In this document: positions 1-64,000 of the stretch, piece by piece
How positions within the stretch are numbered: position 1 is the stretch's first letter
Layout of the letters: the number at the start of each line of letters is the position of its first letter
From: Betaproteobacteria bacterium
GTDB lineage: Bacteria > Bdellovibrionota_B > Oligoflexia > Silvanigrellales > Silvanigrellaceae
DNA length: 64,000 nucleotides
NCBI GenBank assembly: GCA_016868315.1
Contig: VGHE01000010.1
Span: 35,160-99,159, forward strand
Direction of reading: 5' to 3'
Notes under the pieces: generated by a model
Database searches by the model: none
What the model was told of the DNA's origin: nothing
The model's input: only the letters and a program-made list of their open reading frames with translations
Translations under genes and position numbers: made by a program

Positions 1-350
1 AAGCACCAACGATTGTTTACAACTATCCATCGGTTTTGAAGGCATTCTACATGTACCAGAATGACGATGGCAAAACCGTGCGTGCAATGGATCTTCTCAT
101 GCCCGGTATCGGTGAAGTTATTGGTGGCAGCCAACGTGAAGACCGTGAGCATGTGCTGCTCGAAAAAATGAAGACTAAAGGCATTCCATCAGAACACCTC
201 GAGTGGTACATCGACCTGCGCCGCTTCGGTGGTGTTCCACACAGTGGATTTGGGCTTGGACTTGAGCGTTTGCTTGTGTGGATTACAGGCATGGGCAACG
301 TGCGCGACGTTATTCCATTCCCGCGCGTGCCAGGTGTTTGCAAATTCTGA
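1..350 (+). CDS. asnS: Asparaginyl-tRNA synthetase, C-terminal part
   Basis: This is the 3' end of a class II aminoacyl-tRNA synthetase that charges tRNA-Asn in the cytoplasm; the 5' part lies outside the window. The reading frame is open from base 3 to the TGA at 348-350. The tail carries class II motif 3 in the form [10 protein letters not shown], followed by VRDVIPFPR, the standard end of AsnRS; the stretch [17 protein letters not shown] is also typical of AsnRS rather than AspRS. The residues visible are intact, so the gene is cut only by the window edge. A terminator-like hairpin follows directly. The AsnRS identification is firm; I cannot see the anticodon-binding domain. Confidence 0.93.
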
Positions 351-361
351 TTCAAAGTTCG

Positions 362-412
362 AAGGCTCGGTTCTAGCGGATATAGCGCAACATTCCGCTT
401 GCCGGGCTTTTT
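362..412 (+). terminator. Composite rho-independent terminator after asnS
   Basis: A two-level hairpin: the outer stem AAGGCTCGG (362-370) pairs with CCGGGCTTT (402-410), with one G-T pair inside and another at its base, and the inner stem AGCGGA (375-380) pairs with TCCGCT (394-399). The strand then runs T-T-T-T-T (408-412). It overlaps the last codons of the minus-strand gene that ends at 373, so terminator and coding sequence share bases. Confidence 0.55.
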
Positions 413-1452
413 CTTCCCTTCAGCAGCAGCGCCATTGTGCCCGGCGAGAGTCCTTCCTCAACCTTGAACTGGCACGGTGCCAGCTCTGGTGGAGCTTTCT
501 TGAAAAGTTTGTTGATTCGCAATCCATCGCTGGTGACGTGAATATTGACGTCGTTAAGAGTTGTGAACGGAAGTTCAGCGCACTCACCAGGTTCAATGTT
601 TGGGCGAGTGGTTTCGCCGTTGAGTTGGTGGCGCAAAAGTGCCTGGAGAACATCTCCCTCTTTACGTTTCTTCAGCAAAGCCAACAAGGCTGCGGGAGAG
701 GTTGTGAAATCGGAGATCTTGAGTGCCCGAGCGCTCCGCAGATCGAAAGTCTGAATCATTTCATTTGCAGCCAGGGGATTGCATGTGTCTCCTTGGCGGG
801 TGCGCATGGTGACAAATCCACCGCGCAAATACTCGACCATGGTTTTTTCAGAGACAAGCTCACAGGGCTCTGAATTGCGGAGTGATTTGGTCACATGAGT
901 TTCAAATGTGTGTCCCTTGGCCACCCACTCGCCGAGCAGGGTGATGACAATCGGTTCAGCATTTGCGGGTACACCCTCGACGCCCATGTAAACAGTCTCA
1001 CAAACCATTTCGGTGTTGGTTGCACCAGGTTCGAGGCATGCTGCGTTATCATAGCAGAGGTCTAATGTTTTAGGCTTGTTTTCCTTAAGGGTCAAAACTG
1101 CCTTTTCGAGAGAGTCCATGCGCTGAAATAGCAATGCGCGTGGCGAAGAGCAGCGAGGAGCAGCAGCCGATGATTTCGGATCTGCTGGGGAGTTGGCTGC
1201 CAACCAAGCATCTGCAAACAGCTCCCATCGACTTTGGTGACTCCGCAGTGCAATGCGCGCGCCTGCGGGGGCAGCCTTCTCGAGAGCCTTTTGAGCTTTA
1301 GCAAGCCTGTTTAAAAAACGCGCTGCCGTGGGGTCGGCACAGGCAATTTTGTCGAGAGCCTTGCCGCTGAAGGACGAGCAGTCGTCTGCCCAGGCTTTCA
1401 GCGGAAAGACCGAGAGTGCGAGCAGAGCGAATCGTGGCACGAGATGTGTCAC
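373..1452 (-). CDS. Secreted LprI/DUF3298-like protein
   Basis: A 359-residue exported protein of uncertain function. I place the start at the GTG at 1452, 8 nt after a clear AAGGAG; the longer frame reaches back into the preceding kinase gene but has no good ribosome site. The new N-terminus is a signal peptide, HLVPRFALLALSVFPLKAWA, with cleavage after AWA. The next 80 residues (DDCSSF, KIACADP, a row of Leu/Ala helices, a conserved Trp) resemble the small LprI lysozyme-inhibitor-like domain, and the later stretch around ALKISDFTTSPAALLALL resembles the DUF3298 domain of RsiV-type proteins. Both matches are weak and by eye. It is last in the minus-strand unit behind the cyclase-kinase, so a role in sensing or protecting the envelope is a guess. 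Confidence 0.7.
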   Translation of the reverse strand: MTHLVPRFALLALSVFPLKAWADDCSSFSGKALDKIACADPTAARFLNRLAKAQKALEKAAPAGARIALRSHQSRWELFADAWLAANSPADPKSSAAAPRCSSPRALLFQRMDSLEKAVLTLKENKPKTLDLCYDNAACLEPGATNTEMVCETVYMGVEGVPANAEPIVITLLGEWVAKGHTFETHVTKSLRNSEPCELVSEKTMVEYLRGGFVTMRTRQGDTCNPLAANEMIQTFDLRSARALKISDFTTSPAALLALLKKRKEGDVLQALLRHQLNGETTRPNIEPGECAELPFTTLNDVNIHVTSDGLRINKLFKKAPPELAPCQFKVEEGLSPGTMALLLKGRKSPASGMLRYIR

Positions 1453-1508
1453 TGGTGAATCTCCTTGAACGGGTTTGGGCAGTGCAGATTCTTCATGTGT
1501 AGTATAAA

Positions 1509-4500
1509 TCAACGCTGGCGCAGATCAAAGATTCCGTCCCAATCCTCTCCAGGGGGAGCCTGTTTGTAGCGCACGGCACGGTCGAGGTACAGCGCAGCGA
1601 CTTTGTCGGCAGGGTGCTCATCGAGTATCTTCTTCCACCCATCAATTGCACTGTCCCATTGACTTGCTTGGAACGCACGGAGTGCAGTCTCGTGACGTTC
1701 GAGAGTTTTGAGTTTCATCTCACGTGTGTGGACGCCATCGGCATTAAAAATCTCTACAATGCTTAGACTGCGCGAAAACCCCGGCGGGCGGACGCGCCCC
1801 AACGAGCGGAACGAGAATTGTTTGGGATTCTGAGCTGTTAGTAACGCATCGTGGCTGGTGATCATTCCCACTGAGAAGATCTTGGTCATGGACTCAAGCC
1901 GGGAAGCGAGGTTTACGCTATCGGCTATCACAGTTCCCTCCATGCGATCTTCGTTTCCGAGGGTTCCGAGCATCAGCGAACCAAAGTGAACTCCAATTCC
2001 GATGCTGATTGGATTACGGAAGGTCGTTTTTCTTTTGTTGTTGTAGTTTTCGAGCTCTCTGAGAAGATCGATGCCAGCGAGTAGTGCATCGTCTGGATAG
2101 TTTGCAAAAAGAGCCATGACAGCATCGCCAATGTACTTGTCGATAAAGCCACAGTGCTTTCGGATGACCGGATTGACGGTTGAAAAGTATTCGTTGAGGA
2201 AATCGAAATTTTCCTTTGGGGACATGCTTTCAGAGATCTTCGAGAATTGCCTGATGTCGAGAAACATAACTGCCATTTCTCGCATAACTTGATCGCCAAG
2301 TCGCACATCAATGATGTTTTCGCGTCCCAACAGTTGCAGGAAGTCTTGCGGGATGAAACGAGTGTAGGCTCCGTGGACTTTGGCAATCTGGAGATGGTTG
2401 CGCATGCGCGCAAGCAATTCGGATTGGGAGAAAGGCTTCATGAGGAAGTCATTTGCACCCGCCTGAAAACAGGAAACGAGGTCATTGATTTGATTTTTTG
2501 CAGTCAAAATAATGATTGGCAGGTCGGCTGATGAATGGCTTTTGCGGATTTCATTAAGAACCTCGAGTCCTGACATGCGGGGCATCATCAAGTCGAGGAG
2601 AATGATGTCGGGGCGTGTTTCATTGAACATACGCAACCCGGTCATACCGTCCTCTGCCAGTATGATCTGGTAATCCTCCGAGCGCAGTTGGTTTTCGAGA
2701 ACCTTCCGGTTAACGGTGTCGTCGTCGATGACAAGCACTCGAAACCCGCCACCCATTGTTTGCATCCGTTTCTCTGCCGAGGCATCAGCAAACTCTGGCT
2801 GTGCAGCTTCCCACCAGGCAGAGTCATTTTGCAGCATCACTGGACGCGAGCTTCGTGCGCTGCCTCCTGAGTCACGCGGAACTTGCGAGACAAGGGAGGT
2901 GTCTGGTTGCGCAGCAGGCAGGGTGAAGGAAAACTCGGAGCCTCTATCGGGTTCTGATTGAACCTGGATGTTCCCTCCGTGCATCTCTACCAGCTGTTTT
3001 GTAATAGTGAGTCCGAGACCAGTACCACCATAGACACGATTTATTTGCCCGTCGGCCTGTTCGAACGAATTGAAGATGCGTTGGAGTTTGGAAGGATGAA
3101 TTCCAATGCCGGTGTCGGTAACTAAAACACGCACAAGGCGCCCCTCGTGTCTCGCGCTGATTGTGATTTGCCCTGAATGAGTGAACTTAATTGCATTTCC
3201 AATCAGATTTTGCAGAATTTGTTGCAGTCGGCCTTCATCGCATGAGACCGCCGTCAATCCCGGTTCGACGTTGTTGATGAGCTCAACAGGTTTATTTCCC
3301 AACAGCGGCTTACTGAGAGCCATCACCAACTGAACCATCGGGCGCATTTCAACAGTTGCGATCCGCAGTTTGAGCTCGCGTTGTTTGATTTGTGAAAAGT
3401 CGAGCAGATCATTGACCAGGTTGGTCAGACGTCGCCCTGAAATGGCGATGAGATTAAGATTTTCCCTCAGTCGGGTTGAAAGCGCGCCTTCCGAGCCAGT
3501 CAGAACACTTTCGGCAATCCCGACGATTCCGTGCAATGGAGTGCGAAGTTCATGTGAGGTGTTTGCAAGGAAGTCGTCTTTGAGTTTGTCGGCTCGCCTT
3601 AGCTCACGAATCGCATTGAGATTATCAAGCGTCAAACAGAGGGTTTGCTGTGTGACCTTAATGAAATTGCGTTCCTCGTGAGTGAGGAAAAGGCTTGAAT
3701 GACATTCAAGCGACAATGTTCCCAGCCACCGTGAATCTTGAAAAAGTTGAAGTGTCAGAAATTGTCCTGAAACCTGAATGGGATCGCCATCGGGAAGAGG
3801 GTGTGTACCTTCGCGCTCCAGAGGCATGGGTAGATTTTCTGGATTGATTTCATCGCCAAGCGCAATGCTAAAGAATTTATTGATACGCTGCTTATCGGAG
3901 GGGAAAATAAGTTCGACGCGTGCTTGCGAAAGCGCTGGAATCTCTTTTGCCATAATGCGTAGTGCTGCAAGAATTGCGGCTTCGTGTTGTGATGAACTGG
4001 CCAAAGTACGGCTGCCAACCATCAATTGTTCAACCCGTCTGCGCATGATGAGGGCATACTCATTCATTTTTTGAGTTACACTTCCGACTCCGAGCACTGC
4101 ACACAGCAGTAGAACTGGAACGAGAATAATTTGTCTCCAGTCGAGCGGGTCATAAAGCATGATTCCCGACGTGCCTGTGCGCAGATCACGGAGTGATGCG
4201 AAGGCCATGAGCAGGGCTGTTGTTGTGACTAGGATGCTTCTGAAGCGGAAAAAGTAGACAGGATTGAAAAGGTTTTGGTCGGAATCGAGGTTAAGCGCAA
4301 GACTGTTTTGGTCATGAAGTGATCGATTTCTAAAGTGCGTCGAGAGGGAGTAGGCTGTCAGTATGAAAGTGGATGCACCAATAATTAGGTCAGCAAGCCT
4401 TTCGAGCTGAGGAGTTGGCGTTTTAAATGAAGTCATTGAGATAATAAAAATTATATAGGTTGACGCACAGCTCGCAGCAAAAACGAGTTTGTTTCTCTGA

Positions 4501-5498
4501 TTAGACTGCTTTGAGTGTGGATTGACCACCAGTTCAGCAATCACATAAGCCAGCCAGAACAGTGCAGCAGTGATGACAGCTATTAGTGTCACGCGCAGGC
4601 TTGTCCACGAGATGGGTATTCCCAGAAGGTTGAATCCACGCCCGTCGAGGGCATTTTGGGTTTGTGTGAGCAAGGCCTGAAAACCACGCAAAAATGCATA
4701 CCCGCTGATGTGAAACATGATGCGACTGCCGTCGAGAATTACAGCCATCGCCGCTGCAAGCACTGGAAGCATGAGCGCAAGTAGCGTCGCTGGCAAACTG
4801 GAAGCCTGCATTTGCTGAAGAAGTTGCAGATAGGGGGTCGTTCGGCTTGGAGTCATGAGTGCCACTGGAAGTGTCTGCGGTCCAAACTGTCTTTCGAAAG
4901 AAGGAGCGATGATATCGATATTGATTTCTGCGGCTTGGATAAGCTCTTCGCGGCCGAAGGTGGTCACGGCATTCACCAGACGGCCACCGTGTTGGGTTGC
5001 TCCTGCGGGATCGGTGTAAACAAACATCAGATTTTGCGAGGTGCGCGGAATCACCAAGCTTAACAGCTGTGCATCTGCGGGTTTTCCACTTTTGATCCAG
5101 TCGAGCTCATTTATTTTGAATCTGTATTTGAGTCGTGCCGAGTTGGGAAGTTTTTTTTTGCCTGGCTTCCTTTCGATTTCGTTTAACAGGTTCGGAAAAA
5201 AGTGTTGCGTGCGCGGAAAGGTAATGTTGTTTTCATTCGACGATATAAGTTCGCAGTGGGAAAGGGTTGTGGAGAGGTGCGGGCAGTAGTAGGGCAGGCC
5301 TTGCCATTCATCGAGTGAGATGATCTCCTTGCCTTCCTTCAAACGGGCAAGAATATTCTCAACGTTGTTGTTGCGTTGAAGATTGAGAATGAAAACCATG
5401 AAAAGTGTGACTGCAGCAATGAGCAGCACCCAAGGAAGTGCCTGCGCTGTTCTGCGCGACGACATGTGGTGTAGGATGCTCTCAAAGACTCCGTTCAC
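1509..5498 (-). CDS. Hybrid histidine kinase-receiver-adenylate cyclase
   Basis: A 1329-residue membrane signalling protein. The GTG at 5498 is preceded by AGGAG at 7 nt; an earlier GTG at 5531 has no such site. Order: membrane helix near 20-40, a periplasmic region of about 190 residues with no family I recognise, six more hydrophobic segments up to about 470, a GAF-like region near 505-625, a HisKA domain with phosphoacceptor His649 in TSHELRTP, a GHKL ATPase domain (DTGIGI, GGTGLGL), a receiver with Asp969 in LLDLMMP and the Lys of MKPF, then a class III cyclase from about 1075. In the cyclase, Asp1081 (FLDIRQFS), the Lys and Asp of DKYIGDAV, and the Asp, Asn and Arg of IADSVNLASR are all present, so it could be active as a homodimer. 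ATP as substrate is inferred from the Lys/Asp pair. The adjacent genes suggest one operon. Confidence 0.9.
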   Translation of the reverse strand: MNGVFESILHHMSSRRTAQALPWVLLIAAVTLFMVFILNLQRNNNVENILARLKEGKEIISLDEWQGLPYYCPHLSTTLSHCELISSNENNITFPRTQHFFPNLLNEIERKPGKKKLPNSARLKYRFKINELDWIKSGKPADAQLLSLVIPRTSQNLMFVYTDPAGATQHGGRLVNAVTTFGREELIQAAEINIDIIAPSFERQFGPQTLPVALMTPSRTTPYLQLLQQMQASSLPATLLALMLPVLAAAMAVILDGSRIMFHISGYAFLRGFQALLTQTQNALDGRGFNLLGIPISWTSLRVTLIAVITAALFWLAYVIAELVVNPHSKQSNQRNKLVFAASCASTYIIFIISMTSFKTPTPQLERLADLIIGASTFILTAYSLSTHFRNRSLHDQNSLALNLDSDQNLFNPVYFFRFRSILVTTTALLMAFASLRDLRTGTSGIMLYDPLDWRQIILVPVLLLCAVLGVGSVTQKMNEYALIMRRRVEQLMVGSRTLASSSQHEAAILAALRIMAKEIPALSQARVELIFPSDKQRINKFFSIALGDEINPENLPMPLEREGTHPLPDGDPIQVSGQFLTLQLFQDSRWLGTLSLECHSSLFLTHEERNFIKVTQQTLCLTLDNLNAIRELRRADKLKDDFLANTSHELRTPLHGIVGIAESVLTGSEGALSTRLRENLNLIAISGRRLTNLVNDLLDFSQIKQRELKLRIATVEMRPMVQLVMALSKPLLGNKPVELINNVEPGLTAVSCDEGRLQQILQNLIGNAIKFTHSGQITISARHEGRLVRVLVTDTGIGIHPSKLQRIFNSFEQADGQINRVYGGTGLGLTITKQLVEMHGGNIQVQSEPDRGSEFSFTLPAAQPDTSLVSQVPRDSGGSARSSRPVMLQNDSAWWEAAQPEFADASAEKRMQTMGGGFRVLVIDDDTVNRKVLENQLRSEDYQIILAEDGMTGLRMFNETRPDIILLDLMMPRMSGLEVLNEIRKSHSSADLPIIILTAKNQINDLVSCFQAGANDFLMKPFSQSELLARMRNHLQIAKVHGAYTRFIPQDFLQLLGRENIIDVRLGDQVMREMAVMFLDIRQFSKISESMSPKENFDFLNEYFSTVNPVIRKHCGFIDKYIGDAVMALFANYPDDALLAGIDLLRELENYNNKRKTTFRNPISIGIGVHFGSLMLGTLGNEDRMEGTVIADSVNLASRLESMTKIFSVGMITSHDALLTAQNPKQFSFRSLGRVRPPGFSRSLSIVEIFNADGVHTREMKLKTLERHETALRAFQASQWDSAIDGWKKILDEHPADKVAALYLDRAVRYKQAPPGEDWDGIFDLRQR

Positions 5499-5546
5499 TC
5501 GTATGCTCCTGCGCAACTCAATGTGCTTCACCGTTGCTTCGGCAGG

Positions 5547-6047
5547 TCAGTAGAGTTCAACGCTGGCTTCAACATCACCGTTCCGGAGAGTGTCGTCGGC
5601 GGTGACCGGAATAGTCAGAGAGGTTCGTTGTTGTGATAGAATCTCGGAGGTTGCAATAAGACAGATTTGCTCTCCCGACTGGGCACCCGTGCGGCAAGTA
5701 TAGCGTCCAGCGAGGGTTAGTTTTTGTCGGGTGCGGATGGTGATCCGTGCATCTCGCGATTGAGCACAGCGTGTGTCCACAGGGCTTGTGAGCACGGTTT
5801 GCGTGAGCCCTGGCCTGCGGGGATCTACGGTTGTGCCGAGATCTAGAGGATATCTGCAGTAGTTGAGCGTTCCTCCAAGAGATGAGCCACCTGTGAGCCG
5901 TGAGCGAGGATCACCGCCCGAATCTTTGGAGTTTGAATCTTCCTCGACGACCGAGTCTTTTGGACCGCAGCCGATGGTTGTGTTCAGGAGCACGAAACAG
6001 GCGACGGTGAGCTTGACAATGGATGCGTTGAGGATGCTTTTTTTCAT
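5547..6047 (-). CDS. Small predicted lipoprotein
   Basis: A 166-residue protein whose first 27 residues form an N-terminal export signal (MKKS, then a hydrophobic run ending TTIGC). The Cys would be lipidated, though Thr at -3 makes the lipobox imperfect. An acidic Ser/Gly-rich linker follows, then a compact domain with four Cys residues (NYCRY, DTRCAQ, YTCRT, QICLI) that could form two disulphides in the periplasm. I do not recognise the family. The ATG overlaps the asnB stop codon by four bases (ATGA) and the next gene begins about 50 bases on, so it is translationally linked with both. Confidence 0.7.
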   Translation of the reverse strand: MKKSILNASIVKLTVACFVLLNTTIGCGPKDSVVEEDSNSKDSGGDPRSRLTGGSSLGGTLNYCRYPLDLGTTVDPRRPGLTQTVLTSPVDTRCAQSRDARITIRTRQKLTLAGRYTCRTGAQSGEQICLIATSEILSQQRTSLTIPVTADDTLRNGDVEASVELY

Positions 6048-8194
6048 GTTCGGATTCCTCCTCGGCGCAGTGTGAGACGTTCGAATTCTGCGTTCCGCTG
6101 TGGTGGATTTTCTTCAACAAGACTTCTCTGAACGATGGCTGAACAAAAAATAGTTTGCAGAGCGGATATTCTGTGTGTGCGCTGGTATCGTTCCCGCGGT
6201 GGCAGTTCCTGACCTGTGCTTGCAATTTCGCGCATAAGACTCTCACAGATCTTCTGCCCATGGGTCGAGATCCCCATTTTTTCAAGCACTGATTCTACCT
6301 CGAATTGCTTTTGCAGCGATTCAAAATCAATGAAAGGTGCGTTGAACTGTTTTTTGGGAGTCAGTGCAAATTCCCGTGGAAACACTTGAGTATAAGCCTT
6401 GCGCAGAATTGCTTTGTCGGTGAAACCTTGCACAAGTGCAATGTCGGGTAGCCTCTCGACCAAGCGGCGCAGGCTCCCTGAAAGAAAGGGAGTCCGACCC
6501 TCTAAGGTGTTTGCCATTTCCATTCGGTCGCCGACCCAATTGAGAATCTGAACAGGGAGGTGACTGTGACAGAAGTAGTTTTGCCATAACAACAGCGCGT
6601 TTTCAGGCGCAATTAAATATTCCGCATCATCCCTGTTGCTGTTTTCAAGACCCAATAGATACCAACTGCGCACCGATGGTCCTTGAGATGCGAGCCAGAG
6701 CTGAGCATCAGCCTCGCCCAGAATAGCAGTTGTGATGGTTTCGATTTGTTCGAACAGGGGATGGGGCACGCCCCAGAGCGCAATACTTTTTTCGAAATCA
6801 TCACCACGCCCTTCGGCACTCGAGCCAGCAAGCCATGGATTCTCGCTCTGCTTGAGAAATCTTTTAACGTAGACACCATCGCGCCAGCGTTGTCCGAGTG
6901 GTGTGCGAGCGGAACGCCCACGTTGGGCAAAAGCCCACCAGGAGCAATAGCGAAAGCTTGGATAGCCACACAGCAGTTCATCGGCGCCGTCCCCCGTGAG
7001 TACGCCTTGAACATGCTGGCGCGCGAACAAACTAAGCCACCACTTTGCAGCACCGTTTGTGAAGGGTTGGAGGTTTTCTGAATTGAATACGGCATGCGGA
7101 TAGCTGTAATTCAGTGCCGCATCGGAGAGGGGCAGGACATGGGGTTCGAAACCGAGATGCTTTGCGAATGCTATGGCTTCAGTGCTCTCATCGTATCCGG
7201 CTGATTCAAAGCCGACCGTGAATGATTTAAGAGCGCCCGGCTTCCACTGCGCTGAATGTTCCTTTAGAGCACTTGAAAGTTCAAAAGCCACCGCTTTAGA
7301 GTCGATGCCACCACTGAGGTAAACTCCAAGTTCAACATCTGAAAGGAGGCGCTCGCTCACCGATTGTTTCAATGCGATGCGAAAATCCATGAGACTCTCA
7401 GATGTATTATCGTTGCTCCAGAAACTTGAACGATTTGAGCGACGCACAGACTGAGTACGGGTGCTGACAACGATTTTGTAGCGAGTTGTTGCAGCAGAAG
7501 TGTTTTGTAGCGTTGCTAAAACACGTCCTCCCGGTGGGCAATGTACGATGTTCTCGAAGGGGGTACAAATGGGTTCAAAAAGTCCAACGAATTGTCTGAG
7601 AGCTCCATCGCGGTTCCAGACCTTTTTTCCTGGCAGTGCTTTCATTTCGCTCGCAAAAGCAATGACAGGCGAGTTGATTGCGTAGTGTGCTCGAGCGTCG
7701 GAGAACATCCGGGTGTTGATCTCAGCAAGTGCAAAAAAAAGTGGCTTCACACCAAAATAATCCCGGGCGGCAAAGCATTCGCTTCCGTCTACGCGGCAGA
7801 TAACAAGAGCGAATTCACCCTCAAGTTTATCGATGAAAGCCGCACCCTCGCGCAACCATCCTTCGAGGATAGTTTCTGTGTCACTCTGCGTTTGCCATTC
7901 GATAGCACCATGACGGCTCTGAAGATCGCTCCGTAATTTGAGATGATTGTAGATCTCACCGTTGAAGGTGATGGCGTGCGCTCCGTCGCGCGAAAGCATG
8001 GGCTGGCTACCGGATTCGAGATCCTGAAAGGCCAGTCGGAAATGGTTCAGGAGCAAAGAGTTGAACTTGATGAGGCGATTGTCATCGGTGCCACGGTGCG
8101 CGATTGTTCGAGCCGTCTCCGCAAAGCGGGTTTCCCATTCCGCAGCGAGCGGATGGGAGCGATTGCCGACAAGGAGACCCGAGAATCCACACAT
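6044..8194 (-). CDS. asnB: Asparagine synthase (glutamine-hydrolysing)
   Basis: Makes asparagine from aspartate, glutamine and ATP, or performs a related amidation. The start MCGFSGLL exposes Cys2, the N-terminal nucleophile of class II glutaminases, and HRGTDD and FNGEIYNH are the expected glutamine-site motifs (HRGTDD where HRGPDD is more usual). The synthetase half shows the PP-loop SGGIDS near residue 295. At 716 residues it is longer than the usual 550-650, with an inserted Ser/Arg-rich stretch before the PP-loop. AAGGAG lies 10-11 nt before the ATG. It sits between an unknown helical protein (14 bases upstream) and a lipoprotein (4-base overlap), not among amino-acid genes, so a tailoring role on another carboxylate is possible. 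Family certain, substrate less so. Confidence 0.88.
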   Translation of the reverse strand: MCGFSGLLVGNRSHPLAAEWETRFAETARTIAHRGTDDNRLIKFNSLLLNHFRLAFQDLESGSQPMLSRDGAHAITFNGEIYNHLKLRSDLQSRHGAIEWQTQSDTETILEGWLREGAAFIDKLEGEFALVICRVDGSECFAARDYFGVKPLFFALAEINTRMFSDARAHYAINSPVIAFASEMKALPGKKVWNRDGALRQFVGLFEPICTPFENIVHCPPGGRVLATLQNTSAATTRYKIVVSTRTQSVRRSNRSSFWSNDNTSESLMDFRIALKQSVSERLLSDVELGVYLSGGIDSKAVAFELSSALKEHSAQWKPGALKSFTVGFESAGYDESTEAIAFAKHLGFEPHVLPLSDAALNYSYPHAVFNSENLQPFTNGAAKWWLSLFARQHVQGVLTGDGADELLCGYPSFRYCSWWAFAQRGRSARTPLGQRWRDGVYVKRFLKQSENPWLAGSSAEGRGDDFEKSIALWGVPHPLFEQIETITTAILGEADAQLWLASQGPSVRSWYLLGLENSNRDDAEYLIAPENALLLWQNYFCHSHLPVQILNWVGDRMEMANTLEGRTPFLSGSLRRLVERLPDIALVQGFTDKAILRKAYTQVFPREFALTPKKQFNAPFIDFESLQKQFEVESVLEKMGISTHGQKICESLMREIASTGQELPPRERYQRTHRISALQTIFCSAIVQRSLVEENPPQRNAEFERLTLRRGGIRT

Positions 8195-8208
8195 GCTGCC
8201 AGGACTCC

Positions 8209-9963
8209 TTAGGTGGTGGAAGATTGACCCTGGCCTGAGCGTGCGTTTACAGCTTGCGTCGCTGGTTGGGGGATTCGAGCATGTGCAGGTTGGCGAGAAC
8301 TGTCACGAGCCGCTCTCATCATCAGATTCAGGGTTCTTGAGATTGGGTTCTGTCCGTAGTGCTCGCTTTGTGCGCCTTGACTTGCAAGCTCAATCAAGAA
8401 CTCATGCTCACGTGCTCCATCTGCGCCGCTGCGAACGTTGATTTTGGCGCGCGTCAATGCCAACTGCAACAGCTGCTCTTCGTGAGGGCTCGAAACACCC
8501 AGTGCCTTGAGAGCAGCGAGAGTTTCAGGACGGCTCGCGAAGAAGGGTGACTTCTTGCGCAGCGCTCGCACAAGGAATTCCACATATTCGACGTGATGTT
8601 TTGAGACCTGGAATTGTGGGGTCAGGCTTTCCACATAAAGCTTTTCGAGGAGCTGAATTGCATAGTCGTGCAACCAGAAGTTCGGAGCCATCAGGAAAAT
8701 ATGTGCTGCGAAGCGACTGGAGTTGCTGACAATCCAGTTCGGCGGATCGCGCAGATCCTCTTCCCACTTCTGCGATGTGAGTGTGCGCAGCCACTGCCAT
8801 TGTGCGCGCGTAACAATACGTGTCTCTGGTGGATGCACTGGAAGCTGCAATGCCCACGGTGTGAATTGGCGCGCATAAACCTGTTGGTTCTGTTCAATTG
8901 CAGGGAGCAGATTGATAAAAAACTGATTGACCAAGATGGTCGCCTTGTTAGCAACCGATGGTGCTGCAGTTTGATTCTGAAATTCAACTTGAACTTGGCT
9001 GTAATCACGTTGCAACGAGCGCACGAGACCTTTGATGATCGACATGTCGGAAGCCTTTTGGCTCAGCACGCGCCGCATCAATTGCACAACTCCCTGCTCC
9101 GCTGCAGGATTCAGAACGGCCTCGCGGAAAAGTCCATCGAAGAACCATTCTGTAAAAAAGCTAAGTTGGAAAGACGACATCGCACCATCATCGAGAAAAG
9201 CTAGACAAGCATCTGCGTTGTGAAGTTTCCAAAGGTGTCCACCGAACTGCGAAGAAAGTTTGTAGGCCGCAACACCCTTTAAAGCGAGGGTGTGATCGGC
9301 TGTGCTGGAGATCTCCTGGATGATTTGATCTGGTGACGTGCCCTTGCTCCCAAGCGTTGCTGCATTGCCCAAGGCTGTGGTGATGCGGCTGACCGGAGCA
9401 AGCAAATAATCTTTCAGTTTGCTCAGTTGATCTGAGGCCGAGAACAAGCGCGCTAAGGCAGGGTCGTTTGTCTTCAAGACATTAATAAGACGGAGGCGGT
9501 CAGCGTGATTGATATCCGCACTGTCTTGTTCAAGCAGTTTGTAAACTTGCTGTGCAAAGCCCTCGGTCGAATTCAGGAACTGTCTGCGCAGGAGTGCATC
9601 GGAGTGATTTAGATAGACCTGAACTCGGCGCAAAAGGTAGGCCAGGCCACCGAGTGAGGCCTTGGGAGAAAGCCCTCCGGGAAACTGCGGATGATTTGAG
9701 AGAAAGAACAGAAGGTCTGCGCAGTCACCAACGCTGGAGGCCGTGGTGACGACCTCGATGATTCCGTTGCAGGTTGCGCAATTTAGGGAATCCGCGCTGA
9801 TTCCGTTTTCCGTGACCTGGGCGCGCACCACATCCGCAATTGTTTGCGGGCTGACTTTGCGTTCGACAAAACTCATCAAGAGCGTCGAAACGACTTGTTC
9901 CGTGGTGGGCGTGGCAAAATTGGGTGCTGCGAACTTATGCAGTTCAATTCCGTCTCGGCTCAT
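8209..9963 (-). CDS. Unknown 584-residue helical protein
   Basis: I do not recognise this protein. The best start is the ATG at 9963, since GAGGTG lies 6 nt before it; the GTG at 9972 would put the same site too close. There is no signal peptide or membrane helix, so it is probably cytoplasmic. It carries one CxxC (CATC near residue 60), long stretches of Leu/Ala-rich helix spaced like HEAT or ARM repeats, several Trp-rich loops in the middle, and a low-complexity Gln/Ser/Ala tail. It is the first gene of the minus-strand unit leading into asnB, and faces pyrG across a gap of about 136 bases that must hold both promoters. A scaffold role is a guess. Confidence 0.72.
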   Translation of the reverse strand: MSRDGIELHKFAAPNFATPTTEQVVSTLLMSFVERKVSPQTIADVVRAQVTENGISADSLNCATCNGIIEVVTTASSVGDCADLLFFLSNHPQFPGGLSPKASLGGLAYLLRRVQVYLNHSDALLRRQFLNSTEGFAQQVYKLLEQDSADINHADRLRLINVLKTNDPALARLFSASDQLSKLKDYLLAPVSRITTALGNAATLGSKGTSPDQIIQEISSTADHTLALKGVAAYKLSSQFGGHLWKLHNADACLAFLDDGAMSSFQLSFFTEWFFDGLFREAVLNPAAEQGVVQLMRRVLSQKASDMSIIKGLVRSLQRDYSQVQVEFQNQTAAPSVANKATILVNQFFINLLPAIEQNQQVYARQFTPWALQLPVHPPETRIVTRAQWQWLRTLTSQKWEEDLRDPPNWIVSNSSRFAAHIFLMAPNFWLHDYAIQLLEKLYVESLTPQFQVSKHHVEYVEFLVRALRKKSPFFASRPETLAALKALGVSSPHEEQLLQLALTRAKINVRSGADGAREHEFLIELASQGAQSEHYGQNPISRTLNLMMRAARDSSRQPAHARIPQPATQAVNARSGQGQSSTT

Positions 9964-10057
9964 CGTGGGCACCTCGCATGGACGTTCACTCCGATTTTAA
10001 CAGTCCTGGCTACAGGCACACGGGCAAGAATTTCCCTTGGAAGCAGATTTAAGATAA

Positions 10058-11749
<1,692 letters not shown>

Positions 11750-11766
11750 ATTTCAGGCTGAAGAGA

Positions 11767-12336
11767 TTAAGGCGCCTGAGCCGCGAGGGCAAGGCTGTCC
11801 TCGATTTGTGCTTCATACCCAAAGTAGCTGAGCGAGAGAGCCTTCCAAACCTGATTGCCGCCGCTTGAGACCCGCTGAACTTTCAATGAAAGTCCCCGGC
11901 CGAGCTCCGGATTTCCGGAATTGAAGACAAACACTTCGCTTGCTGCGGGGGTCGCAGTCGACACTGACTTCAAGACCAGGTTTTTGTCGGGTTTTAGGGT
12001 TTTGGTTTCATTGATGGCTGTAACGAGTCCGCCGTCGCTATCGATGCTAGAATTCCAGGTTCCTTCCTTCTTGTCTTCGTTAAAAAGTACGTCGGCACTC
12101 ATGTAAATTGGATATTTCGAGCCCGCACTACCCACAAAGCTGAAAGAGTATTTGAGCTTCATTTGTTTCAGGGTTCCGCTCACGCTGCCGTCACCTCCCG
12201 CAAGATCCCTCACGCCCGACTTTTTGTCTTTGTTCAGTGTGCAGGCTGAACTGGTTAGGACGAGCACTCCTGAAAGCAGCAGACGGAGCAGAGTCAGGCT
12301 GTGTTTGTTGGCATTTCTGGTGTATGGATAGCTCAC
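11767..12336 (-). CDS. Predicted lipoprotein
   Basis: A 189-residue exported protein. The start is set at GTG 12336, with GGAGG 8 nt upstream; the longer frame to 12438 would run into hemL's leader. The signal sequence ends in LTSSAC, a good lipobox, giving a mature lipoprotein that starts CTLNKDKKSG. The mature part is rich in Ser, Lys and beta-type alternation (MKLKYSFSFVG, WKALSLSYFGYEA), consistent with a small beta-sandwich; no family is recognised. It converges on pyrG with a 17-base gap and diverges from hemL. Confidence 0.72.
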   Translation of the reverse strand: MSYPYTRNANKHSLTLLRLLLSGVLVLTSSACTLNKDKKSGVRDLAGGDGSVSGTLKQMKLKYSFSFVGSAGSKYPIYMSADVLFNEDKKEGTWNSSIDSDGGLVTAINETKTLKPDKNLVLKSVSTATPAASEVFVFNSGNPELGRGLSLKVQRVSSGGNQVWKALSLSYFGYEAQIEDSLALAAQAP

Positions 12337-12430
12337 TTCGCTTGCCTCCGGGAGCCCGAGCTGCCTAAGGTGGCCGGGTCGCTTTAGAGAATGGCATAGA
12401 GTTTTTCGTCTTTGGAGTTTGGAGTCAAAA

Positions 12431-13720
12431 ATGAGCATGGAACGGCGTCGATCAGTAGAACTGATGCAGCGGAGCCGGAAAATTTTTCCGGGTGGCGTGA
12501 ACTCTCCGGTGCGCTCTTTTCGAAGTGTCGGGGGAGAGCCTGTGGTTTTCGCACAGGGTCAAGGCAAGCATTTGACCGACGTGGATGGCAACTCTTACGT
12601 CGACTTTTGTGGTTCTTGGGGACCCTTGATTTTGGGTTACTCGCATCCTGCAGTGCTTGCTGCGGTGCAGAAGCAAGCACTGCGCGCTCTGACCTTTGGG
12701 GCACCGAGCGAGGAGGAGGTGCTGCTGGCCGAGAAAATCCAGGAATGGATGCCAGGCATCGAAATGATGCGATTTGTGAGCAGCGGAACTGAGGCCACAA
12801 TGAGCGCTATCCGTGCGGCGCGCGCTGCAACAGGTCGCGACAAGTTCGTTAAGTTTGAGGGCTGCTACCATGGTCATTCGGATTGCCTTTTGGTGAAGGC
12901 CGGCAGCGGTTTGGCAACACTTGGGCAGGCGAGCTCTGCGGGTGTTCCGGAAGGCTGCGTTGCTGACACAATTACTGGAGTGTTCAATTCCATTGCAGGT
13001 ATCAAAGATATTTTTTCGCGCTGGGGACAAGAGATTGCAGCGGTCATTGTGGAACCGATGGCTGCAAATATGGGGCTTGTGCTCCCTGAAAAAGGCTTTC
13101 TCGAGGCACTGCGTGCGCTGTGCAGTCAGCATGGCAGTGTTCTGATATTCGATGAGGTCATGACAGGATTCCGGGTCGCGAAGGGCGGAGCAGCTGAAGC
13201 TTTTGCAGTTGAGCCCGACCTGTGGACATTTGGAAAAATTGTTGGTGGTGGACTTCCGGCAGCTGCTTATGGTGGCAAGAAAAGTGTCATGGAACACGTT
13301 GCGCCTCTCGGACGTGCTTACCAAGCAGGAACCCTCAGTGGTAATCCGCTGGCCATGGCCGCAGGTCTGGCAACGCTTCGTGAAATGGAAGCATGTGGCG
13401 CATTTGAGCGCTTGGAGGCAACGGGGCAGGGGCTTGACCGTTGTGTAGAGAGACATCTTGCATCGCACATAAAGGCAGGCCGTTTGGCATATGTGCGCAA
13501 GGCTTCTTTTTTCTGCTTTTTCTTCGGTGCCGCGCGTTTGCCAACTCACTTCAACGAGGTCACGGCGTGCGACATGAATTTGTTTAACAAGGTGTATCAC
13601 CGTTGGCTTGAACACGGAATTTACATGGGACCGAGTGGCTACGAGGTCGGCTTTTTAAGCACCCAGCATGGTTCAGATGACCTAGAGAGGCTTGTTTGTG
13701 TCGTTGCAGAGTCGCTCTGA
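12431..13720 (+). CDS. hemL: Glutamate-1-semialdehyde 2,1-aminomutase
   Basis: A PLP enzyme that converts glutamate-1-semialdehyde to 5-aminolevulinate, the first committed product of the C5 haem pathway. The start ATG 12431 follows GGAG by 6 nt; an in-frame TTG 12 bases earlier is less likely. The protein (429 residues, normal) starts with the family signature FPGGVNSPVR, has SSGTEA for phosphate binding, DEVMTGFR for the cofactor Asp, and Lys269 in WTFGKIVGGGLP as the Schiff-base lysine. The downstream gene dtd begins 25 bases past the stop, so they are probably cotranscribed. Confidence 0.96.
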   Translation: MSMERRRSVELMQRSRKIFPGGVNSPVRSFRSVGGEPVVFAQGQGKHLTDVDGNSYVDFCGSWGPLILGYSHPAVLAAVQKQALRALTFGAPSEEEVLLAEKIQEWMPGIEMMRFVSSGTEATMSAIRAARAATGRDKFVKFEGCYHGHSDCLLVKAGSGLATLGQASSAGVPEGCVADTITGVFNSIAGIKDIFSRWGQEIAAVIVEPMAANMGLVLPEKGFLEALRALCSQHGSVLIFDEVMTGFRVAKGGAAEAFAVEPDLWTFGKIVGGGLPAAAYGGKKSVMEHVAPLGRAYQAGTLSGNPLAMAAGLATLREMEACGAFERLEATGQGLDRCVERHLASHIKAGRLAYVRKASFFCFFFGAARLPTHFNEVTACDMNLFNKVYHRWLEHGIYMGPSGYEVGFLSTQHGSDDLERLVCVVAESL

Positions 13721-13745
13721 AGCAATTCTTTTTTCCGGTCTACGA

Positions 13746-14285
13746 ATGCGTACCGTGCTGCAGCGCTGTCGCAATGCAGAGGTGTGCGTCGAGGGAAAAT
13801 CTTGTGGAGTTATGTCGGCTGGAGTGTTGGCTCTGGTAGGCTTTGCGGCTCTTCCTGACTCATCGCCAATCAAGCCCGAGGCGGCTCTCGCGTTTCCACC
13901 TGATGAGCTGCGCAGAGCACTTGAGCCCCTGTATCAGCGCTGGTGGGATAAGGTCTCGCAGCTTCGGGTCTTCAGTGATACCCAAGGCAAAATGAATGAC
14001 TCGATTCTGCAACAATCAAGTGAATATGGCTTTTATTTGGTGAGCCAGTTCACACTCTTTGCTGACATGCGCAAAGGCAACCGACCGAGTTACACCAATG
14101 CACTCGCCTCATCAATTGCGAAGATCTGTTTCGAGTTTCTGGTGATTTTCGTTCGCAGCAAGGCTGGCGAGAGGCCGGTATACTCGGGGATTTTCGGCAC
14201 TGACATGAATGTTTCTTTTATCAACGATGGCCCTGTGACGCTGCTCTTCGACTGCTCGCTCGATGAGGGGATCGTTGCACTATGA
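13746..14285 (+). CDS. dtd: D-aminoacyl-tRNA deacylase
   Basis: Removes D-amino acids wrongly attached to tRNA. ATG 13746 gives MRTVLQRC, matching the family's conserved N-terminal strand; the frame is open further upstream but overlaps hemL. The two active-site signatures are there: SQFTLFAD near residue 100 and NDGPVT near 160, the latter being the cross-subunit Gly-cisPro motif. At 179 residues it is about 30 longer than usual; the extra lies after the first strands, where DSSPIKPEAALAFPPDELRR replaces a short loop. No strong ribosome site is seen, so translation may be coupled to hemL. The stop overlaps the next start by four bases. Confidence 0.85.
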   Translation: MRTVLQRCRNAEVCVEGKSCGVMSAGVLALVGFAALPDSSPIKPEAALAFPPDELRRALEPLYQRWWDKVSQLRVFSDTQGKMNDSILQQSSEYGFYLVSQFTLFADMRKGNRPSYTNALASSIAKICFEFLVIFVRSKAGERPVYSGIFGTDMNVSFINDGPVTLLFDCSLDEGIVAL

Positions 14286-15787
14286 AGAGTCTTGCGCGCA
14301 ATTGGGAGAGAATGCTGGACGTTCTCCGAAATTCGTCTTCCTCAGCCCAGCGGTTTTTGCACAACACTGGAATTCTACTGCGTGCCGTATTGCCCCTTTC
14401 CGTTCACATGCGGATTTGGGTGTTGTTTGTTCTCGTGCTGCTCCTTGAAGAAACACTCATCAATTACATGCCTTCATTTCTTGTTTTTTTTCTGTGTGCC
14501 GCGCTCTCCTACATCATTCTTGCTCGACTTGTAGATCTGCCGCTCCGGTCGTTGCAACAACTCACACGCCAGGGTGGATTCGACCTCGGTGGAACCGTCG
14601 CAGCGGTTGAAGGTTACGATGAGTATTCTCGCCTCGCCCGTGCCATCCAAGGGATGGGTCGGCGTATGAATATGTCTATTCAGGAAGCGCGCGAACAGAA
14701 CAGCCGTATCGATGAACTTTTCAATGCGATCGGCGAGGGAGTGATTCTGTGCACACTCGATGGCAAGGTGCTCAAAATCAATCACACGGTGCGGCGTTGG
14801 CTCGAATATTATGGTGATCCTCTTGGTCGTGATTTAATTGAAGTTGTGCGCAGTGTTGAATTGAATAACCGTTTTGTTGCGTTCTTGAACCGATGTCGGC
14901 AGCAATATGCATCTGCGGATGTGGAACCAGAGGTTGTCGAATCTATTCATCTCGATGGTACCGAAGCAAAGCGCGTGCGAGCTAAAATGGTTTTGGTGCA
15001 GTCCGGGACGCAGCATCCGGTGTGCTTTGTTTTTTTGTTTGACATGAGTGACTTGCACAGGCTCGAGCAGTTTCGGCGAGAATTCTTTGCCAATGTGAGC
15101 CATGAACTTAAAACTCCGATCGCTTCCATTCGAGGCTATGCTGAGATCCTGCAAGATCAATTCTCCACGCTGGAGCCTGAAGTAATTCAGCAGTTTCTGG
15201 GTGTGATTGTGAAGAATTCGGATCAGGTTTCTACCTTGCTTCAGGATATGATTCTACTTTCCAACCTCGAGAACAGTCAGATACCACTGACACTGCGTCC
15301 CTATGACATTCGCAATGCGCTCGAGCGGGTCAAGGAGACCTTGAGTCTGAAAGCGAAAGAGGCAGGTGTCAGTGTCATTATTGATGTTGATTCGCGTGTC
15401 GATGTTGTTTTGGTCGACGGACAGCGCTTTGATTCTGTGTTGTTAAATTTGGTTGACAACGGAATCAAGTACAACCGCCGCGGAGGGTACGTAAAAGTTT
15501 GCGCACGTGTCGGTGACGATGAATGGCTGATTTACGTTGAGGACTCCGGTCTTGGGATTCCACACGCTGCGCAGCTGCGCGCATTCGAACGTTTCTATCG
15601 CGTCGACAAAAGCCACACACGCCTGGGTGGGGGCTCAGGTCTAGGTCTTGCAATTGTAAAACACGTCGTGCAGGCGCACGGGGGAGCCATCCAGCTGCGC
15701 AGCGAGCCCGGAGTGGGTACGGTGTTCACCGTATCCATTCCCCGCAACCGAACTCAAGGTCGAATTGCTGCTCTCACACCATTCTGA
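14282..15787 (+). CDS. PhoR-like sensor histidine kinase
   Basis: A 501-residue inner-membrane kinase. Two hydrophobic segments near 40-85 form a hairpin with almost no periplasmic loop, so it probably senses something in the membrane or cytoplasm. A HAMP-like stretch (about 85-130) and a PAS domain (about 140-250) follow, then HisKA with His274 in ANVSHELKTP and a GHKL domain with NLVDNGIKYN, EDSGLGI and GGGSGLGLAI. This domain order is that of PhoR. Its start overlaps the dtd stop (ATGA). No response regulator is adjacent; the likeliest partner is the PhoB-like gene at 19573-20379, on the other strand. Phosphate as the signal is not shown by the sequence. Confidence 0.88.
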   Translation: MKSLARNWERMLDVLRNSSSSAQRFLHNTGILLRAVLPLSVHMRIWVLFVLVLLLEETLINYMPSFLVFFLCAALSYIILARLVDLPLRSLQQLTRQGGFDLGGTVAAVEGYDEYSRLARAIQGMGRRMNMSIQEAREQNSRIDELFNAIGEGVILCTLDGKVLKINHTVRRWLEYYGDPLGRDLIEVVRSVELNNRFVAFLNRCRQQYASADVEPEVVESIHLDGTEAKRVRAKMVLVQSGTQHPVCFVFLFDMSDLHRLEQFRREFFANVSHELKTPIASIRGYAEILQDQFSTLEPEVIQQFLGVIVKNSDQVSTLLQDMILLSNLENSQIPLTLRPYDIRNALERVKETLSLKAKEAGVSVIIDVDSRVDVVLVDGQRFDSVLLNLVDNGIKYNRRGGYVKVCARVGDDEWLIYVEDSGLGIPHAAQLRAFERFYRVDKSHTRLGGGSGLGLAIVKHVVQAHGGAIQLRSEPGVGTVFTVSIPRNRTQGRIAALTPF

Positions 15788-15817
15788 GGGTTGCTCAGAG
15801 GTGAATGCGAGGCGGAG

Positions 15818-17332
15818 TTATTTCTGTGCGGTTGCACGATTTGTCACCGCACCAAAGAAGATATCGTATACGCGGCAGACTCCCTTCGTGCATCCCTGAG
15901 CTGCGAATTCTGCGCTGAGGCGAACATCGTTGGGCACAAGAGAGTCAGTGTGTTGGAGTGCTTCAGTCCGGGCAATTGGTTTGACATTTAGTCCAATCCA
16001 GCTCACCTTTTTAGCTTTGAGTGACACAAGTTCGTTGCTTTCGCTGCGGCCGTTGCCGTTCCTGTCGAACCACAGCTTGAGTTTTGCGTACGCGGGGTCA
16101 CGCGCGTCGATTCGACCATCAGCATTGGAATCGTATTGAGCAAGAGCCTCGAATCCGTCGCTTGCTTTTGCTGGGCTACGCATCTGTGTTGCATCACCAA
16201 AAAGCTCTCGTCCGTCATCGACTCGGCCATTGCCATTGAGGTCAAGAGTGAGAAAAGCTGTTGTTTTTCCATCAATCCAGCCGACCTGTTCTGGAGTTCC
16301 GTCGGCGTCCAAATCAAATTCAACTCCAGACTGAACGAGTGGAACAGTGCGAACCATTGATGCTCCGGAAAAATCGAGCACCAATGGGCTCAGCAGGTTC
16401 AGCTTTTGTGAACAGCTCTGTGAACCTTCGGCACCCTGAGAATCAATTGCAGTGATTTTGACTTCGATGCTCGCGCCAACCCAGCTATTTGGGTTTTTGA
16501 CAAACTTCTTCAACGGGAGCGCGATCTCACCAGAGTTGCGCTTCTTCAGAGAGCTGTTCTCGATTGTCACTGCTTCCATTTTGGTCTTGTCAGATTTGTT
16601 GAAAGCCTGCACCTTCCATTTGCTCGCACTGCCCTTGACGAGGAGCAAAAAGTTGTCCCCTCCGGCACGCCATAATTCGCCTGGAATTGCGTTTGGTTTG
16701 TTTGACTGCCGGGCGAGTGTGATGAGCGGATTCTGACCTGCCTCACCCTTTGGATAGTTGGCAAACTTGACCGAGTCGCACTGTGCCGTCATGGTCGGCA
16801 TTTGGGTGGGAACCGGTGTTGGAGTGATTGTTGCTGATGGATTTGGGGAGGCCAAGGGTGTCACGACGGTCTGAGCCGGAGTTGGTGCGGGTGTTTGACC
16901 ACCCGCATCTGAGTCTGCGACGGCAACAAGTTCCAAAACGCTCTGCTCAATATATCCTTCAACAAAATCTGCTGAGCCTGAATTTTCACAATCTCGCGTG
17001 AGAGAACTGCGCTGTGCTTGCACCAGGAATTGCGAACCTGATTCTGCAATCGCATCGATGATTTCGCCGGCTTTAACTTCGCAGGACATAGTCTTTCCTG
17101 CTTTGATGTTTGAGTTCACTTTAACGCGGTACTGCGGCATGTCGCCGTTGGCCTGCACCAACGAGATGACCTTCGAAGAGTCAGCGCCGTCGGGGGATTC
17201 GGGAAGTTTACCGAGCGTTTCTTTCCCATAGTAACCCTTCGCCGCTTGGGGCAGCGAAGCTGCTGTATCGCAACCGGCGACCGTACAACCGAATGCTACG
17301 AGCAAAATGTTCCGCGCAACTGGCTTGAGGAT
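15818..17332 (-). CDS. Lipoprotein with SH3-like region and RTX-type calcium block
   Basis: A 504-residue exported protein if translation begins at the ATC at 17332-17330, which has GAGGAG 6 nt upstream and gives LKPVARNILLVAFGCTVAGC, a good lipoprotein signal. The only other in-frame choice is TTG 17305, which leaves a very short signal. Mature order: SH3-like strands (to about residue 130), a Pro/Thr linker, a beta domain, then from about 345 the block PLVLDF, FDLDADGTPEQVGW, LDLNGNGRVDDGRELFGD, YDSNADGRIDARDP, FDRNGNGRSESNEL. Those Asp/Asn/Gly loops match the calcium-binding block of large RTX-like adhesins, here on a small lipoprotein. Calcium binding is inferred. Confidence 0.78.
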   Translation of the reverse strand: MLKPVARNILLVAFGCTVAGCDTAASLPQAAKGYYGKETLGKLPESPDGADSSKVISLVQANGDMPQYRVKVNSNIKAGKTMSCEVKAGEIIDAIAESGSQFLVQAQRSSLTRDCENSGSADFVEGYIEQSVLELVAVADSDAGGQTPAPTPAQTVVTPLASPNPSATITPTPVPTQMPTMTAQCDSVKFANYPKGEAGQNPLITLARQSNKPNAIPGELWRAGGDNFLLLVKGSASKWKVQAFNKSDKTKMEAVTIENSSLKKRNSGEIALPLKKFVKNPNSWVGASIEVKITAIDSQGAEGSQSCSQKLNLLSPLVLDFSGASMVRTVPLVQSGVEFDLDADGTPEQVGWIDGKTTAFLTLDLNGNGRVDDGRELFGDATQMRSPAKASDGFEALAQYDSNADGRIDARDPAYAKLKLWFDRNGNGRSESNELVSLKAKKVSWIGLNVKPIARTEALQHTDSLVPNDVRLSAEFAAQGCTKGVCRVYDIFFGAVTNRATAQK

Positions 17333-17396
17333 GTTAAACTCCTCGTCCCCATCAGCAAATTTTGCTCCTTATCGGTATCGAGAGACCGACTCTTGA

Positions 17397-18266
17397 TTAT
17401 TGATCTTTCCAGGCGGCTGCTGTTGCGCCCATACTGGCAGGATTACAGGCAAGTTTGAGTGCTGCGCGGGCGGTGTTGAGTTCTGCGATTCGCTTATTCA
17501 TCTCATCTTCGATGGGCTTAATTTCATCCTCAATCCTTTTGATATCGCCGTCAAGCGTGTTGACTTGCTCCTGCAGGCTCGTGAGCAGAGCCTGAGCATC
17601 AGCAATCAATCCGCTTTGCCCCGTTGTTGCTTGGAGGAACTGCAGGAGCTGGCGCTGTTGAGTGAGCTGGCGGTTGAGGGAAAGGAGGATTGCGTTCTTG
17701 GAGCTCAACAAAGCTGTCTTTCCATCGAGCGAAGTTTTAACATTCGCTGCTTGTGCGAGAGTCGGAATGTCCTTCCAAAACAGGCGCTGTTCGGTTGCGA
17801 ATGAAACGAGCCCGGTTGCGGTTTGCTTCTGAACCGTTAGGGCACAGTGTCCTGCGTTCAAGAGTTCGGGCACACGCGCACAGGCCTGATTTTTCACACT
17901 GAGAGCAAGGCTCTGAACTGTGAAAGGATTGAGCATCCCCGCCGGAATTCCTGCCTGAGCACCTGCGAGGGCGTTGATGGTTGATTCCACATCGCTCAGC
18001 TGTAACTTCGATGCCGTGGAGAAAGTTTGGCAGAAGATCACGTCTCCCGCGAGTGACTGCAGCGCAAATCTGGTCAAGACTGCTTCAACCCCGCCAGAAT
18101 TTGGCGCGGAAGGTGTTGTCCCGTTGTTCGGTTGACCCGGCGTTTGAGCCGTTGAGGGTGCAGGCGCATTTGAGGTGCCTGCTTTTTTGGTGCAGGCCGA
18201 TACCATCGCTAATACCAACACAGCCCCTGTGACTGCAGCTCTCGGTTGGGAAAACCACTTCAACAT
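17397..18266 (-). CDS. Predicted lipoprotein with C-terminal coiled coil
   Basis: A 289-residue protein; ATG 18266 lies 8 nt after AAGGAGG. The signal ends VLAMVSAC, giving a lipidated Cys. A Pro/Thr/Asn-rich linker follows, then a helical domain with three Cys residues, and near 200-270 a long heptad-rich coiled coil (LNRQLTQQRQLLQFLQ, later IKRIEDEIKPIEDEMNKR). The product may extend from the membrane into the periplasm as a rod. Family not recognised. It precedes the RTX-block lipoprotein by 64 bases on the same strand and diverges from the lipase gene. Confidence 0.72.
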   Translation of the reverse strand: MLKWFSQPRAAVTGAVLVLAMVSACTKKAGTSNAPAPSTAQTPGQPNNGTTPSAPNSGGVEAVLTRFALQSLAGDVIFCQTFSTASKLQLSDVESTINALAGAQAGIPAGMLNPFTVQSLALSVKNQACARVPELLNAGHCALTVQKQTATGLVSFATEQRLFWKDIPTLAQAANVKTSLDGKTALLSSKNAILLSLNRQLTQQRQLLQFLQATTGQSGLIADAQALLTSLQEQVNTLDGDIKRIEDEIKPIEDEMNKRIAELNTARAALKLACNPASMGATAAAWKDQ

Positions 18267-18376
18267 CAACCACCCCTCCTTCCATTTATTCTCCCAAGGT
18301 CTTTCGGCCGCCTTTTCGCAAAATTGAGTAAATTTTTTCTGAAACATTCCGATAGGTAACAATTCGGAGGTTTTGA

Positions 18377-19552
18377 ATGAAAATAGTCTCTTCTTTCCTC
18401 GGGATTTTTGGCCTGTTCTTGCTGCAGACGTCTTGCGCAGGCAAGACTTCGACCGGCCTCAAAGGTACGGCCACCGGTGAAAGGGCAGGTGCTGCGGGGC
18501 AGAAGGGCGCCGAAGCCACGAAGAATGATCCGGAAGCGGTGGCAAAGGAGGCCGAAAAGCCTATCTTCGTTCGTTCGATGGCTCCGATGCAGCTTAAGTG
18601 CGACGCGGGCTTTGACCTTCCCTTCATGCTTTCAGAGGGTTTGAGTCCGAAAAATACTTTTCTGCTCGCTCGCTTCGGTACAGTCGGTTCAACAACATTG
18701 CCTTTCGATGCGGTCTCTCTCACCAAGTGGCTCAATGGTGTTGGTTTCGCAAAGGTGAAGTTGCTGGAAAGCAAGGCGCAGGGGGTGCAGGGGTTTGTTG
18801 CCACATCTGCACGAATGAACCTGGTTGTTTTTCGGGGGACACACAGCCTCGAAGGTGTCATGACAGATTCTAAATTTTTGGTTCAATCGGCTTTGACTGA
18901 TGGTCTTCCTGGGGGTGTGCATCAGGGATTTGCGCTTGCTTACCGCAGCGTGGCAGCGAATCTTGCACAGGAACTCGAACCTGAGAGCAGCAAATCTGTG
19001 CCAACATTTTTTGTGGGACACAGTTTAGGTGGCGCGCTTGCAACTTTGGCTGCACTCGACATGCACAGAAAGGGCGTTAACATCGCAGGGATGGTGACGC
19101 TGGGGCAACCACGCGTTGGCAATGCTAGCTTTGCTGCAGAGACTGAGAAAATTCTCGCTGGCAAACAGAAGCGGTTTGTAAATGCGAACGATCCTGTTCC
19201 ACATCTTCCACCCAGCGGCGCGAGCGCTGATGTTGCATTGAACTCGGTTCTTGAACCCTCGACGCGGGGAACAACACTCGCTCTCCTGAATGGAATTGGT
19301 GCTCTCACAGGGATGACTTTCGCCAAAGCAAACTTCACCCACGCCGGAGTTCCAGACATGCTCGGTCAGGCTGATTACGCAAAGGGTCGATTTGAGTCGG
19401 ACGCTGTTTGGGATGGGAAATATTGGAATAGCAATGGTCAGAAAGTTCAACAGGTCGTCGCAAATCTCGCTGCAGCGATGCAGAATCCACTCGTAAATGA
19501 GCACTTTGTGCCAAGTTATTTATGTGAGTTGGCGAAGACGCTAGCGCAGTAA
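18377..19552 (+). CDS. Class 3 lipase-type lipoprotein
   Basis: An exported alpha/beta hydrolase of the lipase class 3 family, expected to cut acylglycerols or phospholipids at the envelope or outside the cell. The signal peptide ends LLQTSC, a lipobox. The nucleophile elbow is GHSLGG with Ser216; GLPGGVHQGFALAY and VTLGQPRVGN are typical of the family, and NDPVPHLPP supplies the usual Asp. A catalytic His is probably in the 19340-19380 segment. GGAGG lies 6 nt before the ATG. A 50-residue Ala/Lys/Gly linker separates the Cys from the fold. The gene diverges from the coiled-coil lipoprotein across a 110-base gap. Confidence 0.88.
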   Translation: MKIVSSFLGIFGLFLLQTSCAGKTSTGLKGTATGERAGAAGQKGAEATKNDPEAVAKEAEKPIFVRSMAPMQLKCDAGFDLPFMLSEGLSPKNTFLLARFGTVGSTTLPFDAVSLTKWLNGVGFAKVKLLESKAQGVQGFVATSARMNLVVFRGTHSLEGVMTDSKFLVQSALTDGLPGGVHQGFALAYRSVAANLAQELEPESSKSVPTFFVGHSLGGALATLAALDMHRKGVNIAGMVTLGQPRVGNASFAAETEKILAGKQKRFVNANDPVPHLPPSGASADVALNSVLEPSTRGTTLALLNGIGALTGMTFAKANFTHAGVPDMLGQADYAKGRFESDAVWDGKYWNSNGQKVQQVVANLAAAMQNPLVNEHFVPSYLCELAKTLAQ

Positions 19553-19572
19553 GTGCGATAGATATTCAGGAT

Positions 19573-20379
19573 TCAGCTACGCACGCCTTTTTGGTTGTCG
19601 ATGAGCTGGTAGCCAAACCCGTGTACGGTTTCGATCAGAGCCCCCGCATGCCCTAGTTTTTGCCGCAAGCGTTTGATGTGCGTGTCGACCGTGCGCGTGT
19701 TCATTTGACCTTCGTATCCCCACACCCGTTGCAATAACGCGTCGCGGCTTTGAAGTCGCCCGGCGCGTTCAGCAAGGTAGAGAAGAAGTTGGTATTCGGT
19801 TGCTGTGAGCGAAACGCTTTCACCATGGACGAGCACCTTAAATTGCTCGGGTAAAATGGTCAGACAGTCGATAGTAATTTGTTTTTCTGTTGAGGTTTCG
19901 CCTGAAGGTTGCGAAGTCGGCAATGTTTGAGGCGGCCTTTTTGCAACGCTCTGCGCTGGAGCCGAAAGCCCGGAGCGGCGCAATAATGCCTGAACACGTA
20001 GCAGGAGTTCCCGGGGAGAAAAAGGTTTGGTGATGTAGTCGTCGGCGCCTGCCTCGAAACCGTCGATTTTGTCGGATTCCTGTGATTTCGCAGTCAGGAG
20101 AATGACCGGCACATGCGCAAGTTGTTCGTGCTGGCGCATGATGCGAAGAACTTCGGTGCCTTCAATGTGCGGGAGCATAACGTCGAGCAGCACCAACTGC
20201 GGCTTGCATTTTGTCATGAATTCGACGGCATCTTTGCCATCAAAAAGCGACGTGACTTCGTACTCACGAGTCGACTCAAGCGTGAATTTAAGAAGATTAT
20301 TCAAATCCCGGTCGTCTTCGACAATCAGAACCCGCGAGCGGTTGTGGGTTTGTGTTTGCGCTAAATGCAATTCAGACAC
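19573..20379 (-). CDS. PhoB/OmpR-family response regulator
   Basis: A 268-residue DNA-binding regulator. GTG 20379 follows GGAGG by 7 nt, and is preferred to the longer frame. The receiver has RVLIVEDDRD, the phosphoacceptor Asp in LVLLDVMLP and the Lys of TKPF; the C-terminal winged helix ends VDTHIKRLRQKLG, with the recognition helix NTRTVDTH. The linker between them is unusually long and Pro/Ser/Gln-rich (about 35 residues). No kinase is next to it; the PhoR-like gene at 14282-15787 is the nearest. The gene converges on the lipase, 20 bases away. Confidence 0.92.
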   Translation of the reverse strand: MSELHLAQTQTHNRSRVLIVEDDRDLNNLLKFTLESTREYEVTSLFDGKDAVEFMTKCKPQLVLLDVMLPHIEGTEVLRIMRQHEQLAHVPVILLTAKSQESDKIDGFEAGADDYITKPFSPRELLLRVQALLRRSGLSAPAQSVAKRPPQTLPTSQPSGETSTEKQITIDCLTILPEQFKVLVHGESVSLTATEYQLLLYLAERAGRLQSRDALLQRVWGYEGQMNTRTVDTHIKRLRQKLGHAGALIETVHGFGYQLIDNQKGVRS

Positions 20380-20458
20380 GAACAAGCCTCCAAAGTGTTC
20401 CCGGAATCGGCATACCAAAGAGAGCGCGTGCCTGTGAAGAGCGTCACAATTTTTCTAC

Positions 20459-20499
20459 AAAAAAGCCAGAAATCTGAAGCATGCTTCGGGTTCAGGCTT
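20459..20499 (-). terminator. Rho-independent terminator after nuoB
   Basis: On the minus strand AAGCC (20499-20495) pairs with GGCTT (20467-20463), with an inner perfect palindrome GAAGCATGCTTC, and a run of six T follows (20464-20459). The left arm begins within the last codons of nuoB. Confidence 0.65.
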
Positions 20500-20965
20500 C
20501 TTTGCGTTGCTGTTTGATTTTCTCTTGCAGCTGCATGATGCCGTCGATAACGGCCTCAGGCGTGGGTGGGCAACCCGGAATGTAAACATCGACTGGAACA
20601 ATGCGGTCGATGCCCTGAACAACATGGTACGCGCGGTAAAAACCGCCGGAAGACGCACATGCACCCATTGAGAGCACCCACTTGGGTTCGGACATCTGGT
20701 CGTAGATGCGACGCAAAACCGGTGCCATTTTCTCAGTTATTGTTCCCGCAACAACCAGCAGGTCGGCCTGGCGTGGGCTGAAGCGAACAACTTCTGCACC
20801 GAAGCGTGACAAGTCGTATTTAGGACCCATGACGGACATCAGTTCGATTCCGCAGCAGGCCGTTCCAAATGGATATGGCCAAAGAGAGTTGCGGCGTGCC
20901 CAGTTCACGAACTGGTCAACCTGTGTGGTGATGAAAAACTCTTGTCCGTAGCTGTGGTGTTTCAT
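20492..20965 (-). CDS. nuoB: NADH-quinone oxidoreductase subunit B
   Basis: Carries iron-sulphur cluster N2, the last electron carrier of respiratory complex I, at the junction of the peripheral arm and the membrane. The four cluster ligands are seen: Cys37 and Cys38 in ACCGIE, Cys103 in GACASSGG and Cys132 in [18 protein letters not shown] and the 157-residue length are normal. GGGAG lies 6-7 nt before the ATG. No other nuo gene is beside it: nadK is upstream and a terminator ends the gene, so it is separated from nuoA/C/D and must be balanced with them from elsewhere. Related hydrogenase small subunits lack this exact pattern. Confidence 0.95.
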
Positions 20966-21056
20966 GTTGGACTCCCTTGGAGCGCTCAGCGAATCGTTCG
21001 AGTGTTCAGATAATCATAAATGCACCGGGCTTGTCGATGCCCTGATGGGGCTCAGT

Positions 21057-22037
21057 TTACAGGAAAAGTTTAAGCATTCCCTCCCGACCTAGGCCGATTT
21101 CCAGAGATTCCCCAAAGCCTAAAATACAGGCAGTCATGGGGCCATCCATGCAGACCATGCCGTGGCGCATACGCGAAAAGAGGGTGATGTGCTCATTGTC
21201 GCCGTCTAAGGTCATGCGCGTCAGGTTGAGATGATGCCCTGGAGGGCTGTAGGGCTCCCTGACAGCGAGCAGAAATTGGTTTGATGTGGGCTGGAGCAGG
21301 CCGAGCCCGTAGGAGCGGATAGCCGCAGTGCTCCCTGACGGTGAAGCTATCCAGACACCACTCGAGAGCTGTTTTTCGGAGCACGCGTGTGGGCCTTCAA
21401 TGTTGAGCGAATAACGACTTGCCGAGGCAGGGTGCTGATGACCGAAATAGATGTCGTTGAGCGCGTAGGGCAGAATTGTTCCGGTTGAGGTGCGGGAGAT
21501 GAGCCGCCGCACCCATTTTGGTTTTCTCTTATTTTCGAGGATTTCCGCTAACCCAGAGAGCAGGGTGTCTGGAGAAAGTTGGCAGAGGTGCCCGACCGAG
21601 TGCATCGGAACGGAATTCAGGCCAACCAGAGCAACATCGCCACCCACATAGTGGCTTGCGCGGAGCAGAGTGCCATCACCCCCGACGCAAATCACCAGGC
21701 TGCGCTTTGGTGTGAGACCTGAGGGTTTGCCAGACTGATAAAAGCTGAAGGAGGTATGCGTATCTGAGGCAAGATCATCGAGTGTATAAAGCCCGAAGGA
21801 AATGTTTTTGTGGGTGAGCTCTGTGAGAAGACGATCGAGGGTTTCGCAGTGTTGATCGTGCGCCCGCTGGAGGATTTGGTCGCTCTGGCCATCACGCAGG
21901 AAATAAGAACGCCCTGAGTCCGAATTGAACTCGGCAGCATAGCGCTCCAGCGCAGTCCGTTTTTGAATGACGATGACGTCAGGTTGCTGTGTCTGCGCGG
22001 AGAGCTGCGAAGCTGTGGTGGCAGGCGGCTGCTTCAC
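21057..22037 (-). CDS. nadK: NAD kinase
   Basis: Phosphorylates NAD to NADP. The nucleotide motif GGDGTLLRASHY sits near residue 140, and the later glycine-rich block (SPSGSTAAIRSYG) is the expected second site. The GTG start overlaps the stop of the PPIase gene by four bases, so it is translated with it. At 326 residues it is slightly long because of an N-terminal extension rich in Gln/Ala/Thr. Its pairing with an envelope foldase has no obvious functional reason. Confidence 0.9.
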   Translation of the reverse strand: MKQPPATTASQLSAQTQQPDVIVIQKRTALERYAAEFNSDSGRSYFLRDGQSDQILQRAHDQHCETLDRLLTELTHKNISFGLYTLDDLASDTHTSFSFYQSGKPSGLTPKRSLVICVGGDGTLLRASHYVGGDVALVGLNSVPMHSVGHLCQLSPDTLLSGLAEILENKRKPKWVRRLISRTSTGTILPYALNDIYFGHQHPASASRYSLNIEGPHACSEKQLSSGVWIASPSGSTAAIRSYGLGLLQPTSNQFLLAVREPYSPPGHHLNLTRMTLDGDNEHITLFSRMRHGMVCMDGPMTACILGFGESLEIGLGREGMLKLFL

Positions 22038-23569
22038 CGCAGCAGCTCCTTGTTGCGCTTGATGTCTTTGTTGCTCGTGTAGATATCAAATAGCTTGCGT
22101 TGCATGGTTGAGTAGTAAGTTTGCGCTGCAATGCGTTGTTCAGCGGATTGCAGGCGACGCAGTTTTTCAGCATCGGGAGCTGTACCGTCTTTACGACTGG
22201 CGAGACGCACAATGGATTTGCGGCCGCCAAAGTCGAGCACCGACTTGGTGGTGTCGCCCGTGTTTTTGAGGGTAAAGAGAGTGCTCATCAGAGGATCCGA
22301 TGCGCCGAGATCTTCAATGAAGCGTGTTCTCGGGGTAACGGGTTTCTTAACTACCTTCCAAGAAATCGTGTGGGTCTGAAGCAGCGCTTCGATTTCAGCT
22401 GTCTTGCTTTCCGTCAAGAGTGTGTTGATTTGCTTTTCGAGATCGGCGGTCAATTCGTTTCTGATTTTCTCGCTTAAGGCGCGCCGAGCCAATTCCTGCT
22501 TGACGTCCTCATATTTCTTTTCGACGCGTTCGCGAGACTCTTGCCATTGCAACAGACGGAATCCAAACGGCGTGTCGATGATCTCAGAGACAGCATTTTC
22601 TTTGGTGAGCGCAAACGCTGCCGTTGCTGTTGCAGGGTCGATGTTTGTCGAGTCAATCCAGCCGATATCACCCTTTGCTTGTTTCGCACTTGCATCATCG
22701 TTGGTTGAGCCTGCAACACTCGCGAACGACTCACCAGCGGAAATTTTGGCCTTGAGGCTCTCAACAAGTTTGCGAGCATCGTCTTTAGTGCGATTTTTCG
22801 CTTCGCCTTCGGCGCGTTGGGCATCCTTGTAGGCAATCAAAATGGCGAGTGCCCGAACCTGTGCAGGGCGAGTAAATTCACCTTTGCTGCTCTCCCAAGC
22901 ATCTTTTAAGCTCTTTTCGTTGCCGGCGTCAGCGACATACTTTTGCACTTCAGCTGAGATTTTTTCATTGAGTTTAGCTTCGCTGGGCTGCACTTGAGCA
23001 AATTCAAGGTTGAACTCTGTGCTGTCACGCATGGCGCGGTCGCTGAGGATAGATTTTGGCAGTGCCTCTGGTAGCGAAATGAGCGTTCCCATTTTTTCGA
23101 AGGAGATAGAGTCGCGGCCTTGCTTGTGGAAGTCGAGTTCGCTGACATAACCGCTCTTAAGAAATTTCTTGTACTTGGCGATGTCGAATTGTTGGGTCTT
23201 TTCATTTTGAAATTCGGGACGCTTGCGGATCCACTGTGCTACTTCCTGGTCGTAAGGCACCCAGCCGAGCCGAGTGGCTTCTTCGAGCATAACCTTCTCT
23301 TGGATGAGCTGGTTGAGGGCAGACTGTATATTTGCTTCCCGCCGACCGGGTTCATTTCCGGTTTGCCGGTCGAGATTCTCGAAAGAACGCTGAAGTTCGA
23401 ACATGGTGACTGTTTGTGAGCCGACTTGCGCTGCCATGTTGCGGTCTAGGGACGAGCCCCCGGGAGAAATTCCGGTGACGGCAAAGGCGATGGCCGCAAC
23501 AGCAATAACCGAAAAAACAGCCATTGACTTAACGCTAGGGGACAAAAGCTTTTTCGTCGACAAACGCAT
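22034..23569 (-). CDS. PpiD/SurA-like membrane-anchored peptidyl-prolyl isomerase
   Basis: A periplasmic folding factor of the SurA_N plus parvulin type. ATG 23569 follows GAGAGG; a longer frame reaches 23689 without support. A single membrane helix near 12-32 (MAVFSVIAVAAIAFAVTG) anchors it, as in PpiD. The SurA_N-like part (NLDRQTG, NQLIQEKVMLEEATRLGWVP) is followed by a helical arm and a PpiC-like domain near 235-370 (RALAILIAYKD, GDIGWIDS, ISEIIDT-like residues, FGFRLLQW). A long coil and an extra C-terminal domain complete 511 residues. Role in outer-membrane protein folding is inferred from the family. Confidence 0.85.
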   Translation of the reverse strand: MRLSTKKLLSPSVKSMAVFSVIAVAAIAFAVTGISPGGSSLDRNMAAQVGSQTVTMFELQRSFENLDRQTGNEPGRREANIQSALNQLIQEKVMLEEATRLGWVPYDQEVAQWIRKRPEFQNEKTQQFDIAKYKKFLKSGYVSELDFHKQGRDSISFEKMGTLISLPEALPKSILSDRAMRDSTEFNLEFAQVQPSEAKLNEKISAEVQKYVADAGNEKSLKDAWESSKGEFTRPAQVRALAILIAYKDAQRAEGEAKNRTKDDARKLVESLKAKISAGESFASVAGSTNDDASAKQAKGDIGWIDSTNIDPATATAAFALTKENAVSEIIDTPFGFRLLQWQESRERVEKKYEDVKQELARRALSEKIRNELTADLEKQINTLLTESKTAEIEALLQTHTISWKVVKKPVTPRTRFIEDLGASDPLMSTLFTLKNTGDTTKSVLDFGGRKSIVRLASRKDGTAPDAEKLRRLQSAEQRIAAQTYYSTMQRKLFDIYTSNKDIKRNKELLR

Positions 23570-23677
23570 GCATGCCTCTCTGTTGGGCTGATTCGCACGG
23601 AAGGCTCCCATCTGGGCGCCCTCTGTGTGTGATGATGGTCTATGACATGAACCTCCCAATTCTTTTAGCATGCAAGC

Positions 23678-23706
23678 TTCCTTTTTCAACCAATTGGCTA
23701 TAAAAT
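23678..23706 (+). promoter_or_regulatory. Candidate promoter of the mreC operon
   Basis: A strong -10-like TATAAAAT (23699-23706) lies about 40 bases before the mreC ATG. With TAAAAT as the -10 hexamer, the -35 position 17 bases upstream is TTCCTT, a poor match. It is the only AT-rich promoter-like stretch in this gap. Confidence 0.35.
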
Positions 23707-23746
23707 AAATGCGTTTTCAATAACGCTCATCCGTTAGGACTTCGCC

Positions 23747-24646
23747 ATGCTCGTGTTTCGTAGATATGGTTTTGCCTTGCTTGTTTTGAGTGCACTCATT
23801 TTTCCGTTTGCATTCTATTCCTCTGACGTTGCGACCCGGCGTGACCTGTCGTTCGTGGAGAAGCTCGTCTACACGGTCAGCCGGCCCATTGAGCTGGTCT
23901 TTAATCTTGTCACTCACCAGTCACGCGATATGGTGCGCTCATATGTTGACCTCCGCGGTGCGCGCGGCGAGGCGGATCACCTCAAGGATGAGAATGCGAA
24001 GCTGGCTGTAAAAATTCAGATGCTTCAAGAGGTCGAAAAGGAAAACGAACGTCTTCAAAAACTGCTCAATTTTGTCCGTCAGGTGAATTTGAAGTTCGTT
24101 TCTGGCCAAGTTCAGAGCGGAGACCCGAGCTTTCTGTACAAGAGTATTCGTCTTAATCGGGGGGAATCCGAAGGAGTCCTTCCTGGGATGGCGGTTGTGG
24201 CTGCCGAAGGTGCCGTCGGTGTTGTTATGCGAACCGTTTCCAAAGCATCCGATGTTCTTCTTCTAAACGACCCCAACTCGAACTTGGACGTTATCGTTGC
24301 GCGTAACCGTCGTCGTGGAATGTTGGAGGGTAGCGCAGGTCAGACCATGCTCTTTAAATACGCCGATCGTGGCAGCCGCGTGCTGGTTGGCGATGAAATT
24401 GTGACCAGTGGTCTCACGGGACCTTTTCCGCGTGGCATTGCTGTGGGCAAGGTGTCTCGCATTCGCGTTGAAAAGGATGGTGTCACTCAAGTTATTGAGG
24501 TCGAGCCCGCTGTGAACTTCGCGGAGGTCTCGGAAGCTCTCATTCTTTTGCGCAACAGCCGAGAGGTCGACGTTATTCGCCGCGTGGGTGGTGGTGAGTG
24601 GATGAAGAAGCTGGTTGAGTCTGTGCCTGGCCGCTCGGGGGGCTAA
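23747..24646 (+). CDS. mreC: Rod shape-determining protein MreC
   Basis: Periplasmic organiser of the elongasome that couples MreB filaments to PBP2 and RodA. It has one N-terminal membrane helix (residues 6-25), a coiled coil near 60-105 (DENAKLAVKIQMLQEVEKEN), then the beta-barrel core with GLTGPFPRGIAVGKV, a family hallmark. The 299-residue length is normal. No mreB precedes it; the upstream gene is on the other strand, so mreB lies elsewhere. mreD follows after two bases. Confidence 0.94.
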   Translation: MLVFRRYGFALLVLSALIFPFAFYSSDVATRRDLSFVEKLVYTVSRPIELVFNLVTHQSRDMVRSYVDLRGARGEADHLKDENAKLAVKIQMLQEVEKENERLQKLLNFVRQVNLKFVSGQVQSGDPSFLYKSIRLNRGESEGVLPGMAVVAAEGAVGVVMRTVSKASDVLLLNDPNSNLDVIVARNRRRGMLEGSAGQTMLFKYADRGSRVLVGDEIVTSGLTGPFPRGIAVGKVSRIRVEKDGVTQVIEVEPAVNFAEVSEALILLRNSREVDVIRRVGGGEWMKKLVESVPGRSGG

Positions 24647-24648
24647 TC

Positions 24649-25194
24649 ATGATCCGCTTACGCGCATGGCAGGCACATGCAACCCTCATGATCGTTCTGG
24701 CCATGGCTATCGTATACTTCCAGGCCTATGTTTTGGGGCGCCTCGGTTCCCCTTGGTTGCAGGTTGACCTTGCAACAGTTTTCGTTGTCTACGTTTCCAT
24801 CGAGCATCTGCTTCTTGGTGCGTTGGTTCGGATTTTTATCGTCGCTGCCTTGATGCATATGTTTTCTGGTGCACCGGATGGCTTCTATTTGATGTTCTAT
24901 TTGCTTGCCCTGGTGATTGCGAATGTCCTTGCGAAGTTTTTTGCGTTGCACAAACTGAGCAGTCAGTTTCTCATTTTTGCAGGTATTTTCTGTTTGAAAT
25001 TTGTTTTGGTGTACGGAAGTCTATCGAAATTTCAGCGTGTAGCTGATTTCGGTTCGTTTTTTCGAGAGGTGGCACCCTCTGTTCTCGTGACAACTTTGTG
25101 CTCCGTGCCACTGTTCGCATTCTTTTCTGCAATTGACGGATTGTTTGATGCTAGCTCCCGGCGCGATCATCGCCAAGAACTTGCGGAAAACTGA
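24649..25194 (+). CDS. mreD: Rod shape-determining protein MreD
   Basis: A small, very hydrophobic inner-membrane protein with five or six helices, 181 residues. It lies between mreC and mrdA with only 2 and 14 bases of spacing, which is the main support for the name, as MreD is poorly conserved in sequence. It carries few charged residues outside the short loops (RRDHRQELAEN at the end). It stabilises the MreC/PBP2 complex in the elongasome. Confidence 0.85.
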   Translation: MIRLRAWQAHATLMIVLAMAIVYFQAYVLGRLGSPWLQVDLATVFVVYVSIEHLLLGALVRIFIVAALMHMFSGAPDGFYLMFYLLALVIANVLAKFFALHKLSSQFLIFAGIFCLKFVLVYGSLSKFQRVADFGSFFREVAPSVLVTTLCSVPLFAFFSAIDGLFDASSRRDHRQELAEN

Positions 25195-25208
25195 GGAGTA
25201 TATAACCC

Positions 25209-27218
25209 GTGGCTGAAAGTCGATTCCGATCAGAGTTGCTGGTTGACGCAAAACGAATTTATTTCGCTATTGCGGTTTTCGTTTTTCTGGTGCTGTGTCT
25301 CACCGGTCGGCTTTGGTATCTTCAAATTCTCAAAGGCAAAGACTTTTCGATTGCCTCGGAGCGCAACCGTGTGCGCGAAGTGACTCGTCCTGCTCCTCGT
25401 GGGCAAATCTACGATCGCAACGGCAGTCTGATGCTTTCCAATCGGCCCTTTTTTGATTTGGTTGTGATCCCCCAGTATCTCCAGAACCGCGAGCAGACGC
25501 TCAAAATCGTTTCTGAGCTGTTTAGTATTCCGTTGGAGCAAATTGAAAAGAGATTGAATGAGTCTGCGGGTGTACCCCACTTCGTGCCCGTGCGTATCAA
25601 GCGCAACTTGACCCTGCACGAAGTCGCAGTGATGGAATCAAATAAGTTCTTTCTGCCCGGGGTGGATGTCGATACTGCGCCGCGGCGAGATTATCAGCGC
25701 ACCTATTCCGCGCATCTTTTTGGTTACTTGGGTGAGGTTACCAACCGCGAGCTCAACAACTTGAACAGCCTTACGCGTGATTATCAATATCGTGTTGGCT
25801 CAATCATTGGAAAAATGGGTGTCGAGAAAAAGTACGAGAATAGTTTGCGGGGACTGGAAGGTAAGGATTCCCTCCAGGTGGATGCTTTTGGACGTCTGCA
25901 GACAAGTGCCAATATGGATTTAGGTCTTAACTCGCGAAAGAATGGTCAGCGTGGAAACGATCTTTTCCTCACCATTGATGATGACATCCAGCGCGCGGCC
26001 GTTGATGCCTTCAAAAACAAGAACGGTGCAGTCATTGCAATCAATGCTCAGAATGGTGAAGTCCTGGCCTACGTTAGTCATCCAAACTTTAGCCTGTCCA
26101 TGTATCAAGATGGTTTGACCGGTGAAGACTGGCAGTTGCTCCAAACCAACCCTTTCAAGCCGCTTCTCGATAAAGTCACAGGTGGTGCTTACCCGCCCGG
26201 CTCGGTCTTCAAAATCATCACCGCACTGGCTGCCCTCGAGGAGGGTGTCACCAACCCAAACCGCACTTATTCTTGCAACGGCGTTTTCACTTTGGGTAAC
26301 GGTAAATGGCGATGCTGGAAAAAGACGGGGCATGGGGTTGTGAATTTGCGCAGTTCTCTCGAGCAGAGTTGCGACATTTACTACTACCAGGTGGGAAACC
26401 TTCTGGGTGTAGATAGAATTGCAAAATGGTCGCGCGCGTTTGGTCTCGGTGACAAAACTGGTCTGGACCTCAATATGGAAGTCACAGGCATTGTTCCCTC
26501 GACCGAGTGGAAACTGCAAACACGCGGAGCACCCTGGCAAAGTGGTGACACAATCAACGTGTCTATTGGGCAGGGCTATAATCTGATGACTCCCATTCAA
26601 ATTGCCGTGATGATGGCTGCCATTGGTAACGGTGGAAAAGTCTATCGACCATTTTTGCTCAAAAGGATTGTCGACGCTGCAGGTAAAGTCGTGAGCGAGG
26701 AAAGGCCTCAGTTGCGGCAGCGTGTGACGTTCAAACCGGAAAACATGGCGGTTGTGCGCGGCGGACTTGAAGACGTGGTCATGGCACCGACTGGAACAGG
26801 ACGGAAATCGCAGGTTCCTGGATTCGTGATTGCCGGCAAAACAGGTACTGCTCAGACTGCTGCGCTAAAAAGAACAAAAGATATGGACGAAGTTTCATTT
26901 CAACAGCGTGACCATGCTTGGTTTGCTGCATATGCCCCTGCCGATAACCCTGAAATAGCTGTTGTCGCTCTGAGTGAATTCGATGGTGGAGGCGGCGGTT
27001 CTCAGGCGGCGCCGATTGTGCAGCGGGTGCTCGATGCCTACTTGCGCAAGGCTCATCCGGAGAAATTCCCCATAGGCAAAAATTCCGAGAAACTTGCTGA
27101 GCGCAAAACCAAGTTGCAGGGCGCACAGAGTTCTGGTGCTGCAGAATCAGATGAAACTGTTGAGCAGGATGAGGCAGACAGTGATGATTCTGCGAGTGAA
27201 ACTGTCGAAGGCGATTGA
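25209..27218 (+). CDS. mrdA: Penicillin-binding protein 2
   Basis: The class B transpeptidase of the rod complex. A GTG start gives MAESRFR; one membrane helix (about 18-38) precedes the dimerisation domain (RGQIYDRNG). The catalytic motifs are SVFK with Ser332 in YPPGSVFKI, SCD in EQSCDIYYYQ, and KTG in IAGKTGTAQ. At 669 residues it is longer than usual, with a strongly acidic C-terminal tail (about 40 residues after QGAQSSG, many Glu/Asp). The tail is not seen in E. coli PBP2 and would sit in the periplasm. The last codons overlap the open frame of rodA. Confidence 0.95.
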   Translation: MAESRFRSELLVDAKRIYFAIAVFVFLVLCLTGRLWYLQILKGKDFSIASERNRVREVTRPAPRGQIYDRNGSLMLSNRPFFDLVVIPQYLQNREQTLKIVSELFSIPLEQIEKRLNESAGVPHFVPVRIKRNLTLHEVAVMESNKFFLPGVDVDTAPRRDYQRTYSAHLFGYLGEVTNRELNNLNSLTRDYQYRVGSIIGKMGVEKKYENSLRGLEGKDSLQVDAFGRLQTSANMDLGLNSRKNGQRGNDLFLTIDDDIQRAAVDAFKNKNGAVIAINAQNGEVLAYVSHPNFSLSMYQDGLTGEDWQLLQTNPFKPLLDKVTGGAYPPGSVFKIITALAALEEGVTNPNRTYSCNGVFTLGNGKWRCWKKTGHGVVNLRSSLEQSCDIYYYQVGNLLGVDRIAKWSRAFGLGDKTGLDLNMEVTGIVPSTEWKLQTRGAPWQSGDTINVSIGQGYNLMTPIQIAVMMAAIGNGGKVYRPFLLKRIVDAAGKVVSEERPQLRQRVTFKPENMAVVRGGLEDVVMAPTGTGRKSQVPGFVIAGKTGTAQTAALKRTKDMDEVSFQQRDHAWFAAYAPADNPEIAVVALSEFDGGGGGSQAAPIVQRVLDAYLRKAHPEKFPIGKNSEKLAERKTKLQGAQSSGAAESDETVEQDEADSDDSASETVEGD

Positions 27219-27232
27219 CGAAGGAGAGTGCG

Positions 27233-28351
27233 GTGCTTTTGTTCTGGCAGCTTTTCAAAGAGCGTTTTCGTGGAACCCCGTGGTCGTTGCTGATTACGGT
27301 TTACCTCCTCGTCGCCATCGGACTGTTTAATATGTACAGCGCTAGCGGGGGGGAAATGGCTCCCGGTCGCTTCAATGACCAAGCACAGTGGGCACTGCTC
27401 GGTACCGTGGCCATGATCTTCTGGGGAGTTTTGCTCGACACCCGCTCTATCGAGCGGTTATCCATTTTTGCATACATCGTCGTGTGTGCCATGTTGTTGG
27501 CCGTGGATATTACCGGTCATATTGCGAAAGGTTCGCAGCGCTGGTTGGCACTTGGACCTGTGCGAATTCAGCCGAGTGAATTGACTAAGTTTGTTATTAT
27601 TCTCATTGTTGCGCGCAGTTTTGCTTTTGTGAAAGGTGTTCATGAATTCACACTGCTCACTCTGTGGCGCCAGATTCTTATTATTTTGGTTCCATTTCTT
27701 CTCGTCCTCGTTCAACCCGACCTTGGTACATCGGGTTTGGTTCTTCTTATTGGCTGTTTCCAGATTGCATTTGTGCGCGTGAATTGGACGAGTATTGCGA
27801 TTGTTGCCTTTTCTGGTTTGAGCCTCTCGGTCATTGCTTGGAACTTTGTTCTTTATGATTATCAAAAGTTGCGTGTTTTGAATTTTTTGAATCCTATGCG
27901 CGACCCAAAGGGAGCAGGGTATCACTCCATTCAGAGCATGATTGCTGTTGGGAGTGGTGGTGTTTGGGGGCGAGGGTTTCAGCAAGGAACCCAGAGCCAG
28001 TTGAGCTTCCTCCCTGAACGCCACACCGACTTTGCCTTCTCGGTTTGGGCTGAGGAGCAGGGTTTCGTTGGCTGTCTTGTGGTCTTTGGTCTTTATATTC
28101 TCTTGTTGTTGCAAATCTTTCAGATCGCTGAAAAGGCTCGCGATTCGTTCTCGGCTCTTGTGGCACTCGGAGTGGCTGGTTTCTTTCTGTTTCATTTCTT
28201 CATCAACGTTGCCATGGTTCTGGGCTTCTTTCCTGTGGTGGGCGTCCCACTTTCACTTGTGAGTTACGGTGGCAGTCATATGCTGACTGTGTTGAGTTGT
28301 GTCGGTCTGCTCATTGCAGTTGAGCGGCGCCGGGCAGCATCTGCGACTTGA
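27233..28351 (+). CDS. rodA: Peptidoglycan glycosyltransferase RodA
   Basis: The SEDS-family polymerase of the rod complex; works with PBP2 to elongate the glycan. GTG 27233 follows AAGGAG at 6 nt, better than the upstream TTG 27215. Ten membrane helices are visible; SEDS signatures include YSASGGEM, WLALGPVRIQPSELTK, QPDLGTS, LPERHTDFAFSVWAEEQG and GVPLSLVSYGGSHM. The 372-residue length is normal. It directly follows mrdA, and the rod operon seems to continue into the cytochrome gene 31 bases later. Confidence 0.95.
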   Translation: MLLFWQLFKERFRGTPWSLLITVYLLVAIGLFNMYSASGGEMAPGRFNDQAQWALLGTVAMIFWGVLLDTRSIERLSIFAYIVVCAMLLAVDITGHIAKGSQRWLALGPVRIQPSELTKFVIILIVARSFAFVKGVHEFTLLTLWRQILIILVPFLLVLVQPDLGTSGLVLLIGCFQIAFVRVNWTSIAIVAFSGLSLSVIAWNFVLYDYQKLRVLNFLNPMRDPKGAGYHSIQSMIAVGSGGVWGRGFQQGTQSQLSFLPERHTDFAFSVWAEEQGFVGCLVVFGLYILLLLQIFQIAEKARDSFSALVALGVAGFFLFHFFINVAMVLGFFPVVGVPLSLVSYGGSHMLTVLSCVGLLIAVERRRAASAT

Positions 28352-28382
28352 GTTAACGTTCCTCGTCAATAAAGAGGCGACA

Positions 28383-28883
28383 ATGAATTCTCCTGAAGTC
28401 AAAGCCCCAATGACCCTCTCGCGTTCGCGCGTTTTTATTTTGGGCAGTGTTGCCACGATTTTTATGTCGGGTTTGGTGGTGCTGTGTGCGCCGAAGAAGC
28501 CCGACCTGATTGCAGATTCCGCTGCGCCACAAAATGCTTATCCAGACCTCGCTTCTAACGCTTCGGGCGATGCTCCTACACCGGTTGGACCCTCATCAAT
28601 GCGTGGCGGAAGTCCTGCTGAGAAACTCTACGGCCGCTTCTGTGCAAGTTGTCATGGCGCAGATGGTCGAGCGCAGACCACGATGGCGCGGATGATGAGT
28701 CCGTCACCCACAAATTTTCAGGTCGGTCCTTGGAAAGGTGAGCAGAGCGTCGCTGCTATTGTGGAGGTTATCAAGAATGGCAAAGGTGCAATGCCTGGTT
28801 TTGCCAAGGAGATAACCTCGGAGGTAGAGTTGAACGCTGTTGCAGAGCACGTTCTATCTCTCCGTAAGGAATCTGCGCCATGA
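28383..28883 (+). CDS. Membrane-anchored monohaem cytochrome c
   Basis: A 166-residue electron carrier. ATG 28383 follows AAGAGG; the frame is open upstream inside rodA. A single N-terminal hydrophobic segment (VFILGSVATIFMSGLVVLC, with a possible lipid-attachment Cys) is followed by a Pro/Ser/Ala linker and a class I cytochrome fold: FCASCH binds haem, and the Met of GAMPGF is the likely sixth ligand. The role may be in a terminal oxidase chain. It sits between rodA and ruvC and its stop overlaps ruvC, an arrangement with no clear link to respiration. Confidence 0.88.
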   Translation: MNSPEVKAPMTLSRSRVFILGSVATIFMSGLVVLCAPKKPDLIADSAAPQNAYPDLASNASGDAPTPVGPSSMRGGSPAEKLYGRFCASCHGADGRAQTTMARMMSPSPTNFQVGPWKGEQSVAAIVEVIKNGKGAMPGFAKEITSEVELNAVAEHVLSLRKESAP

Positions 28884-29536
28884 GAATTCTTGGCATTGAC
28901 CCAGGCACTCGCATTGCCGGTTACGGGGTTGTCGATCTCTCCGACGACGGGCGTGTGTTTGGTGTTGCTGCTGGAGTTTGGCGTTTTGATCCTGAGCTGC
29001 CTTTGGCTGCGCGGTTGGGTTCTTTGGCAGTTGAATTGGCGCGTGTGGTTTCTCTCTATCAGCCACAAAAGGTCTGTGTTGAGCAGGCTTTTGTGGCTCA
29101 AAATATTCGCTCTGCACTGTTTTTGGGTCATGCACGCGGAGTTGTTTTGGCAAACTGCCATCAGGCGGGTCTCGGCGTATTTGAGCTTTCCCCAACGGCT
29201 GTTAAGAAGGCTGTTCTAGCACATGGGCGTTCGAGCAAAGAAGAGATTGCGCGGGCATTGTCGTCGATTTTGGGAATCTCGTTTGAAAATCTGCCACACG
29301 ACGCAAGCGATGCTCTCGGGATCGCTTATGCGCATGCCTTGCGTGAAAAAATCGCACGTGCGCAGGGAACAACAGTCGATGCTATGACAGATGCGGAAAA
29401 GAAAGCCGCACAGGCGCAGCGGCGTCGTGGCGGTTCGCGTTGGGCAACTTCCGATCTCCCGCTGCGCTCAGGGCGAAAGTCGAAACAAGGCTTCGAACAG
29501 TTCCTTGCGACTTCTTCGCATAAAAAACCGTTTTGA
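28880..29536 (+). CDS. ruvC: Holliday junction resolvase RuvC
   Basis: Endonuclease that cuts Holliday junctions in recombination. The RNase H-like fold begins GIDPGTR with the catalytic Asp7, and has VEQAFVAQN near 70 and HDASDALGIAYAH near 140 with the remaining acidic residues. Its 218 residues exceed the usual 170-180; the extra is a basic, Arg/Lys/Ser-rich tail (QAQRRRGGSRWATS, SGRKSKQG) that could bind DNA. The start overlaps the cytochrome stop (ATGA). ruvA and ruvB are not in the window. Confidence 0.93.
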   Translation: MRILGIDPGTRIAGYGVVDLSDDGRVFGVAAGVWRFDPELPLAARLGSLAVELARVVSLYQPQKVCVEQAFVAQNIRSALFLGHARGVVLANCHQAGLGVFELSPTAVKKAVLAHGRSSKEEIARALSSILGISFENLPHDASDALGIAYAHALREKIARAQGTTVDAMTDAEKKAAQAQRRRGGSRWATSDLPLRSGRKSKQGFEQFLATSSHKKPF

Positions 29537-29537
29537 T

Positions 29538-30140
29538 TTATCGAATTATATAGCTGACGCCAAATGGAAAAAACCAGGCTCCGGTTTTTATATTCCCTGA
29601 ATAACCCATTCCGAAATTCAGAAACACATCTTTCGATATTTCAGCGCCCATTCTTGAGAGCAGAAACGGGGGAGCATAGCTGCTGATGCGTTTGCTAAGA
29701 GGAAGCGCAAGCCCCGCTGCAGCGCTGATACGGAAGCAAGAGCTCTCAGTGAGCGGTTTGCTGGTGTGCAGATCGGTTTCTAAACCTACCATTGCCAGTT
29801 TTGGGTAGTAGTATTTGAAATTCTCCGCATTCTTAATGAACACTTCTTCTTCTCGTATGGGCAGGGTCAGTGCTGTGAGCCAGCGCTTCTCTTTGGTGAA
29901 CTCACGCGAGAGAAAGAGAGACATACCAGAGGCAGGTAGGGGTTGAACATCGGAGTCATCATCCGCAAAGAAATACTTCATGTACTCTTGGGAATAGATG
30001 ATCATGTTGGCAAGCGCAATTTCCGAATTGAGTGAACCTTCGTTCTCTGATTTGCAGAGAGCGCGAGCCACGTGCGCGTGAATCGAGACCAGCAGGCAAA
30101 GTGCCCAGAGTAAGGCCTGTTTGTGAGCGAGTGATTTCAT
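29538..30140 (-). CDS. Secreted protein, possible outer-membrane barrel
   Basis: A 200-residue protein of unknown family. A signal peptide (LLWALCLLVSIHAHVARA) ends near residue 27. AGGAG lies about 10 nt before the ATG. The mature part has several aromatic, alternating segments (FKYYYPKLAMVGLETDLH, SCFRISAAAGLALPL, KDVFLNFGMGYSG, AWFFPFGVSYIIR) that suggest beta strands of a small barrel. The very end is basic-aromatic rather than a canonical Phe. It converges with ruvC with one base between stop codons. Confidence 0.65.
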   Translation of the reverse strand: MKSLAHKQALLWALCLLVSIHAHVARALCKSENEGSLNSEIALANMIIYSQEYMKYFFADDDSDVQPLPASGMSLFLSREFTKEKRWLTALTLPIREEEVFIKNAENFKYYYPKLAMVGLETDLHTSKPLTESSCFRISAAAGLALPLSKRISSYAPPFLLSRMGAEISKDVFLNFGMGYSGNIKTGAWFFPFGVSYIIR

Positions 30141-30203
30141 CAGGCGTGCGCTCCTGTTTTCATTGCTCCACCTGCTAAGCTACCAGGAGCGAAGCTCGCG
30201 GGT

Positions 30204-31535
30204 TTACTTTTTAAGTTTCTCGACCAAAGCTCCCACATTTTCCAGTGGGATGATCTCCTGCTGTCCGGTTGCGAGCCACTTGCAAGCGAACGTGTTGTTT
30301 TTCAGTTCATCTTCGCCTCGGAACAAAACAGCTTGCGCGCCCGTGCGCTCTGCCCACTGAATTTGTTTTCCGAATTTACCTGCAGAGAGGGTTGTTTCCA
30401 CGTTGATGCCGGCATTGCGAAGAATTTGTGAGAGATGCAGTGCAGTGCCCCGGTCGTTCTCAGAAAAGCGGATCACCGCAACATCGGTCTTCCTTTTGAG
30501 GGCAGGAGTCAGGCCGTGCACCTCAAGAAAATTGAGCAACGAAACATCGCTGACGCCGTATCCAATACCCGGCAGAGGGTCTACCCCGAAGGCTCCAACG
30601 AGGTTGTCGTAGCGTCCTCCACCGAAGAGGGCGCGGCGGTTCTCTGGGTGAGTGTCATAGATTTCAAAAACCAGGCCGGTGTAGTAGTCGAACCCGCGCA
30701 TGATTGATGCATCGAAGCGGATGCATTGTGGTGGAATAAGCGCCTCGAGGCATGTGAGACGCTCCTGCAGTGCATCGAGATGCGCTGTTTGATTCCCAAG
30801 AAGCGAGCGCACCTCGGACAAGGGACGGGTCATAAAGCTTTCCAGGGTCTCAATGTCACTTGCGCTGAGCCAGAGTTTTTTAGCTTCCGCGCGAAAAGTT
30901 TCCGGCGGAAGCTTGTCTTTTTTGTCGAGAAGGCGAAGCACTGGATTTTTCTGGGTGGGGTTGATTTTCAAAACCCCAAACAACAGGTCATCCACCAAAC
31001 CGCGGTGATTGATGCGGATTTCAAAGTCGCCTGGGCGCGCTCCGAGTCGGACAAGGAGGTCGTGGCAGGTGAGCAAGACCTCAACGTCTTCGTCAACTGG
31101 GGTTCCACCGAAGACGTCGACATTGAGCTGATCGAATTCGCGCAGCCGCCCTCTCTGTGGGCGTTCATATCGCATGCAGGTGGGTATCGAATACCAACGA
31201 ATAGGACGCAGAAGCTCTTTCGAGCGCGCCGCAACCATCCGCGCCAGGGTGGGGGTCATTTCCGGACGAATACCAACTTTGCGCCCACCCCTGTCTTCAA
31301 ACGAGTAGAGCTGTTCACTGACAATTTCTTCACTTGATTTGCTCGCATAGAGCTCAAGCGGCTCGAGCAGCGGGCCCGCGTACTCTTCGTACCCATAGCT
31401 TTCGAGCACCTTCTTGATGTTCTCGTACATCCAACTGCGCAAGCGCTGTAGTTCCGGGTGGAAGTCCCGTGTACCCCGGTAGCCCTGGGTCGAGAGGGTG
31501 GGCGATTCCTTAGCTTTTGCGGATTCTTGGCTCAT
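30204..31535 (-). CDS. hisS: Histidyl-tRNA synthetase
   Basis: Charges tRNA-His. ATG 31535 follows GGAG by 8 nt; a longer frame reaches 31604. The class II core is seen in GTRDFHP, RPEMTPTLAR (motif 2 region), MRYERPQRGRLREFDQLNVD, and FGGGRYDNLVGAFG with GYGVSD (motif 3 region), with a C-terminal anticodon-binding domain. At 443 residues the length is normal. HisS-like HisZ lacks the anticodon domain, which here runs to the end (AVIRF..., AVLFRGEDELKNN). Confidence 0.94.
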   Translation of the reverse strand: MSQESAKAKESPTLSTQGYRGTRDFHPELQRLRSWMYENIKKVLESYGYEEYAGPLLEPLELYASKSSEEIVSEQLYSFEDRGGRKVGIRPEMTPTLARMVAARSKELLRPIRWYSIPTCMRYERPQRGRLREFDQLNVDVFGGTPVDEDVEVLLTCHDLLVRLGARPGDFEIRINHRGLVDDLLFGVLKINPTQKNPVLRLLDKKDKLPPETFRAEAKKLWLSASDIETLESFMTRPLSEVRSLLGNQTAHLDALQERLTCLEALIPPQCIRFDASIMRGFDYYTGLVFEIYDTHPENRRALFGGGRYDNLVGAFGVDPLPGIGYGVSDVSLLNFLEVHGLTPALKRKTDVAVIRFSENDRGTALHLSQILRNAGINVETTLSAGKFGKQIQWAERTGAQAVLFRGEDELKNNTFACKWLATGQQEIIPLENVGALVEKLKK

Positions 31536-31702
31536 GACGACACTCCGGAGGCGGGCAGACTTTAGAACCGGCCGAAAGTAGTCAAAAGGTGCGGGATGTG
31601 TCAATTATTGAGGCCGTCTAGACCACATCCGACAGCTGCGATATAGCCCGTGCCGGGAGCCCCGGAACCAGAGTGCTTCCGCAGAGTCACTGAGGCCTTT
31701 GA

Positions 31703-32518
31703 ATGAACGAATTTTTTCAAAATTGGAATCTTGACCCGCTCAAATTGCCTCGCCATGTGGGCATCATCATGGATGGCAATGGCCGTTGGGCTACAAGCCG
31801 TCGCCTGCCGCGGGTGGCTGGTCACAAGAAGGGTGTCGAGCGTGTAAATGAGGTCACGGAGTTTGCAACCAAATGCAGTTTGCAGGCACTGACTTTGTAT
31901 GCCTTCTCCGACGAAAACTGGCGCCGACCCGAAGAAGAGGTCAGCGCTCTCATGAGCTTGTTGCGTTGGTACCTCAAGGCTGAACGCAACAAAATTCTCG
32001 ACAACAACATCCGCTTTCGGCTCATCGGTGACCGCGGCAAACTTTCGAGCGATATTCTCGCTCTCGCCTCGGCTTTGGAGCAGGAGAGTGCCGGCAATAC
32101 AGGATTGAATCTTTGTGTTGCGCTGAGCTATGGAAGCAGGGGCGAAATTCTCAGGGCGGTGCGCCGCGTACTCGAAAAAATAGAATCTCACGAACTATAT
32201 CCTGCAGACCTGGATGAGCAGACCTTTGAAGATCACCTCGATACTTCCGGTCTTCCAAGTGTCGATATGGTGATTCGTACGAGCGGTGAGCAGCGCATCA
32301 GTAACTTTCTGCTGTGGCAGTGCGCTTATGCCGAGTATTTCTTCGAGTCAGCACCGTGGCCTGATTTTACCTCCGAAATTTTTGCTGGCCTGCTGCGCCG
32401 TTTTTCGGATCGTGAACGTCGCTTCGGACGCACCCCGGAGCAGGTGCAACAGCGCGTTCAAACTGATGCTCCTCGCGCGGCTACACCTATACGTCTGACT
32501 AGCGTCAAGGGCTCCTGA
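31703..32518 (+). CDS. uppS: Undecaprenyl diphosphate synthase
   Basis: Chains isopentenyl diphosphate onto farnesyl diphosphate to make the C55 carrier used for peptidoglycan. The motifs HVGIIMDGNGRWA (diphosphate-binding Asp), SDENWRRP and RTSGEQRISNFLLWQCAYAE are typical of cis-prenyl transferases. Length 271 is slightly above usual because of a basic C-terminal extension. It starts the uppS-rseP-tsaB-pssA-asd run; cdsA and dxr, commonly placed between uppS and rseP, are absent here. It faces hisS across a gap of about 167 bases. Confidence 0.95.
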   Translation: MNEFFQNWNLDPLKLPRHVGIIMDGNGRWATSRRLPRVAGHKKGVERVNEVTEFATKCSLQALTLYAFSDENWRRPEEEVSALMSLLRWYLKAERNKILDNNIRFRLIGDRGKLSSDILALASALEQESAGNTGLNLCVALSYGSRGEILRAVRRVLEKIESHELYPADLDEQTFEDHLDTSGLPSVDMVIRTSGEQRISNFLLWQCAYAEYFFESAPWPDFTSEIFAGLLRRFSDRERRFGRTPEQVQQRVQTDAPRAATPIRLTSVKGS

Positions 32519-32520
32519 GA

Positions 32521-34248
32521 ATGAGCGATATACTCTCTTGGTTCCTCACCAATCCCTTTGTGGCGTTTATTGCTCTCGTTGGGGTTGTGGTCTTTGTGCA
32601 TGAACTTGGTCATTATTTGGCCGGCGTTTGGATGAACATAGCCATCGAAGAGTTCAGCCTTGGTTTTGGACCAACGGCATGGTCGTTCAAACGTGGCCGC
32701 ACCGAATACAAACTCTGCTGGCTTCCGCTCGGTGGTTATGTCCGTTTTTTCGGACAAGAAAGCGGCGAAGCTATTCCTCCTGAGCTTGAGGGGCGGGCTC
32801 TGAATACAGCTCCCGTCTACAAGCGTTCCATCATTTCGGCAGCAGGGCCATTTGCAAACTTCGTTCTGAGTTTGGTTGTCATGGTCGTCCTCTCGAAGGT
32901 GGGTTTGCCAAAGCCAGCACCGGTTGTCAGCGTCATGCCCGAGGGCGTTGCACGCAAGGCTGGGCTGCTGACAGGCGATAAAATTGTTTCGATAGCGGGT
33001 GAAAAGGTTGAATCTTGGGCGGACATCAATCGGCTGGTCTCGTCTCGCCCGGAAAAAAGCACTGTCTTTGAAATTGAGCGTGGAGCGAGTCGGCTCACTC
33101 TTGAAATGACTCCTGCCCGAGACATGAGCGAGTCTCTTTTCGGTGAACCCATTCCGGTGGGGCGTATTGGTGTCTCGCAGTTTTTTGAAACCCCGCGGAT
33201 TATTCTGGCGCCACAAGACTCCACCTTGAGTCGGGCTGGACTTCTCACGGGTGACAAAATCCTTGAGGTCAATGGCAAGAAAGTGAGCGCACTGCATGAT
33301 GTTGAACAGGCTGTTGCTGCAGGTTCAGTCTCGCTTTTGGTCGAGCGCATGGAAAAGCCGGAAGAGCATCTTTTGCTTCCAAGCGGCAAAGAGAAATTGA
33401 TTGTCCCAACCCAGACACTGACCTTGTCAACTGCTTCAGCTGTCTTGACGGATGAGTGGGCTCAAACCGTTCGCTCGAGCGACATGACTGTTAAAAGTTT
33501 TGATAATCTGAACAAAGGCGACAGAAAAATTCCAGTTCAAGAGGCATGGAAAGCCTGTGGCTTGAAGCCGGGTGATACTGTGTTTTCTTGGAGTGGATAC
33601 CCCAAGCTTCAAGGTCCAATTGACCTCTCGTACAATTTTCAAAAGCTCATTCGCCCTGAAGACAGTGGTGCTGTGACCGTTGTATGGCAAGTGCTCAATC
33701 TCAGCGACAATCAAATGCGTACTCTTGAGTGCAAAATTCCTCGTCGCTCGGTTCTCGATGCTTTGGGACGCAACCAGTGGACGCTCGAGTTGCCAGTGAG
33801 TTTTGTATCGCGCGGTGTTGCCGTTGCTCCGGTAACGATCCGCAGTGAGAGCCTCATTGATGCGGTCAAAGATGGTGCTGCTGCAACCTGGCAACAGGCG
33901 ACCACGCTTCTCACTGCGTTGAAAAAACTTTTTTCTGGAGACGTTCCTCTCTCGAATCTTGGTGGCCCAATCGCGATTGCACGGGTTGCCGGCGATGCTG
34001 CAGAGGGTGGTTTTTTGTTGTTCGTGTTGACTATCTCCTGGATGAGTCTCAACATCGGATTGTTTAATCTTCTTCCTTTGCCTGCTCTCGATGGAGGACA
34101 TTTGCTTCTCCAGGGAGTGGAAGCAGCCTACGGTAAACCGCTGCCTCTAGGTGTGCAGCTTGCGGTTCAACGCTTAGGTGTTGCCTTACTTCTGGGACTC
34201 ATCGTCCTGGTATTCTTCAATGACATCCTCCGTCTTTTCCGCTCCTGA
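32521..34248 (+). CDS. rseP: Site-2 protease RseP
   Basis: An intramembrane metalloprotease that cleaves anti-sigma factors and leftover signal peptides. The active-site motif HELGH occurs in VVFVHELGHYLAG at the first helix, LPLGGYVRFFGQE follows, and LNLLP-type second motif is NLLPLPALDGGH near the end with the third Asp ligand. Two PDZ-like regions lie between (GDKIVSIAGEKV and GDKILEVNGKKV), as in E. coli, followed by a third partial one. At 575 residues it is about 120 longer than usual, mostly in the periplasmic part. It follows uppS by two bases. Confidence 0.94.
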   Translation: MSDILSWFLTNPFVAFIALVGVVVFVHELGHYLAGVWMNIAIEEFSLGFGPTAWSFKRGRTEYKLCWLPLGGYVRFFGQESGEAIPPELEGRALNTAPVYKRSIISAAGPFANFVLSLVVMVVLSKVGLPKPAPVVSVMPEGVARKAGLLTGDKIVSIAGEKVESWADINRLVSSRPEKSTVFEIERGASRLTLEMTPARDMSESLFGEPIPVGRIGVSQFFETPRIILAPQDSTLSRAGLLTGDKILEVNGKKVSALHDVEQAVAAGSVSLLVERMEKPEEHLLLPSGKEKLIVPTQTLTLSTASAVLTDEWAQTVRSSDMTVKSFDNLNKGDRKIPVQEAWKACGLKPGDTVFSWSGYPKLQGPIDLSYNFQKLIRPEDSGAVTVVWQVLNLSDNQMRTLECKIPRRSVLDALGRNQWTLELPVSFVSRGVAVAPVTIRSESLIDAVKDGAAATWQQATTLLTALKKLFSGDVPLSNLGGPIAIARVAGDAAEGGFLLFVLTISWMSLNIGLFNLLPLPALDGGHLLLQGVEAAYGKPLPLGVQLAVQRLGVALLLGLIVLVFFNDILRLFRS

Positions 34249-34255
34249 GGTTCAC

Positions 34256-34894
34256 ATGTACGCGGCGCTTGTGTGTACTCACAAAAGGGGAGTTGGTTTG
34301 GCAATCGTTCCCGCACTCAAGGCCGCCGAGGATATTCAAAAGTGTGCGGAGAGCTTGCTGAGCTGTGCGTCGCTAGAACCACAACTCGCTCAGCTACCAA
34401 ACACCCAAGCACGCTCTAAAATCTTTGTTTGCGGCTCATCCTGCTTTGCGACCTGCGAGGGGTTAACGGCTGAGAATCTCGCTCAGCTTTATGCTCATCT
34501 GCTCGGGATTCTTGGAGTGGACGACTCCCGAGTTGAGATGCTTGCAGTCAATGTGGGGCCAGGCTCATTTACAGGCTTACGCTTGGGGTGTGCATTTGCA
34601 AACGGCCTTCATTTTGGTCGTCGGCGTATGTTGTTTGCTGTGTCCGAACCGCATCCTGCAATGCCTACAGCTGCTCAAAATCAGCACGATTGCGCATCGA
34701 ACGCCTTTTGGGGGAGTCCGTCGCCCGATGCGGATGACCCGTATGCAACTCAGATGAGCTTCGGTGACTTGTATGCTTTGCTCCGGCTGTGGCAAGGCGG
34801 CTCGGCTCACCTTGTGGATGTGCTCGAGCCACACTATGGTCGGGAACCGACACCCGTATTGAAACTCAAACGGCAGGAAGGAAACTCATTGTGA
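34256..34894 (+). CDS. tsaB: tRNA threonylcarbamoyladenosine protein TsaB
   Basis: TsaB partners TsaD to put the t6A modification on tRNAs that read ANN codons; it is itself a non-catalytic ASKHA-fold paralogue. ATG 34256 follows GAGG by 6 nt, eight bases after the rseP stop; the open frame inside rseP is ignored. The best signature is VGPGSFTGLRLG near residue 100. The N-terminal strand (YAALVCTHKRGVGLAIV) is weaker than the canonical one and the C-terminal third is short, so the family is fairly sure, with an overall length of 212. Overlap with pssA or its upstream region supports co-translation. Confidence 0.82.
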   Translation: MYAALVCTHKRGVGLAIVPALKAAEDIQKCAESLLSCASLEPQLAQLPNTQARSKIFVCGSSCFATCEGLTAENLAQLYAHLLGILGVDDSRVEMLAVNVGPGSFTGLRLGCAFANGLHFGRRRMLFAVSEPHPAMPTAAQNQHDCASNAFWGSPSPDADDPYATQMSFGDLYALLRLWQGGSAHLVDVLEPHYGREPTPVLKLKRQEGNSL

Positions 34895-34911
34895 CTGGAG
34901 GAGTGACACCC

Positions 34912-35802
34912 GTGGCGAATGTTCACGAACTCTCACCGCGCCGGCGCGGCATGAAGGCGAGCATTTATTTGCTTCCCAACATGATTACGGCAGCGTCCTT
35001 GTTTTTTGGCTTCTTGAGCATGAAATTTGCATTGGAAGGCCGACTTCCCAACGCCAATCCAGAGTCGTTTCTCTATGCAGCCTACGCCATTCTTGCAGCT
35101 GCTGTCTGCGATGGTCTGGATGGTAGCATTGCGCGTCTGACACGCACTCAAAGCGCATTTGGGGTTCAGCTTGATTCGCTCTGTGATGTGGTTTCATTCG
35201 GTATTGTGCCTGCATTCGTCATGTACAACTATGCGCTTCATACATCCTCACGGATTGGTTTTGCAGCCTGTTTTATTTATGCGCTGTGCGGTGCGCTGCG
35301 CTTGGCTCGTTTCAACGTTCAAAGCTCTGTTGGCAAAGCAGGCGGAAACTTTACTGGTATTCCTATTCCAATGGCAGCCATGCCCCTGTGCGCGTTCATC
35401 ATGTCGCAATACGAGTTTGCCAGTTGGACTCTCGAGAACAACTACAGCCCGTGGGCCGTGAGCCTGGCGCAGACCTTTTCGCAACCAGATTTTAGAAGTC
35501 TATTTCTTATCTGTCTTATGTTCGCCCTGGCCTTCGGCATGATCAGCACTTTCGAGTACATCAGTACTAAAAATCTTAAGCTACCACGCAAGCGTCCATT
35601 TCGCTTTCTCTCGATTCTGCTCATGTTCACTGTGCTGCTCTTCACTCTTGAGTTCACCGTCACACTCTCTCTGTTGCTTATTCTTTACTGCTTGCACGGT
35701 CCGGTGATGTGGTTGTTCTTTAAACGCGATCGCACTGCCGACGAGGAAGATCTTTTTGTTGCTGGCGACGATGAAGATGATGAAGAGGAGACGCACATAT
35801 GA
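34912..35802 (+). CDS. pssA: CDP-diacylglycerol-serine O-phosphatidyltransferase
   Basis: Makes phosphatidylserine, precursor of phosphatidylethanolamine. The CDP-alcohol phosphotransferase signature D-G-x2-A-R-x8-G-x3-D-x3-D is complete in the stretch DGSIARLT through LDSLCD. Six to eight membrane helices are seen and the C-terminus is acidic (DEEDLFVAGDDEDD). Two starts are credible: GTG 34891, overlapping the tsaB stop, or GTG 34912, with AGGAG 8 nt upstream, which I use. The 3' end overlaps asd by four bases. Confidence 0.92.
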   Translation: MANVHELSPRRRGMKASIYLLPNMITAASLFFGFLSMKFALEGRLPNANPESFLYAAYAILAAAVCDGLDGSIARLTRTQSAFGVQLDSLCDVVSFGIVPAFVMYNYALHTSSRIGFAACFIYALCGALRLARFNVQSSVGKAGGNFTGIPIPMAAMPLCAFIMSQYEFASWTLENNYSPWAVSLAQTFSQPDFRSLFLICLMFALAFGMISTFEYISTKNLKLPRKRPFRFLSILLMFTVLLFTLEFTVTLSLLLILYCLHGPVMWLFFKRDRTADEEDLFVAGDDEDDEEETHI

Positions 35803-36887
35803 AGCCTTTGACTCTGGGTATTGTCGGCGCCACGGGTGTGGTCGGACAAACCGCGCTCGATATTCTGGGTGATGGCAGTCTTGCACTGCAGATTAAGGAA
35901 GTCAGGGCATTCGCCTCAGTTGCATCGGTGGGAAAGAGGCTGAGTTGGGGAACCCGTGCGGTCATCGTTGAGCCCACTGAGCTCGATGCATTGGCACAGT
36001 GTGATGCGGTTTTGTTTGCGTCGGAAGCGGAAATTTCTAAACGGTTTATACCCGAACTCACTGCGCGCGGGATCTTGTGCGTCGATAAGTCGTCCGCATT
36101 TCGTGAAGACGGAGATGTTCCGTTGGTTGTTCCTGAGGTCAACGGTAAACTTTTAAATTCGGCGCAGCTGAAAAAGCGTCCACTGGTTGCGAATCCCAAT
36201 TGCTGCACAACGCCACTCGTTATGGTGCTCGATGTTCTGCGCCGCGAATTTGGTCTCAAGCGTGTCATTGTTTCGACCTACCAGAGCGTCTCAGGGGCGG
36301 GCAAACCTGGTCTTGAAGTTCTTGAGGAGGAAGCCAGGCAATTCTTTACGGCGCAGGATCTGTCGGTTAAGCCCTCACGCGCCTTCCCCAAGTCCATCGC
36401 ATTTAACGTGATGCCCTTTGTGGCCAAGATTCTTCCCAATGGCGATACCGACGAAGAGCAAAAGATAATCTTTGAAACCCGCAAGATTCTTGATCTGCCT
36501 GACCTCCCGGTCGAGGCGACGAGTGTGCGTGTACCGACCTTTGTTGGTCACGCAGAGTCAGTGACCATTGAGACTGAGAAGCCTGTTGATTTGGCAAAAC
36601 TCGAGACGCTGATTGCTTCATCGAAAGGCATGATGTGTGTCCCCAACCTGAATCCGGAGACAGCTGCAGCCGCGTCTGATGCCGATGATGCTCCCGATGT
36701 TGCATTCTTTCCTACACCTCGCGAATGCCAGGGGCGTGACGAGGTTTTGGTCGGGCGGCTTCGAACAGCCAAGGTTTTTGCGCATGGCGTGTCACTTTGG
36801 CTTGTCTCTGATAACCTCCGTAAGGGAGCTGCATTGAACGCACTGCAGGTTGTCGAAGCTTGTGCTCAGGACGGTTTCTTCAACTGA
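35799..36887 (+). CDS. asd: Aspartate-semialdehyde dehydrogenase
   Basis: NADPH-dependent reduction of aspartyl phosphate to the semialdehyde, the branch point to diaminopimelate, methionine, threonine and lysine. GIVGATGVVG is the nucleotide-binding loop; the nucleophile is Cys135 in NPNCCTT; the later SGAGKPG and RVPTFVGHAE are typical of the family's active-site and inter-domain segments. Length 362 is normal. It begins inside the last codons of pssA (ATGA) and ends this operon-like run. dapC and dapD, which use its product downstream, lie about 12 kb away. Confidence 0.93.
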   Translation: MKPLTLGIVGATGVVGQTALDILGDGSLALQIKEVRAFASVASVGKRLSWGTRAVIVEPTELDALAQCDAVLFASEAEISKRFIPELTARGILCVDKSSAFREDGDVPLVVPEVNGKLLNSAQLKKRPLVANPNCCTTPLVMVLDVLRREFGLKRVIVSTYQSVSGAGKPGLEVLEEEARQFFTAQDLSVKPSRAFPKSIAFNVMPFVAKILPNGDTDEEQKIIFETRKILDLPDLPVEATSVRVPTFVGHAESVTIETEKPVDLAKLETLIASSKGMMCVPNLNPETAAAASDADDAPDVAFFPTPRECQGRDEVLVGRLRTAKVFAHGVSLWLVSDNLRKGAALNALQVVEACAQDGFFN

Positions 36888-36952
36888 GTGCTTGAGCAGA
36901 AGCATCACAGCTCCCACCAGAACCGCGAAGTTTTGTCTGAGGAGATGTGTGA

Positions 36953-39151
36953 ATGGCATCCTATCGACGCCGATTGTTCTCTACCGGATGTGTTCTTGCT
37001 GCAGTTGCTGTTGCCTGCGGGCGCAGCGATGATACGCCTGCGCAGCTTGCCTCTGTTATTGGTTCCGACACCTATGAACTGGCCTCGGATCCGAGTGTTC
37101 TGACCGACGTGAGCCTGACCGACAAAACCGGCCAGACGACCATTGTTACTCCGTCGTATCTCCCCAAGCCTGGTCAAATTGCCCGCGACCTACAAATTAT
37201 TTTCTATCCACGCCTGACGGTTAAAAATCCGAGATTTGTTTACGATCGTTCGAAGTGGACTGTGGCTGTTGGTAACAATGTGCAGTTCCTGACTGCAGCG
37301 GACATTATTGAAATCAAGGAAGACGGGAATTTTAGCAGCGGCGAAGTGCGTGAGGGTCAAATCAAAATGACCGTGCGTCTGACCGCGCAGGGGCAATGGC
37401 CCGATAAAATCACCAACGATGCAGCTCTGACAACCATCGATGGCCGCAAGGCGCTCAAGCTACAGCCTTATTACAGTCTGGATGGTGCGGTTGCACCAGG
37501 GAATTCGGGCACAGTGCAGGGGCTTTCTGCGGCCTACATGAAAGATGATGTGGGTGCTATTGTTGCGCCTGCCCGTATCAATTCTTCCGCCATCACCGAC
37601 GGCGCATTTTCGATTGAGTTTTCTGCTCCAGACGACACGACGGCCGCCGACACAAGCTCGGGTTCTGTGACCTTCGTGGGTAAATCAAATGTTTCGGGTT
37701 TTGTGGTTGTTTATTGGAAGGACTCCGAATGCAGAGGTTCGGGTTGGACGTTCAAACCCAACAAGGTCTTCGATCGCACTGCAGCAAACTCAGACCTCAA
37801 CTGCACATATCCTGGGCTTGATACGGCTATCAGTGGATCAAATTCCTGTAACCTGGGTTGTTCAACTGATGTCGGAGATTCCTTCTTCGGCAAGGCTGCA
37901 AACGACATCGCGGTTCCTCCCGAGTTTCCAACTGAGACCGGCGCAGACAACGCCATCAAGAGAGGTTGTTTGAATATTGTCCGTGTTGCCTCAGACGGAA
38001 GAACTAGTTTTGCAGTGAACAACGCCACGAACGGCGGGACATATGGTGCGATGGTTTATCCGCTCGACTCGTCGGGTGGGCTCGGCATGACTCGCTCTCG
38101 CTGCTCTAAGCTTGAACCTTTCAATGTTGAGTTCGCAAGCACACGCAAATCGCCCGGACTGGGCAAGTCGAAGAGCGACTGTTTCGTGGCCACCGCCGCT
38201 TCAGGCAGCAGCCAGAGCAAGTCTGTTCATTACTGGCGAATTTTGCGCGACACATGGCTCGACCGGCTCGGTTTGTCTTCTGTGTATTACCGTTACGCAC
38301 CCTCCTGGGCTGCCTGGCTTGAAGATAACCCGGCTTACAAACCTACAGTGAACGCAGCATTGGAATGGAGTGGGCGCAATCTCGTGAAACTCTCGCAGTG
38401 GATGCACCGCTTCGGTGAGAGCATGGATTCTTCGATGCAAAATATTTCTTTGTTTCTGAGTAAACTTGTAGGTTCCGAGGCACGCGCCGACACCTCTGTT
38501 CCGCAGACGGACAACAGTGGGTTGAAGCATCCCCGGGGCTCGGCGTTCACCACTCTGACCATCGGTGGTGGCCAGATTCGTCCATCCGCTGATAAAGATC
38601 TTTATGACCTGTCATACAAAGACAAGAAGCCAGCTTTTCTTTTCGTTGGGCAAACCTTTCGACTCGTGGATTTGTCTGGGGAGTTGGGACTTGGGTATGA
38701 GTTCACCGGATTGAGCATGAAGGGAACGAGTTCCGATACACCAAAGACTCCTGTTTCTTTGGGTGGCTACGGCGGTGGGATTACGGGTGAGTATCGTTTG
38801 CGCATCGGTGCTTATCCTTGGGTGGCACCACGTATTTCAGGTGTGTATGGGATGATGCGCATGCGCGAGGAGGCTGAAGCAGTTTCGAGTGATACATCCT
38901 CATCGTCGGGAACGTCGGATATCTCTCCGAGCGGTACCACTCCCGTTTGGCAACGCTACACCACGTTCCGGTTTTTTCTCGATGTCTCGATTCCCCGGCT
39001 CTACGGTGACGATGAAAACCTGATTCGTTATGGATACCAGGTTGAAGACATGACGCTGTCGTTTTTCGGTGGCCTGAATACCAACGACGGCAAAATCATC
39101 AGCACGTCGGGGCTTCAGCTCGGGGGCGCCATTTCGTTCATGTTTCATTGA
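36953..39151 (+). CDS. CFI-box lipoprotein with C-terminal barrel-like region
   Basis: A 732-residue surface protein. GAGGAG precedes the ATG by 8 nt. The signal ends AVAVAC, a lipobox. The first 380 residues are beta-rich with an internal segment bearing four Cys (near ECRGSGW, DLNCTYPG, NSCNLGCSTD). At residue 410 is CFVATAASGS followed by WRILRDTWLDR, SVYYRYAPSWAAWLEDNP, the CFI-box type domain usually placed at the extreme C-terminus. Here it is internal and is followed by about 300 residues of alternating hydrophobic strands ending AISFMFH, as in an outer-membrane beta-barrel. A lipid anchor joined to a barrel is unusual. No known family accounts for the whole protein. Confidence 0.78.
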   Translation: MASYRRRLFSTGCVLAAVAVACGRSDDTPAQLASVIGSDTYELASDPSVLTDVSLTDKTGQTTIVTPSYLPKPGQIARDLQIIFYPRLTVKNPRFVYDRSKWTVAVGNNVQFLTAADIIEIKEDGNFSSGEVREGQIKMTVRLTAQGQWPDKITNDAALTTIDGRKALKLQPYYSLDGAVAPGNSGTVQGLSAAYMKDDVGAIVAPARINSSAITDGAFSIEFSAPDDTTAADTSSGSVTFVGKSNVSGFVVVYWKDSECRGSGWTFKPNKVFDRTAANSDLNCTYPGLDTAISGSNSCNLGCSTDVGDSFFGKAANDIAVPPEFPTETGADNAIKRGCLNIVRVASDGRTSFAVNNATNGGTYGAMVYPLDSSGGLGMTRSRCSKLEPFNVEFASTRKSPGLGKSKSDCFVATAASGSSQSKSVHYWRILRDTWLDRLGLSSVYYRYAPSWAAWLEDNPAYKPTVNAALEWSGRNLVKLSQWMHRFGESMDSSMQNISLFLSKLVGSEARADTSVPQTDNSGLKHPRGSAFTTLTIGGGQIRPSADKDLYDLSYKDKKPAFLFVGQTFRLVDLSGELGLGYEFTGLSMKGTSSDTPKTPVSLGGYGGGITGEYRLRIGAYPWVAPRISGVYGMMRMREEAEAVSSDTSSSSGTSDISPSGTTPVWQRYTTFRFFLDVSIPRLYGDDENLIRYGYQVEDMTLSFFGGLNTNDGKIISTSGLQLGGAISFMFH

Positions 39152-39154
39152 GCT

Positions 39155-39421
39155 TCAAGCGGCACTCGAGCCTTTGCCGAGAACGAGTCTGTCGCGCTCA
39201 TTGACTACATAGGGCCTCAAAAGGTGCGTGAGCTTCGCAGAAAGGCGACTGGTTGAGAAACCAGACGCCTTTAAATATTTCAGTTCCTTGATAATTTCTT
39301 CGGCCTTCCAAAGCACGTCCACGGGAATCAGGATTTCGATGTCGGCTATCCCAGCCTCGGGATTCCCAGGTTCAGTCCGTAATTCGGGTATTTGCGTAAG
39401 TGTCAGAAAGCGATGCAGCAT
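39155..39421 (-). CDS. Small unknown protein
   Basis: An 88-residue soluble protein starting at ATG 39421, with a G-rich run (AGGTGGGGG) upstream. It has a short charged helix (VLWKAEEIIKELKYLK) and a basic C-terminal half. No signal or membrane segment. It fills the gap between the CFI-box gene (three bases between stop and stop) and the winged-helix gene. The identity is unknown; it could be a spurious frame, but its codon pattern and position favour a real gene. Confidence 0.5.
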   Translation of the reverse strand: MLHRFLTLTQIPELRTEPGNPEAGIADIEILIPVDVLWKAEEIIKELKYLKASGFSTSRLSAKLTHLLRPYVVNERDRLVLGKGSSAA

Positions 39422-39518
39422 GCCCGTGCCCCCACCTGTGTTACTTTTATGGTCGGCACTTTGCGCACGAATTTAAGTTGATGAATATGGCGTTTTGATA
39501 ATGACAGGGAGATTTTTT

Positions 39519-40598
39519 ATGAACTTCAAGCGCTTTGCGGAACGCGGAGGATTCAAGCTCCTGGCAGTCGCACGGTTTTCTGGTCCAGCCTACGCTCTCG
39601 TGTCGTATTTGCTCAATTGCCTCACCGCCAAGGTCGAAGAGGTTGTGACAAGTGCAGGTGAATTGGCTCTGATTCTCGGGGCAACCGAGCGTCAGGTCAA
39701 AGCGGCTCTGCATGAATTAAGTGATTCCGGTGTTGTGAATGTCACTGAGCGCAACGGCTCAACCTGTCTTTTGAAACTAAATCTCGATCCCACGCAATGG
39801 AAGAATCTAGGAAAGCCAAGCGAGAAGAAATCTCGCTCGGCGTTGGGTGATGCGAAGAACGTGAGAACCCTCCATCCGCAGCCACCCGTGCCCAATGGCT
39901 CTCAGCCCGTTGGACTTTCAGCAGATGAGGCACTTGTTTTCCCTGCGCGGCGTTCGGGAAAGAGATCGACGGAGGGGCGGGGCGTAGGACTTGTTTCGAT
40001 TGAAGGTGGTCTGCGAGAGAATGGTAAATCAGGCTCGGTGCAAAAGAATGCTGCAGCACAGGGGGCGGATGTTCCGAGTAGTATTGAGCATGAGAGCAAA
40101 AGGATTCTCGAGGTTTTTTTGAAGGCCTCGGGGCATGTTCATGAGCTCGACGAGCAGCGAGAGTTTGAATACGCACGCCTGCTTGCTGAAGCGCATCCCA
40201 CAGAACATGTGCTTCAGCTCATCACACATTTTGGGCGAGATTTACCTTCCCTGGCAATGCTTGCCGGAGCGTGGATGCATTATTCGGAAACGTTCCATCG
40301 GCATCAACACGAACAAGTGGATCTGGAAAGCTATCGCCAACGCCATCAATCAGCAGAGAAGAAAATTCGAACTTTGGCCAACACAGAACTTAAGCGCTCT
40401 CAAGCCCAGAAAACCCTGTTGAGTGCAGATGAGCAATTGTTACTGCGTATTTTTCTGCGGCATGAGCATCCGCGCCGACAGCTCTACTGGGCACTCAAGG
40501 TCAGGGAACGTTATCCCCATCTTCACGATTTCTTTGCCGTGACTGCAGAGCTCGCGCTACCGCCAAACCACAATGAAGCACCAAACCGCAAAGGCTGA
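39519..40598 (+). CDS. Winged-helix-like protein of unknown function
   Basis: A 359-residue soluble protein. ATG 39519 follows GGGAG by 7 nt. The first 90 residues look like a winged-helix DNA-binding domain (LVSYLLNCLTAKVEEVV, ALILGATERQVKAALHEL, SGVVNVTER) similar to replication-related or MarR-like repressors. A basic, low-complexity middle (about 95-190) follows, then a helical domain rich in His and Arg (HPTEHVLQLITHFG, LRIFLRHEHPRRQLYWAL). I cannot name it; a DnaD-like or regulatory role is possible but unsupported. It converges on the GHL10 gene and ends at a probable terminator. Confidence 0.72.
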   Translation: MNFKRFAERGGFKLLAVARFSGPAYALVSYLLNCLTAKVEEVVTSAGELALILGATERQVKAALHELSDSGVVNVTERNGSTCLLKLNLDPTQWKNLGKPSEKKSRSALGDAKNVRTLHPQPPVPNGSQPVGLSADEALVFPARRSGKRSTEGRGVGLVSIEGGLRENGKSGSVQKNAAAQGADVPSSIEHESKRILEVFLKASGHVHELDEQREFEYARLLAEAHPTEHVLQLITHFGRDLPSLAMLAGAWMHYSETFHRHQHEQVDLESYRQRHQSAEKKIRTLANTELKRSQAQKTLLSADEQLLLRIFLRHEHPRRQLYWALKVRERYPHLHDFFAVTAELALPPNHNEAPNRKG

Positions 40599-40630
40599 GA
40601 GTGCTTTGTTCTTTTCTTTTTTGATTTTTT
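40576..40630 (+). terminator. Probable terminator with long T tract
   Basis: AAGCAC (40576-40581) pairs with GTGCTT (40601-40606), around a 19-base loop that includes the stop of the winged-helix gene, and is followed by a T-rich tract (TTGTTCTTTTCTTTTTTGAT, then T6). The stem is short, the T tract is long. Confidence 0.5.
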
Positions 40631-42095
40631 AGGGCTCACACACTTCAGCATTAGGATCGCGTTCGACCAAGTACTTGGCCTGAATCCAGCGAATTTTGTC
40701 TTGGGCAGCACCTGTTTGTATGCGCACGTACATCATCTGGTCGCCATCGACCCCGATTTGCGTGAGGTAGCGGTAAATCAACTGGTCGTTGCCCACATAT
40801 TCGATAATCGGCCCCTTGCTTGCAGATGCGTAGGTGGGGGCTCCACCCTGCGGTGTGCCGGCGACTTTCATGTACTCACACAATTTCGTTTTTGCTGGTT
40901 TTGGTGTTGCATCCTTCTCTTTTGAAGAAGGTTGGGTGTCCGGCTGAGTCTCGGGTGGTGGCAGTACGGGTGCAGGCGGTGGCAAGACAGGCGCTGGCGG
41001 TGGAGCCATTTGCGGGTCGCTGCCTCCCAAATCCATGCGCTTTGGGGTTCCGAGCGCTGCGGCAATAAGACTCACGTGCGTGTTGTTGTAGGCACCTTGA
41101 TCTTTGAGAAGTGTGTTTAGGTCGAAGAGCGCAGGTTCCATTCCTACACTTTTGGCCATTTTCACGGTGCGCCCCAAACCTTCCAGACTCCATTTGCCTG
41201 TGTTTGGTCCTGAATAAAGCGCCAGGCCTACAGCACCTGATCCGCGTTCGCTGCGCGCCTCACTCATAAACTGATCGGTTTTTCCCTCTGCGACGTGATA
41301 GAGTTGAGGATAAACCCACTTTACGATTCCGCGTTTGAGCCAGGTATTCCAGTCGATGCTGAAGTTTTGCAACGATAGAACTTGGCGCTGTGAACTGAGT
41401 GAGAATCGGACTCCGGCGGTGCGCGCAGGCGCAGTGACTCTCGACATAAACGCCGTAAAAGTTTGCGGCCCTTTCAGGGTAGCTGCTGCGGCACCTGAAG
41501 AAAGGTGCGGAGCAAAGTTGTCACAAATATGGATTTCTCGGCTACCGTATTTCGTTGCAACCTCTTTTAACAGGTTGCTCATGAACGCTTCAAAAGATCC
41601 CTTGTAGGGGTTAATGCGGATCGAGGGTACGGTGTGGAAATTTTCTTCGAATCCAAACCAATTTCCGTTTTTATTTTTTTGCCAGAGAGCAGAGCGCGCT
41701 GGAACAATGTTCCCCCATTCAAACCAGGGTACGATCTCAACATTGAAAGCCTTGCCATAACGCACAAAGTCTTCGAGCGGGTCGCCCTCCGCCTCTGCGC
41801 AACGCTCAGGACCGCCATATTGCTTCATCACGTTCGACTTGAACAATGTACATCCACGTGACCACATGTTGACATAAAGGCGCTTTATTCCAATGCGGGC
41901 TGCCATTGAGACCAAGTGCTTACGTCCGATTGCTGTATCAATGTAACCGTGTTCTCGGGTCACAAAAGCAGAAACGGCAACCCCTGAGGTGGTGCTCTCG
42001 GTTTCAGCTGTTAATCCCTTTTTACATGCAGAAATACCGAGGAGAGCGAGCACTGCGCTGCAAATGAGCAGGTGAATCTGTTTTTTGTGCCGCAT
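40629..42095 (-). CDS. GHL10-like lipoprotein with C-terminal SH3-like domain
   Basis: A 488-residue exported protein. The signal ends LLGISAC, a lipobox. The core matches the DUF187/GHL10 glycoside hydrolase-like fold: RLYVNMWSRGCTLFKS, DPLEDFVRYGKAFNVEIVPWFEWG, RINPYKGSFEAF, WVYPQLYHV, GLALYSGPNTG, in a TIM-barrel order. A Pro-rich linker (repeats of PPPAPVLP) follows, then an SH3-like domain at about 410-480 (TPQGGAPTYASASKG, YRYLTQIGVDGDQMMYVR) which probably binds the wall. The family is often taken to be a wall-degrading enzyme; catalysis here is inferred only. It diverges from the vWA-like lipoprotein across a 163-base gap. Confidence 0.82.
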   Translation of the reverse strand: MRHKKQIHLLICSAVLALLGISACKKGLTAETESTTSGVAVSAFVTREHGYIDTAIGRKHLVSMAARIGIKRLYVNMWSRGCTLFKSNVMKQYGGPERCAEAEGDPLEDFVRYGKAFNVEIVPWFEWGNIVPARSALWQKNKNGNWFGFEENFHTVPSIRINPYKGSFEAFMSNLLKEVATKYGSREIHICDNFAPHLSSGAAAATLKGPQTFTAFMSRVTAPARTAGVRFSLSSQRQVLSLQNFSIDWNTWLKRGIVKWVYPQLYHVAEGKTDQFMSEARSERGSGAVGLALYSGPNTGKWSLEGLGRTVKMAKSVGMEPALFDLNTLLKDQGAYNNTHVSLIAAALGTPKRMDLGGSDPQMAPPPAPVLPPPAPVLPPPETQPDTQPSSKEKDATPKPAKTKLCEYMKVAGTPQGGAPTYASASKGPIIEYVGNDQLIYRYLTQIGVDGDQMMYVRIQTGAAQDKIRWIQAKYLVERDPNAEVCEP

Positions 42096-42211
42096 TCCGA
42101 AAATATCTCCTTTTCAGGCACCCAGATCTCGGAATGTTGCGTCTAAAACTTTACCGTTTTCTGATCAATGTAAATAAAGGTTCAATATTCAAGATGGTTA
42201 AAAAGTGATTT

Positions 42212-42225
42212 TCAGATTTATCTGA
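42212..42225. promoter_or_regulatory. Operator-like dyad between divergent lipoprotein genes
   Basis: TCAGAT-TT-ATCTGA is a perfect inverted repeat with a two-base centre, 34 bases upstream of the vWA-like gene start and 117 bases from the GHL10 start. The gap is the most AT-rich of the window. Regulator unknown; one site alone is weak evidence. Confidence 0.3.
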
Positions 42226-42258
42226 TTTCAACCGATACAGCCACCAGTGAGGGTGATA

Positions 42259-43458
42259 ATGATAAATTCAATCTATTTGTCCATTCTCGTTACATTGGTG
42301 GCTTGTACTGATGGGAGTGATTACGGCAGCGGTAATCCTTCGGGTTCCTCTTCGAAAAAGGCTGCTGGTGGAGAACCTGCCGTCCGTGCGGATCCTGGCA
42401 AAAACTCGGACGACGGTTCGGGTAATAATACAGCTCGCGGAGAGCCTGTTGCGGCAGGCGAGAAAAGAGCTTCGTTTTCATTCGGTCCAAAAGCTGCGAT
42501 GGCAGACTTCCTTTTTGTTTTTGATAACTCGGTCTCAATGCGCACATCATTAGATCAGCTGCGCGCAGGTTTTGCGAGTTTGAATACCGCAGCGTGGCCT
42601 TCTGATTCGCGCATTGCTGTTATGACAACTCTGCCCGGTGATCCCAGCAACCTCAGCACAGTCCATCCGACCGTGAAACGCTATGCGAACATTGATCTCG
42701 ACCCAGGGTTTTTGAATCTTGTGAACGAAGCTGGGCGGAGACGATTCATCGATGCTGCGGGAACGGCTGCGGACGACAAGGCTGGCTTTGCAGAACAGAT
42801 GTGTGCGGCCGATTGGTTCAAACCGAGCGACGTGAACTCCGCTGGTAAACCTTGTTTGTCGGTTGCAATTCAAAGTCCGTTTCGCGGTGTTGGAGTTGAG
42901 GCTGGCTTGGTTGCCTTGAGCCAAATTGTGAAAAAAAGAGCGCAGCTGTTTCGCAGAGGTTCGAACGTCAATGTGGTATTTGTGAGCGACACACAAGATC
43001 CTGGTAAAAATGAACCGAGCGTGCAGCAATTGCGGCCGACCTTCGCTCAACTCAAACCGCTGATCGAGCAAAATACGACTGTTGCCAGTGTGAAACTTCA
43101 CGGAGTGACTCCGAGCGTCGGGTGCACCACCAACGAAGGAACACCCTCACTTACGGACGGGCGCGGCCTGCCGTACCAAACCGCGATTGCTGACAGTGGT
43201 GGTGTGTGGCTCGACTACTGTGATGGTGCTGCGATTCGTTCCGATTACAAACCCGTGGCACAGCAGATTTTAGCGGCTGCATTGCCTGAGCCTGTTTTCG
43301 TTCTTCCTCAAACTGCGTCTAAAATTGTGAGAGTTTCTGTTGGTGGTCTTGTTTTTCCGGTCGACCGAATTGCTCTTTCTGTCGACAAAAAATCAGTGCG
43401 CCTCAACGGCTTGTCGCCGACCAAAGATGTGACGATTGAGGTGATTTATCAGCCGTGA
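42259..43458 (+). CDS. vWA-like lipoprotein
   Basis: A 399-residue exported protein. ATG 42259 follows GAGGG by 5 nt. A short signal (MINSIYLSILVTLVAC) ends in a lipobox and is followed by about 50 residues of Ser/Gly/Glu linker. From about residue 85, ADFLFVFDNSVSMRTSLDQL has the D-x-S-x-S of a metal-ion-dependent adhesion site, and the next 200 residues follow a von Willebrand A fold (RIAVMTTLPGD, NVVFVSDTQDP). Cys pairs sit in CAADWFKPS and VGCTTNEGT. The C-terminal 60 residues are a beta tail. Predicted adhesion or surface-sensing; ligand unknown. Confidence 0.8.
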   Translation: MINSIYLSILVTLVACTDGSDYGSGNPSGSSSKKAAGGEPAVRADPGKNSDDGSGNNTARGEPVAAGEKRASFSFGPKAAMADFLFVFDNSVSMRTSLDQLRAGFASLNTAAWPSDSRIAVMTTLPGDPSNLSTVHPTVKRYANIDLDPGFLNLVNEAGRRRFIDAAGTAADDKAGFAEQMCAADWFKPSDVNSAGKPCLSVAIQSPFRGVGVEAGLVALSQIVKKRAQLFRRGSNVNVVFVSDTQDPGKNEPSVQQLRPTFAQLKPLIEQNTTVASVKLHGVTPSVGCTTNEGTPSLTDGRGLPYQTAIADSGGVWLDYCDGAAIRSDYKPVAQQILAAALPEPVFVLPQTASKIVRVSVGGLVFPVDRIALSVDKKSVRLNGLSPTKDVTIEVIYQP

Positions 43459-43466
43459 GTAAACGG

Positions 43467-43493
43467 AAGCACACCCTTGCTGTGTGCTTTTTT
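43467..43493 (+). terminator. Rho-independent terminator after the vWA-like gene
   Basis: AAGCACAC (43467-43474) pairs perfectly with GTGTGCTT (43482-43489) around a seven-base loop; T-T-T-T follows (43490-43493). It overlaps the start of the phosphofructokinase 3' end, whose stop lies at 43492. Confidence 0.75.
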
Positions 43494-44760
43494 ATACACG
43501 CACGTAGTCACCCAGCTTCTTGTTGACTTTGTCCACTACGCCCAGTGAAAATGCTTTCGGAAGTTCTCCCACAAGGGGTTCGACGTATTCAAAAAACGCA
43601 TTGGTGACACCGTTGCCGGCGGTATTAATCATGTGTGATGGGACAAGTTTAGTTTTTTGTGCCACCTTTTCCAAGTCAACGAGTGCAGTGGTGCTTGCGT
43701 AGGGGCAGTCAGAGACTCTTTTGATAATTACAGTTTTGTCGGTCTCTCCTGCCATCATCGCGCTCACTGCGGCAGCGCCGACGGCGAAGGCTTCCTCGCT
43801 GTCAACCGACGAGACCATGCCAGGTAGGGAGCGTTGCAGATAACCCCATGTGTCCGCGCGAACGCGCAGTTTGCCGAGGTGGCTCTTCACCAGGATGTTT
43901 TTATCGATGCTATGAGCAAGGTAGTCGCCCAACTTGCCCGAGCCAGAAAGTTGCGCGTTACCAAATTCATCTTTTTCTCCTGCAAAACGTGAATTGCGGA
44001 GTTGATCGGCAATTCCCTCGGCAACAACAACCGTGGCTCGTCCGAGTCGGTCATAGGTTTTCTGAACGTCGTCGAGAAATTGCTCCTCAGTGAACTTGCG
44101 CTCGGGCATATAAATAAGGTGCGGTCCGCAGTTTTCGTAATCTTCGTTTTCGACACATCTGCGTGCTAGAGCGGAAGCCGCGGCAATCCAGCCAGCATGG
44201 CGTCCCATGCAAATGTTGATTTTAATTCCATTGTAAAAGCTGCGGTTGTCGAGATCGTCGCCAAGCAACAGATGTGCTGCGACACGAGCAACGCTGCCAT
44301 AACCAGGACAGTGGTCTGTTTCCATTAAATCGTTGTCGATGGTTTTGGGCACATGAAGAATATGCAGGTCGTGTTTGCGTTGGTTGGCTTCGCTGCGGAT
44401 AAGTTGAGCGGCTTCGGCAGAGTCGTTTCCACCGATATAGAAGACGTAGCGGATGTGATGTTCTCGAAACACCTGAAAGAGGCGGTCGAGATCTTCGCGC
44501 TTGGGTTTCAGACGTGCCGAACCAAGCGCTGCACCGGGTGTATGTGCGAGCCCCGAGAGGACGCGTTCGGGCAGGTCACTGAGGTCGAGCAGATTCTCAT
44601 AAAGGAGGCCATGCAGCCCGTGAAACGCTCCATAGACCGTGTGGATTTTTTTGGAGTGGAAGCGTGCTGTAGCCAGGATTCCGGCCAGGGTTTGGTTGAT
44701 GACAGCCGTGGGACCACCGGATTGCAGAACGAGAGCATTCGCGCGGGTATGAGACACCAT
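43492..44760 (-). CDS. Diphosphate-type 6-phosphofructokinase
   Basis: A glycolytic enzyme that phosphorylates fructose 6-phosphate, probably using diphosphate in a reversible reaction. LQSGGPTAVINQTLAG is the N-terminal phosphate loop. YIGGNDSAEAAQ has Asp where the ATP enzymes have Gly, and VPKTIDNDLMET has Lys in place of the Gly of PGTIDND; both changes mark PPi dependence. GNAxLYRS-like substrate loop is replaced by YDRLGRATVVVAEGI and CPGYGSVAR. Length 422 suits the long PPi clade. GGAGG lies 5-6 nt before the ATG. It is near purA but separately controlled. Confidence 0.9.
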   Translation of the reverse strand: MVSHTRANALVLQSGGPTAVINQTLAGILATARFHSKKIHTVYGAFHGLHGLLYENLLDLSDLPERVLSGLAHTPGAALGSARLKPKREDLDRLFQVFREHHIRYVFYIGGNDSAEAAQLIRSEANQRKHDLHILHVPKTIDNDLMETDHCPGYGSVARVAAHLLLGDDLDNRSFYNGIKINICMGRHAGWIAAASALARRCVENEDYENCGPHLIYMPERKFTEEQFLDDVQKTYDRLGRATVVVAEGIADQLRNSRFAGEKDEFGNAQLSGSGKLGDYLAHSIDKNILVKSHLGKLRVRADTWGYLQRSLPGMVSSVDSEEAFAVGAAAVSAMMAGETDKTVIIKRVSDCPYASTTALVDLEKVAQKTKLVPSHMINTAGNGVTNAFFEYVEPLVGELPKAFSLGVVDKVNKKLGDYVRV

Positions 44761-44833
44761 TCGAGCCTCCGGATATGCTTAAAAATACTCCAGTGTCGAG
44801 TCCTTCCGACAACTGTATTTTAAACACCTATCA

Positions 44834-44846
44834 CGAGCAGTGCTCG
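44834..44846. promoter_or_regulatory. Short palindrome between pfk and purA
   Basis: CGAGCA-G-TGCTCG is an inverted repeat with six-base arms and a one-base centre, about 74 bases before the phosphofructokinase start and 48 bases beyond the purA stop. It could be an operator for the former. No second copy was seen in the window. Confidence 0.25.
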
Positions 44847-44893
44847 GATTTCAAATTCTCCGCTCTGCTGTTTTTGCTCTTTTGGTGCGCAGA

Positions 44894-46171
44894 TTAATAA
44901 TTGTTGCGCCAGATTCCTTCCAGGCGCTCAGCACCGGTCGAGACGTAGCTGACTGGAATACCAATCCAGCTTTCAATGCGTTCGACAAAATCTTCCATTG
45001 CAGGATCCAGGCCGTTCTTTTCGTCTGCAACCCGCGTCCACCCCTGTGCGAATTCCAAAACGGGCTCAACATTCTCCCAGGCTACGGCGGTCATTGGCCA
45101 GCCTTGCATGAGCGCTCCCGTTCGTTTGTCTTTGTATGCTGTCACAAGCCCGACGTGTTCAAGACCACTCAACACATCGGATTTCATGAGTGCGAGGCTC
45201 TGGTAACCGTTCACACACGCCATGTAGCGCAGCGCAACCAAATCAAGCCACCCAATACGACGCGAGCGTCCTGTGGTGGAGCCGAATTCGTTGCCGCGCT
45301 CGCGGAGCGCAGTTTCAAGTGTGCCCGAGAGTTCGCCCGGGAATGGACCATGACCCACGCGCGTTGCGTAGGCTTTTGCGACACCAATGATGTTTCCGAT
45401 TTTGGTGGGCGGCATACCAATACCGCCAGGACATGCTCCTGCCACAAGGCTGCTTGAGGTTACATAAGGGTAAGTTCCGTAGGCGACGTCGAGCAGGCCA
45501 CCCTGAGCTCCTTCGATCATCACCCGCGCACCATCGTTGAGTCGGTTGTGCACCAGCATGGCCACATCCTTCAAATAAGGGCGCAGAAAGCGGCAGGCTT
45601 CCATCAACTCAGTCAGGGTTTCAGGACTTAAGCCTTCGGCGAGTGGATGACCGCTCTGTGCAAAGTGCTCAATAAATCCAGGCGAAACACATTCTCCGAG
45701 TCGCGGAGCATCGCGCTGTGCACGGCTGGCATAGGCCGGACCAATGCCGCGTCCGGTTGTGCCAATGGCAGAGCCACTTTGGCTGCGTTCAAATTCACGT
45801 TTGAGATCTTGAGCTTTGTGTGCTGGCAAAATGGCAGTGGCACGAAAGTCGATATGCACTCGCTCTGGTGCAAGGTCGAATCCCTGTTCTTTGAGGCGGA
45901 GGATTTCATCGCGCAGCACCATTGGGTCGACCACAACGCCAGCTCCAATGGCGACCTCGCATTGGGGATGTAAAACCCCAGAGGGGAGAAGATGAGTGAC
46001 GACCTTGCGGCCGCTCACCCAAATCGTGTGCCCTGCATTGTTGCCGCCTTGAACACGGCACACAAGGTCTGCATCTTGGGCAAGCAAATCGACGAATTTA
46101 CCTTTGCCTTCATCTCCGAATTGAGCACCAAGAATACACGTGGCTTTGCCGGGGGCGAGCAGGGAACGCAT
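44894..46171 (-). CDS. purA: Adenylosuccinate synthetase
   Basis: Joins IMP and aspartate with GTP to make adenylosuccinate on the route to AMP. ATG 46171 follows GAGGAG by 8 nt; the longer frame to 46261 is dropped. GAQFGDEGKGKFVD is the P-loop, GNNAGHTI the substrate loop, and TTGRGIGPAYASR and SSTTGR-like FGSTTGRSRRIGWLD the nucleotide and base loops. Length 425 is normal. About 140 bases separate it from the next upstream gene. Confidence 0.96.
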   Translation of the reverse strand: MRSLLAPGKATCILGAQFGDEGKGKFVDLLAQDADLVCRVQGGNNAGHTIWVSGRKVVTHLLPSGVLHPQCEVAIGAGVVVDPMVLRDEILRLKEQGFDLAPERVHIDFRATAILPAHKAQDLKREFERSQSGSAIGTTGRGIGPAYASRAQRDAPRLGECVSPGFIEHFAQSGHPLAEGLSPETLTELMEACRFLRPYLKDVAMLVHNRLNDGARVMIEGAQGGLLDVAYGTYPYVTSSSLVAGACPGGIGMPPTKIGNIIGVAKAYATRVGHGPFPGELSGTLETALRERGNEFGSTTGRSRRIGWLDLVALRYMACVNGYQSLALMKSDVLSGLEHVGLVTAYKDKRTGALMQGWPMTAVAWENVEPVLEFAQGWTRVADEKNGLDPAMEDFVERIESWIGIPVSYVSTGAERLEGIWRNNY

Positions 46172-46310
46172 GGGCAGAACTCCTCTGGAAAAAATGCAAA
46201 CGCCGCACGGTACTCCACCCGGGCAGGGTGGGCAACAGTGGGGCGCCTGTAGGAGCACCACTCAGAAGCACACGGCCGCTGCCTCAAAAAGATGCGGTGG
46301 CTTCGAGTGC

Positions 46311-47411
46311 TTATTCAAAGTCACATTTTGCGACAACGCAGGTGGGGCAGTCGACAGCAGCCTCTGTGCCCAGCGCGATGCTGATGCCGCTTGGGAATGT
46401 ATTCGTGTCAACACCATAGTTGATTTCGTAGGCTTTGACTTCCTGTTCCGATTTGAAGGTTTTGCCTTTGATCTTGCCTTCGGTCGGAGTGCAGGGGTTG
46501 TCGTTGTTCAAAAAGTTATAGGTCAGGTTTTCGAATTCGGTGGCGACCTTGGTGTTGTCAGCTGCGACCACCAATTGAATCACGCCCGCGCTCACAACTT
46601 TCTTCTCAAGCTCGCCGGTTGCGGCATTGCGCTTGACCTTCACGAGCAGCTTGGTGGGAGTTGTGACGGCCTTGATACGTTCAAGTGTTGAACCATCGGG
46701 CTTCTTCAGCGTGATAGTGCGTTGCATCACATTGTTGATTTCTTTCTCGTACGAGAAATTGGCCGTGTCGGTGGTTGCTTTGAAGGTTACATCGCGTGTA
46801 CCGGACGTGGCCATGGTGCGGCCTGTGAGAGTTTTTCCGGCTTTGGAGACGTTCATCTCACGCGAGCGCGCTTCTGTTTCTCTCAGTTTTGTGCCTGCGA
46901 TATCTGCTCCAGTTTTGCCTTCGCCTTTAAACTTGAAGTGAGCGCCGTTGGTGCACACAGCATCCGCAGCATTGGTTGGCGTCCAAATCCGCGTCAGGGT
47001 TCCCGTTCCGGCCACCTCTGATCTTACAGCAGTAGCGGCTGCGGGAATTCGCCCGCGCTTTTCTGAGATTTCTTTTTGTCCGGCAGTGTAGGTGATAACT
47101 ACAGTCACTTCGCCGTTGGCGGCCGTGCATGTTCGGTTGCCGTTGCTGAAACTCTTGCTCTTAGGCGTTGCGGGAGTAAGCGCAAGTGCACTCGCCGCAG
47201 AACCACCCGAACCCGATTCGTTCAGTGAACTTGCTATTTCGTCCATGGTGTCGCTCTGGTTTTCTGCGAGCGCCCAAACGTTGTTGGTGATGTCACCGGT
47301 TGGGTCGTTGAGAAAGCCATTGAGTGCATCCACGGTGTCCGAAGCCTTTTTTCCGCATCCAAAGAAAATTCCAGCCAATGCAAAAGTCGAGATCAAGGCA
47401 GTTAGTTTCAT
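46311..47411 (-). CDS. Predicted lipoprotein of unknown family
   Basis: A 366-residue exported protein. ATG 47411 follows AAGGA by 4-5 nt. The signal ends ALAGIFFGC, an acceptable lipobox. A short helical segment (NNVWALAENQSDTMDEIASSLNE) and a Gly/Ser linker are followed by repeated beta-strand patterns rich in Thr and Lys (RTCTAANGEVTVVITYTAG, TGTLTRIWTPTN, TTDTANFSYEKEI). The C-terminus has two Cys pairs (NPCTPTE, DCPTCVVAKCDFE). Function unknown. It diverges from the TPR gene across about 130 bases. Confidence 0.72.
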   Translation of the reverse strand: MKLTALISTFALAGIFFGCGKKASDTVDALNGFLNDPTGDITNNVWALAENQSDTMDEIASSLNESGSGGSAASALALTPATPKSKSFSNGNRTCTAANGEVTVVITYTAGQKEISEKRGRIPAAATAVRSEVAGTGTLTRIWTPTNAADAVCTNGAHFKFKGEGKTGADIAGTKLRETEARSREMNVSKAGKTLTGRTMATSGTRDVTFKATTDTANFSYEKEINNVMQRTITLKKPDGSTLERIKAVTTPTKLLVKVKRNAATGELEKKVVSAGVIQLVVAADNTKVATEFENLTYNFLNNDNPCTPTEGKIKGKTFKSEQEVKAYEINYGVDTNTFPSGISIALGTEAAVDCPTCVVAKCDFE

Positions 47412-47538
47412 GTCTTCCTTACGTGTCTCTTTGGGCAAAAGTGCCAACAGAATTCTATCAAAGTTTTTTTGTCTGTTGGCTGGCCGTGTGCAGCTATGTG
47501 CGCTAAAATGCTGACATGTAAAAAAGAGAGGTTCCCGC

Positions 47539-48300
47539 ATGGATATGCGTCAGCAAGAGTTCGACGTGGCTTATGCTTCCGGTGATTTCGAGAACGCGGA
47601 GCAGTTTGTTGTCGAGGCTTTGGCCGATCGGCCGGATAACCCACACTGGTTGAACCAACTGGGACTTTTGTATTTTGCACAAGGGCAATATTCCGATGCA
47701 CTCGCAGCGTTCGATAGAGCGGTGTGCGCCGATCCTCATTTTCTTGAACCGCTTCTCAATGGAGCGATTTTGCTGTCTGACCTTGGTTATTACGATGAAG
47801 CGGCGCAGCGTTTCGATGCCGCAAAACTCATCGATTCTTCGGTGCCTTCGCAGGCAGGTGCTCTCGGCCTGGGTTCGACACTTCCTCTGCCGCTTGGACA
47901 TTTGCCGGCCTCTTTGGGTGTGGCAATAGGCCGGGCAGCAGCCGAGAAATATTTGCAGCTCTCCGACGCTCTGCTGGAATTGAATTTATTCGTCCGTGCC
48001 CAGGAGGCGGCGGAAGAAGCCTGCCGTCATTACGACCACGCGCGGGCTCGATTGCAGTTGGCACGCACATATCTTGCGCAGCTTCAGCCTGACCGGGCTC
48101 TGCTCGAGGTTGAAAACGCTCGCCGGCATGACCCGCGCTTTGTTGAGCTGCACGTCTTTTCTGCGCTTTTGCATTTTGTCCGCAACGAACGTTCCGAAGC
48201 CCTCGATGCTCTCACCCGAGCCGAGATGCTTGCAGACACAACCGCGTTGGGGCAGGTTCTCCGTCAGGCCTATGCGGGCTCTGGCGCTGCGCTGAACTGA
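47539..48300 (+). CDS. TPR-repeat protein
   Basis: A 253-residue soluble scaffold of tetratricopeptide repeats. AGAGAGG precedes the ATG by about 7 nt. Repeats are visible in QQEFDVAYASGDFENAEQFV, HWLNQLGLLYFAQGQYSDAL, PLLNGAILLSDLGYYDEAAQ, ACRHYDHARARLQLARTYL and later QPDRALLEVENARRHDP. No signal peptide. It lies immediately before dapC (13 bases) and may form part of the dapC-dapD transcription unit, though nothing links it to lysine synthesis. Confidence 0.85.
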   Translation: MDMRQQEFDVAYASGDFENAEQFVVEALADRPDNPHWLNQLGLLYFAQGQYSDALAAFDRAVCADPHFLEPLLNGAILLSDLGYYDEAAQRFDAAKLIDSSVPSQAGALGLGSTLPLPLGHLPASLGVAIGRAAAEKYLQLSDALLELNLFVRAQEAAEEACRHYDHARARLQLARTYLAQLQPDRALLEVENARRHDPRFVELHVFSALLHFVRNERSEALDALTRAEMLADTTALGQVLRQAYAGSGAALN

Positions 48301-48313
48301 GGGAGATTGCTTC

Positions 48314-49516
48314 GTGTCTTCATTGCCGTCCAATTCATGGCTTGACCTGTTGCCGAAATACTCACTGTTGCGCAACGACGATCGCAAGGCGCGCTTGCGT
48401 TCAGCTGGGCGAGAAGTCTTTGACTTTGGCATCGGCGATCCCCAAGAGGAAACGCCCGAGTTCATCCGCAAAGCGCTTGCCGAGAATATCCCGAACGTGA
48501 GCCAATATCCGCTCTCGCAAGGCTCTCTCGATTTCCGCAAAGCCTGTGCGCGCTGGTGTGAAACACGGTTGAATGTTCAAATCGATGCAGCAACGCAAAT
48601 CATTTCGAGCAATGGCAGCAAAGAGGCAATCTTTCACATTCCGCATGTTCTTTTGAACAGTGCGAGTGCACGTCGGATGGTGCTTTTTCCCGATCCCGGC
48701 TTCCCGGTTTACAAAAGCTCAACGTTGCTTTCGGGGGGGGTGCCATATCAGTACACATTGAAGCCAGAGAAGGCCTACGTCTTCGATCCAGCCAGTATCC
48801 CGGTAGATCTTCTCCCGCAGGTTGCGGCGGTTTGGATTTCCTATCCGCACAATCCGACCGGTGCGTTACTGCCACGTGCGGATGCAGAGGCGATCTATGC
48901 TTGGGCAATCAAACACGACCTCGTACTTTTGTCCGATGAATGTTACGTAGACATGTATTTCCCAGGAAGTGAAAAGCCCGTCTCGCTTCTTGAAATCGCG
49001 GCGCAAAACTCATTCAAAAACGTAATGGCGTTCTTTAGTTTGAGTAAGCGCTCCGGCATGACTGGATACCGTTCCGGATTCGTTGCTGGAGATGCACGCC
49101 TCGTGGGTGCGTTTGCAAAATACCGCCCCAACGTGGGAGTTGGTACGCCTGAGTTTGTTCAGCGTGCCGCTATGGCAGCATGGGCTGATGACGTGCATGT
49201 GCATGAGCGGAACACCATCTTTGCGCACAAGCGGCAAATTGTGGATGCATTCCTCAAAAAGAACGGCTTCAAAGTTTTGCCCTCTTCGGCCACTTTTTAT
49301 GTGTGGATCGATGCTCCTCAGAGTTACCAAAGCGGAGAGGATTATTGCGAGGCTCTGGCGCAGGCGACAGGCATCGTCGCCACGCCAGGAGATGCATTGG
49401 GTGATTCTTCAACAAGATGTTTTCGACTTGCCCTCGTTCCGACTGCTGAAAAAATTCAGCAGTGTGTTGCGCTGTGGCAGCAAGCAATTGATTCTGGCGT
49501 TTTGCGAAAAGGATAA
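48314..49516 (+). CDS. dapC: Succinyldiaminopimelate aminotransferase
   Basis: A fold-type I PLP aminotransferase of the DapC type, converting N-succinyl-2-amino-6-ketopimelate to succinyl-diaminopimelate. The GTG start follows GGGAG by 8 nt. GIGDPQEETP and QYPLSQGSLDFRKA match the N-terminal family pattern; YPHNPTGA, LSDECYVDMYF and the Schiff-base Lys in FSLSKRSGMTGYRSG are the catalytic region. Length 400 is normal. dapD follows six bases on, which strongly supports the substrate over other aminotransferase roles. An uninterrupted run of eight G (48733-48740) lies within the coding sequence. Confidence 0.9.
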   Translation: MSSLPSNSWLDLLPKYSLLRNDDRKARLRSAGREVFDFGIGDPQEETPEFIRKALAENIPNVSQYPLSQGSLDFRKACARWCETRLNVQIDAATQIISSNGSKEAIFHIPHVLLNSASARRMVLFPDPGFPVYKSSTLLSGGVPYQYTLKPEKAYVFDPASIPVDLLPQVAAVWISYPHNPTGALLPRADAEAIYAWAIKHDLVLLSDECYVDMYFPGSEKPVSLLEIAAQNSFKNVMAFFSLSKRSGMTGYRSGFVAGDARLVGAFAKYRPNVGVGTPEFVQRAAMAAWADDVHVHERNTIFAHKRQIVDAFLKKNGFKVLPSSATFYVWIDAPQSYQSGEDYCEALAQATGIVATPGDALGDSSTRCFRLALVPTAEKIQQCVALWQQAIDSGVLRKG

Positions 49517-49522
49517 AAATTC

Positions 49523-50458
49523 ATGCCCAACTCTCTGACTCCCGAAAAACTCAACGAATGGAAGCAGACCATCGCAGCCGCATGGACTGACCCCGAGCAA
49601 ATCAAAAACCCCAAAACACAGCAGACTTTAGTTGCCATCCTGCGTGCGCTCGAACATGGCACGCTGCGTGTTGTGAGCCCTCTGGGCACTGAGGCAACCC
49701 ACACACATACGCCCTTGACTGGCGATTTGCGCAGTTGGGATGTGCATGCTTGGGTGAAGCAGGCAGTGTTGCTGACCTTGCGTTGGCGTACGCCGCGCAT
49801 GTCGACGGGCGTTACTGCGTTTGCCGGAGAGCAGTCAGTTGCGCAGGGGCGAATTCATGGTGACGCGCTGGTTTTCCATGACAAGCTCGACACGCGTTCC
49901 GATCACGCAGAAATGCGCGTTCGTGTTGTGCCTCCCGGTGTTGTGCGCGAAGGTGCCTACATGGCTCCAGGGGCAATTCTCATGCCTGGATATGTAAATA
50001 TTGGTGCGTATGTGGGGCAGGGCACAATGGTTGACACCTGGGCAACGGTTGGCTCCTGTGCGCAGATTGGTGCCAACGTTCATCTCGCGGGTGGTGTAGG
50101 TATCGGTGGAGTACTTGAACCTGCAAATGCGCGGCCTGTGATTGTCGGTGACAACGCTTTCGTGGGCAGTCGAGCGATTGTGGTTGAGGGTGCGGTTATC
50201 AGTGCGGGAGCGGTTCTTGGAGCCAACGTCTGCATTACTGCCACCACACCGATTTACGATGTGACCTCTCCCGATCGCATTGAATACCGCGGCTATGTTC
50301 CGCCAAATGCTGTTGTAGCGCCGGGGACTCGCAGCAAATCTTTTCCGGGTGGGGATGTGCAGCTGCAGTGTTCCTACATTATTGCATGGCGCAACGATCG
50401 CACCGATTCAAAGGTCAGTCTGAACGAAGTTCTGCGCGAAACCGGGATCGCGGTGTAA
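49523..50458 (+). CDS. dapD: Tetrahydrodipicolinate N-succinyltransferase
   Basis: Transfers succinyl from CoA to tetrahydrodipicolinate in the succinylase branch of lysine/diaminopimelate synthesis. The C-terminal half is a left-handed beta helix of hexapeptide repeats (VREGAYMAPGAILMPGYVNIG, GTMVDTWATVGSCAQIGANV, GVGIGGVLEP, VGDNAFVGSRAIVVEGAVI), with the family's MVDTWATVGSCAQIG. The N-terminal helical domain has PEQI and DLRSWDVHAWVKQAV. Length 311 is slightly above typical. Directly after dapC. Confidence 0.94.
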   Translation: MPNSLTPEKLNEWKQTIAAAWTDPEQIKNPKTQQTLVAILRALEHGTLRVVSPLGTEATHTHTPLTGDLRSWDVHAWVKQAVLLTLRWRTPRMSTGVTAFAGEQSVAQGRIHGDALVFHDKLDTRSDHAEMRVRVVPPGVVREGAYMAPGAILMPGYVNIGAYVGQGTMVDTWATVGSCAQIGANVHLAGGVGIGGVLEPANARPVIVGDNAFVGSRAIVVEGAVISAGAVLGANVCITATTPIYDVTSPDRIEYRGYVPPNAVVAPGTRSKSFPGGDVQLQCSYIIAWRNDRTDSKVSLNEVLRETGIAV

Positions 50459-50500
50459 AACACTGCCCCATGCTTGCTTCCCTGAGGCGCGTTGCCTGAT

Positions 50501-51823
50501 TCAAGTTTTCTGCACGCGCTTGAGGATGACTTCGCGGGCCCGCACGGTTGGCCCGAGGTTTTCGAGGAGCATTTGGGTTCCAACAATCCGACGATTGAGG
50601 AACATGAGCTCCGCGGGGGGTGGCCTCAACAGTGTGGACTTCGCAAAGCTTAAGATTTTGTCTTTCAATCGCCGGGTCAGGTGACATTCTTTCCACGAAA
50701 AATAGTTGTGAACGAACGGCTCGCAGGTGATGGCCATCATCTGCACAAATGCGTCGCGGGCTTCCTCGGAGTCGGTTGTAAAGAGAAGCTGCATTTTTTC
50801 GGCCACAGCGATGACATCTTTTTTGCTGCCGAACATGCATGCAAGGCAAAGCGCTTTGTAGTTCTCACGCAGGCTCAAGCTGAGTTCTTCTGTTGCACCA
50901 AAGTCGAGCACACACAGTTTACCGTCCGGGGTAACCAGAAAGTTGGCTGGGTTGGGATCGGATTGAATGAATCCGTTGTCGAAGATTTCAAAAAAGAGCA
51001 ACTCAAGCATGGCGCGACCCAGGCGGTCACGCAGGCTTTCGTCGGCCTGACCAACATGCGGCGCACCCGTGTGAGTCATCCAATCCTTAAGATTCATTCC
51101 ATCGACCCAGCGCGTCACCAGCATTTTTTCGTTGCTCAGTGATGCAAAAACCTCGGGCACGATGATGTTCTCGAAACTCTCAAGTTTCTTGCGGTAGAAG
51201 AGGTAAAAGTCGCGCTCTTTCGCGAAATCAAGTTCCTGTAGAAAAAGAGACTCTACGCGTGCAAAGAGATCGTCATAATCAGCTTTTACAGGCAACACGT
51301 TTGCGACAATCAGTACCCGTTTGATGTTCTCGAGGTCGGAACGTACGCTCCGTTCAAGACCAGGATAACGTACCTTTACAGCGACAGGTGTGCCGTCGTG
51401 CAATCGAGCCTTGTGAACCTGGCCAATGCTGGCCGCATGAATTGCCGTTTCCTCGATGTGCGCAAACGGCCAGGAGCCTTCGAGTGCAGATTCAATGAGG
51501 GGTTGAATTTCATTCCAGGGACGCGCTGTTGCATCCGATTGAAGACGCGATAGAGCATCTCGCCAAGGCTTGGGGATGACGGTTTCGTCGGCGAGACTCA
51601 GCATCTGCCCCATCTTCATGGCCGCGCCCTTGAGTTCGTCAAGACCGCGAACCAAGCGCAACGCAGCACCGCTCTGAAGCAAATCCTCTGCAGCAGTGCC
51701 AGTCAGTTTTCGTTTGATTTTTTCGGAGCCTGCGCGAACGGCAGTACTTCCCAGAGTGCGCAGAAGCGATAGCGCTCGTTTACGCGCATCTGTGTCAGTG
51801 CTCAAAATATTCACCCATATCAA
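50501..51823 (-). CDS. ABC1/UbiB-family kinase-like protein, COQ8-like
   Basis: A 440-residue protein of the ABC1 atypical kinase family, whose members support ubiquinone synthesis. AMKMGQMLSLADETVIPK is the KxGQ signature, AASIGQVHKARLHDG the Ala-rich loop, QSDPNPANFLV the catalytic-loop equivalent and VLDFGATEEL the metal-binding DFG. The QSDPNPANF and KMGQMLS forms are nearer to mitochondrial COQ8/ADCK3 than to bacterial UbiB (HADPHPGN). There is no C-terminal UbiB membrane pair. The first codon, TTG at 51823, overlaps the STAS gene's stop by four bases; a later TTG or GTG is possible. The pairing with STAS is unexpected. Family sure, substrate unknown. Confidence 0.85.
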   Translation of the reverse strand: MIWVNILSTDTDARKRALSLLRTLGSTAVRAGSEKIKRKLTGTAAEDLLQSGAALRLVRGLDELKGAAMKMGQMLSLADETVIPKPWRDALSRLQSDATARPWNEIQPLIESALEGSWPFAHIEETAIHAASIGQVHKARLHDGTPVAVKVRYPGLERSVRSDLENIKRVLIVANVLPVKADYDDLFARVESLFLQELDFAKERDFYLFYRKKLESFENIIVPEVFASLSNEKMLVTRWVDGMNLKDWMTHTGAPHVGQADESLRDRLGRAMLELLFFEIFDNGFIQSDPNPANFLVTPDGKLCVLDFGATEELSLSLRENYKALCLACMFGSKKDVIAVAEKMQLLFTTDSEEARDAFVQMMAITCEPFVHNYFSWKECHLTRRLKDKILSFAKSTLLRPPPAELMFLNRRIVGTQMLLENLGPTVRAREVILKRVQKT

Positions 51824-52125
51824 GCAATTTTAAAAAGCTTTTCAAAGCGCAGAGCCTTCATTCCCGTTTGTTCCTTGGGAAGGGCATTCTGAATGATAAC
51901 TTGTTTAAGCAAAACCTGTGGTGCAAGTCGAAAAGCGACAAGAGCACCGTAACCAAGGACGCCCTCGATTTGGCAGGCAGCCAAGTCAAGGACAATGTGA
52001 GTTTGTTTTTTTCCGAGGCAAAGATGCGTGAGCTTTTCGGGAAGAGCACTCGCAGCTGTTTCATCCAGTTGACCATCGAGGGTTAAGACGAGTTTGTCAT
52101 TCGTTTCAAGACAGCTCAAGTTCAT
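51820..52125 (-). CDS. STAS-domain protein without the usual Ser
   Basis: A 101-residue single-domain protein. ATG 52125 follows GGAG by 9 nt; the longer frame is not supported. It reads as a STAS fold: DKLVLTLDGQLDETAASAL, a helix, THIVLDLAACQIEG, then LGYGALVAFRLA. In anti-anti-sigma factors the segment after the strand is D-S-S/A-G-L and holds the phosphorylated Ser; here it is I-E-G-V-L-G-Y-G-A-L, with no Ser or Thr at the site. So it is either not controlled by phosphorylation or a STAS of another type. It overlaps the ABC1 kinase gene by four bases. Confidence 0.75.
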   Translation of the reverse strand: MNLSCLETNDKLVLTLDGQLDETAASALPEKLTHLCLGKKQTHIVLDLAACQIEGVLGYGALVAFRLAPQVLLKQVIIQNALPKEQTGMKALRFEKLFKIA

Positions 52126-52287
52126 ACGCGCGCGCTCCGTGTGCTGAGGTTCAGCCCATTTCCCATTCAACAGTGCATGCAACAGACCGTCAAGCTCAGC
52201 CTGATGATCAATTGCAACAGGTTGTTGAGGTGTGTCACCATGAAGCGGTGCAGATTATGCCCATGCTCTGAAACAGGAGTTGCCTCT

Positions 52288-53061
52288 ATGGATGCGTTTC
52301 CAGCGCGTTTAAACGCTGTTGTTCGTCTTGCTTTCGTTGCTACTGCTGTGCCGTTGTTCACTGCCTGTCTTTCAACCGGCGTGCGTTCGTCCGGCTCTGA
52401 ATTGCCTCAGGCAGCCACGGCGTTTGGTGATGGCCAATTGCGAGTTTCGGTCGATCACAACTGCAAAGAACGCTGTGAAACCATGAGCGTCGATTTCGAA
52501 AACCTGACGACCTCTCCCATGGAGATTCTGGTAAACCAGGCGCGCTTGCAACGGGGCGCCGAGAAATTTGCGCTCAAGCGTCAGGGCGAACAGACAGGCA
52601 ATTTGAAGATTCCCCCGAAGAAAAAAGCGTCCGCCGATTTCGCTCCTTATTCAGCAGCTAACGGTCGACGTCTCAGTTACGTTGCGCCCGAGGCGGTCTG
52701 GTGTTCGCTTAAAGTGAGTCCTGAGTGCAAGAACACAGCCGAGGCTGATGCGTTATGCGCTGGTTACGCCCGCTCCTACTTCGACGTTTATACCGAAGCA
52801 GGAGGATGGATCCTTTTGAATTTTGCCTACAACATGGGTGGCAGAACTGAGATGATTCAAAGCCCGGCTCCGGAGACACTCGGACGCGGTCCCGATGTTC
52901 TTCCAAAGCAGGATGATCGTGCTCCTGCTTTTTTTCGTGAACCCAACAACGTTGTTTTTTACAAAATGGAATGCAACGAAAAGTGCCGCTGCACGGATCT
53001 CACAAAGCCACGGCGTTTCTCGGATGACAAACTGAAGCCTGTGATTGAGCCTATTCCTTAA
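52288..53061 (+). CDS. Predicted lipoprotein
   Basis: A 257-residue exported protein. ATG 52288 follows AGGAG by 8 nt; an upstream open frame overlaps the STAS gene's start region. The signal ends VPLFTAC, a lipobox. The mature part has seven Cys (NCKERCETM, VWCSLK, ECKNTA, ALCAGY, ECNEKCRCTD), enough for several disulphides, and a beta-rich core. Unknown family. It converges on the GHKL gene, and both stop codons share the TTAA at 53058-53061. Confidence 0.72.
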   Translation: MDAFPARLNAVVRLAFVATAVPLFTACLSTGVRSSGSELPQAATAFGDGQLRVSVDHNCKERCETMSVDFENLTTSPMEILVNQARLQRGAEKFALKRQGEQTGNLKIPPKKKASADFAPYSAANGRRLSYVAPEAVWCSLKVSPECKNTAEADALCAGYARSYFDVYTEAGGWILLNFAYNMGGRTEMIQSPAPETLGRGPDVLPKQDDRAPAFFREPNNVVFYKMECNEKCRCTDLTKPRRFSDDKLKPVIEPIP

Positions 53062-53996
53062 ATTGAGAAATAGTGGAATGACCGCGGGCGAGCGTCGAAA
53101 TCCTTGAGCCGGCGTTCGAACCGAAGCAGGCAGACGACTTCGGTCATAAGGTCTGTATGCACATTCACAACAAACTGATGCAGCCTCTCAAACACAAACT
53201 TTATTCCTAAACCGCCGCTTTTGCGCCGCTCCACGTCTCCGAGGTCGAGTGTCGTATCAAGGTAGCGGAGAATTGTGTCTTTCTTGAGTCGGCCAAAGCG
53301 GTCTGTGACTGAGAGACCAAATTGTTCGCCGTCGAAAGCCCATTTGACAGTCACAAGGTCAGTGTTGTCGAGTTTGAACTCCGTACGGTGCGGTTGGCCT
53401 TTGTAACGGTGGTTTGCATCAAATACTGCGTTGAGCACCAATTCGTCGAGCATGTCGGAAATACGGCGTGAGTATTCTTGGAAACGGTTGTTCTCGATGT
53501 TGCCACCGAGAAAACGGACAAAGTCACCGACGCGTTCAATGGCGAGGTTTTTGTCGGAGTGAGTGAGAATATCATGGCGATAGATTTCGCATGATCCCTT
53601 GATGTACTTCTCCACACCGAAAATGTCTGAAGTTTGAAATTTGCGAATGATGGTCTGCATGTCTCGGGGTTCGAATTCATTGTTGTTCGAAGCAACGAAA
53701 CACTGCACAGGAAGGCAGTCGCGGATGTTGTTCGGGAGCTCTCCGATGGGGGAGCGGATGGTTAGAATGATAAGGCAGTTGGGGTACTGTTGGCTAAACT
53801 TGTCCACCAGGTCATGGTGGTTTTCGTCCGAGATGAGCAAATTCCGACGGTGCGAAAAATGGGATTCGTTCATGTGCTGAAAAACTTCTTCTTCCGAAGC
53901 ACATTCAATCAGTGCTATCCCTGCAGAGCGGATGATGACACTCAGGTCATTGATGTTTGCCTTGCTGAATTCCGGAAGAAAAAGAAGAGCGCGCAT
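53058..53996 (-). CDS. Degenerate receiver fused to a GHKL ATPase
   Basis: A 312-residue cytoplasmic protein. GGAG lies 9 nt before the ATG. The N-terminal 120 residues have the alternating strand/helix pattern of a receiver (ALLFLPEFS, NLLISDENH, CLIILTIRSPIG) but not the conserved acidic cluster or an obvious phosphoacceptor. The C-terminal part is a GHKL domain of the anti-sigma type: N box DELVLNAVFDANH, G1 VTDRFGRL, G2 GGLGIKFVFE. There is no HisKA helix pair, so it is not a classical histidine kinase; an RsbW-like role, controlling another protein by ATP-dependent binding or phosphorylation, is inferred. The STAS protein 1 kb away is a candidate partner. Confidence 0.75.
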   Translation of the reverse strand: MRALLFLPEFSKANINDLSVIIRSAGIALIECASEEEVFQHMNESHFSHRRNLLISDENHHDLVDKFSQQYPNCLIILTIRSPIGELPNNIRDCLPVQCFVASNNNEFEPRDMQTIIRKFQTSDIFGVEKYIKGSCEIYRHDILTHSDKNLAIERVGDFVRFLGGNIENNRFQEYSRRISDMLDELVLNAVFDANHRYKGQPHRTEFKLDNTDLVTVKWAFDGEQFGLSVTDRFGRLKKDTILRYLDTTLDLGDVERRKSGGLGIKFVFERLHQFVVNVHTDLMTEVVCLLRFERRLKDFDARPRSFHYFSI

Positions 53997-54014
53997 GTTG
54001 ATTTACTCCATACG

Positions 54015-54048
54015 AAAACCGCCGCCCCGAGAAAACCAGGGGCGGCGG
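54015..54048 (-). terminator. Strong rho-independent terminator
   Basis: A perfect ten-pair GC stem: CCGCCGCCCC (54019-54028) with GGGGCGGCGG (54039-54048) around a ten-base loop. Four A at 54015-54018 give a T run on the minus strand, so it ends the protease transcript before the GHKL gene begins at 53996. Confidence 0.8.
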
Positions 54049-54078
54049 TCTCTACTCTCTGATTTTCACAAAGGCGGA

Positions 54079-54978
54079 TCAGTTTTTCAATGTCAAACGT
54101 GAACGGAACCAGCACGTCGGACGCAGTCCGAAGGACTTGGCGTCAAGCTCGGTGCAGGAATATTTTGCCGATTCCTCTTCCGATTGAATGCTGTTTTGGC
54201 CGCGTGGGTTTTTCTTTCCAGGAATGAGCATGAAGTCATATGGCTTGCCGCACAGAGCTCCTTGGAAATACGTATCGAGGCGGCACTGCGCTGCTGGATG
54301 GCTGTCTGCAGTGCGTGAAACTTTCTTTGTATCTGGGGTATCGAAGCGGGGCTCAGCAGAGCTTCCAAGTTTCGAAAGCAGGTTGGCAAGCGAGAAGCCC
54401 GCTGCTGCAGTTCGGTAGCACAGGTCGCGGTCATCCTGACCGACGTATGCCTCGTCGCACTTGCTTCTTTCGAAATCGCCCACCTGCGAGCGGAATTGTG
54501 CGTTGACGTCTTTTTGCTCTCCCCAAATACGACGCGCGCAGGTGTGGGTTGCGAAATAATCGGATTGACCCTCATTTGCAGCCCAACTTGTACCCTTTAA
54601 AGGGAATCCAGCGAAGTGGTGACCCAACTCATGGCACACGACCATGGCAAAGCCGTCTGCTGTGACTTCAGAACGACGCGCCAAGCCGCCGTACATGTTG
54701 ATGATCCAAGTGTTGCCCATCTGCTGCGCAGACGCGTTCACTGTGGAGTTCGACCACAAAGCGTTTACTTTGATGTTCGCTTTGTATTTTGCAGCTAGTT
54801 CTTGGTAGTGCTTCACAACACCGTCGATAATCTCTTTGAACTCTTCCTCTGTCATGTTGGCAATCATGCCTAGGTTGTCTTCAAGATGGAGGTCGTTTGG
54901 TGGTAAAATCGATGCCTGCGCCCATGAGGAGACTCCAACGAGAAGGCTGGCGGACAGAAGACGGGTCTTGACGTTCAT
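54079..54978 (-). CDS. Secreted HExxH metallopeptidase, M48-like
   Basis: A 299-residue exported zinc peptidase. ATG 54978 follows GAGGAA; an earlier ATG at 54996 gives six extra residues. The signal peptide ends near SSWAQAS. The zinc site is His116-Glu-Leu-Gly-His in VVCHELGHHFAG, and about 20 residues on comes EGQSDYFA, an E-x-x-x-D as in M48. Three Cys pairs follow (HTCARRIW, RSKCDEAY, DLCYRT; AQCRLDT, ALCGK). Target unknown. The gene is monocistronic, with its own terminator. Confidence 0.82.
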   Translation of the reverse strand: MNVKTRLLSASLLVGVSSWAQASILPPNDLHLEDNLGMIANMTEEEFKEIIDGVVKHYQELAAKYKANIKVNALWSNSTVNASAQQMGNTWIINMYGGLARRSEVTADGFAMVVCHELGHHFAGFPLKGTSWAANEGQSDYFATHTCARRIWGEQKDVNAQFRSQVGDFERSKCDEAYVGQDDRDLCYRTAAAGFSLANLLSKLGSSAEPRFDTPDTKKVSRTADSHPAAQCRLDTYFQGALCGKPYDFMLIPGKKNPRGQNSIQSEEESAKYSCTELDAKSFGLRPTCWFRSRLTLKN

Positions 54979-55243
54979 GCTTGTTCCTCTGGGCATGGTT
55001 TTTCGGTTGGCTCGTCGACCAAGATGCTCCCCTGGCGACAGGAGGCAAACTCAGCCGAGTCGAGAATTTGACTCCTGCGTAGGGGTGTTTATTTCTTGGT
55101 CATTTTTATTCTTTGGTGCCTCTAAATTTGTCAGTAGAGGCTTAGGTTTTAATTTTTCTAAGTAATTGTGACGCCTTAGATTTGGCCTTGGAGTTGCTTA
55201 GCCGATGCGTGTCAGGCGCATTCGGTCGCGTCGAGGAGGGTCT

Positions 55244-55996
55244 ATGTTCGCCAAAGCTGCTCAAGTGAGATTGTCGCTCGGATTGGTTGCTGCTGCTTCC
55301 GTACTGTTACCTCAGGTGGCTTTTGCGCGCGGAGAGCGGGTCATGGGTGCTGCAAGTGAAGGCGCCACCTTGCGTGTCCAATACATAGAGAAAATGGAGC
55401 GGCTTGATCGCGAGCGCAAACAGTGTCGCACCGACATTGAATCAATTGTAAATCCTCAGCTGGGTTTGATGGATGAACTCGGAATCGCTGGGCGTCACGG
55501 GCCAACACGTTCTGTTCAGGATGAGGCGAAGCTTCAGGCTGATGCGCAACGTTTACAGCAGCTGCAGGTCGATTTGCTGCGACTCGGTAAACTGGTGAAT
55601 CAACCTCAAAACGGCAAAGACGATGCAGCGCTGCTGCGCAATATGCATGCCTTCGAGCAACGCATGCGTGAATATATGTCGACTCAGAAACGTTTTGATA
55701 ACCGTGCGCAGACTCTCGTTAGCCGCTCTGAAAGCGCCGTGACCAATTTTGTTCCGTTCGCGAAAGCACTTCTCCAGATGAAACGCTCTGAGGCCTGCCA
55801 GGGAATATGGCAAGATTTGCGCCCGAATTTGCCCTTGAATATGGAGCAGGCGGTACTTAAAAACAGGAACCGCATCAAAACTCAGGTCGCGAGCCTGAAG
55901 CAGAACCACAAGAATTTCGAAGTCGCAGCGACCCGGCTGATGGAGAGGTTTAAACCTGCACGCGCCGTTGCTGTGGAGGATATCTCCGACCTCTAA
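55244..55996 (+). CDS. Secreted coiled-coil protein
   Basis: A 250-residue exported protein. ATG 55244 follows GAGGAGGG by a few nt. The signal peptide (SLGLVAAASVLLPQVAFA) is cleaved near residue 30. Most of the mature chain is charged helix with heptad spacing (YIEKMERLDRERKQCRTDIES, QRLQQLQVDLLRLGKLVNQ, HAFEQRMREYMSTQKRFDN), ending with MERFKPARAVAVEDISDL. Two Cys (QCRTD, EACQGIW) could link. Possibly a periplasmic chaperone or spacer; family unknown. The long hairpin lies just past its stop. Confidence 0.68.
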   Translation: MFAKAAQVRLSLGLVAAASVLLPQVAFARGERVMGAASEGATLRVQYIEKMERLDRERKQCRTDIESIVNPQLGLMDELGIAGRHGPTRSVQDEAKLQADAQRLQQLQVDLLRLGKLVNQPQNGKDDAALLRNMHAFEQRMREYMSTQKRFDNRAQTLVSRSESAVTNFVPFAKALLQMKRSEACQGIWQDLRPNLPLNMEQAVLKNRNRIKTQVASLKQNHKNFEVAATRLMERFKPARAVAVEDISDL

Positions 55997-56024
55997 TTAA
56001 GCTGAAGTTTCGGCAAGAAAAGAA

Positions 56025-56082
56025 GCATGCCAATGCATTGCGGCACACTGGTGAAACGGTGTGCCGCAATGCATTGACATGC
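56025..56082. repeat. Very long hairpin between convergent genes
   Basis: A 24-base left arm (56025-56048) pairs with a 24-base right arm (59-82 of the same hundred) with one mismatch (C56030 against A56077) around a ten-base loop, TGGTGAAACG. No T run follows on either strand. It fills the gap between the coiled-coil gene stop and the YciB-like gene stop and may block transcription from both sides or bind a protein. No second copy was seen in this window. Confidence 0.85.
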
Positions 56083-56107
56083 AAATGTGAGTGTCTAGGA
56101 AAATGAA

Positions 56108-56656
56108 TTAAACGAGCATGCAAACCAAAACCGCACCCAGCAGAAGTGGATATCCGGCAAGCCGAACCGCCGTCCAAGTCCAGGTGCTTTTTTTTAAAGC
56201 AGCCCACCCGACCCACACCGCATGCAGTAGCAGCACGTAAATGAGGATGTGTGAAATCAATGACAACTTCTCGAGAATCGGTGGGCTGACGAGGAAACCC
56301 TGCTGTTCGGGGGACATGAGTTTATCCATGGCCGGCGCCCACCTCACCAGGAAGGGGACGCTCCAGATTTGGAATCCGGCCAACAAAAGTGCACTCAGAA
56401 CGTTCACAACCACCGGCTGAAACTTGAACCAAATGCCATTATTTAGGTGGAGCGAGATGAGGCCTAAGATTACGAAAAACACAGGTTCAATCAATGAAAT
56501 GGGGTCGAATTTACCAAGCAAAATCCAATGGGCAACAAACACCCCCAGCGACAGCGCTATAGCTACAATCACACCCGTCCTGAGACCCGCCATGGCATCA
56601 GCGATTGCAAAAGCAAATATGGGGATGAGAGCCAGCAGCAAGAGAGTCAGCGACAT
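56108..56656 (-). CDS. YciB/septation-like membrane protein
   Basis: A 182-residue inner-membrane protein with five or six helices. Its pattern LPIFAFAIAD, an early hydrophobic hairpin, then EPVFFVILGLISLHLNNGIWFKFQPVVVNVLSALLLAG matches the YciB/IspZ family, where a conserved Lys-x-x-P follows F-I-K; here it is WFKFQP. The C-terminal half (LIYVLLLHAVWVGWAAL) is less similar. Proposed role: septation or membrane potential maintenance, as in E. coli YciB. Name is tentative. Confidence 0.55.
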   Translation of the reverse strand: MSLTLLLLALIPIFAFAIADAMAGLRTGVIVAIALSLGVFVAHWILLGKFDPISLIEPVFFVILGLISLHLNNGIWFKFQPVVVNVLSALLLAGFQIWSVPFLVRWAPAMDKLMSPEQQGFLVSPPILEKLSLISHILIYVLLLHAVWVGWAALKKSTWTWTAVRLAGYPLLLGAVLVCMLV

Positions 56657-56712
56657 GGGAGCAATTCATCCTTTGTTCAAAAGCTTCCTCTGAGTTCGAA
56701 AAACAGACGCCT

Positions 56713-56741
56713 TTGACTTGATCATTCACGGAACCTACCAG
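56713..56741 (+). promoter_or_regulatory. Candidate glnS promoter
   Basis: TTGACT (56713-56718), five of six consensus bases, is followed 17 bases later by TACCAG (56736-56741), three of six. It lies about 65 bases before the glnS ATG, which has only a weak ribosome site. Confidence 0.35.
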
Positions 56742-56806
56742 ACATTGAAAGTAAACACCCGCCCTGCGGGGGGATATTTCTGAATGCATTACTTAAGAGC
56801 AAGACA

Positions 56807-58498
56807 ATGAATACACCCACAGCTGATTCGACCAAACCCAGCAACTTCATCCGCCAGATTATCGACGAAGATCGCGCCTCCGGTAAAAACCAGGGTCGCG
56901 TTGTGACCCGTTTTCCGCCCGAGCCGAACGGATATTTGCACCTCGGACACGCGAAATCGATTTGTCTGAATTTTGGTCTTGCGCGCGATTACCAGGGGAT
57001 TTGTCACTTGCGGATGGACGACACGAATCCCACTAAAGAGGAGCAGGAGTACGTCGACGCCATCAAGGCGGATGTGCGTTGGCTTGGCTTTGATTGGCAG
57101 GATAAGTTCTTTCACGCCTCAGACTACTTCGAAAAACTCCATGACTTTGCAGTTGAACTTATTAAGTTGGGGCGAGCCTATGTGTGTGAGCTGAGCGCAG
57201 AGCAAATGCGTGAATACCGTGGCACGCTCACTCAGCCTGGCAAGGAAAGCCCGTTCCGCGCCCGCACTGTGGAGGAGAACCTCGCTTTGTTTGCAGCAAT
57301 GCGTAAAGGTGAGTTTCCTGACAACAGCAGAACCTTGCGCCTCAAAATCGACATGAACTCATCGAATATCAACATGCGCGATCCTGTGATCTATCGTATC
57401 CGTCGTGCTCATCATCAGCGCACGGGCGATACTTGGTGTATCTATCCGATGTACGACTATGCGCATTGTCTCTCAGATATGCTTGAGGGCATCACCCATT
57501 CTATTTGTACGCTTGAATTCGAGGATCATCGTCCTCTGTACGATTGGATTCTCGATACCTTGAAAACCGCATGTCATCCTCAACAAATTGAGTTTGCACG
57601 CTTGAATTGCGAATTCACCATGATGAGCAAGCGCCGCTTGCTGGAGTTGGTGGAAGGCAAACACGTGGAAGGCTGGGATGACCCGCGCATGCCTACTATT
57701 TCAGGTATCCGCCGCCGAGGTATTACCCCACAGGCTATCCGCAACTTTGCCGAACGCGTGGGAGTGACAAAGAAGAACACGACCATCGAAATTGAACTTT
57801 TTGAAACCACCGTGCGCGAAGATCTCGATGAAAATTGTGCGCGAGCTATGGCCGTTCTCAAGCCAGTCAAGGTGGTCTTGACCAACCTCCCCGAGAACCA
57901 CGAAGAGTGGCTCGATTGTTCTTGGCATCCCAAGAAGCCCGAGATGGGTTCCCGCAAAGTTGGTTTTTCGCGCGTTGTTTATGTGGAACAGGACGACTTT
58001 ATGGAGAATCCGCCAAAGGGTTTTCATCGCCTCGTTCCTGGGGGAGAGGTGCGTTTGAGGCACGTGGGCATCATCAAATGCGAAGAAGTTATTAAAGACT
58101 CCTCTGGGCAAGTGATTGCGCTGCACTGTACTTTGGATCCGGATTCACGCACCGGCATGCCCGGCTCGAATCGGAAGGTGAAAGGCACCATTCACTGGGT
58201 GAGTGATAAACATTCTTTCGCAGCAACTGCGCGCCTCTACGACCGACTCTTCACAGTTCCCAATCCAGCCGACATCGATGACTGGAAAGCGAAGCTCAAT
58301 CCTCAGAGCCTCGAGCTCGTGGGCACTTGTTTGGTGGAGTCGAGCCTCAAGGGCGCTGAAGCAATGAGCCGCTATCAGTTTGAACGGGTCGGTTATTTCT
58401 GCGTGGACAACGCATCCGCGCAGCAAGCGCGGCCTGTGTTCAACCGCATTATCACACTCCGAGATACGTGGGCCAAAGCTCAAGGAACGGCCGTGTGA
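56807..58498 (+). CDS. glnS: Glutaminyl-tRNA synthetase
   Basis: Class I synthetase for tRNA-Gln. TRFPPEPNGYLHLGHAKS contains the HIGH motif, FTMMSKRRL the KMSKS equivalent, and FGLARDYQGICHLRMDDTNP is typical of GlnRS rather than GltX (the equivalent in GluRS has a discriminating Arg in a different context). Length 563 is normal. Its presence means Gln-tRNA is made directly, so an amidotransferase need not serve tRNA-Gln. The next gene starts inside the glnS stop. Confidence 0.96.
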   Translation: MNTPTADSTKPSNFIRQIIDEDRASGKNQGRVVTRFPPEPNGYLHLGHAKSICLNFGLARDYQGICHLRMDDTNPTKEEQEYVDAIKADVRWLGFDWQDKFFHASDYFEKLHDFAVELIKLGRAYVCELSAEQMREYRGTLTQPGKESPFRARTVEENLALFAAMRKGEFPDNSRTLRLKIDMNSSNINMRDPVIYRIRRAHHQRTGDTWCIYPMYDYAHCLSDMLEGITHSICTLEFEDHRPLYDWILDTLKTACHPQQIEFARLNCEFTMMSKRRLLELVEGKHVEGWDDPRMPTISGIRRRGITPQAIRNFAERVGVTKKNTTIEIELFETTVREDLDENCARAMAVLKPVKVVLTNLPENHEEWLDCSWHPKKPEMGSRKVGFSRVVYVEQDDFMENPPKGFHRLVPGGEVRLRHVGIIKCEEVIKDSSGQVIALHCTLDPDSRTGMPGSNRKVKGTIHWVSDKHSFAATARLYDRLFTVPNPADIDDWKAKLNPQSLELVGTCLVESSLKGAEAMSRYQFERVGYFCVDNASAQQARPVFNRIITLRDTWAKAQGTAV

Positions 58499-59181
58499 TC
58501 TGCGCTCGTTTGATTTTCTTTAGGGCAGTGAGCGTTGCGTTGCTGCTGCTGTGTGAGTCTGGCAGTCATTGCGCGTTGGCTCAATCGGCACAGCCGGCTC
58601 AATCGGCACAGCCGGCTCAATCGGCACAGCTGGCGAATGATTGGCGTGAAACTCTCAATGACGATGGTATCCAGGTCTACAAGAGAACGCGCCTCGGAAG
58701 TGCGTACGAGGAGGTTCGTGCGCTCGCGCGCTTATCAGCCCGAGTCGACGACTTTATCCCGTTTTTTACCGAGCCTGCTCAATACAAGCGCTGGGTTTAC
58801 GGCACGGTTGAAAGCGGTCTTGTGAGTCGAACCCAACCCTTCGACTTCACTTTTAAGGGTGTCTTCAAAATCCCGTGGCCCTTTGAAAACCGTGAACTCA
58901 TCAGCCGTGTTGAAATTGAGCGCAAACCTGATGGAAGTGCTCTGACGGCGAAACTGAATCATGCCGACTCCCGTGCAGCCGTCACTTCGGGCTGCGTTCG
59001 TGTTTCTCATTTTGAGAGTCTGTGGCAGGTCAAGCAAGAGGATGCCAAAACAGTCAATTTCAGGATTGAGATGTACGTTGAGCCTGGAGGTCAATTGCCG
59101 CCGTTCATTGTGAACCTTGTGCTCTCGCGGATTCAGCTCTGGTCTATTAAAAACCTCAAGCGCGAGATTGCTCTGCGTTAA
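58495..59181 (+). CDS. Secreted START-domain-like lipid-binding protein
   Basis: A 228-residue exported protein. GTG 58495 overlaps the glnS stop (GTGA) and follows AAGGA by 8 nt, so it is coupled to glnS. A signal peptide (FFRAVSVALLLLCESGSHCALA) leads into three six-residue repeats AQSAQP and then a START/SRPBCC-like fold (DDGIQVYKRTRLGSAYEEVRA, ARVDDFIPFFTEPAQYKRWVYG, KIPWPFENRELISRVE, VNFRIEMYVEPGGQLPPFIVN). START domains hold a lipid or other hydrophobic ligand. Its final codons share TTAA with the next gene's stop on the other strand. Confidence 0.82.
   Translation: MICARLIFFRAVSVALLLLCESGSHCALAQSAQPAQSAQPAQSAQLANDWRETLNDDGIQVYKRTRLGSAYEEVRALARLSARVDDFIPFFTEPAQYKRWVYGTVESGLVSRTQPFDFTFKGVFKIPWPFENRELISRVEIERKPDGSALTAKLNHADSRAAVTSGCVRVSHFESLWQVKQEDAKTVNFRIEMYVEPGGQLPPFIVNLVLSRIQLWSIKNLKREIALR
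58579..58632 (+). repeat. Three tandem 18-base repeats
   Basis: Three direct copies of GCTCAATCGGCACAGCCG, the last with one change (CTG for CCG), encode AQSAQP twice and AQSAQL. They sit just after the signal peptide. Copy number can vary without a frameshift, as the unit is a multiple of three. Confidence 0.9.
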
Positions 59182-62100
59182 CCAGCAAGCGGCAGCCCAT
59201 GGTACTCTGCCTTGTTCTGGTTGCGCTCAGCTTGCCAGCGGAACATGTACACCGTGACGTCGTCTTCAAGTGCCTGTTGCTGAGCTGCAGTTCTAACAAG
59301 GTGCGCGAGATCTTCCACACAAATGGATGGCTCTTGGCTTGCTTGTATAGATTTGCGGAGGTTTCTTGAGCTGAGAATCGGTTTTCCATCGCATATGTTT
59401 TCAACCAGCCCGTCTGTGTAAAGAAAAATGCTGTCACCCGGGGAAAGTGTATGCTTTGCAAATCCAAAGGCAGGTGTCTCCGAGAATCCAAGCAGAGAAC
59501 CACTACAAGGCAGGGCGCTAACTCGACCCTCATGAGCGCTGTAAACGTAGGGAGGTGGGTGTCCAGCATTCACCATACCCAACTCACCTGTTTTTAAATC
59601 CAAGCATACAAAGCTCATCGTCATGAAGCGCTGACTTCGTGCTCCAGCACTGAATACTGCAAAATTTGCGATCTCTGCTAACTCTTTTAAGCTTTCCTCG
59701 AGACCGAGAAGGTCACCGCGTGCGCGCTCAAAATCCCTCTTGAGATGCGACTGTATGGCTCCACTGACCACGGCTGTCAGCATCGCCGAGGGTAGACCAT
59801 GTCCTGTGACGTCGCCAACGAAAGCATACAGACGGTCGTGTGCGGCATCGAAGTGATGGTGAAACCAATCGCCTCCCGTTTGCGATGCTGGCTCGTAAAA
59901 ATAGGAAATTTCGAGCGAAGGAACTTCGATACTGTTTGGCAAAAGCGCGTTCTGCATGAGTCGAGCGGCATTGAGCTCTGCATCGAGACGAGCCTTTTCT
60001 TCTTTGGCGTTCAGGAGGATGAAGTTCTGATAGGTGATCGCAGCCTGCGAGGCGAGGGGAGAAACCACTCGCTGTGACCGTGCATCAAAGTACTCGTTGA
60101 CCTCGACGTTAGCGAGGTAGCAGTATCCGTAAATCTTTTCCTTAAAGGGCAGGGGCACAACCATCGCCGAACCATCGCAGGCCGGGTGCGGAGTGCGCCA
60201 AGCCGTAGGCCGAATACGTGGTTCGCGCTTGACCTCCTGTGCACACTTTTCAAGAAACCATTTATCGATTCCTGATGCAGGATTGACTGATTCGCCGACC
60301 TCCTCGAGCAGACAGCCACGCGTGCGCACAGGCTTCAGGTTTTCACCTTCGTAAAGAAACAAAGCTCCCACTCGCGCGCCGGTGCTGTGGCACATTGCAT
60401 CCAGAACGGCATCGAGGAACGGCTCTTTTTCATTGAGCGCACTCAGGTTCAAGAAAATCTGGAGCAGCGACTCAATCTCGACACGGTGCCGCATGACCTC
60501 TGTCTTCGAGCTGCGGTTGCTGCTTTGGCTGCTAAAAGTAGGACCGACTGCGGGCGAGCGGGTCGAACGTCCCGAGTTGCTTGAGTGCTTTTGTGTCGTG
60601 AAAGATTCAGCAAGCATTTGCGAGCGCAAAATCCCACGGTCACACCTGTCGACGTAAAATAGATATTGCCGTTCGGAGAAATACTCACGGCACATGCGGT
60701 AAACTATTCCGGCATATTCCGGATCATCGTCGACAATCATGCTGGCAAAGTTCATGCGGAGTTCATGGGTGATGGCAGGTAAGCGATGATAGTGTGCTTT
60801 TTCAATACCTTTTTGCGCGAACCAGCGCCCCAAAATGCGAGCACCAGAACGATACAGTAGCTCACCTGTCACAAAACACGTCTTGGGAAGAAGGAGCCGC
60901 GCCGAGAAAATTTGATTGACCCAAGCCAGCGCAAGCGGTGGTAGGGCCGCCCACGGGCGATTGAGTCGCACATAACACAGTGCAAGAATCACAGGTACAA
61001 AGATGCAATACGACACCCTGTGTGCATGCCGCACGACAATGCGGAATGCCTCCTGGAGATAGGGAAGAGCAGATTGTGGATCCTCGCGCAGAATGTTCAG
61101 TTCACCCAGCGAGAGATGTGCATAACATGAGTCGATGGTGTCGAAGCCATCGGCGCGAATCGCCTGTCCAGCTTCCGCAACAATTTTTTCATATTTTTCG
61201 AGTTCTTCCTGGTTCTTTGTGAGCAAATGATGCCGCAAAACTGCATCTAGGATGGTTGGGGTTTGTTTGATTCTGAAGATGAGATTGGTATAGCGCGATA
61301 GAAGTGCGTAAGTCTCACCGTTGCCGAGCCCGTATTCGTCCATGTGGATCAGACCTTGCATGGTCAGAACCCGCCAGAATGACTCGCCGGCTGTTTCCAA
61401 TGTTTCCAGCGCTTGGACGTGTTTGCTGTGTGATTCGCGCAGTCGTGCGCGTGGAAACTCATTCAAGTAGCCCCAGGTGAAAAGCAGGAACGAGCGCGCA
61501 ATCGGGTCTGGATGTTGCTCGAAATACTGAAGCGAGCTTCTATAAATTCGGTTTGATATTTTTGCGATTCCAAAAACGCCCGCAACAACACCCCAATATC
61601 CTATGATCATAGCGCGGTGCTTGCAGGGTTCGTGCCGCAGTAAGGTTAGGGTATAGCGCATCTGATTGCTTACGGCACAAACTGGCCGTGAGAAGAACAA
61701 AGCGACTTGTATATTCACGAGCAGTTTGAAGAAGATTTCGTCTTGTTGTGTTTGGAATTTCTTTTCGGCCTTTCCAAAAAGTCGCCACCATGCCAAGCCC
61801 ACTGCAAAGGGAATGAGCAGGGCAAAAATCATCAAGAGTGATTTGCCTTCGCTTGTGTCGATTTTCCGCTTGAGAAGTTGAACCCCTTGTATGCCAGCTT
61901 CAAGGCTGTCGCGGTAGCGAAACAAAGTCAGGTTACACTCACAAAGTTTGCCCAAAATTTCCGTTTTATGAAGATCAATCTTTATATAATCAAGCAGACT
62001 GGTGTACAGATCGACTGCACCAACAGGATCTTCATTGAGCACACGTGCGTCTGCAAGAAGTTCGCTGATGAGTATGAATTCGTTGAGCACCTGTGGATTT

Positions 62101-64000
62101 GCTCTGACATCGTCTGGAAGCAATTGGTGGGCTGTTTGCGCGTATTCGAGTGCTTTCTGGAATGCAAAGACTTTGAGTGCCAGTCGACCCGCATTCAGTA
62201 GAATACCTCGCGCCCATCCTGGATCACGCTGTGGGCGTCCGTTTTTAAGATGATAAGCCAGTTCGAAAGGTTCAATTGCAACACGGCGACCGCCCGGGGT
62301 TTTGTCATTTTCCTCTTGAACCATTTTGCGGTGAAGCCAGACGGCATAACCGTGGTGGCAATCCGTTCTAAGCTCGTGCCCCGCCATCTGATAGGCAGCC
62401 TCACGAACCTTGTCGTGCACAAAACTCAAGGTGTCTCGCCCGAAGTAAACGAGGTGTTTTTCCGAAAGTTCACTGAGGCAACGCAGTAGCGGTGCTTTGA
62501 TTTCCTTTTCCCGCAGGAGATACTCAAGAGCTCCGAGTTGAACTTCGTTCCCAACCACACTGGCAACCAGCAGCAGTTGCTTGCTCTCGGGGTTGAGCTC
62601 AGCGATCCGTTCGGAGACAAGCGAGGCGATTCCATGCGACAAAGATGCACTCTGTGCCTTTGCGGAATCGAAGAACCATTCATCGCCGCTTTCATCAGGA
62701 TGATAGATTTCTTTGGTCAAGCAAAAGTTGAGATATTCTCTGATATAGAAAGGATTTCCCTGAGTCAGTAAAAAGGTCATGCGCTGCAGTTTGGTGATTT
62801 GGGCGCCTGCTTCGTCAAGCAGATTTTCGACTAAAGCATTCGACTCTTCTTCGCTGAGTGGCCCAAGCATTACGTGCGATTGTGGGCCTTCGTGTTGCAG
62901 GATGCGCTGATAAAATGGATGCTCTTGGGTAACTTCATTGCTTCGATAGGAACCAAGAAGAAGAAGCTTACCGAGTTCACCTTTTCGAGCCCGTGCAGAT
63001 ACGATTTCAATGACCGACAGGCTCTCCGTGTCAGCCCACTGCAGGTCATCGAGAACAAGGATCAAAGCAGCATCTCGAAGCCCGAACATGACCAATAAAT
63101 CAACGAGTGTTTCAAGGAAGGTTCGAGATTCATCCTCAAATTCTTCGTGTGGCAATTCTTTGGTGAAGGAGAAAATATCGCGCAGCGAGGTGAAGCGTTG
63201 TGTGAGAAGTCTGAGGCGCGCACCGAGAACGTTGCCCACGTCTTTTGCCCAGCTCTTTGTTTCGGCTTCCGGTTCGAGCGCCATTTCACGAAGGTAGCCA
63301 TGTATAATGGAAAGAATGCCAGACAGCGGCACATTTCGTTCGAACTCGGAAAACTTTCCAATGAGTGTGCGCACTCCGAGGCTCGAGGCCTTCCACCCGA
63401 CCTCGTAGCACAGGCGCGATTTTCCTCCGCCGGAGGGTGCTCCGATAAAGGCGCATCCACCGCGTCCACTGATGGCCTCGTCGAGTTGGTTTCCGAGCTT
63501 GTTGAGCTCGCTCTTTCTTCCCACAAAGGCGATTTTTGTCTTCAATTCACGGATGCGATCTTTTTTCCCGAGCGCAAAAATAGAGACGTGCCGAGATTCT
63601 GTTAATTCGGCAAGACAAAGGCGCAGGTCGTATGCCAGACCGCGCGCACTTGCATAGCGATCGTCGGGGTTCTTGCGCAGGAGTTTCTGCACGATTTCGC
63701 TGAGTGGTTCAGGGAATGAGGGAATTTCTTCGCTGAGTGGCTGAGGCACTCCATTGAGGATTTTCTCGAGAAGCAACTTTGGTGTTGCTTCCCGAAAGGG
63801 CGGGTGTCCCGTTGCCACTTCATAGAGAGTCGCTCCGAGTGAATAAAGGTCGGCCTGTTCTTCTCGCTTTGCTTTGATAAAGCCGCTTCTCTCGGGTGCA
63901 AGATAGGGCAGGGTTGCCAGGGCATGTGCGGGTCGACTCAAAAAATCGCTGCTGTTGATGAGTGCCGCTTGTCCGAAGTCTACGAATACAGGTTGATTGT
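59178..64000 (-). CDS. Ser/Thr kinase-AAA ATPase-GAF-SpoIIE phosphatase, partial
   Basis: The 3' portion (about 1606 residues) of a giant signalling protein that runs off the window. It enters in the kinase C-lobe: VDFGQAALI is the DFG segment and PYLAPERSG the APE. Next is an AAA_16-type ATPase with Walker A GAPSGGGKS near 186 and Walker B LILVLDDLQWAD near 315, then about 700 residues of helical repeats, one of them hydrophobic enough to be a membrane segment (near 715-740), a GAF domain (about 1170-1330), and a SpoIIE-type PP2C phosphatase (about 1365-1585) with GGDWF, VGDVTGHG and FLYTDGLVE. Kinase and phosphatase active sites both look intact. Likely target: a STAS or similar protein. 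Confidence 0.9.
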   Translation of the reverse strand, partial: NQPVFVDFGQAALINSSDFLSRPAHALATLPYLAPERSGFIKAKREEQADLYSLGATLYEVATGHPPFREATPKLLLEKILNGVPQPLSEEIPSFPEPLSEIVQKLLRKNPDDRYASARGLAYDLRLCLAELTESRHVSIFALGKKDRIRELKTKIAFVGRKSELNKLGNQLDEAISGRGGCAFIGAPSGGGKSRLCYEVGWKASSLGVRTLIGKFSEFERNVPLSGILSIIHGYLREMALEPEAETKSWAKDVGNVLGARLRLLTQRFTSLRDIFSFTKELPHEEFEDESRTFLETLVDLLVMFGLRDAALILVLDDLQWADTESLSVIEIVSARARKGELGKLLLLGSYRSNEVTQEHPFYQRILQHEGPQSHVMLGPLSEEESNALVENLLDEAGAQITKLQRMTFLLTQGNPFYIREYLNFCLTKEIYHPDESGDEWFFDSAKAQSASLSHGIASLVSERIAELNPESKQLLLVASVVGNEVQLGALEYLLREKEIKAPLLRCLSELSEKHLVYFGRDTLSFVHDKVREAAYQMAGHELRTDCHHGYAVWLHRKMVQEENDKTPGGRRVAIEPFELAYHLKNGRPQRDPGWARGILLNAGRLALKVFAFQKALEYAQTAHQLLPDDVRANPQVLNEFILISELLADARVLNEDPVGAVDLYTSLLDYIKIDLHKTEILGKLCECNLTLFRYRDSLEAGIQGVQLLKRKIDTSEGKSLLMIFALLIPFAVGLAWWRLFGKAEKKFQTQQDEIFFKLLVNIQVALFFSRPVCAVSNQMRYTLTLLRHEPCKHRAMIIGYWGVVAGVFGIAKISNRIYRSSLQYFEQHPDPIARSFLLFTWGYLNEFPRARLRESHSKHVQALETLETAGESFWRVLTMQGLIHMDEYGLGNGETYALLSRYTNLIFRIKQTPTILDAVLRHHLLTKNQEELEKYEKIVAEAGQAIRADGFDTIDSCYAHLSLGELNILREDPQSALPYLQEAFRIVVRHAHRVSYCIFVPVILALCYVRLNRPWAALPPLALAWVNQIFSARLLLPKTCFVTGELLYRSGARILGRWFAQKGIEKAHYHRLPAITHELRMNFASMIVDDDPEYAGIVYRMCREYFSERQYLFYVDRCDRGILRSQMLAESFTTQKHSSNSGRSTRSPAVGPTFSSQSSNRSSKTEVMRHRVEIESLLQIFLNLSALNEKEPFLDAVLDAMCHSTGARVGALFLYEGENLKPVRTRGCLLEEVGESVNPASGIDKWFLEKCAQEVKREPRIRPTAWRTPHPACDGSAMVVPLPFKEKIYGYCYLANVEVNEYFDARSQRVVSPLASQAAITYQNFILLNAKEEKARLDAELNAARLMQNALLPNSIEVPSLEISYFYEPASQTGGDWFHHHFDAAHDRLYAFVGDVTGHGLPSAMLTAVVSGAIQSHLKRDFERARGDLLGLEESLKELAEIANFAVFSAGARSQRFMTMSFVCLDLKTGELGMVNAGHPPPYVYSAHEGRVSALPCSGSLLGFSETPAFGFAKHTLSPGDSIFLYTDGLVENICDGKPILSSRNLRKSIQASQEPSICVEDLAHLVRTAAQQQALEDDVTVYMFRWQAERNQNKAEYHGLPLAG

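Follow-up and report, generated by a model that had tools for sequence, protein, structure and literature searches.

The window (the whole 64,000-nucleotide stretch analysed) is part of a 99-kb contig from a genome of 3.2 Mb. Among named organisms, that genome is closest to metagenome-assembled bacteria of the Bdellovibrionota that resemble Silvanigrella; in a kinase tree, the window's ABC1 kinase falls within the Silvanigrellales. An earlier note on this DNA had described a STAS gene followed by this kinase gene, and both were recovered on the minus strand at the same positions, scoring 25.6 bits against PF01740 (Pfam curated cut-off 22.6) and 185.6 bits against PF03109 (also above the cut-off), respectively. 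The gene order is adenylosuccinate synthetase (-), a secreted protein (-), a TPR protein (+), dapC (+), dapD (+), the kinase (-) and STAS (-); past the STAS gene come a divergent lipoprotein-like gene (+), a HATPase-like gene (-) and others. The features considered here are listed below, with the evidence for each in brackets.

50501-51805, minus strand: COQ8-type ABC1/UbiB kinase, 434 aa, likeliest start TTG 51805 (PF03109, alignment, SD)
50501-51823, minus strand: kinase open frame taken to the most upstream TTG, 51823, 440 aa (sequence)
51806-51819, minus strand: spacer of 14 nt that separates the STAS stop from the likely kinase start and contains SD-like GGGTGA at 51816-51811 (sequence)
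51820-51823, minus strand: TTGA overlap, an unlikely kinase start (sequence)
51820-52125, minus strand: single-domain STAS protein of SpoIIAA/TM1442 type, 101 aa, V56 at the phosphoacceptor position (PF01740, AF2 model, codon-position pattern)
52291-53061, plus strand: divergent lipoprotein-like gene, conserved beside the pair (conservation; no Pfam match)
53058-53996, minus strand: HATPase (GHKL)-like protein, a candidate rival partner of the STAS protein (conserved in the genus; relatives match HATPase_c_2)
54079-54996, minus strand: secreted protein with a CHELGHH (HExxH-type) motif (conserved in the genus)
59178-63941, minus strand: 1587-aa protein with partial kinase, AAA, GAF and SpoIIE phosphatase domains (domain matches)

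The lipoprotein-like gene adjoins the kinase or the pair in the window genome (G000) and in G001, G002 and G003, and its N-terminus is visible at the contig end in G005. The CHELGHH motif makes the protein at 54079-54996 a possible zinc metallopeptidase, and the protein at 59178-63941 may be a partner-switch phosphatase. A promoter and terminator scan gave no signal above chance.

The two proteins and the spacing of their genes

The kinase had been called COQ8-like on account of its KMGQMLS and QSDPNPANF motifs, and the assignment holds: both motifs are present, and in a profile search the best solved matches were the COQ8A ancestor (5.9e-75) and COQ8B (4.7e-74), while bacterial ABC1 structures matched less well (2.4e-55 and 2.3e-53), that is, about 1e-74 versus about 1e-54. 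Judged by these profile matches, the kinase is of COQ8 type, nearer to COQ8 than to the other solved UbiB-family proteins. The Lys and Gln of KxGQ, the AAS loop, the ATP-binding Lys, the DPNPxN loop and DFG are invariant across 15 orthologues, and the kinase thus looks like an active enzyme. It scored 150.3 bits against TIGR01982, for which the equivalog cut-off is 487.55, and so it is not a UbiB equivalog; a second, higher-scoring ABC1 protein of 574 aa is encoded on another contig of the same genome.

UbiG-like matches above the cut-off were obtained in G000-G003, among them the three genomes from the window's genus, and MqnA/MqnD-family matches above the cut-off in G000-G003 and G005; a quinone role of the kinase is therefore possible. 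From its family, the kinase may support isoprenoid-quinone or other lipid metabolism, the UbiG-like matches being circumstantial. The presence of both UbiG-like and MqnA/MqnD matches in G000-G003 suggests capacity for ubiquinone and menaquinone together; in the Silvanigrella genomes tested MqnA/MqnD had no match, though UbiG is present.

Homologues of the STAS protein were found in relatives at 83, 58 and 33% identity. Mismatches at codon positions 1, 2 and 3 numbered 17, 10 and 58 against G001 and 35, 25 and 68 against G002, and pN ranged from 0.13 to 0.47 per site (0.13 against G001) with pS near saturation. On this pattern the STAS frame is a protein-coding gene under purifying selection; a chance open frame is ruled out by the codon-position pattern together with the homologues. 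The AlphaFold (AF2) model has a mean pLDDT of 92.8, and its best fold matches were TM1442, SpoIIAA and RsbV (Z 14-15), with MlaB weaker at Z 11.6. Against TM1442 the model gave Z 15.4 with an rmsd of 1.7 across 100 residues, and the sequence profile gave E 2.6e-10, so that the predicted fold is assigned with confidence to the SpoIIAA/TM1442 type.

STAS proteins are classical kinase substrates (PMC7367683). The phosphoacceptor position, placed by alignment with TM1442 and SpoIIAA, is residue 56, occupied by V, V, S and N across the four copies; a phosphorylatable Ser/Thr at the start of alpha-2 is kept in G002 only (Ser56), a pattern that speaks against an ordinary partner switch. Of the 26 invariant STAS residues, nine fall within residues 55-69, the alpha-2 region (hypergeometric p ~0.0025 on four sequences, three of them close, with the region picked after seeing the alignment). 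This conservation is suggestive of a binding protein that lost the usual phospho-switch.

According to the earlier note, the STAS and kinase genes overlap by four bases. The bases TTGA are in the sequence, but the overlap needs the most upstream in-frame TTG (51823) as kinase start. The SD-like GGGTGA lies 5 nt ahead of TTG 51805, where the protein alignment begins; G001 has the identical arrangement (GGGTGA, 7 nt, TTG), and in G002 and G005 the kinase ATG lies 9 and 7 nt past the STAS stop. Homology and ribosome-binding sites make TTG 51805 the most likely start, and the genes thus appear closely spaced (7-16 nt) in the four genomes, not overlapping. With spacers of 14 nt in the window, 16 in G001, 9 in G002 and 7 in G005, a shared transcript and translational coupling are likely: the two genes are probably co-transcribed, and the coupling of their translation is plausible.

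Distribution and history of the pair

In a survey of 56 genomes of the class, counting kinase relatives at E 1e-20 or better, the kinase was found in 52 genomes and the STAS protein in four, namely three species of the window's genus and one species (G005) of a second genus of Silvanigrellaceae. In each of these four the STAS gene immediately precedes the kinase; the STAS profile run across 58 genomes of the phylum returned the same four genomes, and when all PF01740 and kinase positions in the 56 genomes were compared, no further adjacent pair came up. A wider set of 80 kinase loci was drawn from 84,980 species genomes by similarity to the window kinase, with more distant ABC1 kinases falling outside it. 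A local STAS profile applied to all ORFs found an adjacent STAS at three of these loci (L080, L081 and L087, corresponding to G001, G002 and G005) and at none of the other 77, and Pfam analysis of 55 same-strand neighbours of the kinases agreed, with three STAS proteins.

Adjacent pairs, for which the earlier note proposed a search, were found in 4/56 genomes and at none of the 77 other kinase loci. The two findings that the note had named as fatal to its reading, a pairing unique to this one genome and a STAS frame non-coding in relatives, did not materialise, since the pair occurs in four genomes of two genera and the frame is under purifying selection. Among the genomes and loci surveyed, the genuine STAS-kinase pair is restricted to part of the Silvanigrellaceae. 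A pair widespread in bacteria is unsupported, the adjacent STAS occurring just at L080, L081 and L087 among the 80 loci. About 1.5 kb upstream of a Rhodobacteraceae kinase the profile also found an unrelated, RsbV-like STAS with a DSSG motif (L132:1989-2429, minus strand); it is on the opposite strand to the kinase and forms no operon pair with it.

The kinase was found in all 15 family and order members searched, mostly without STAS, and is thus independent of it: no adjacent STAS lies beside the kinase in G003, in G004 or in any Silvanigrella, and in G003 the lipoprotein-like gene adjoins the kinase with no STAS between. In several Silvanigrella and relatives (L084, L085 and L016-L022) the STAS-less kinase gene stands between genes for S-adenosylmethionine decarboxylase, which it follows, and 6-pyruvoyl-tetrahydropterin synthase.

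G005 is collinear with the window over TPR, dapC, dapD, kinase and STAS. Identity to G005 is 33% for STAS, 46% for the kinase and 62% for DapD, the STAS protein evolving faster than its neighbours. In a tree of the 80 kinases, members of the window's genus fall together with the Silvanigrella clade, whereas G005 sits alongside G003 and G004 close to the base of the order; the kinases that have a STAS gene do not form a single clade, which amounts to at least two gains or losses. We infer one ancestral pair followed by several losses, two gains being less likely because the gene order is shared. As the pair lies within a larger conserved gene block, its adjacency is weak evidence of contact.

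Candidate partners of the STAS protein

By analogy with MlaB, a STAS protein that is a subunit of the ATPase MlaF (PMC7367683), the STAS protein may be a phosphorylation-independent docking or stabilising subunit of the co-translated kinase; this is our preferred working model, to which we give a probability of a little over one in three. The STAS protein would be made just ahead of the kinase and would bind it via the conserved alpha-2 helix, alpha-2 being the centre of the MlaB-MlaF interface (PMC7367683). Binding could then tune the abundance, location or ATPase activity of the kinase, much as MlaB does for MlaF. Since relatives retain the kinase in the absence of the STAS, such regulation would be an optional addition specific to the lineage. 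The fuller claim, of a dedicated STAS subunit whose phosphorylation-independent docking regulates a COQ8-type kinase, is on balance unlikely.

Points in favour of docking are the adjacency in four genomes of two genera with its 7-16 nt spacing, the invariant kinase motifs, the confident STAS fold, the alpha-2 invariants, and UbiG-like matches that fit a quinone role; moreover, this STAS is the only PF01740 match per genome in all three genomes of the window's genus. Against it, the block of TPR, dapC, dapD, kinase and STAS is collinear in G005, so that adjacency is not specific to the pair, and G003, G004, Silvanigrella and the 77 other loci have the kinase without adjacent STAS; for an argument from conservation, moreover, four sequences with three close to one another are a small number. 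Because the adjacency is part of a wider block and most relatives are without STAS, we put docking level with the explanation that the two proteins are co-transcribed neighbours that never touch, the STAS gene being an old passenger of the dapC-dapD/kinase/lipoprotein block that has an unrelated partner and has been lost from several lineages without effect on the kinase. Conservation of the whole block, a kinase that persists without STAS in most of the family, the at least two gains or losses in the kinase tree and the faster evolution of the STAS protein all favour absence of contact. This explanation fits less easily with a 7-16 nt spacing that was kept in four genomes despite changed spacer sequence, and with a genus that has no other PF01740 protein.

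It is improbable that the STAS protein instead antagonises a HATPase-type kinase, such as that at 53058-53996, in a partner switch that would also involve the SpoIIE-type phosphatase at 59178-63941, and that the COQ8-like kinase is a mere downstream neighbour. The STAS fold is nearest to antagonists of the SpoIIAA/RsbV type, a SpoIIE-domain protein lies in the same window, and the HATPase-like gene is one gene away and conserved in the genus. The HATPase-like protein (312 aa) has HATPase-like motifs; Pfam made no call for it, two of its relatives match HATPase_c_2 (3e-5 or weaker) and one HATPase_c. Its profile gave weak matches only to solved structures, two of them to histidine-kinase ATPase domains, and its AlphaFold model, built on a three-sequence alignment, has a mean pLDDT of 44 and was set aside. 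As many as four or five relatives occur in one genome in this family, and several of them are paired with a STAS-like gene; L063, L064 and L068 (Silvanigrella) carry an operon of STAS-like, HATPase-like and PAS-type sensor proteins.

The Silvanigrella orthologues of this HATPase overlap a STAS-like gene by four bases, a point in favour of the partner switch; that gene is a different one from the STAS gene under study, and its product scores 15.8 bits, under the Pfam STAS cut-off. The window genome also still has a member of this STAS-like family, encoded on contig C8 apart from the HATPase gene and with its Asn-Ser motif kept, and the HATPase therefore has a likelier partner than the STAS protein under study. 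The proposal that the latter was the ancestral partner of the HATPase is weakened by this survival. The phosphoacceptor is also lost in three of the four STAS copies, and a divergent gene stands between HATPase and STAS.

Very improbable is that the STAS protein serves as a substrate or pseudo-substrate of the COQ8-like kinase and not as its regulator: the standing of STAS proteins as kinase substrates and the Ser56 of G002 speak for it, but the other three copies have V, V and N there, and COQ8 acts as an ATPase with little trans-phosphorylation of proteins.

Comparison with known systems

The control and targets of COQ8-type kinases are still debated, and if a bacterial COQ8 homologue had a small soluble partner encoded next to it, kinase control could be studied in a simple system of two genes. 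If docking is true, a bacterial COQ8-like enzyme would for the first time have a genetically encoded partner system, and STAS proteins would gain a new kind of client in addition to anti-sigma kinases, cyclases and ABC ATPases; without such an interaction, the pair is merely a lineage-specific gene neighbourhood. The earlier note knew of no established pairing of STAS with ABC1 kinases, in agreement with our search of open-licence papers for STAS with UbiB, ABC1 kinase or aarF, which found no paper on one. A 2005 survey of kinases in prokaryotes reports ABC1 kinases that carry Usp or RIO1 domains; its lone "stas" match is "stasis" in a reference title.

STAS or STAS-like proteins are known to control enzymes such as diguanylate cyclases (PMC8457831). 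With MlaB/MlaF (PMC7367683), the window STAS shares its small size and its position beside a gene for an ATP-using lipid-metabolism enzyme, binding being proposed only; it differs in that the partner of MlaB is an ABC ATPase, whereas the candidate partner here is a kinase, and the fold match is weaker (Z 11.6). No mla-like genes (mlaF, mlaE or mlaD) are among the neighbours, which are dapC, dapD, TPR, kinase, lipoprotein, HATPase-like and others.

The single-domain anti-sigma-factor antagonists TM1442, SpoIIAA and RsbV resemble the window STAS in length and fold, but its phosphoacceptor is not conserved and no anti-sigma HATPase gene lies directly adjacent in its operon, the HATPase-like gene sitting past a divergent gene. 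As for the kinase, it belongs with E. coli-type UbiB in the ABC1/UbiB family, although far under the equivalog cut-off. With COQ8A and COQ8B (ADCK3 and ADCK4) it has in common KxGQ, the AASIGQVH loop, the QSDPNPANF catalytic loop and DFGAT; unlike them, it is bacterial and has a STAS gene in front.
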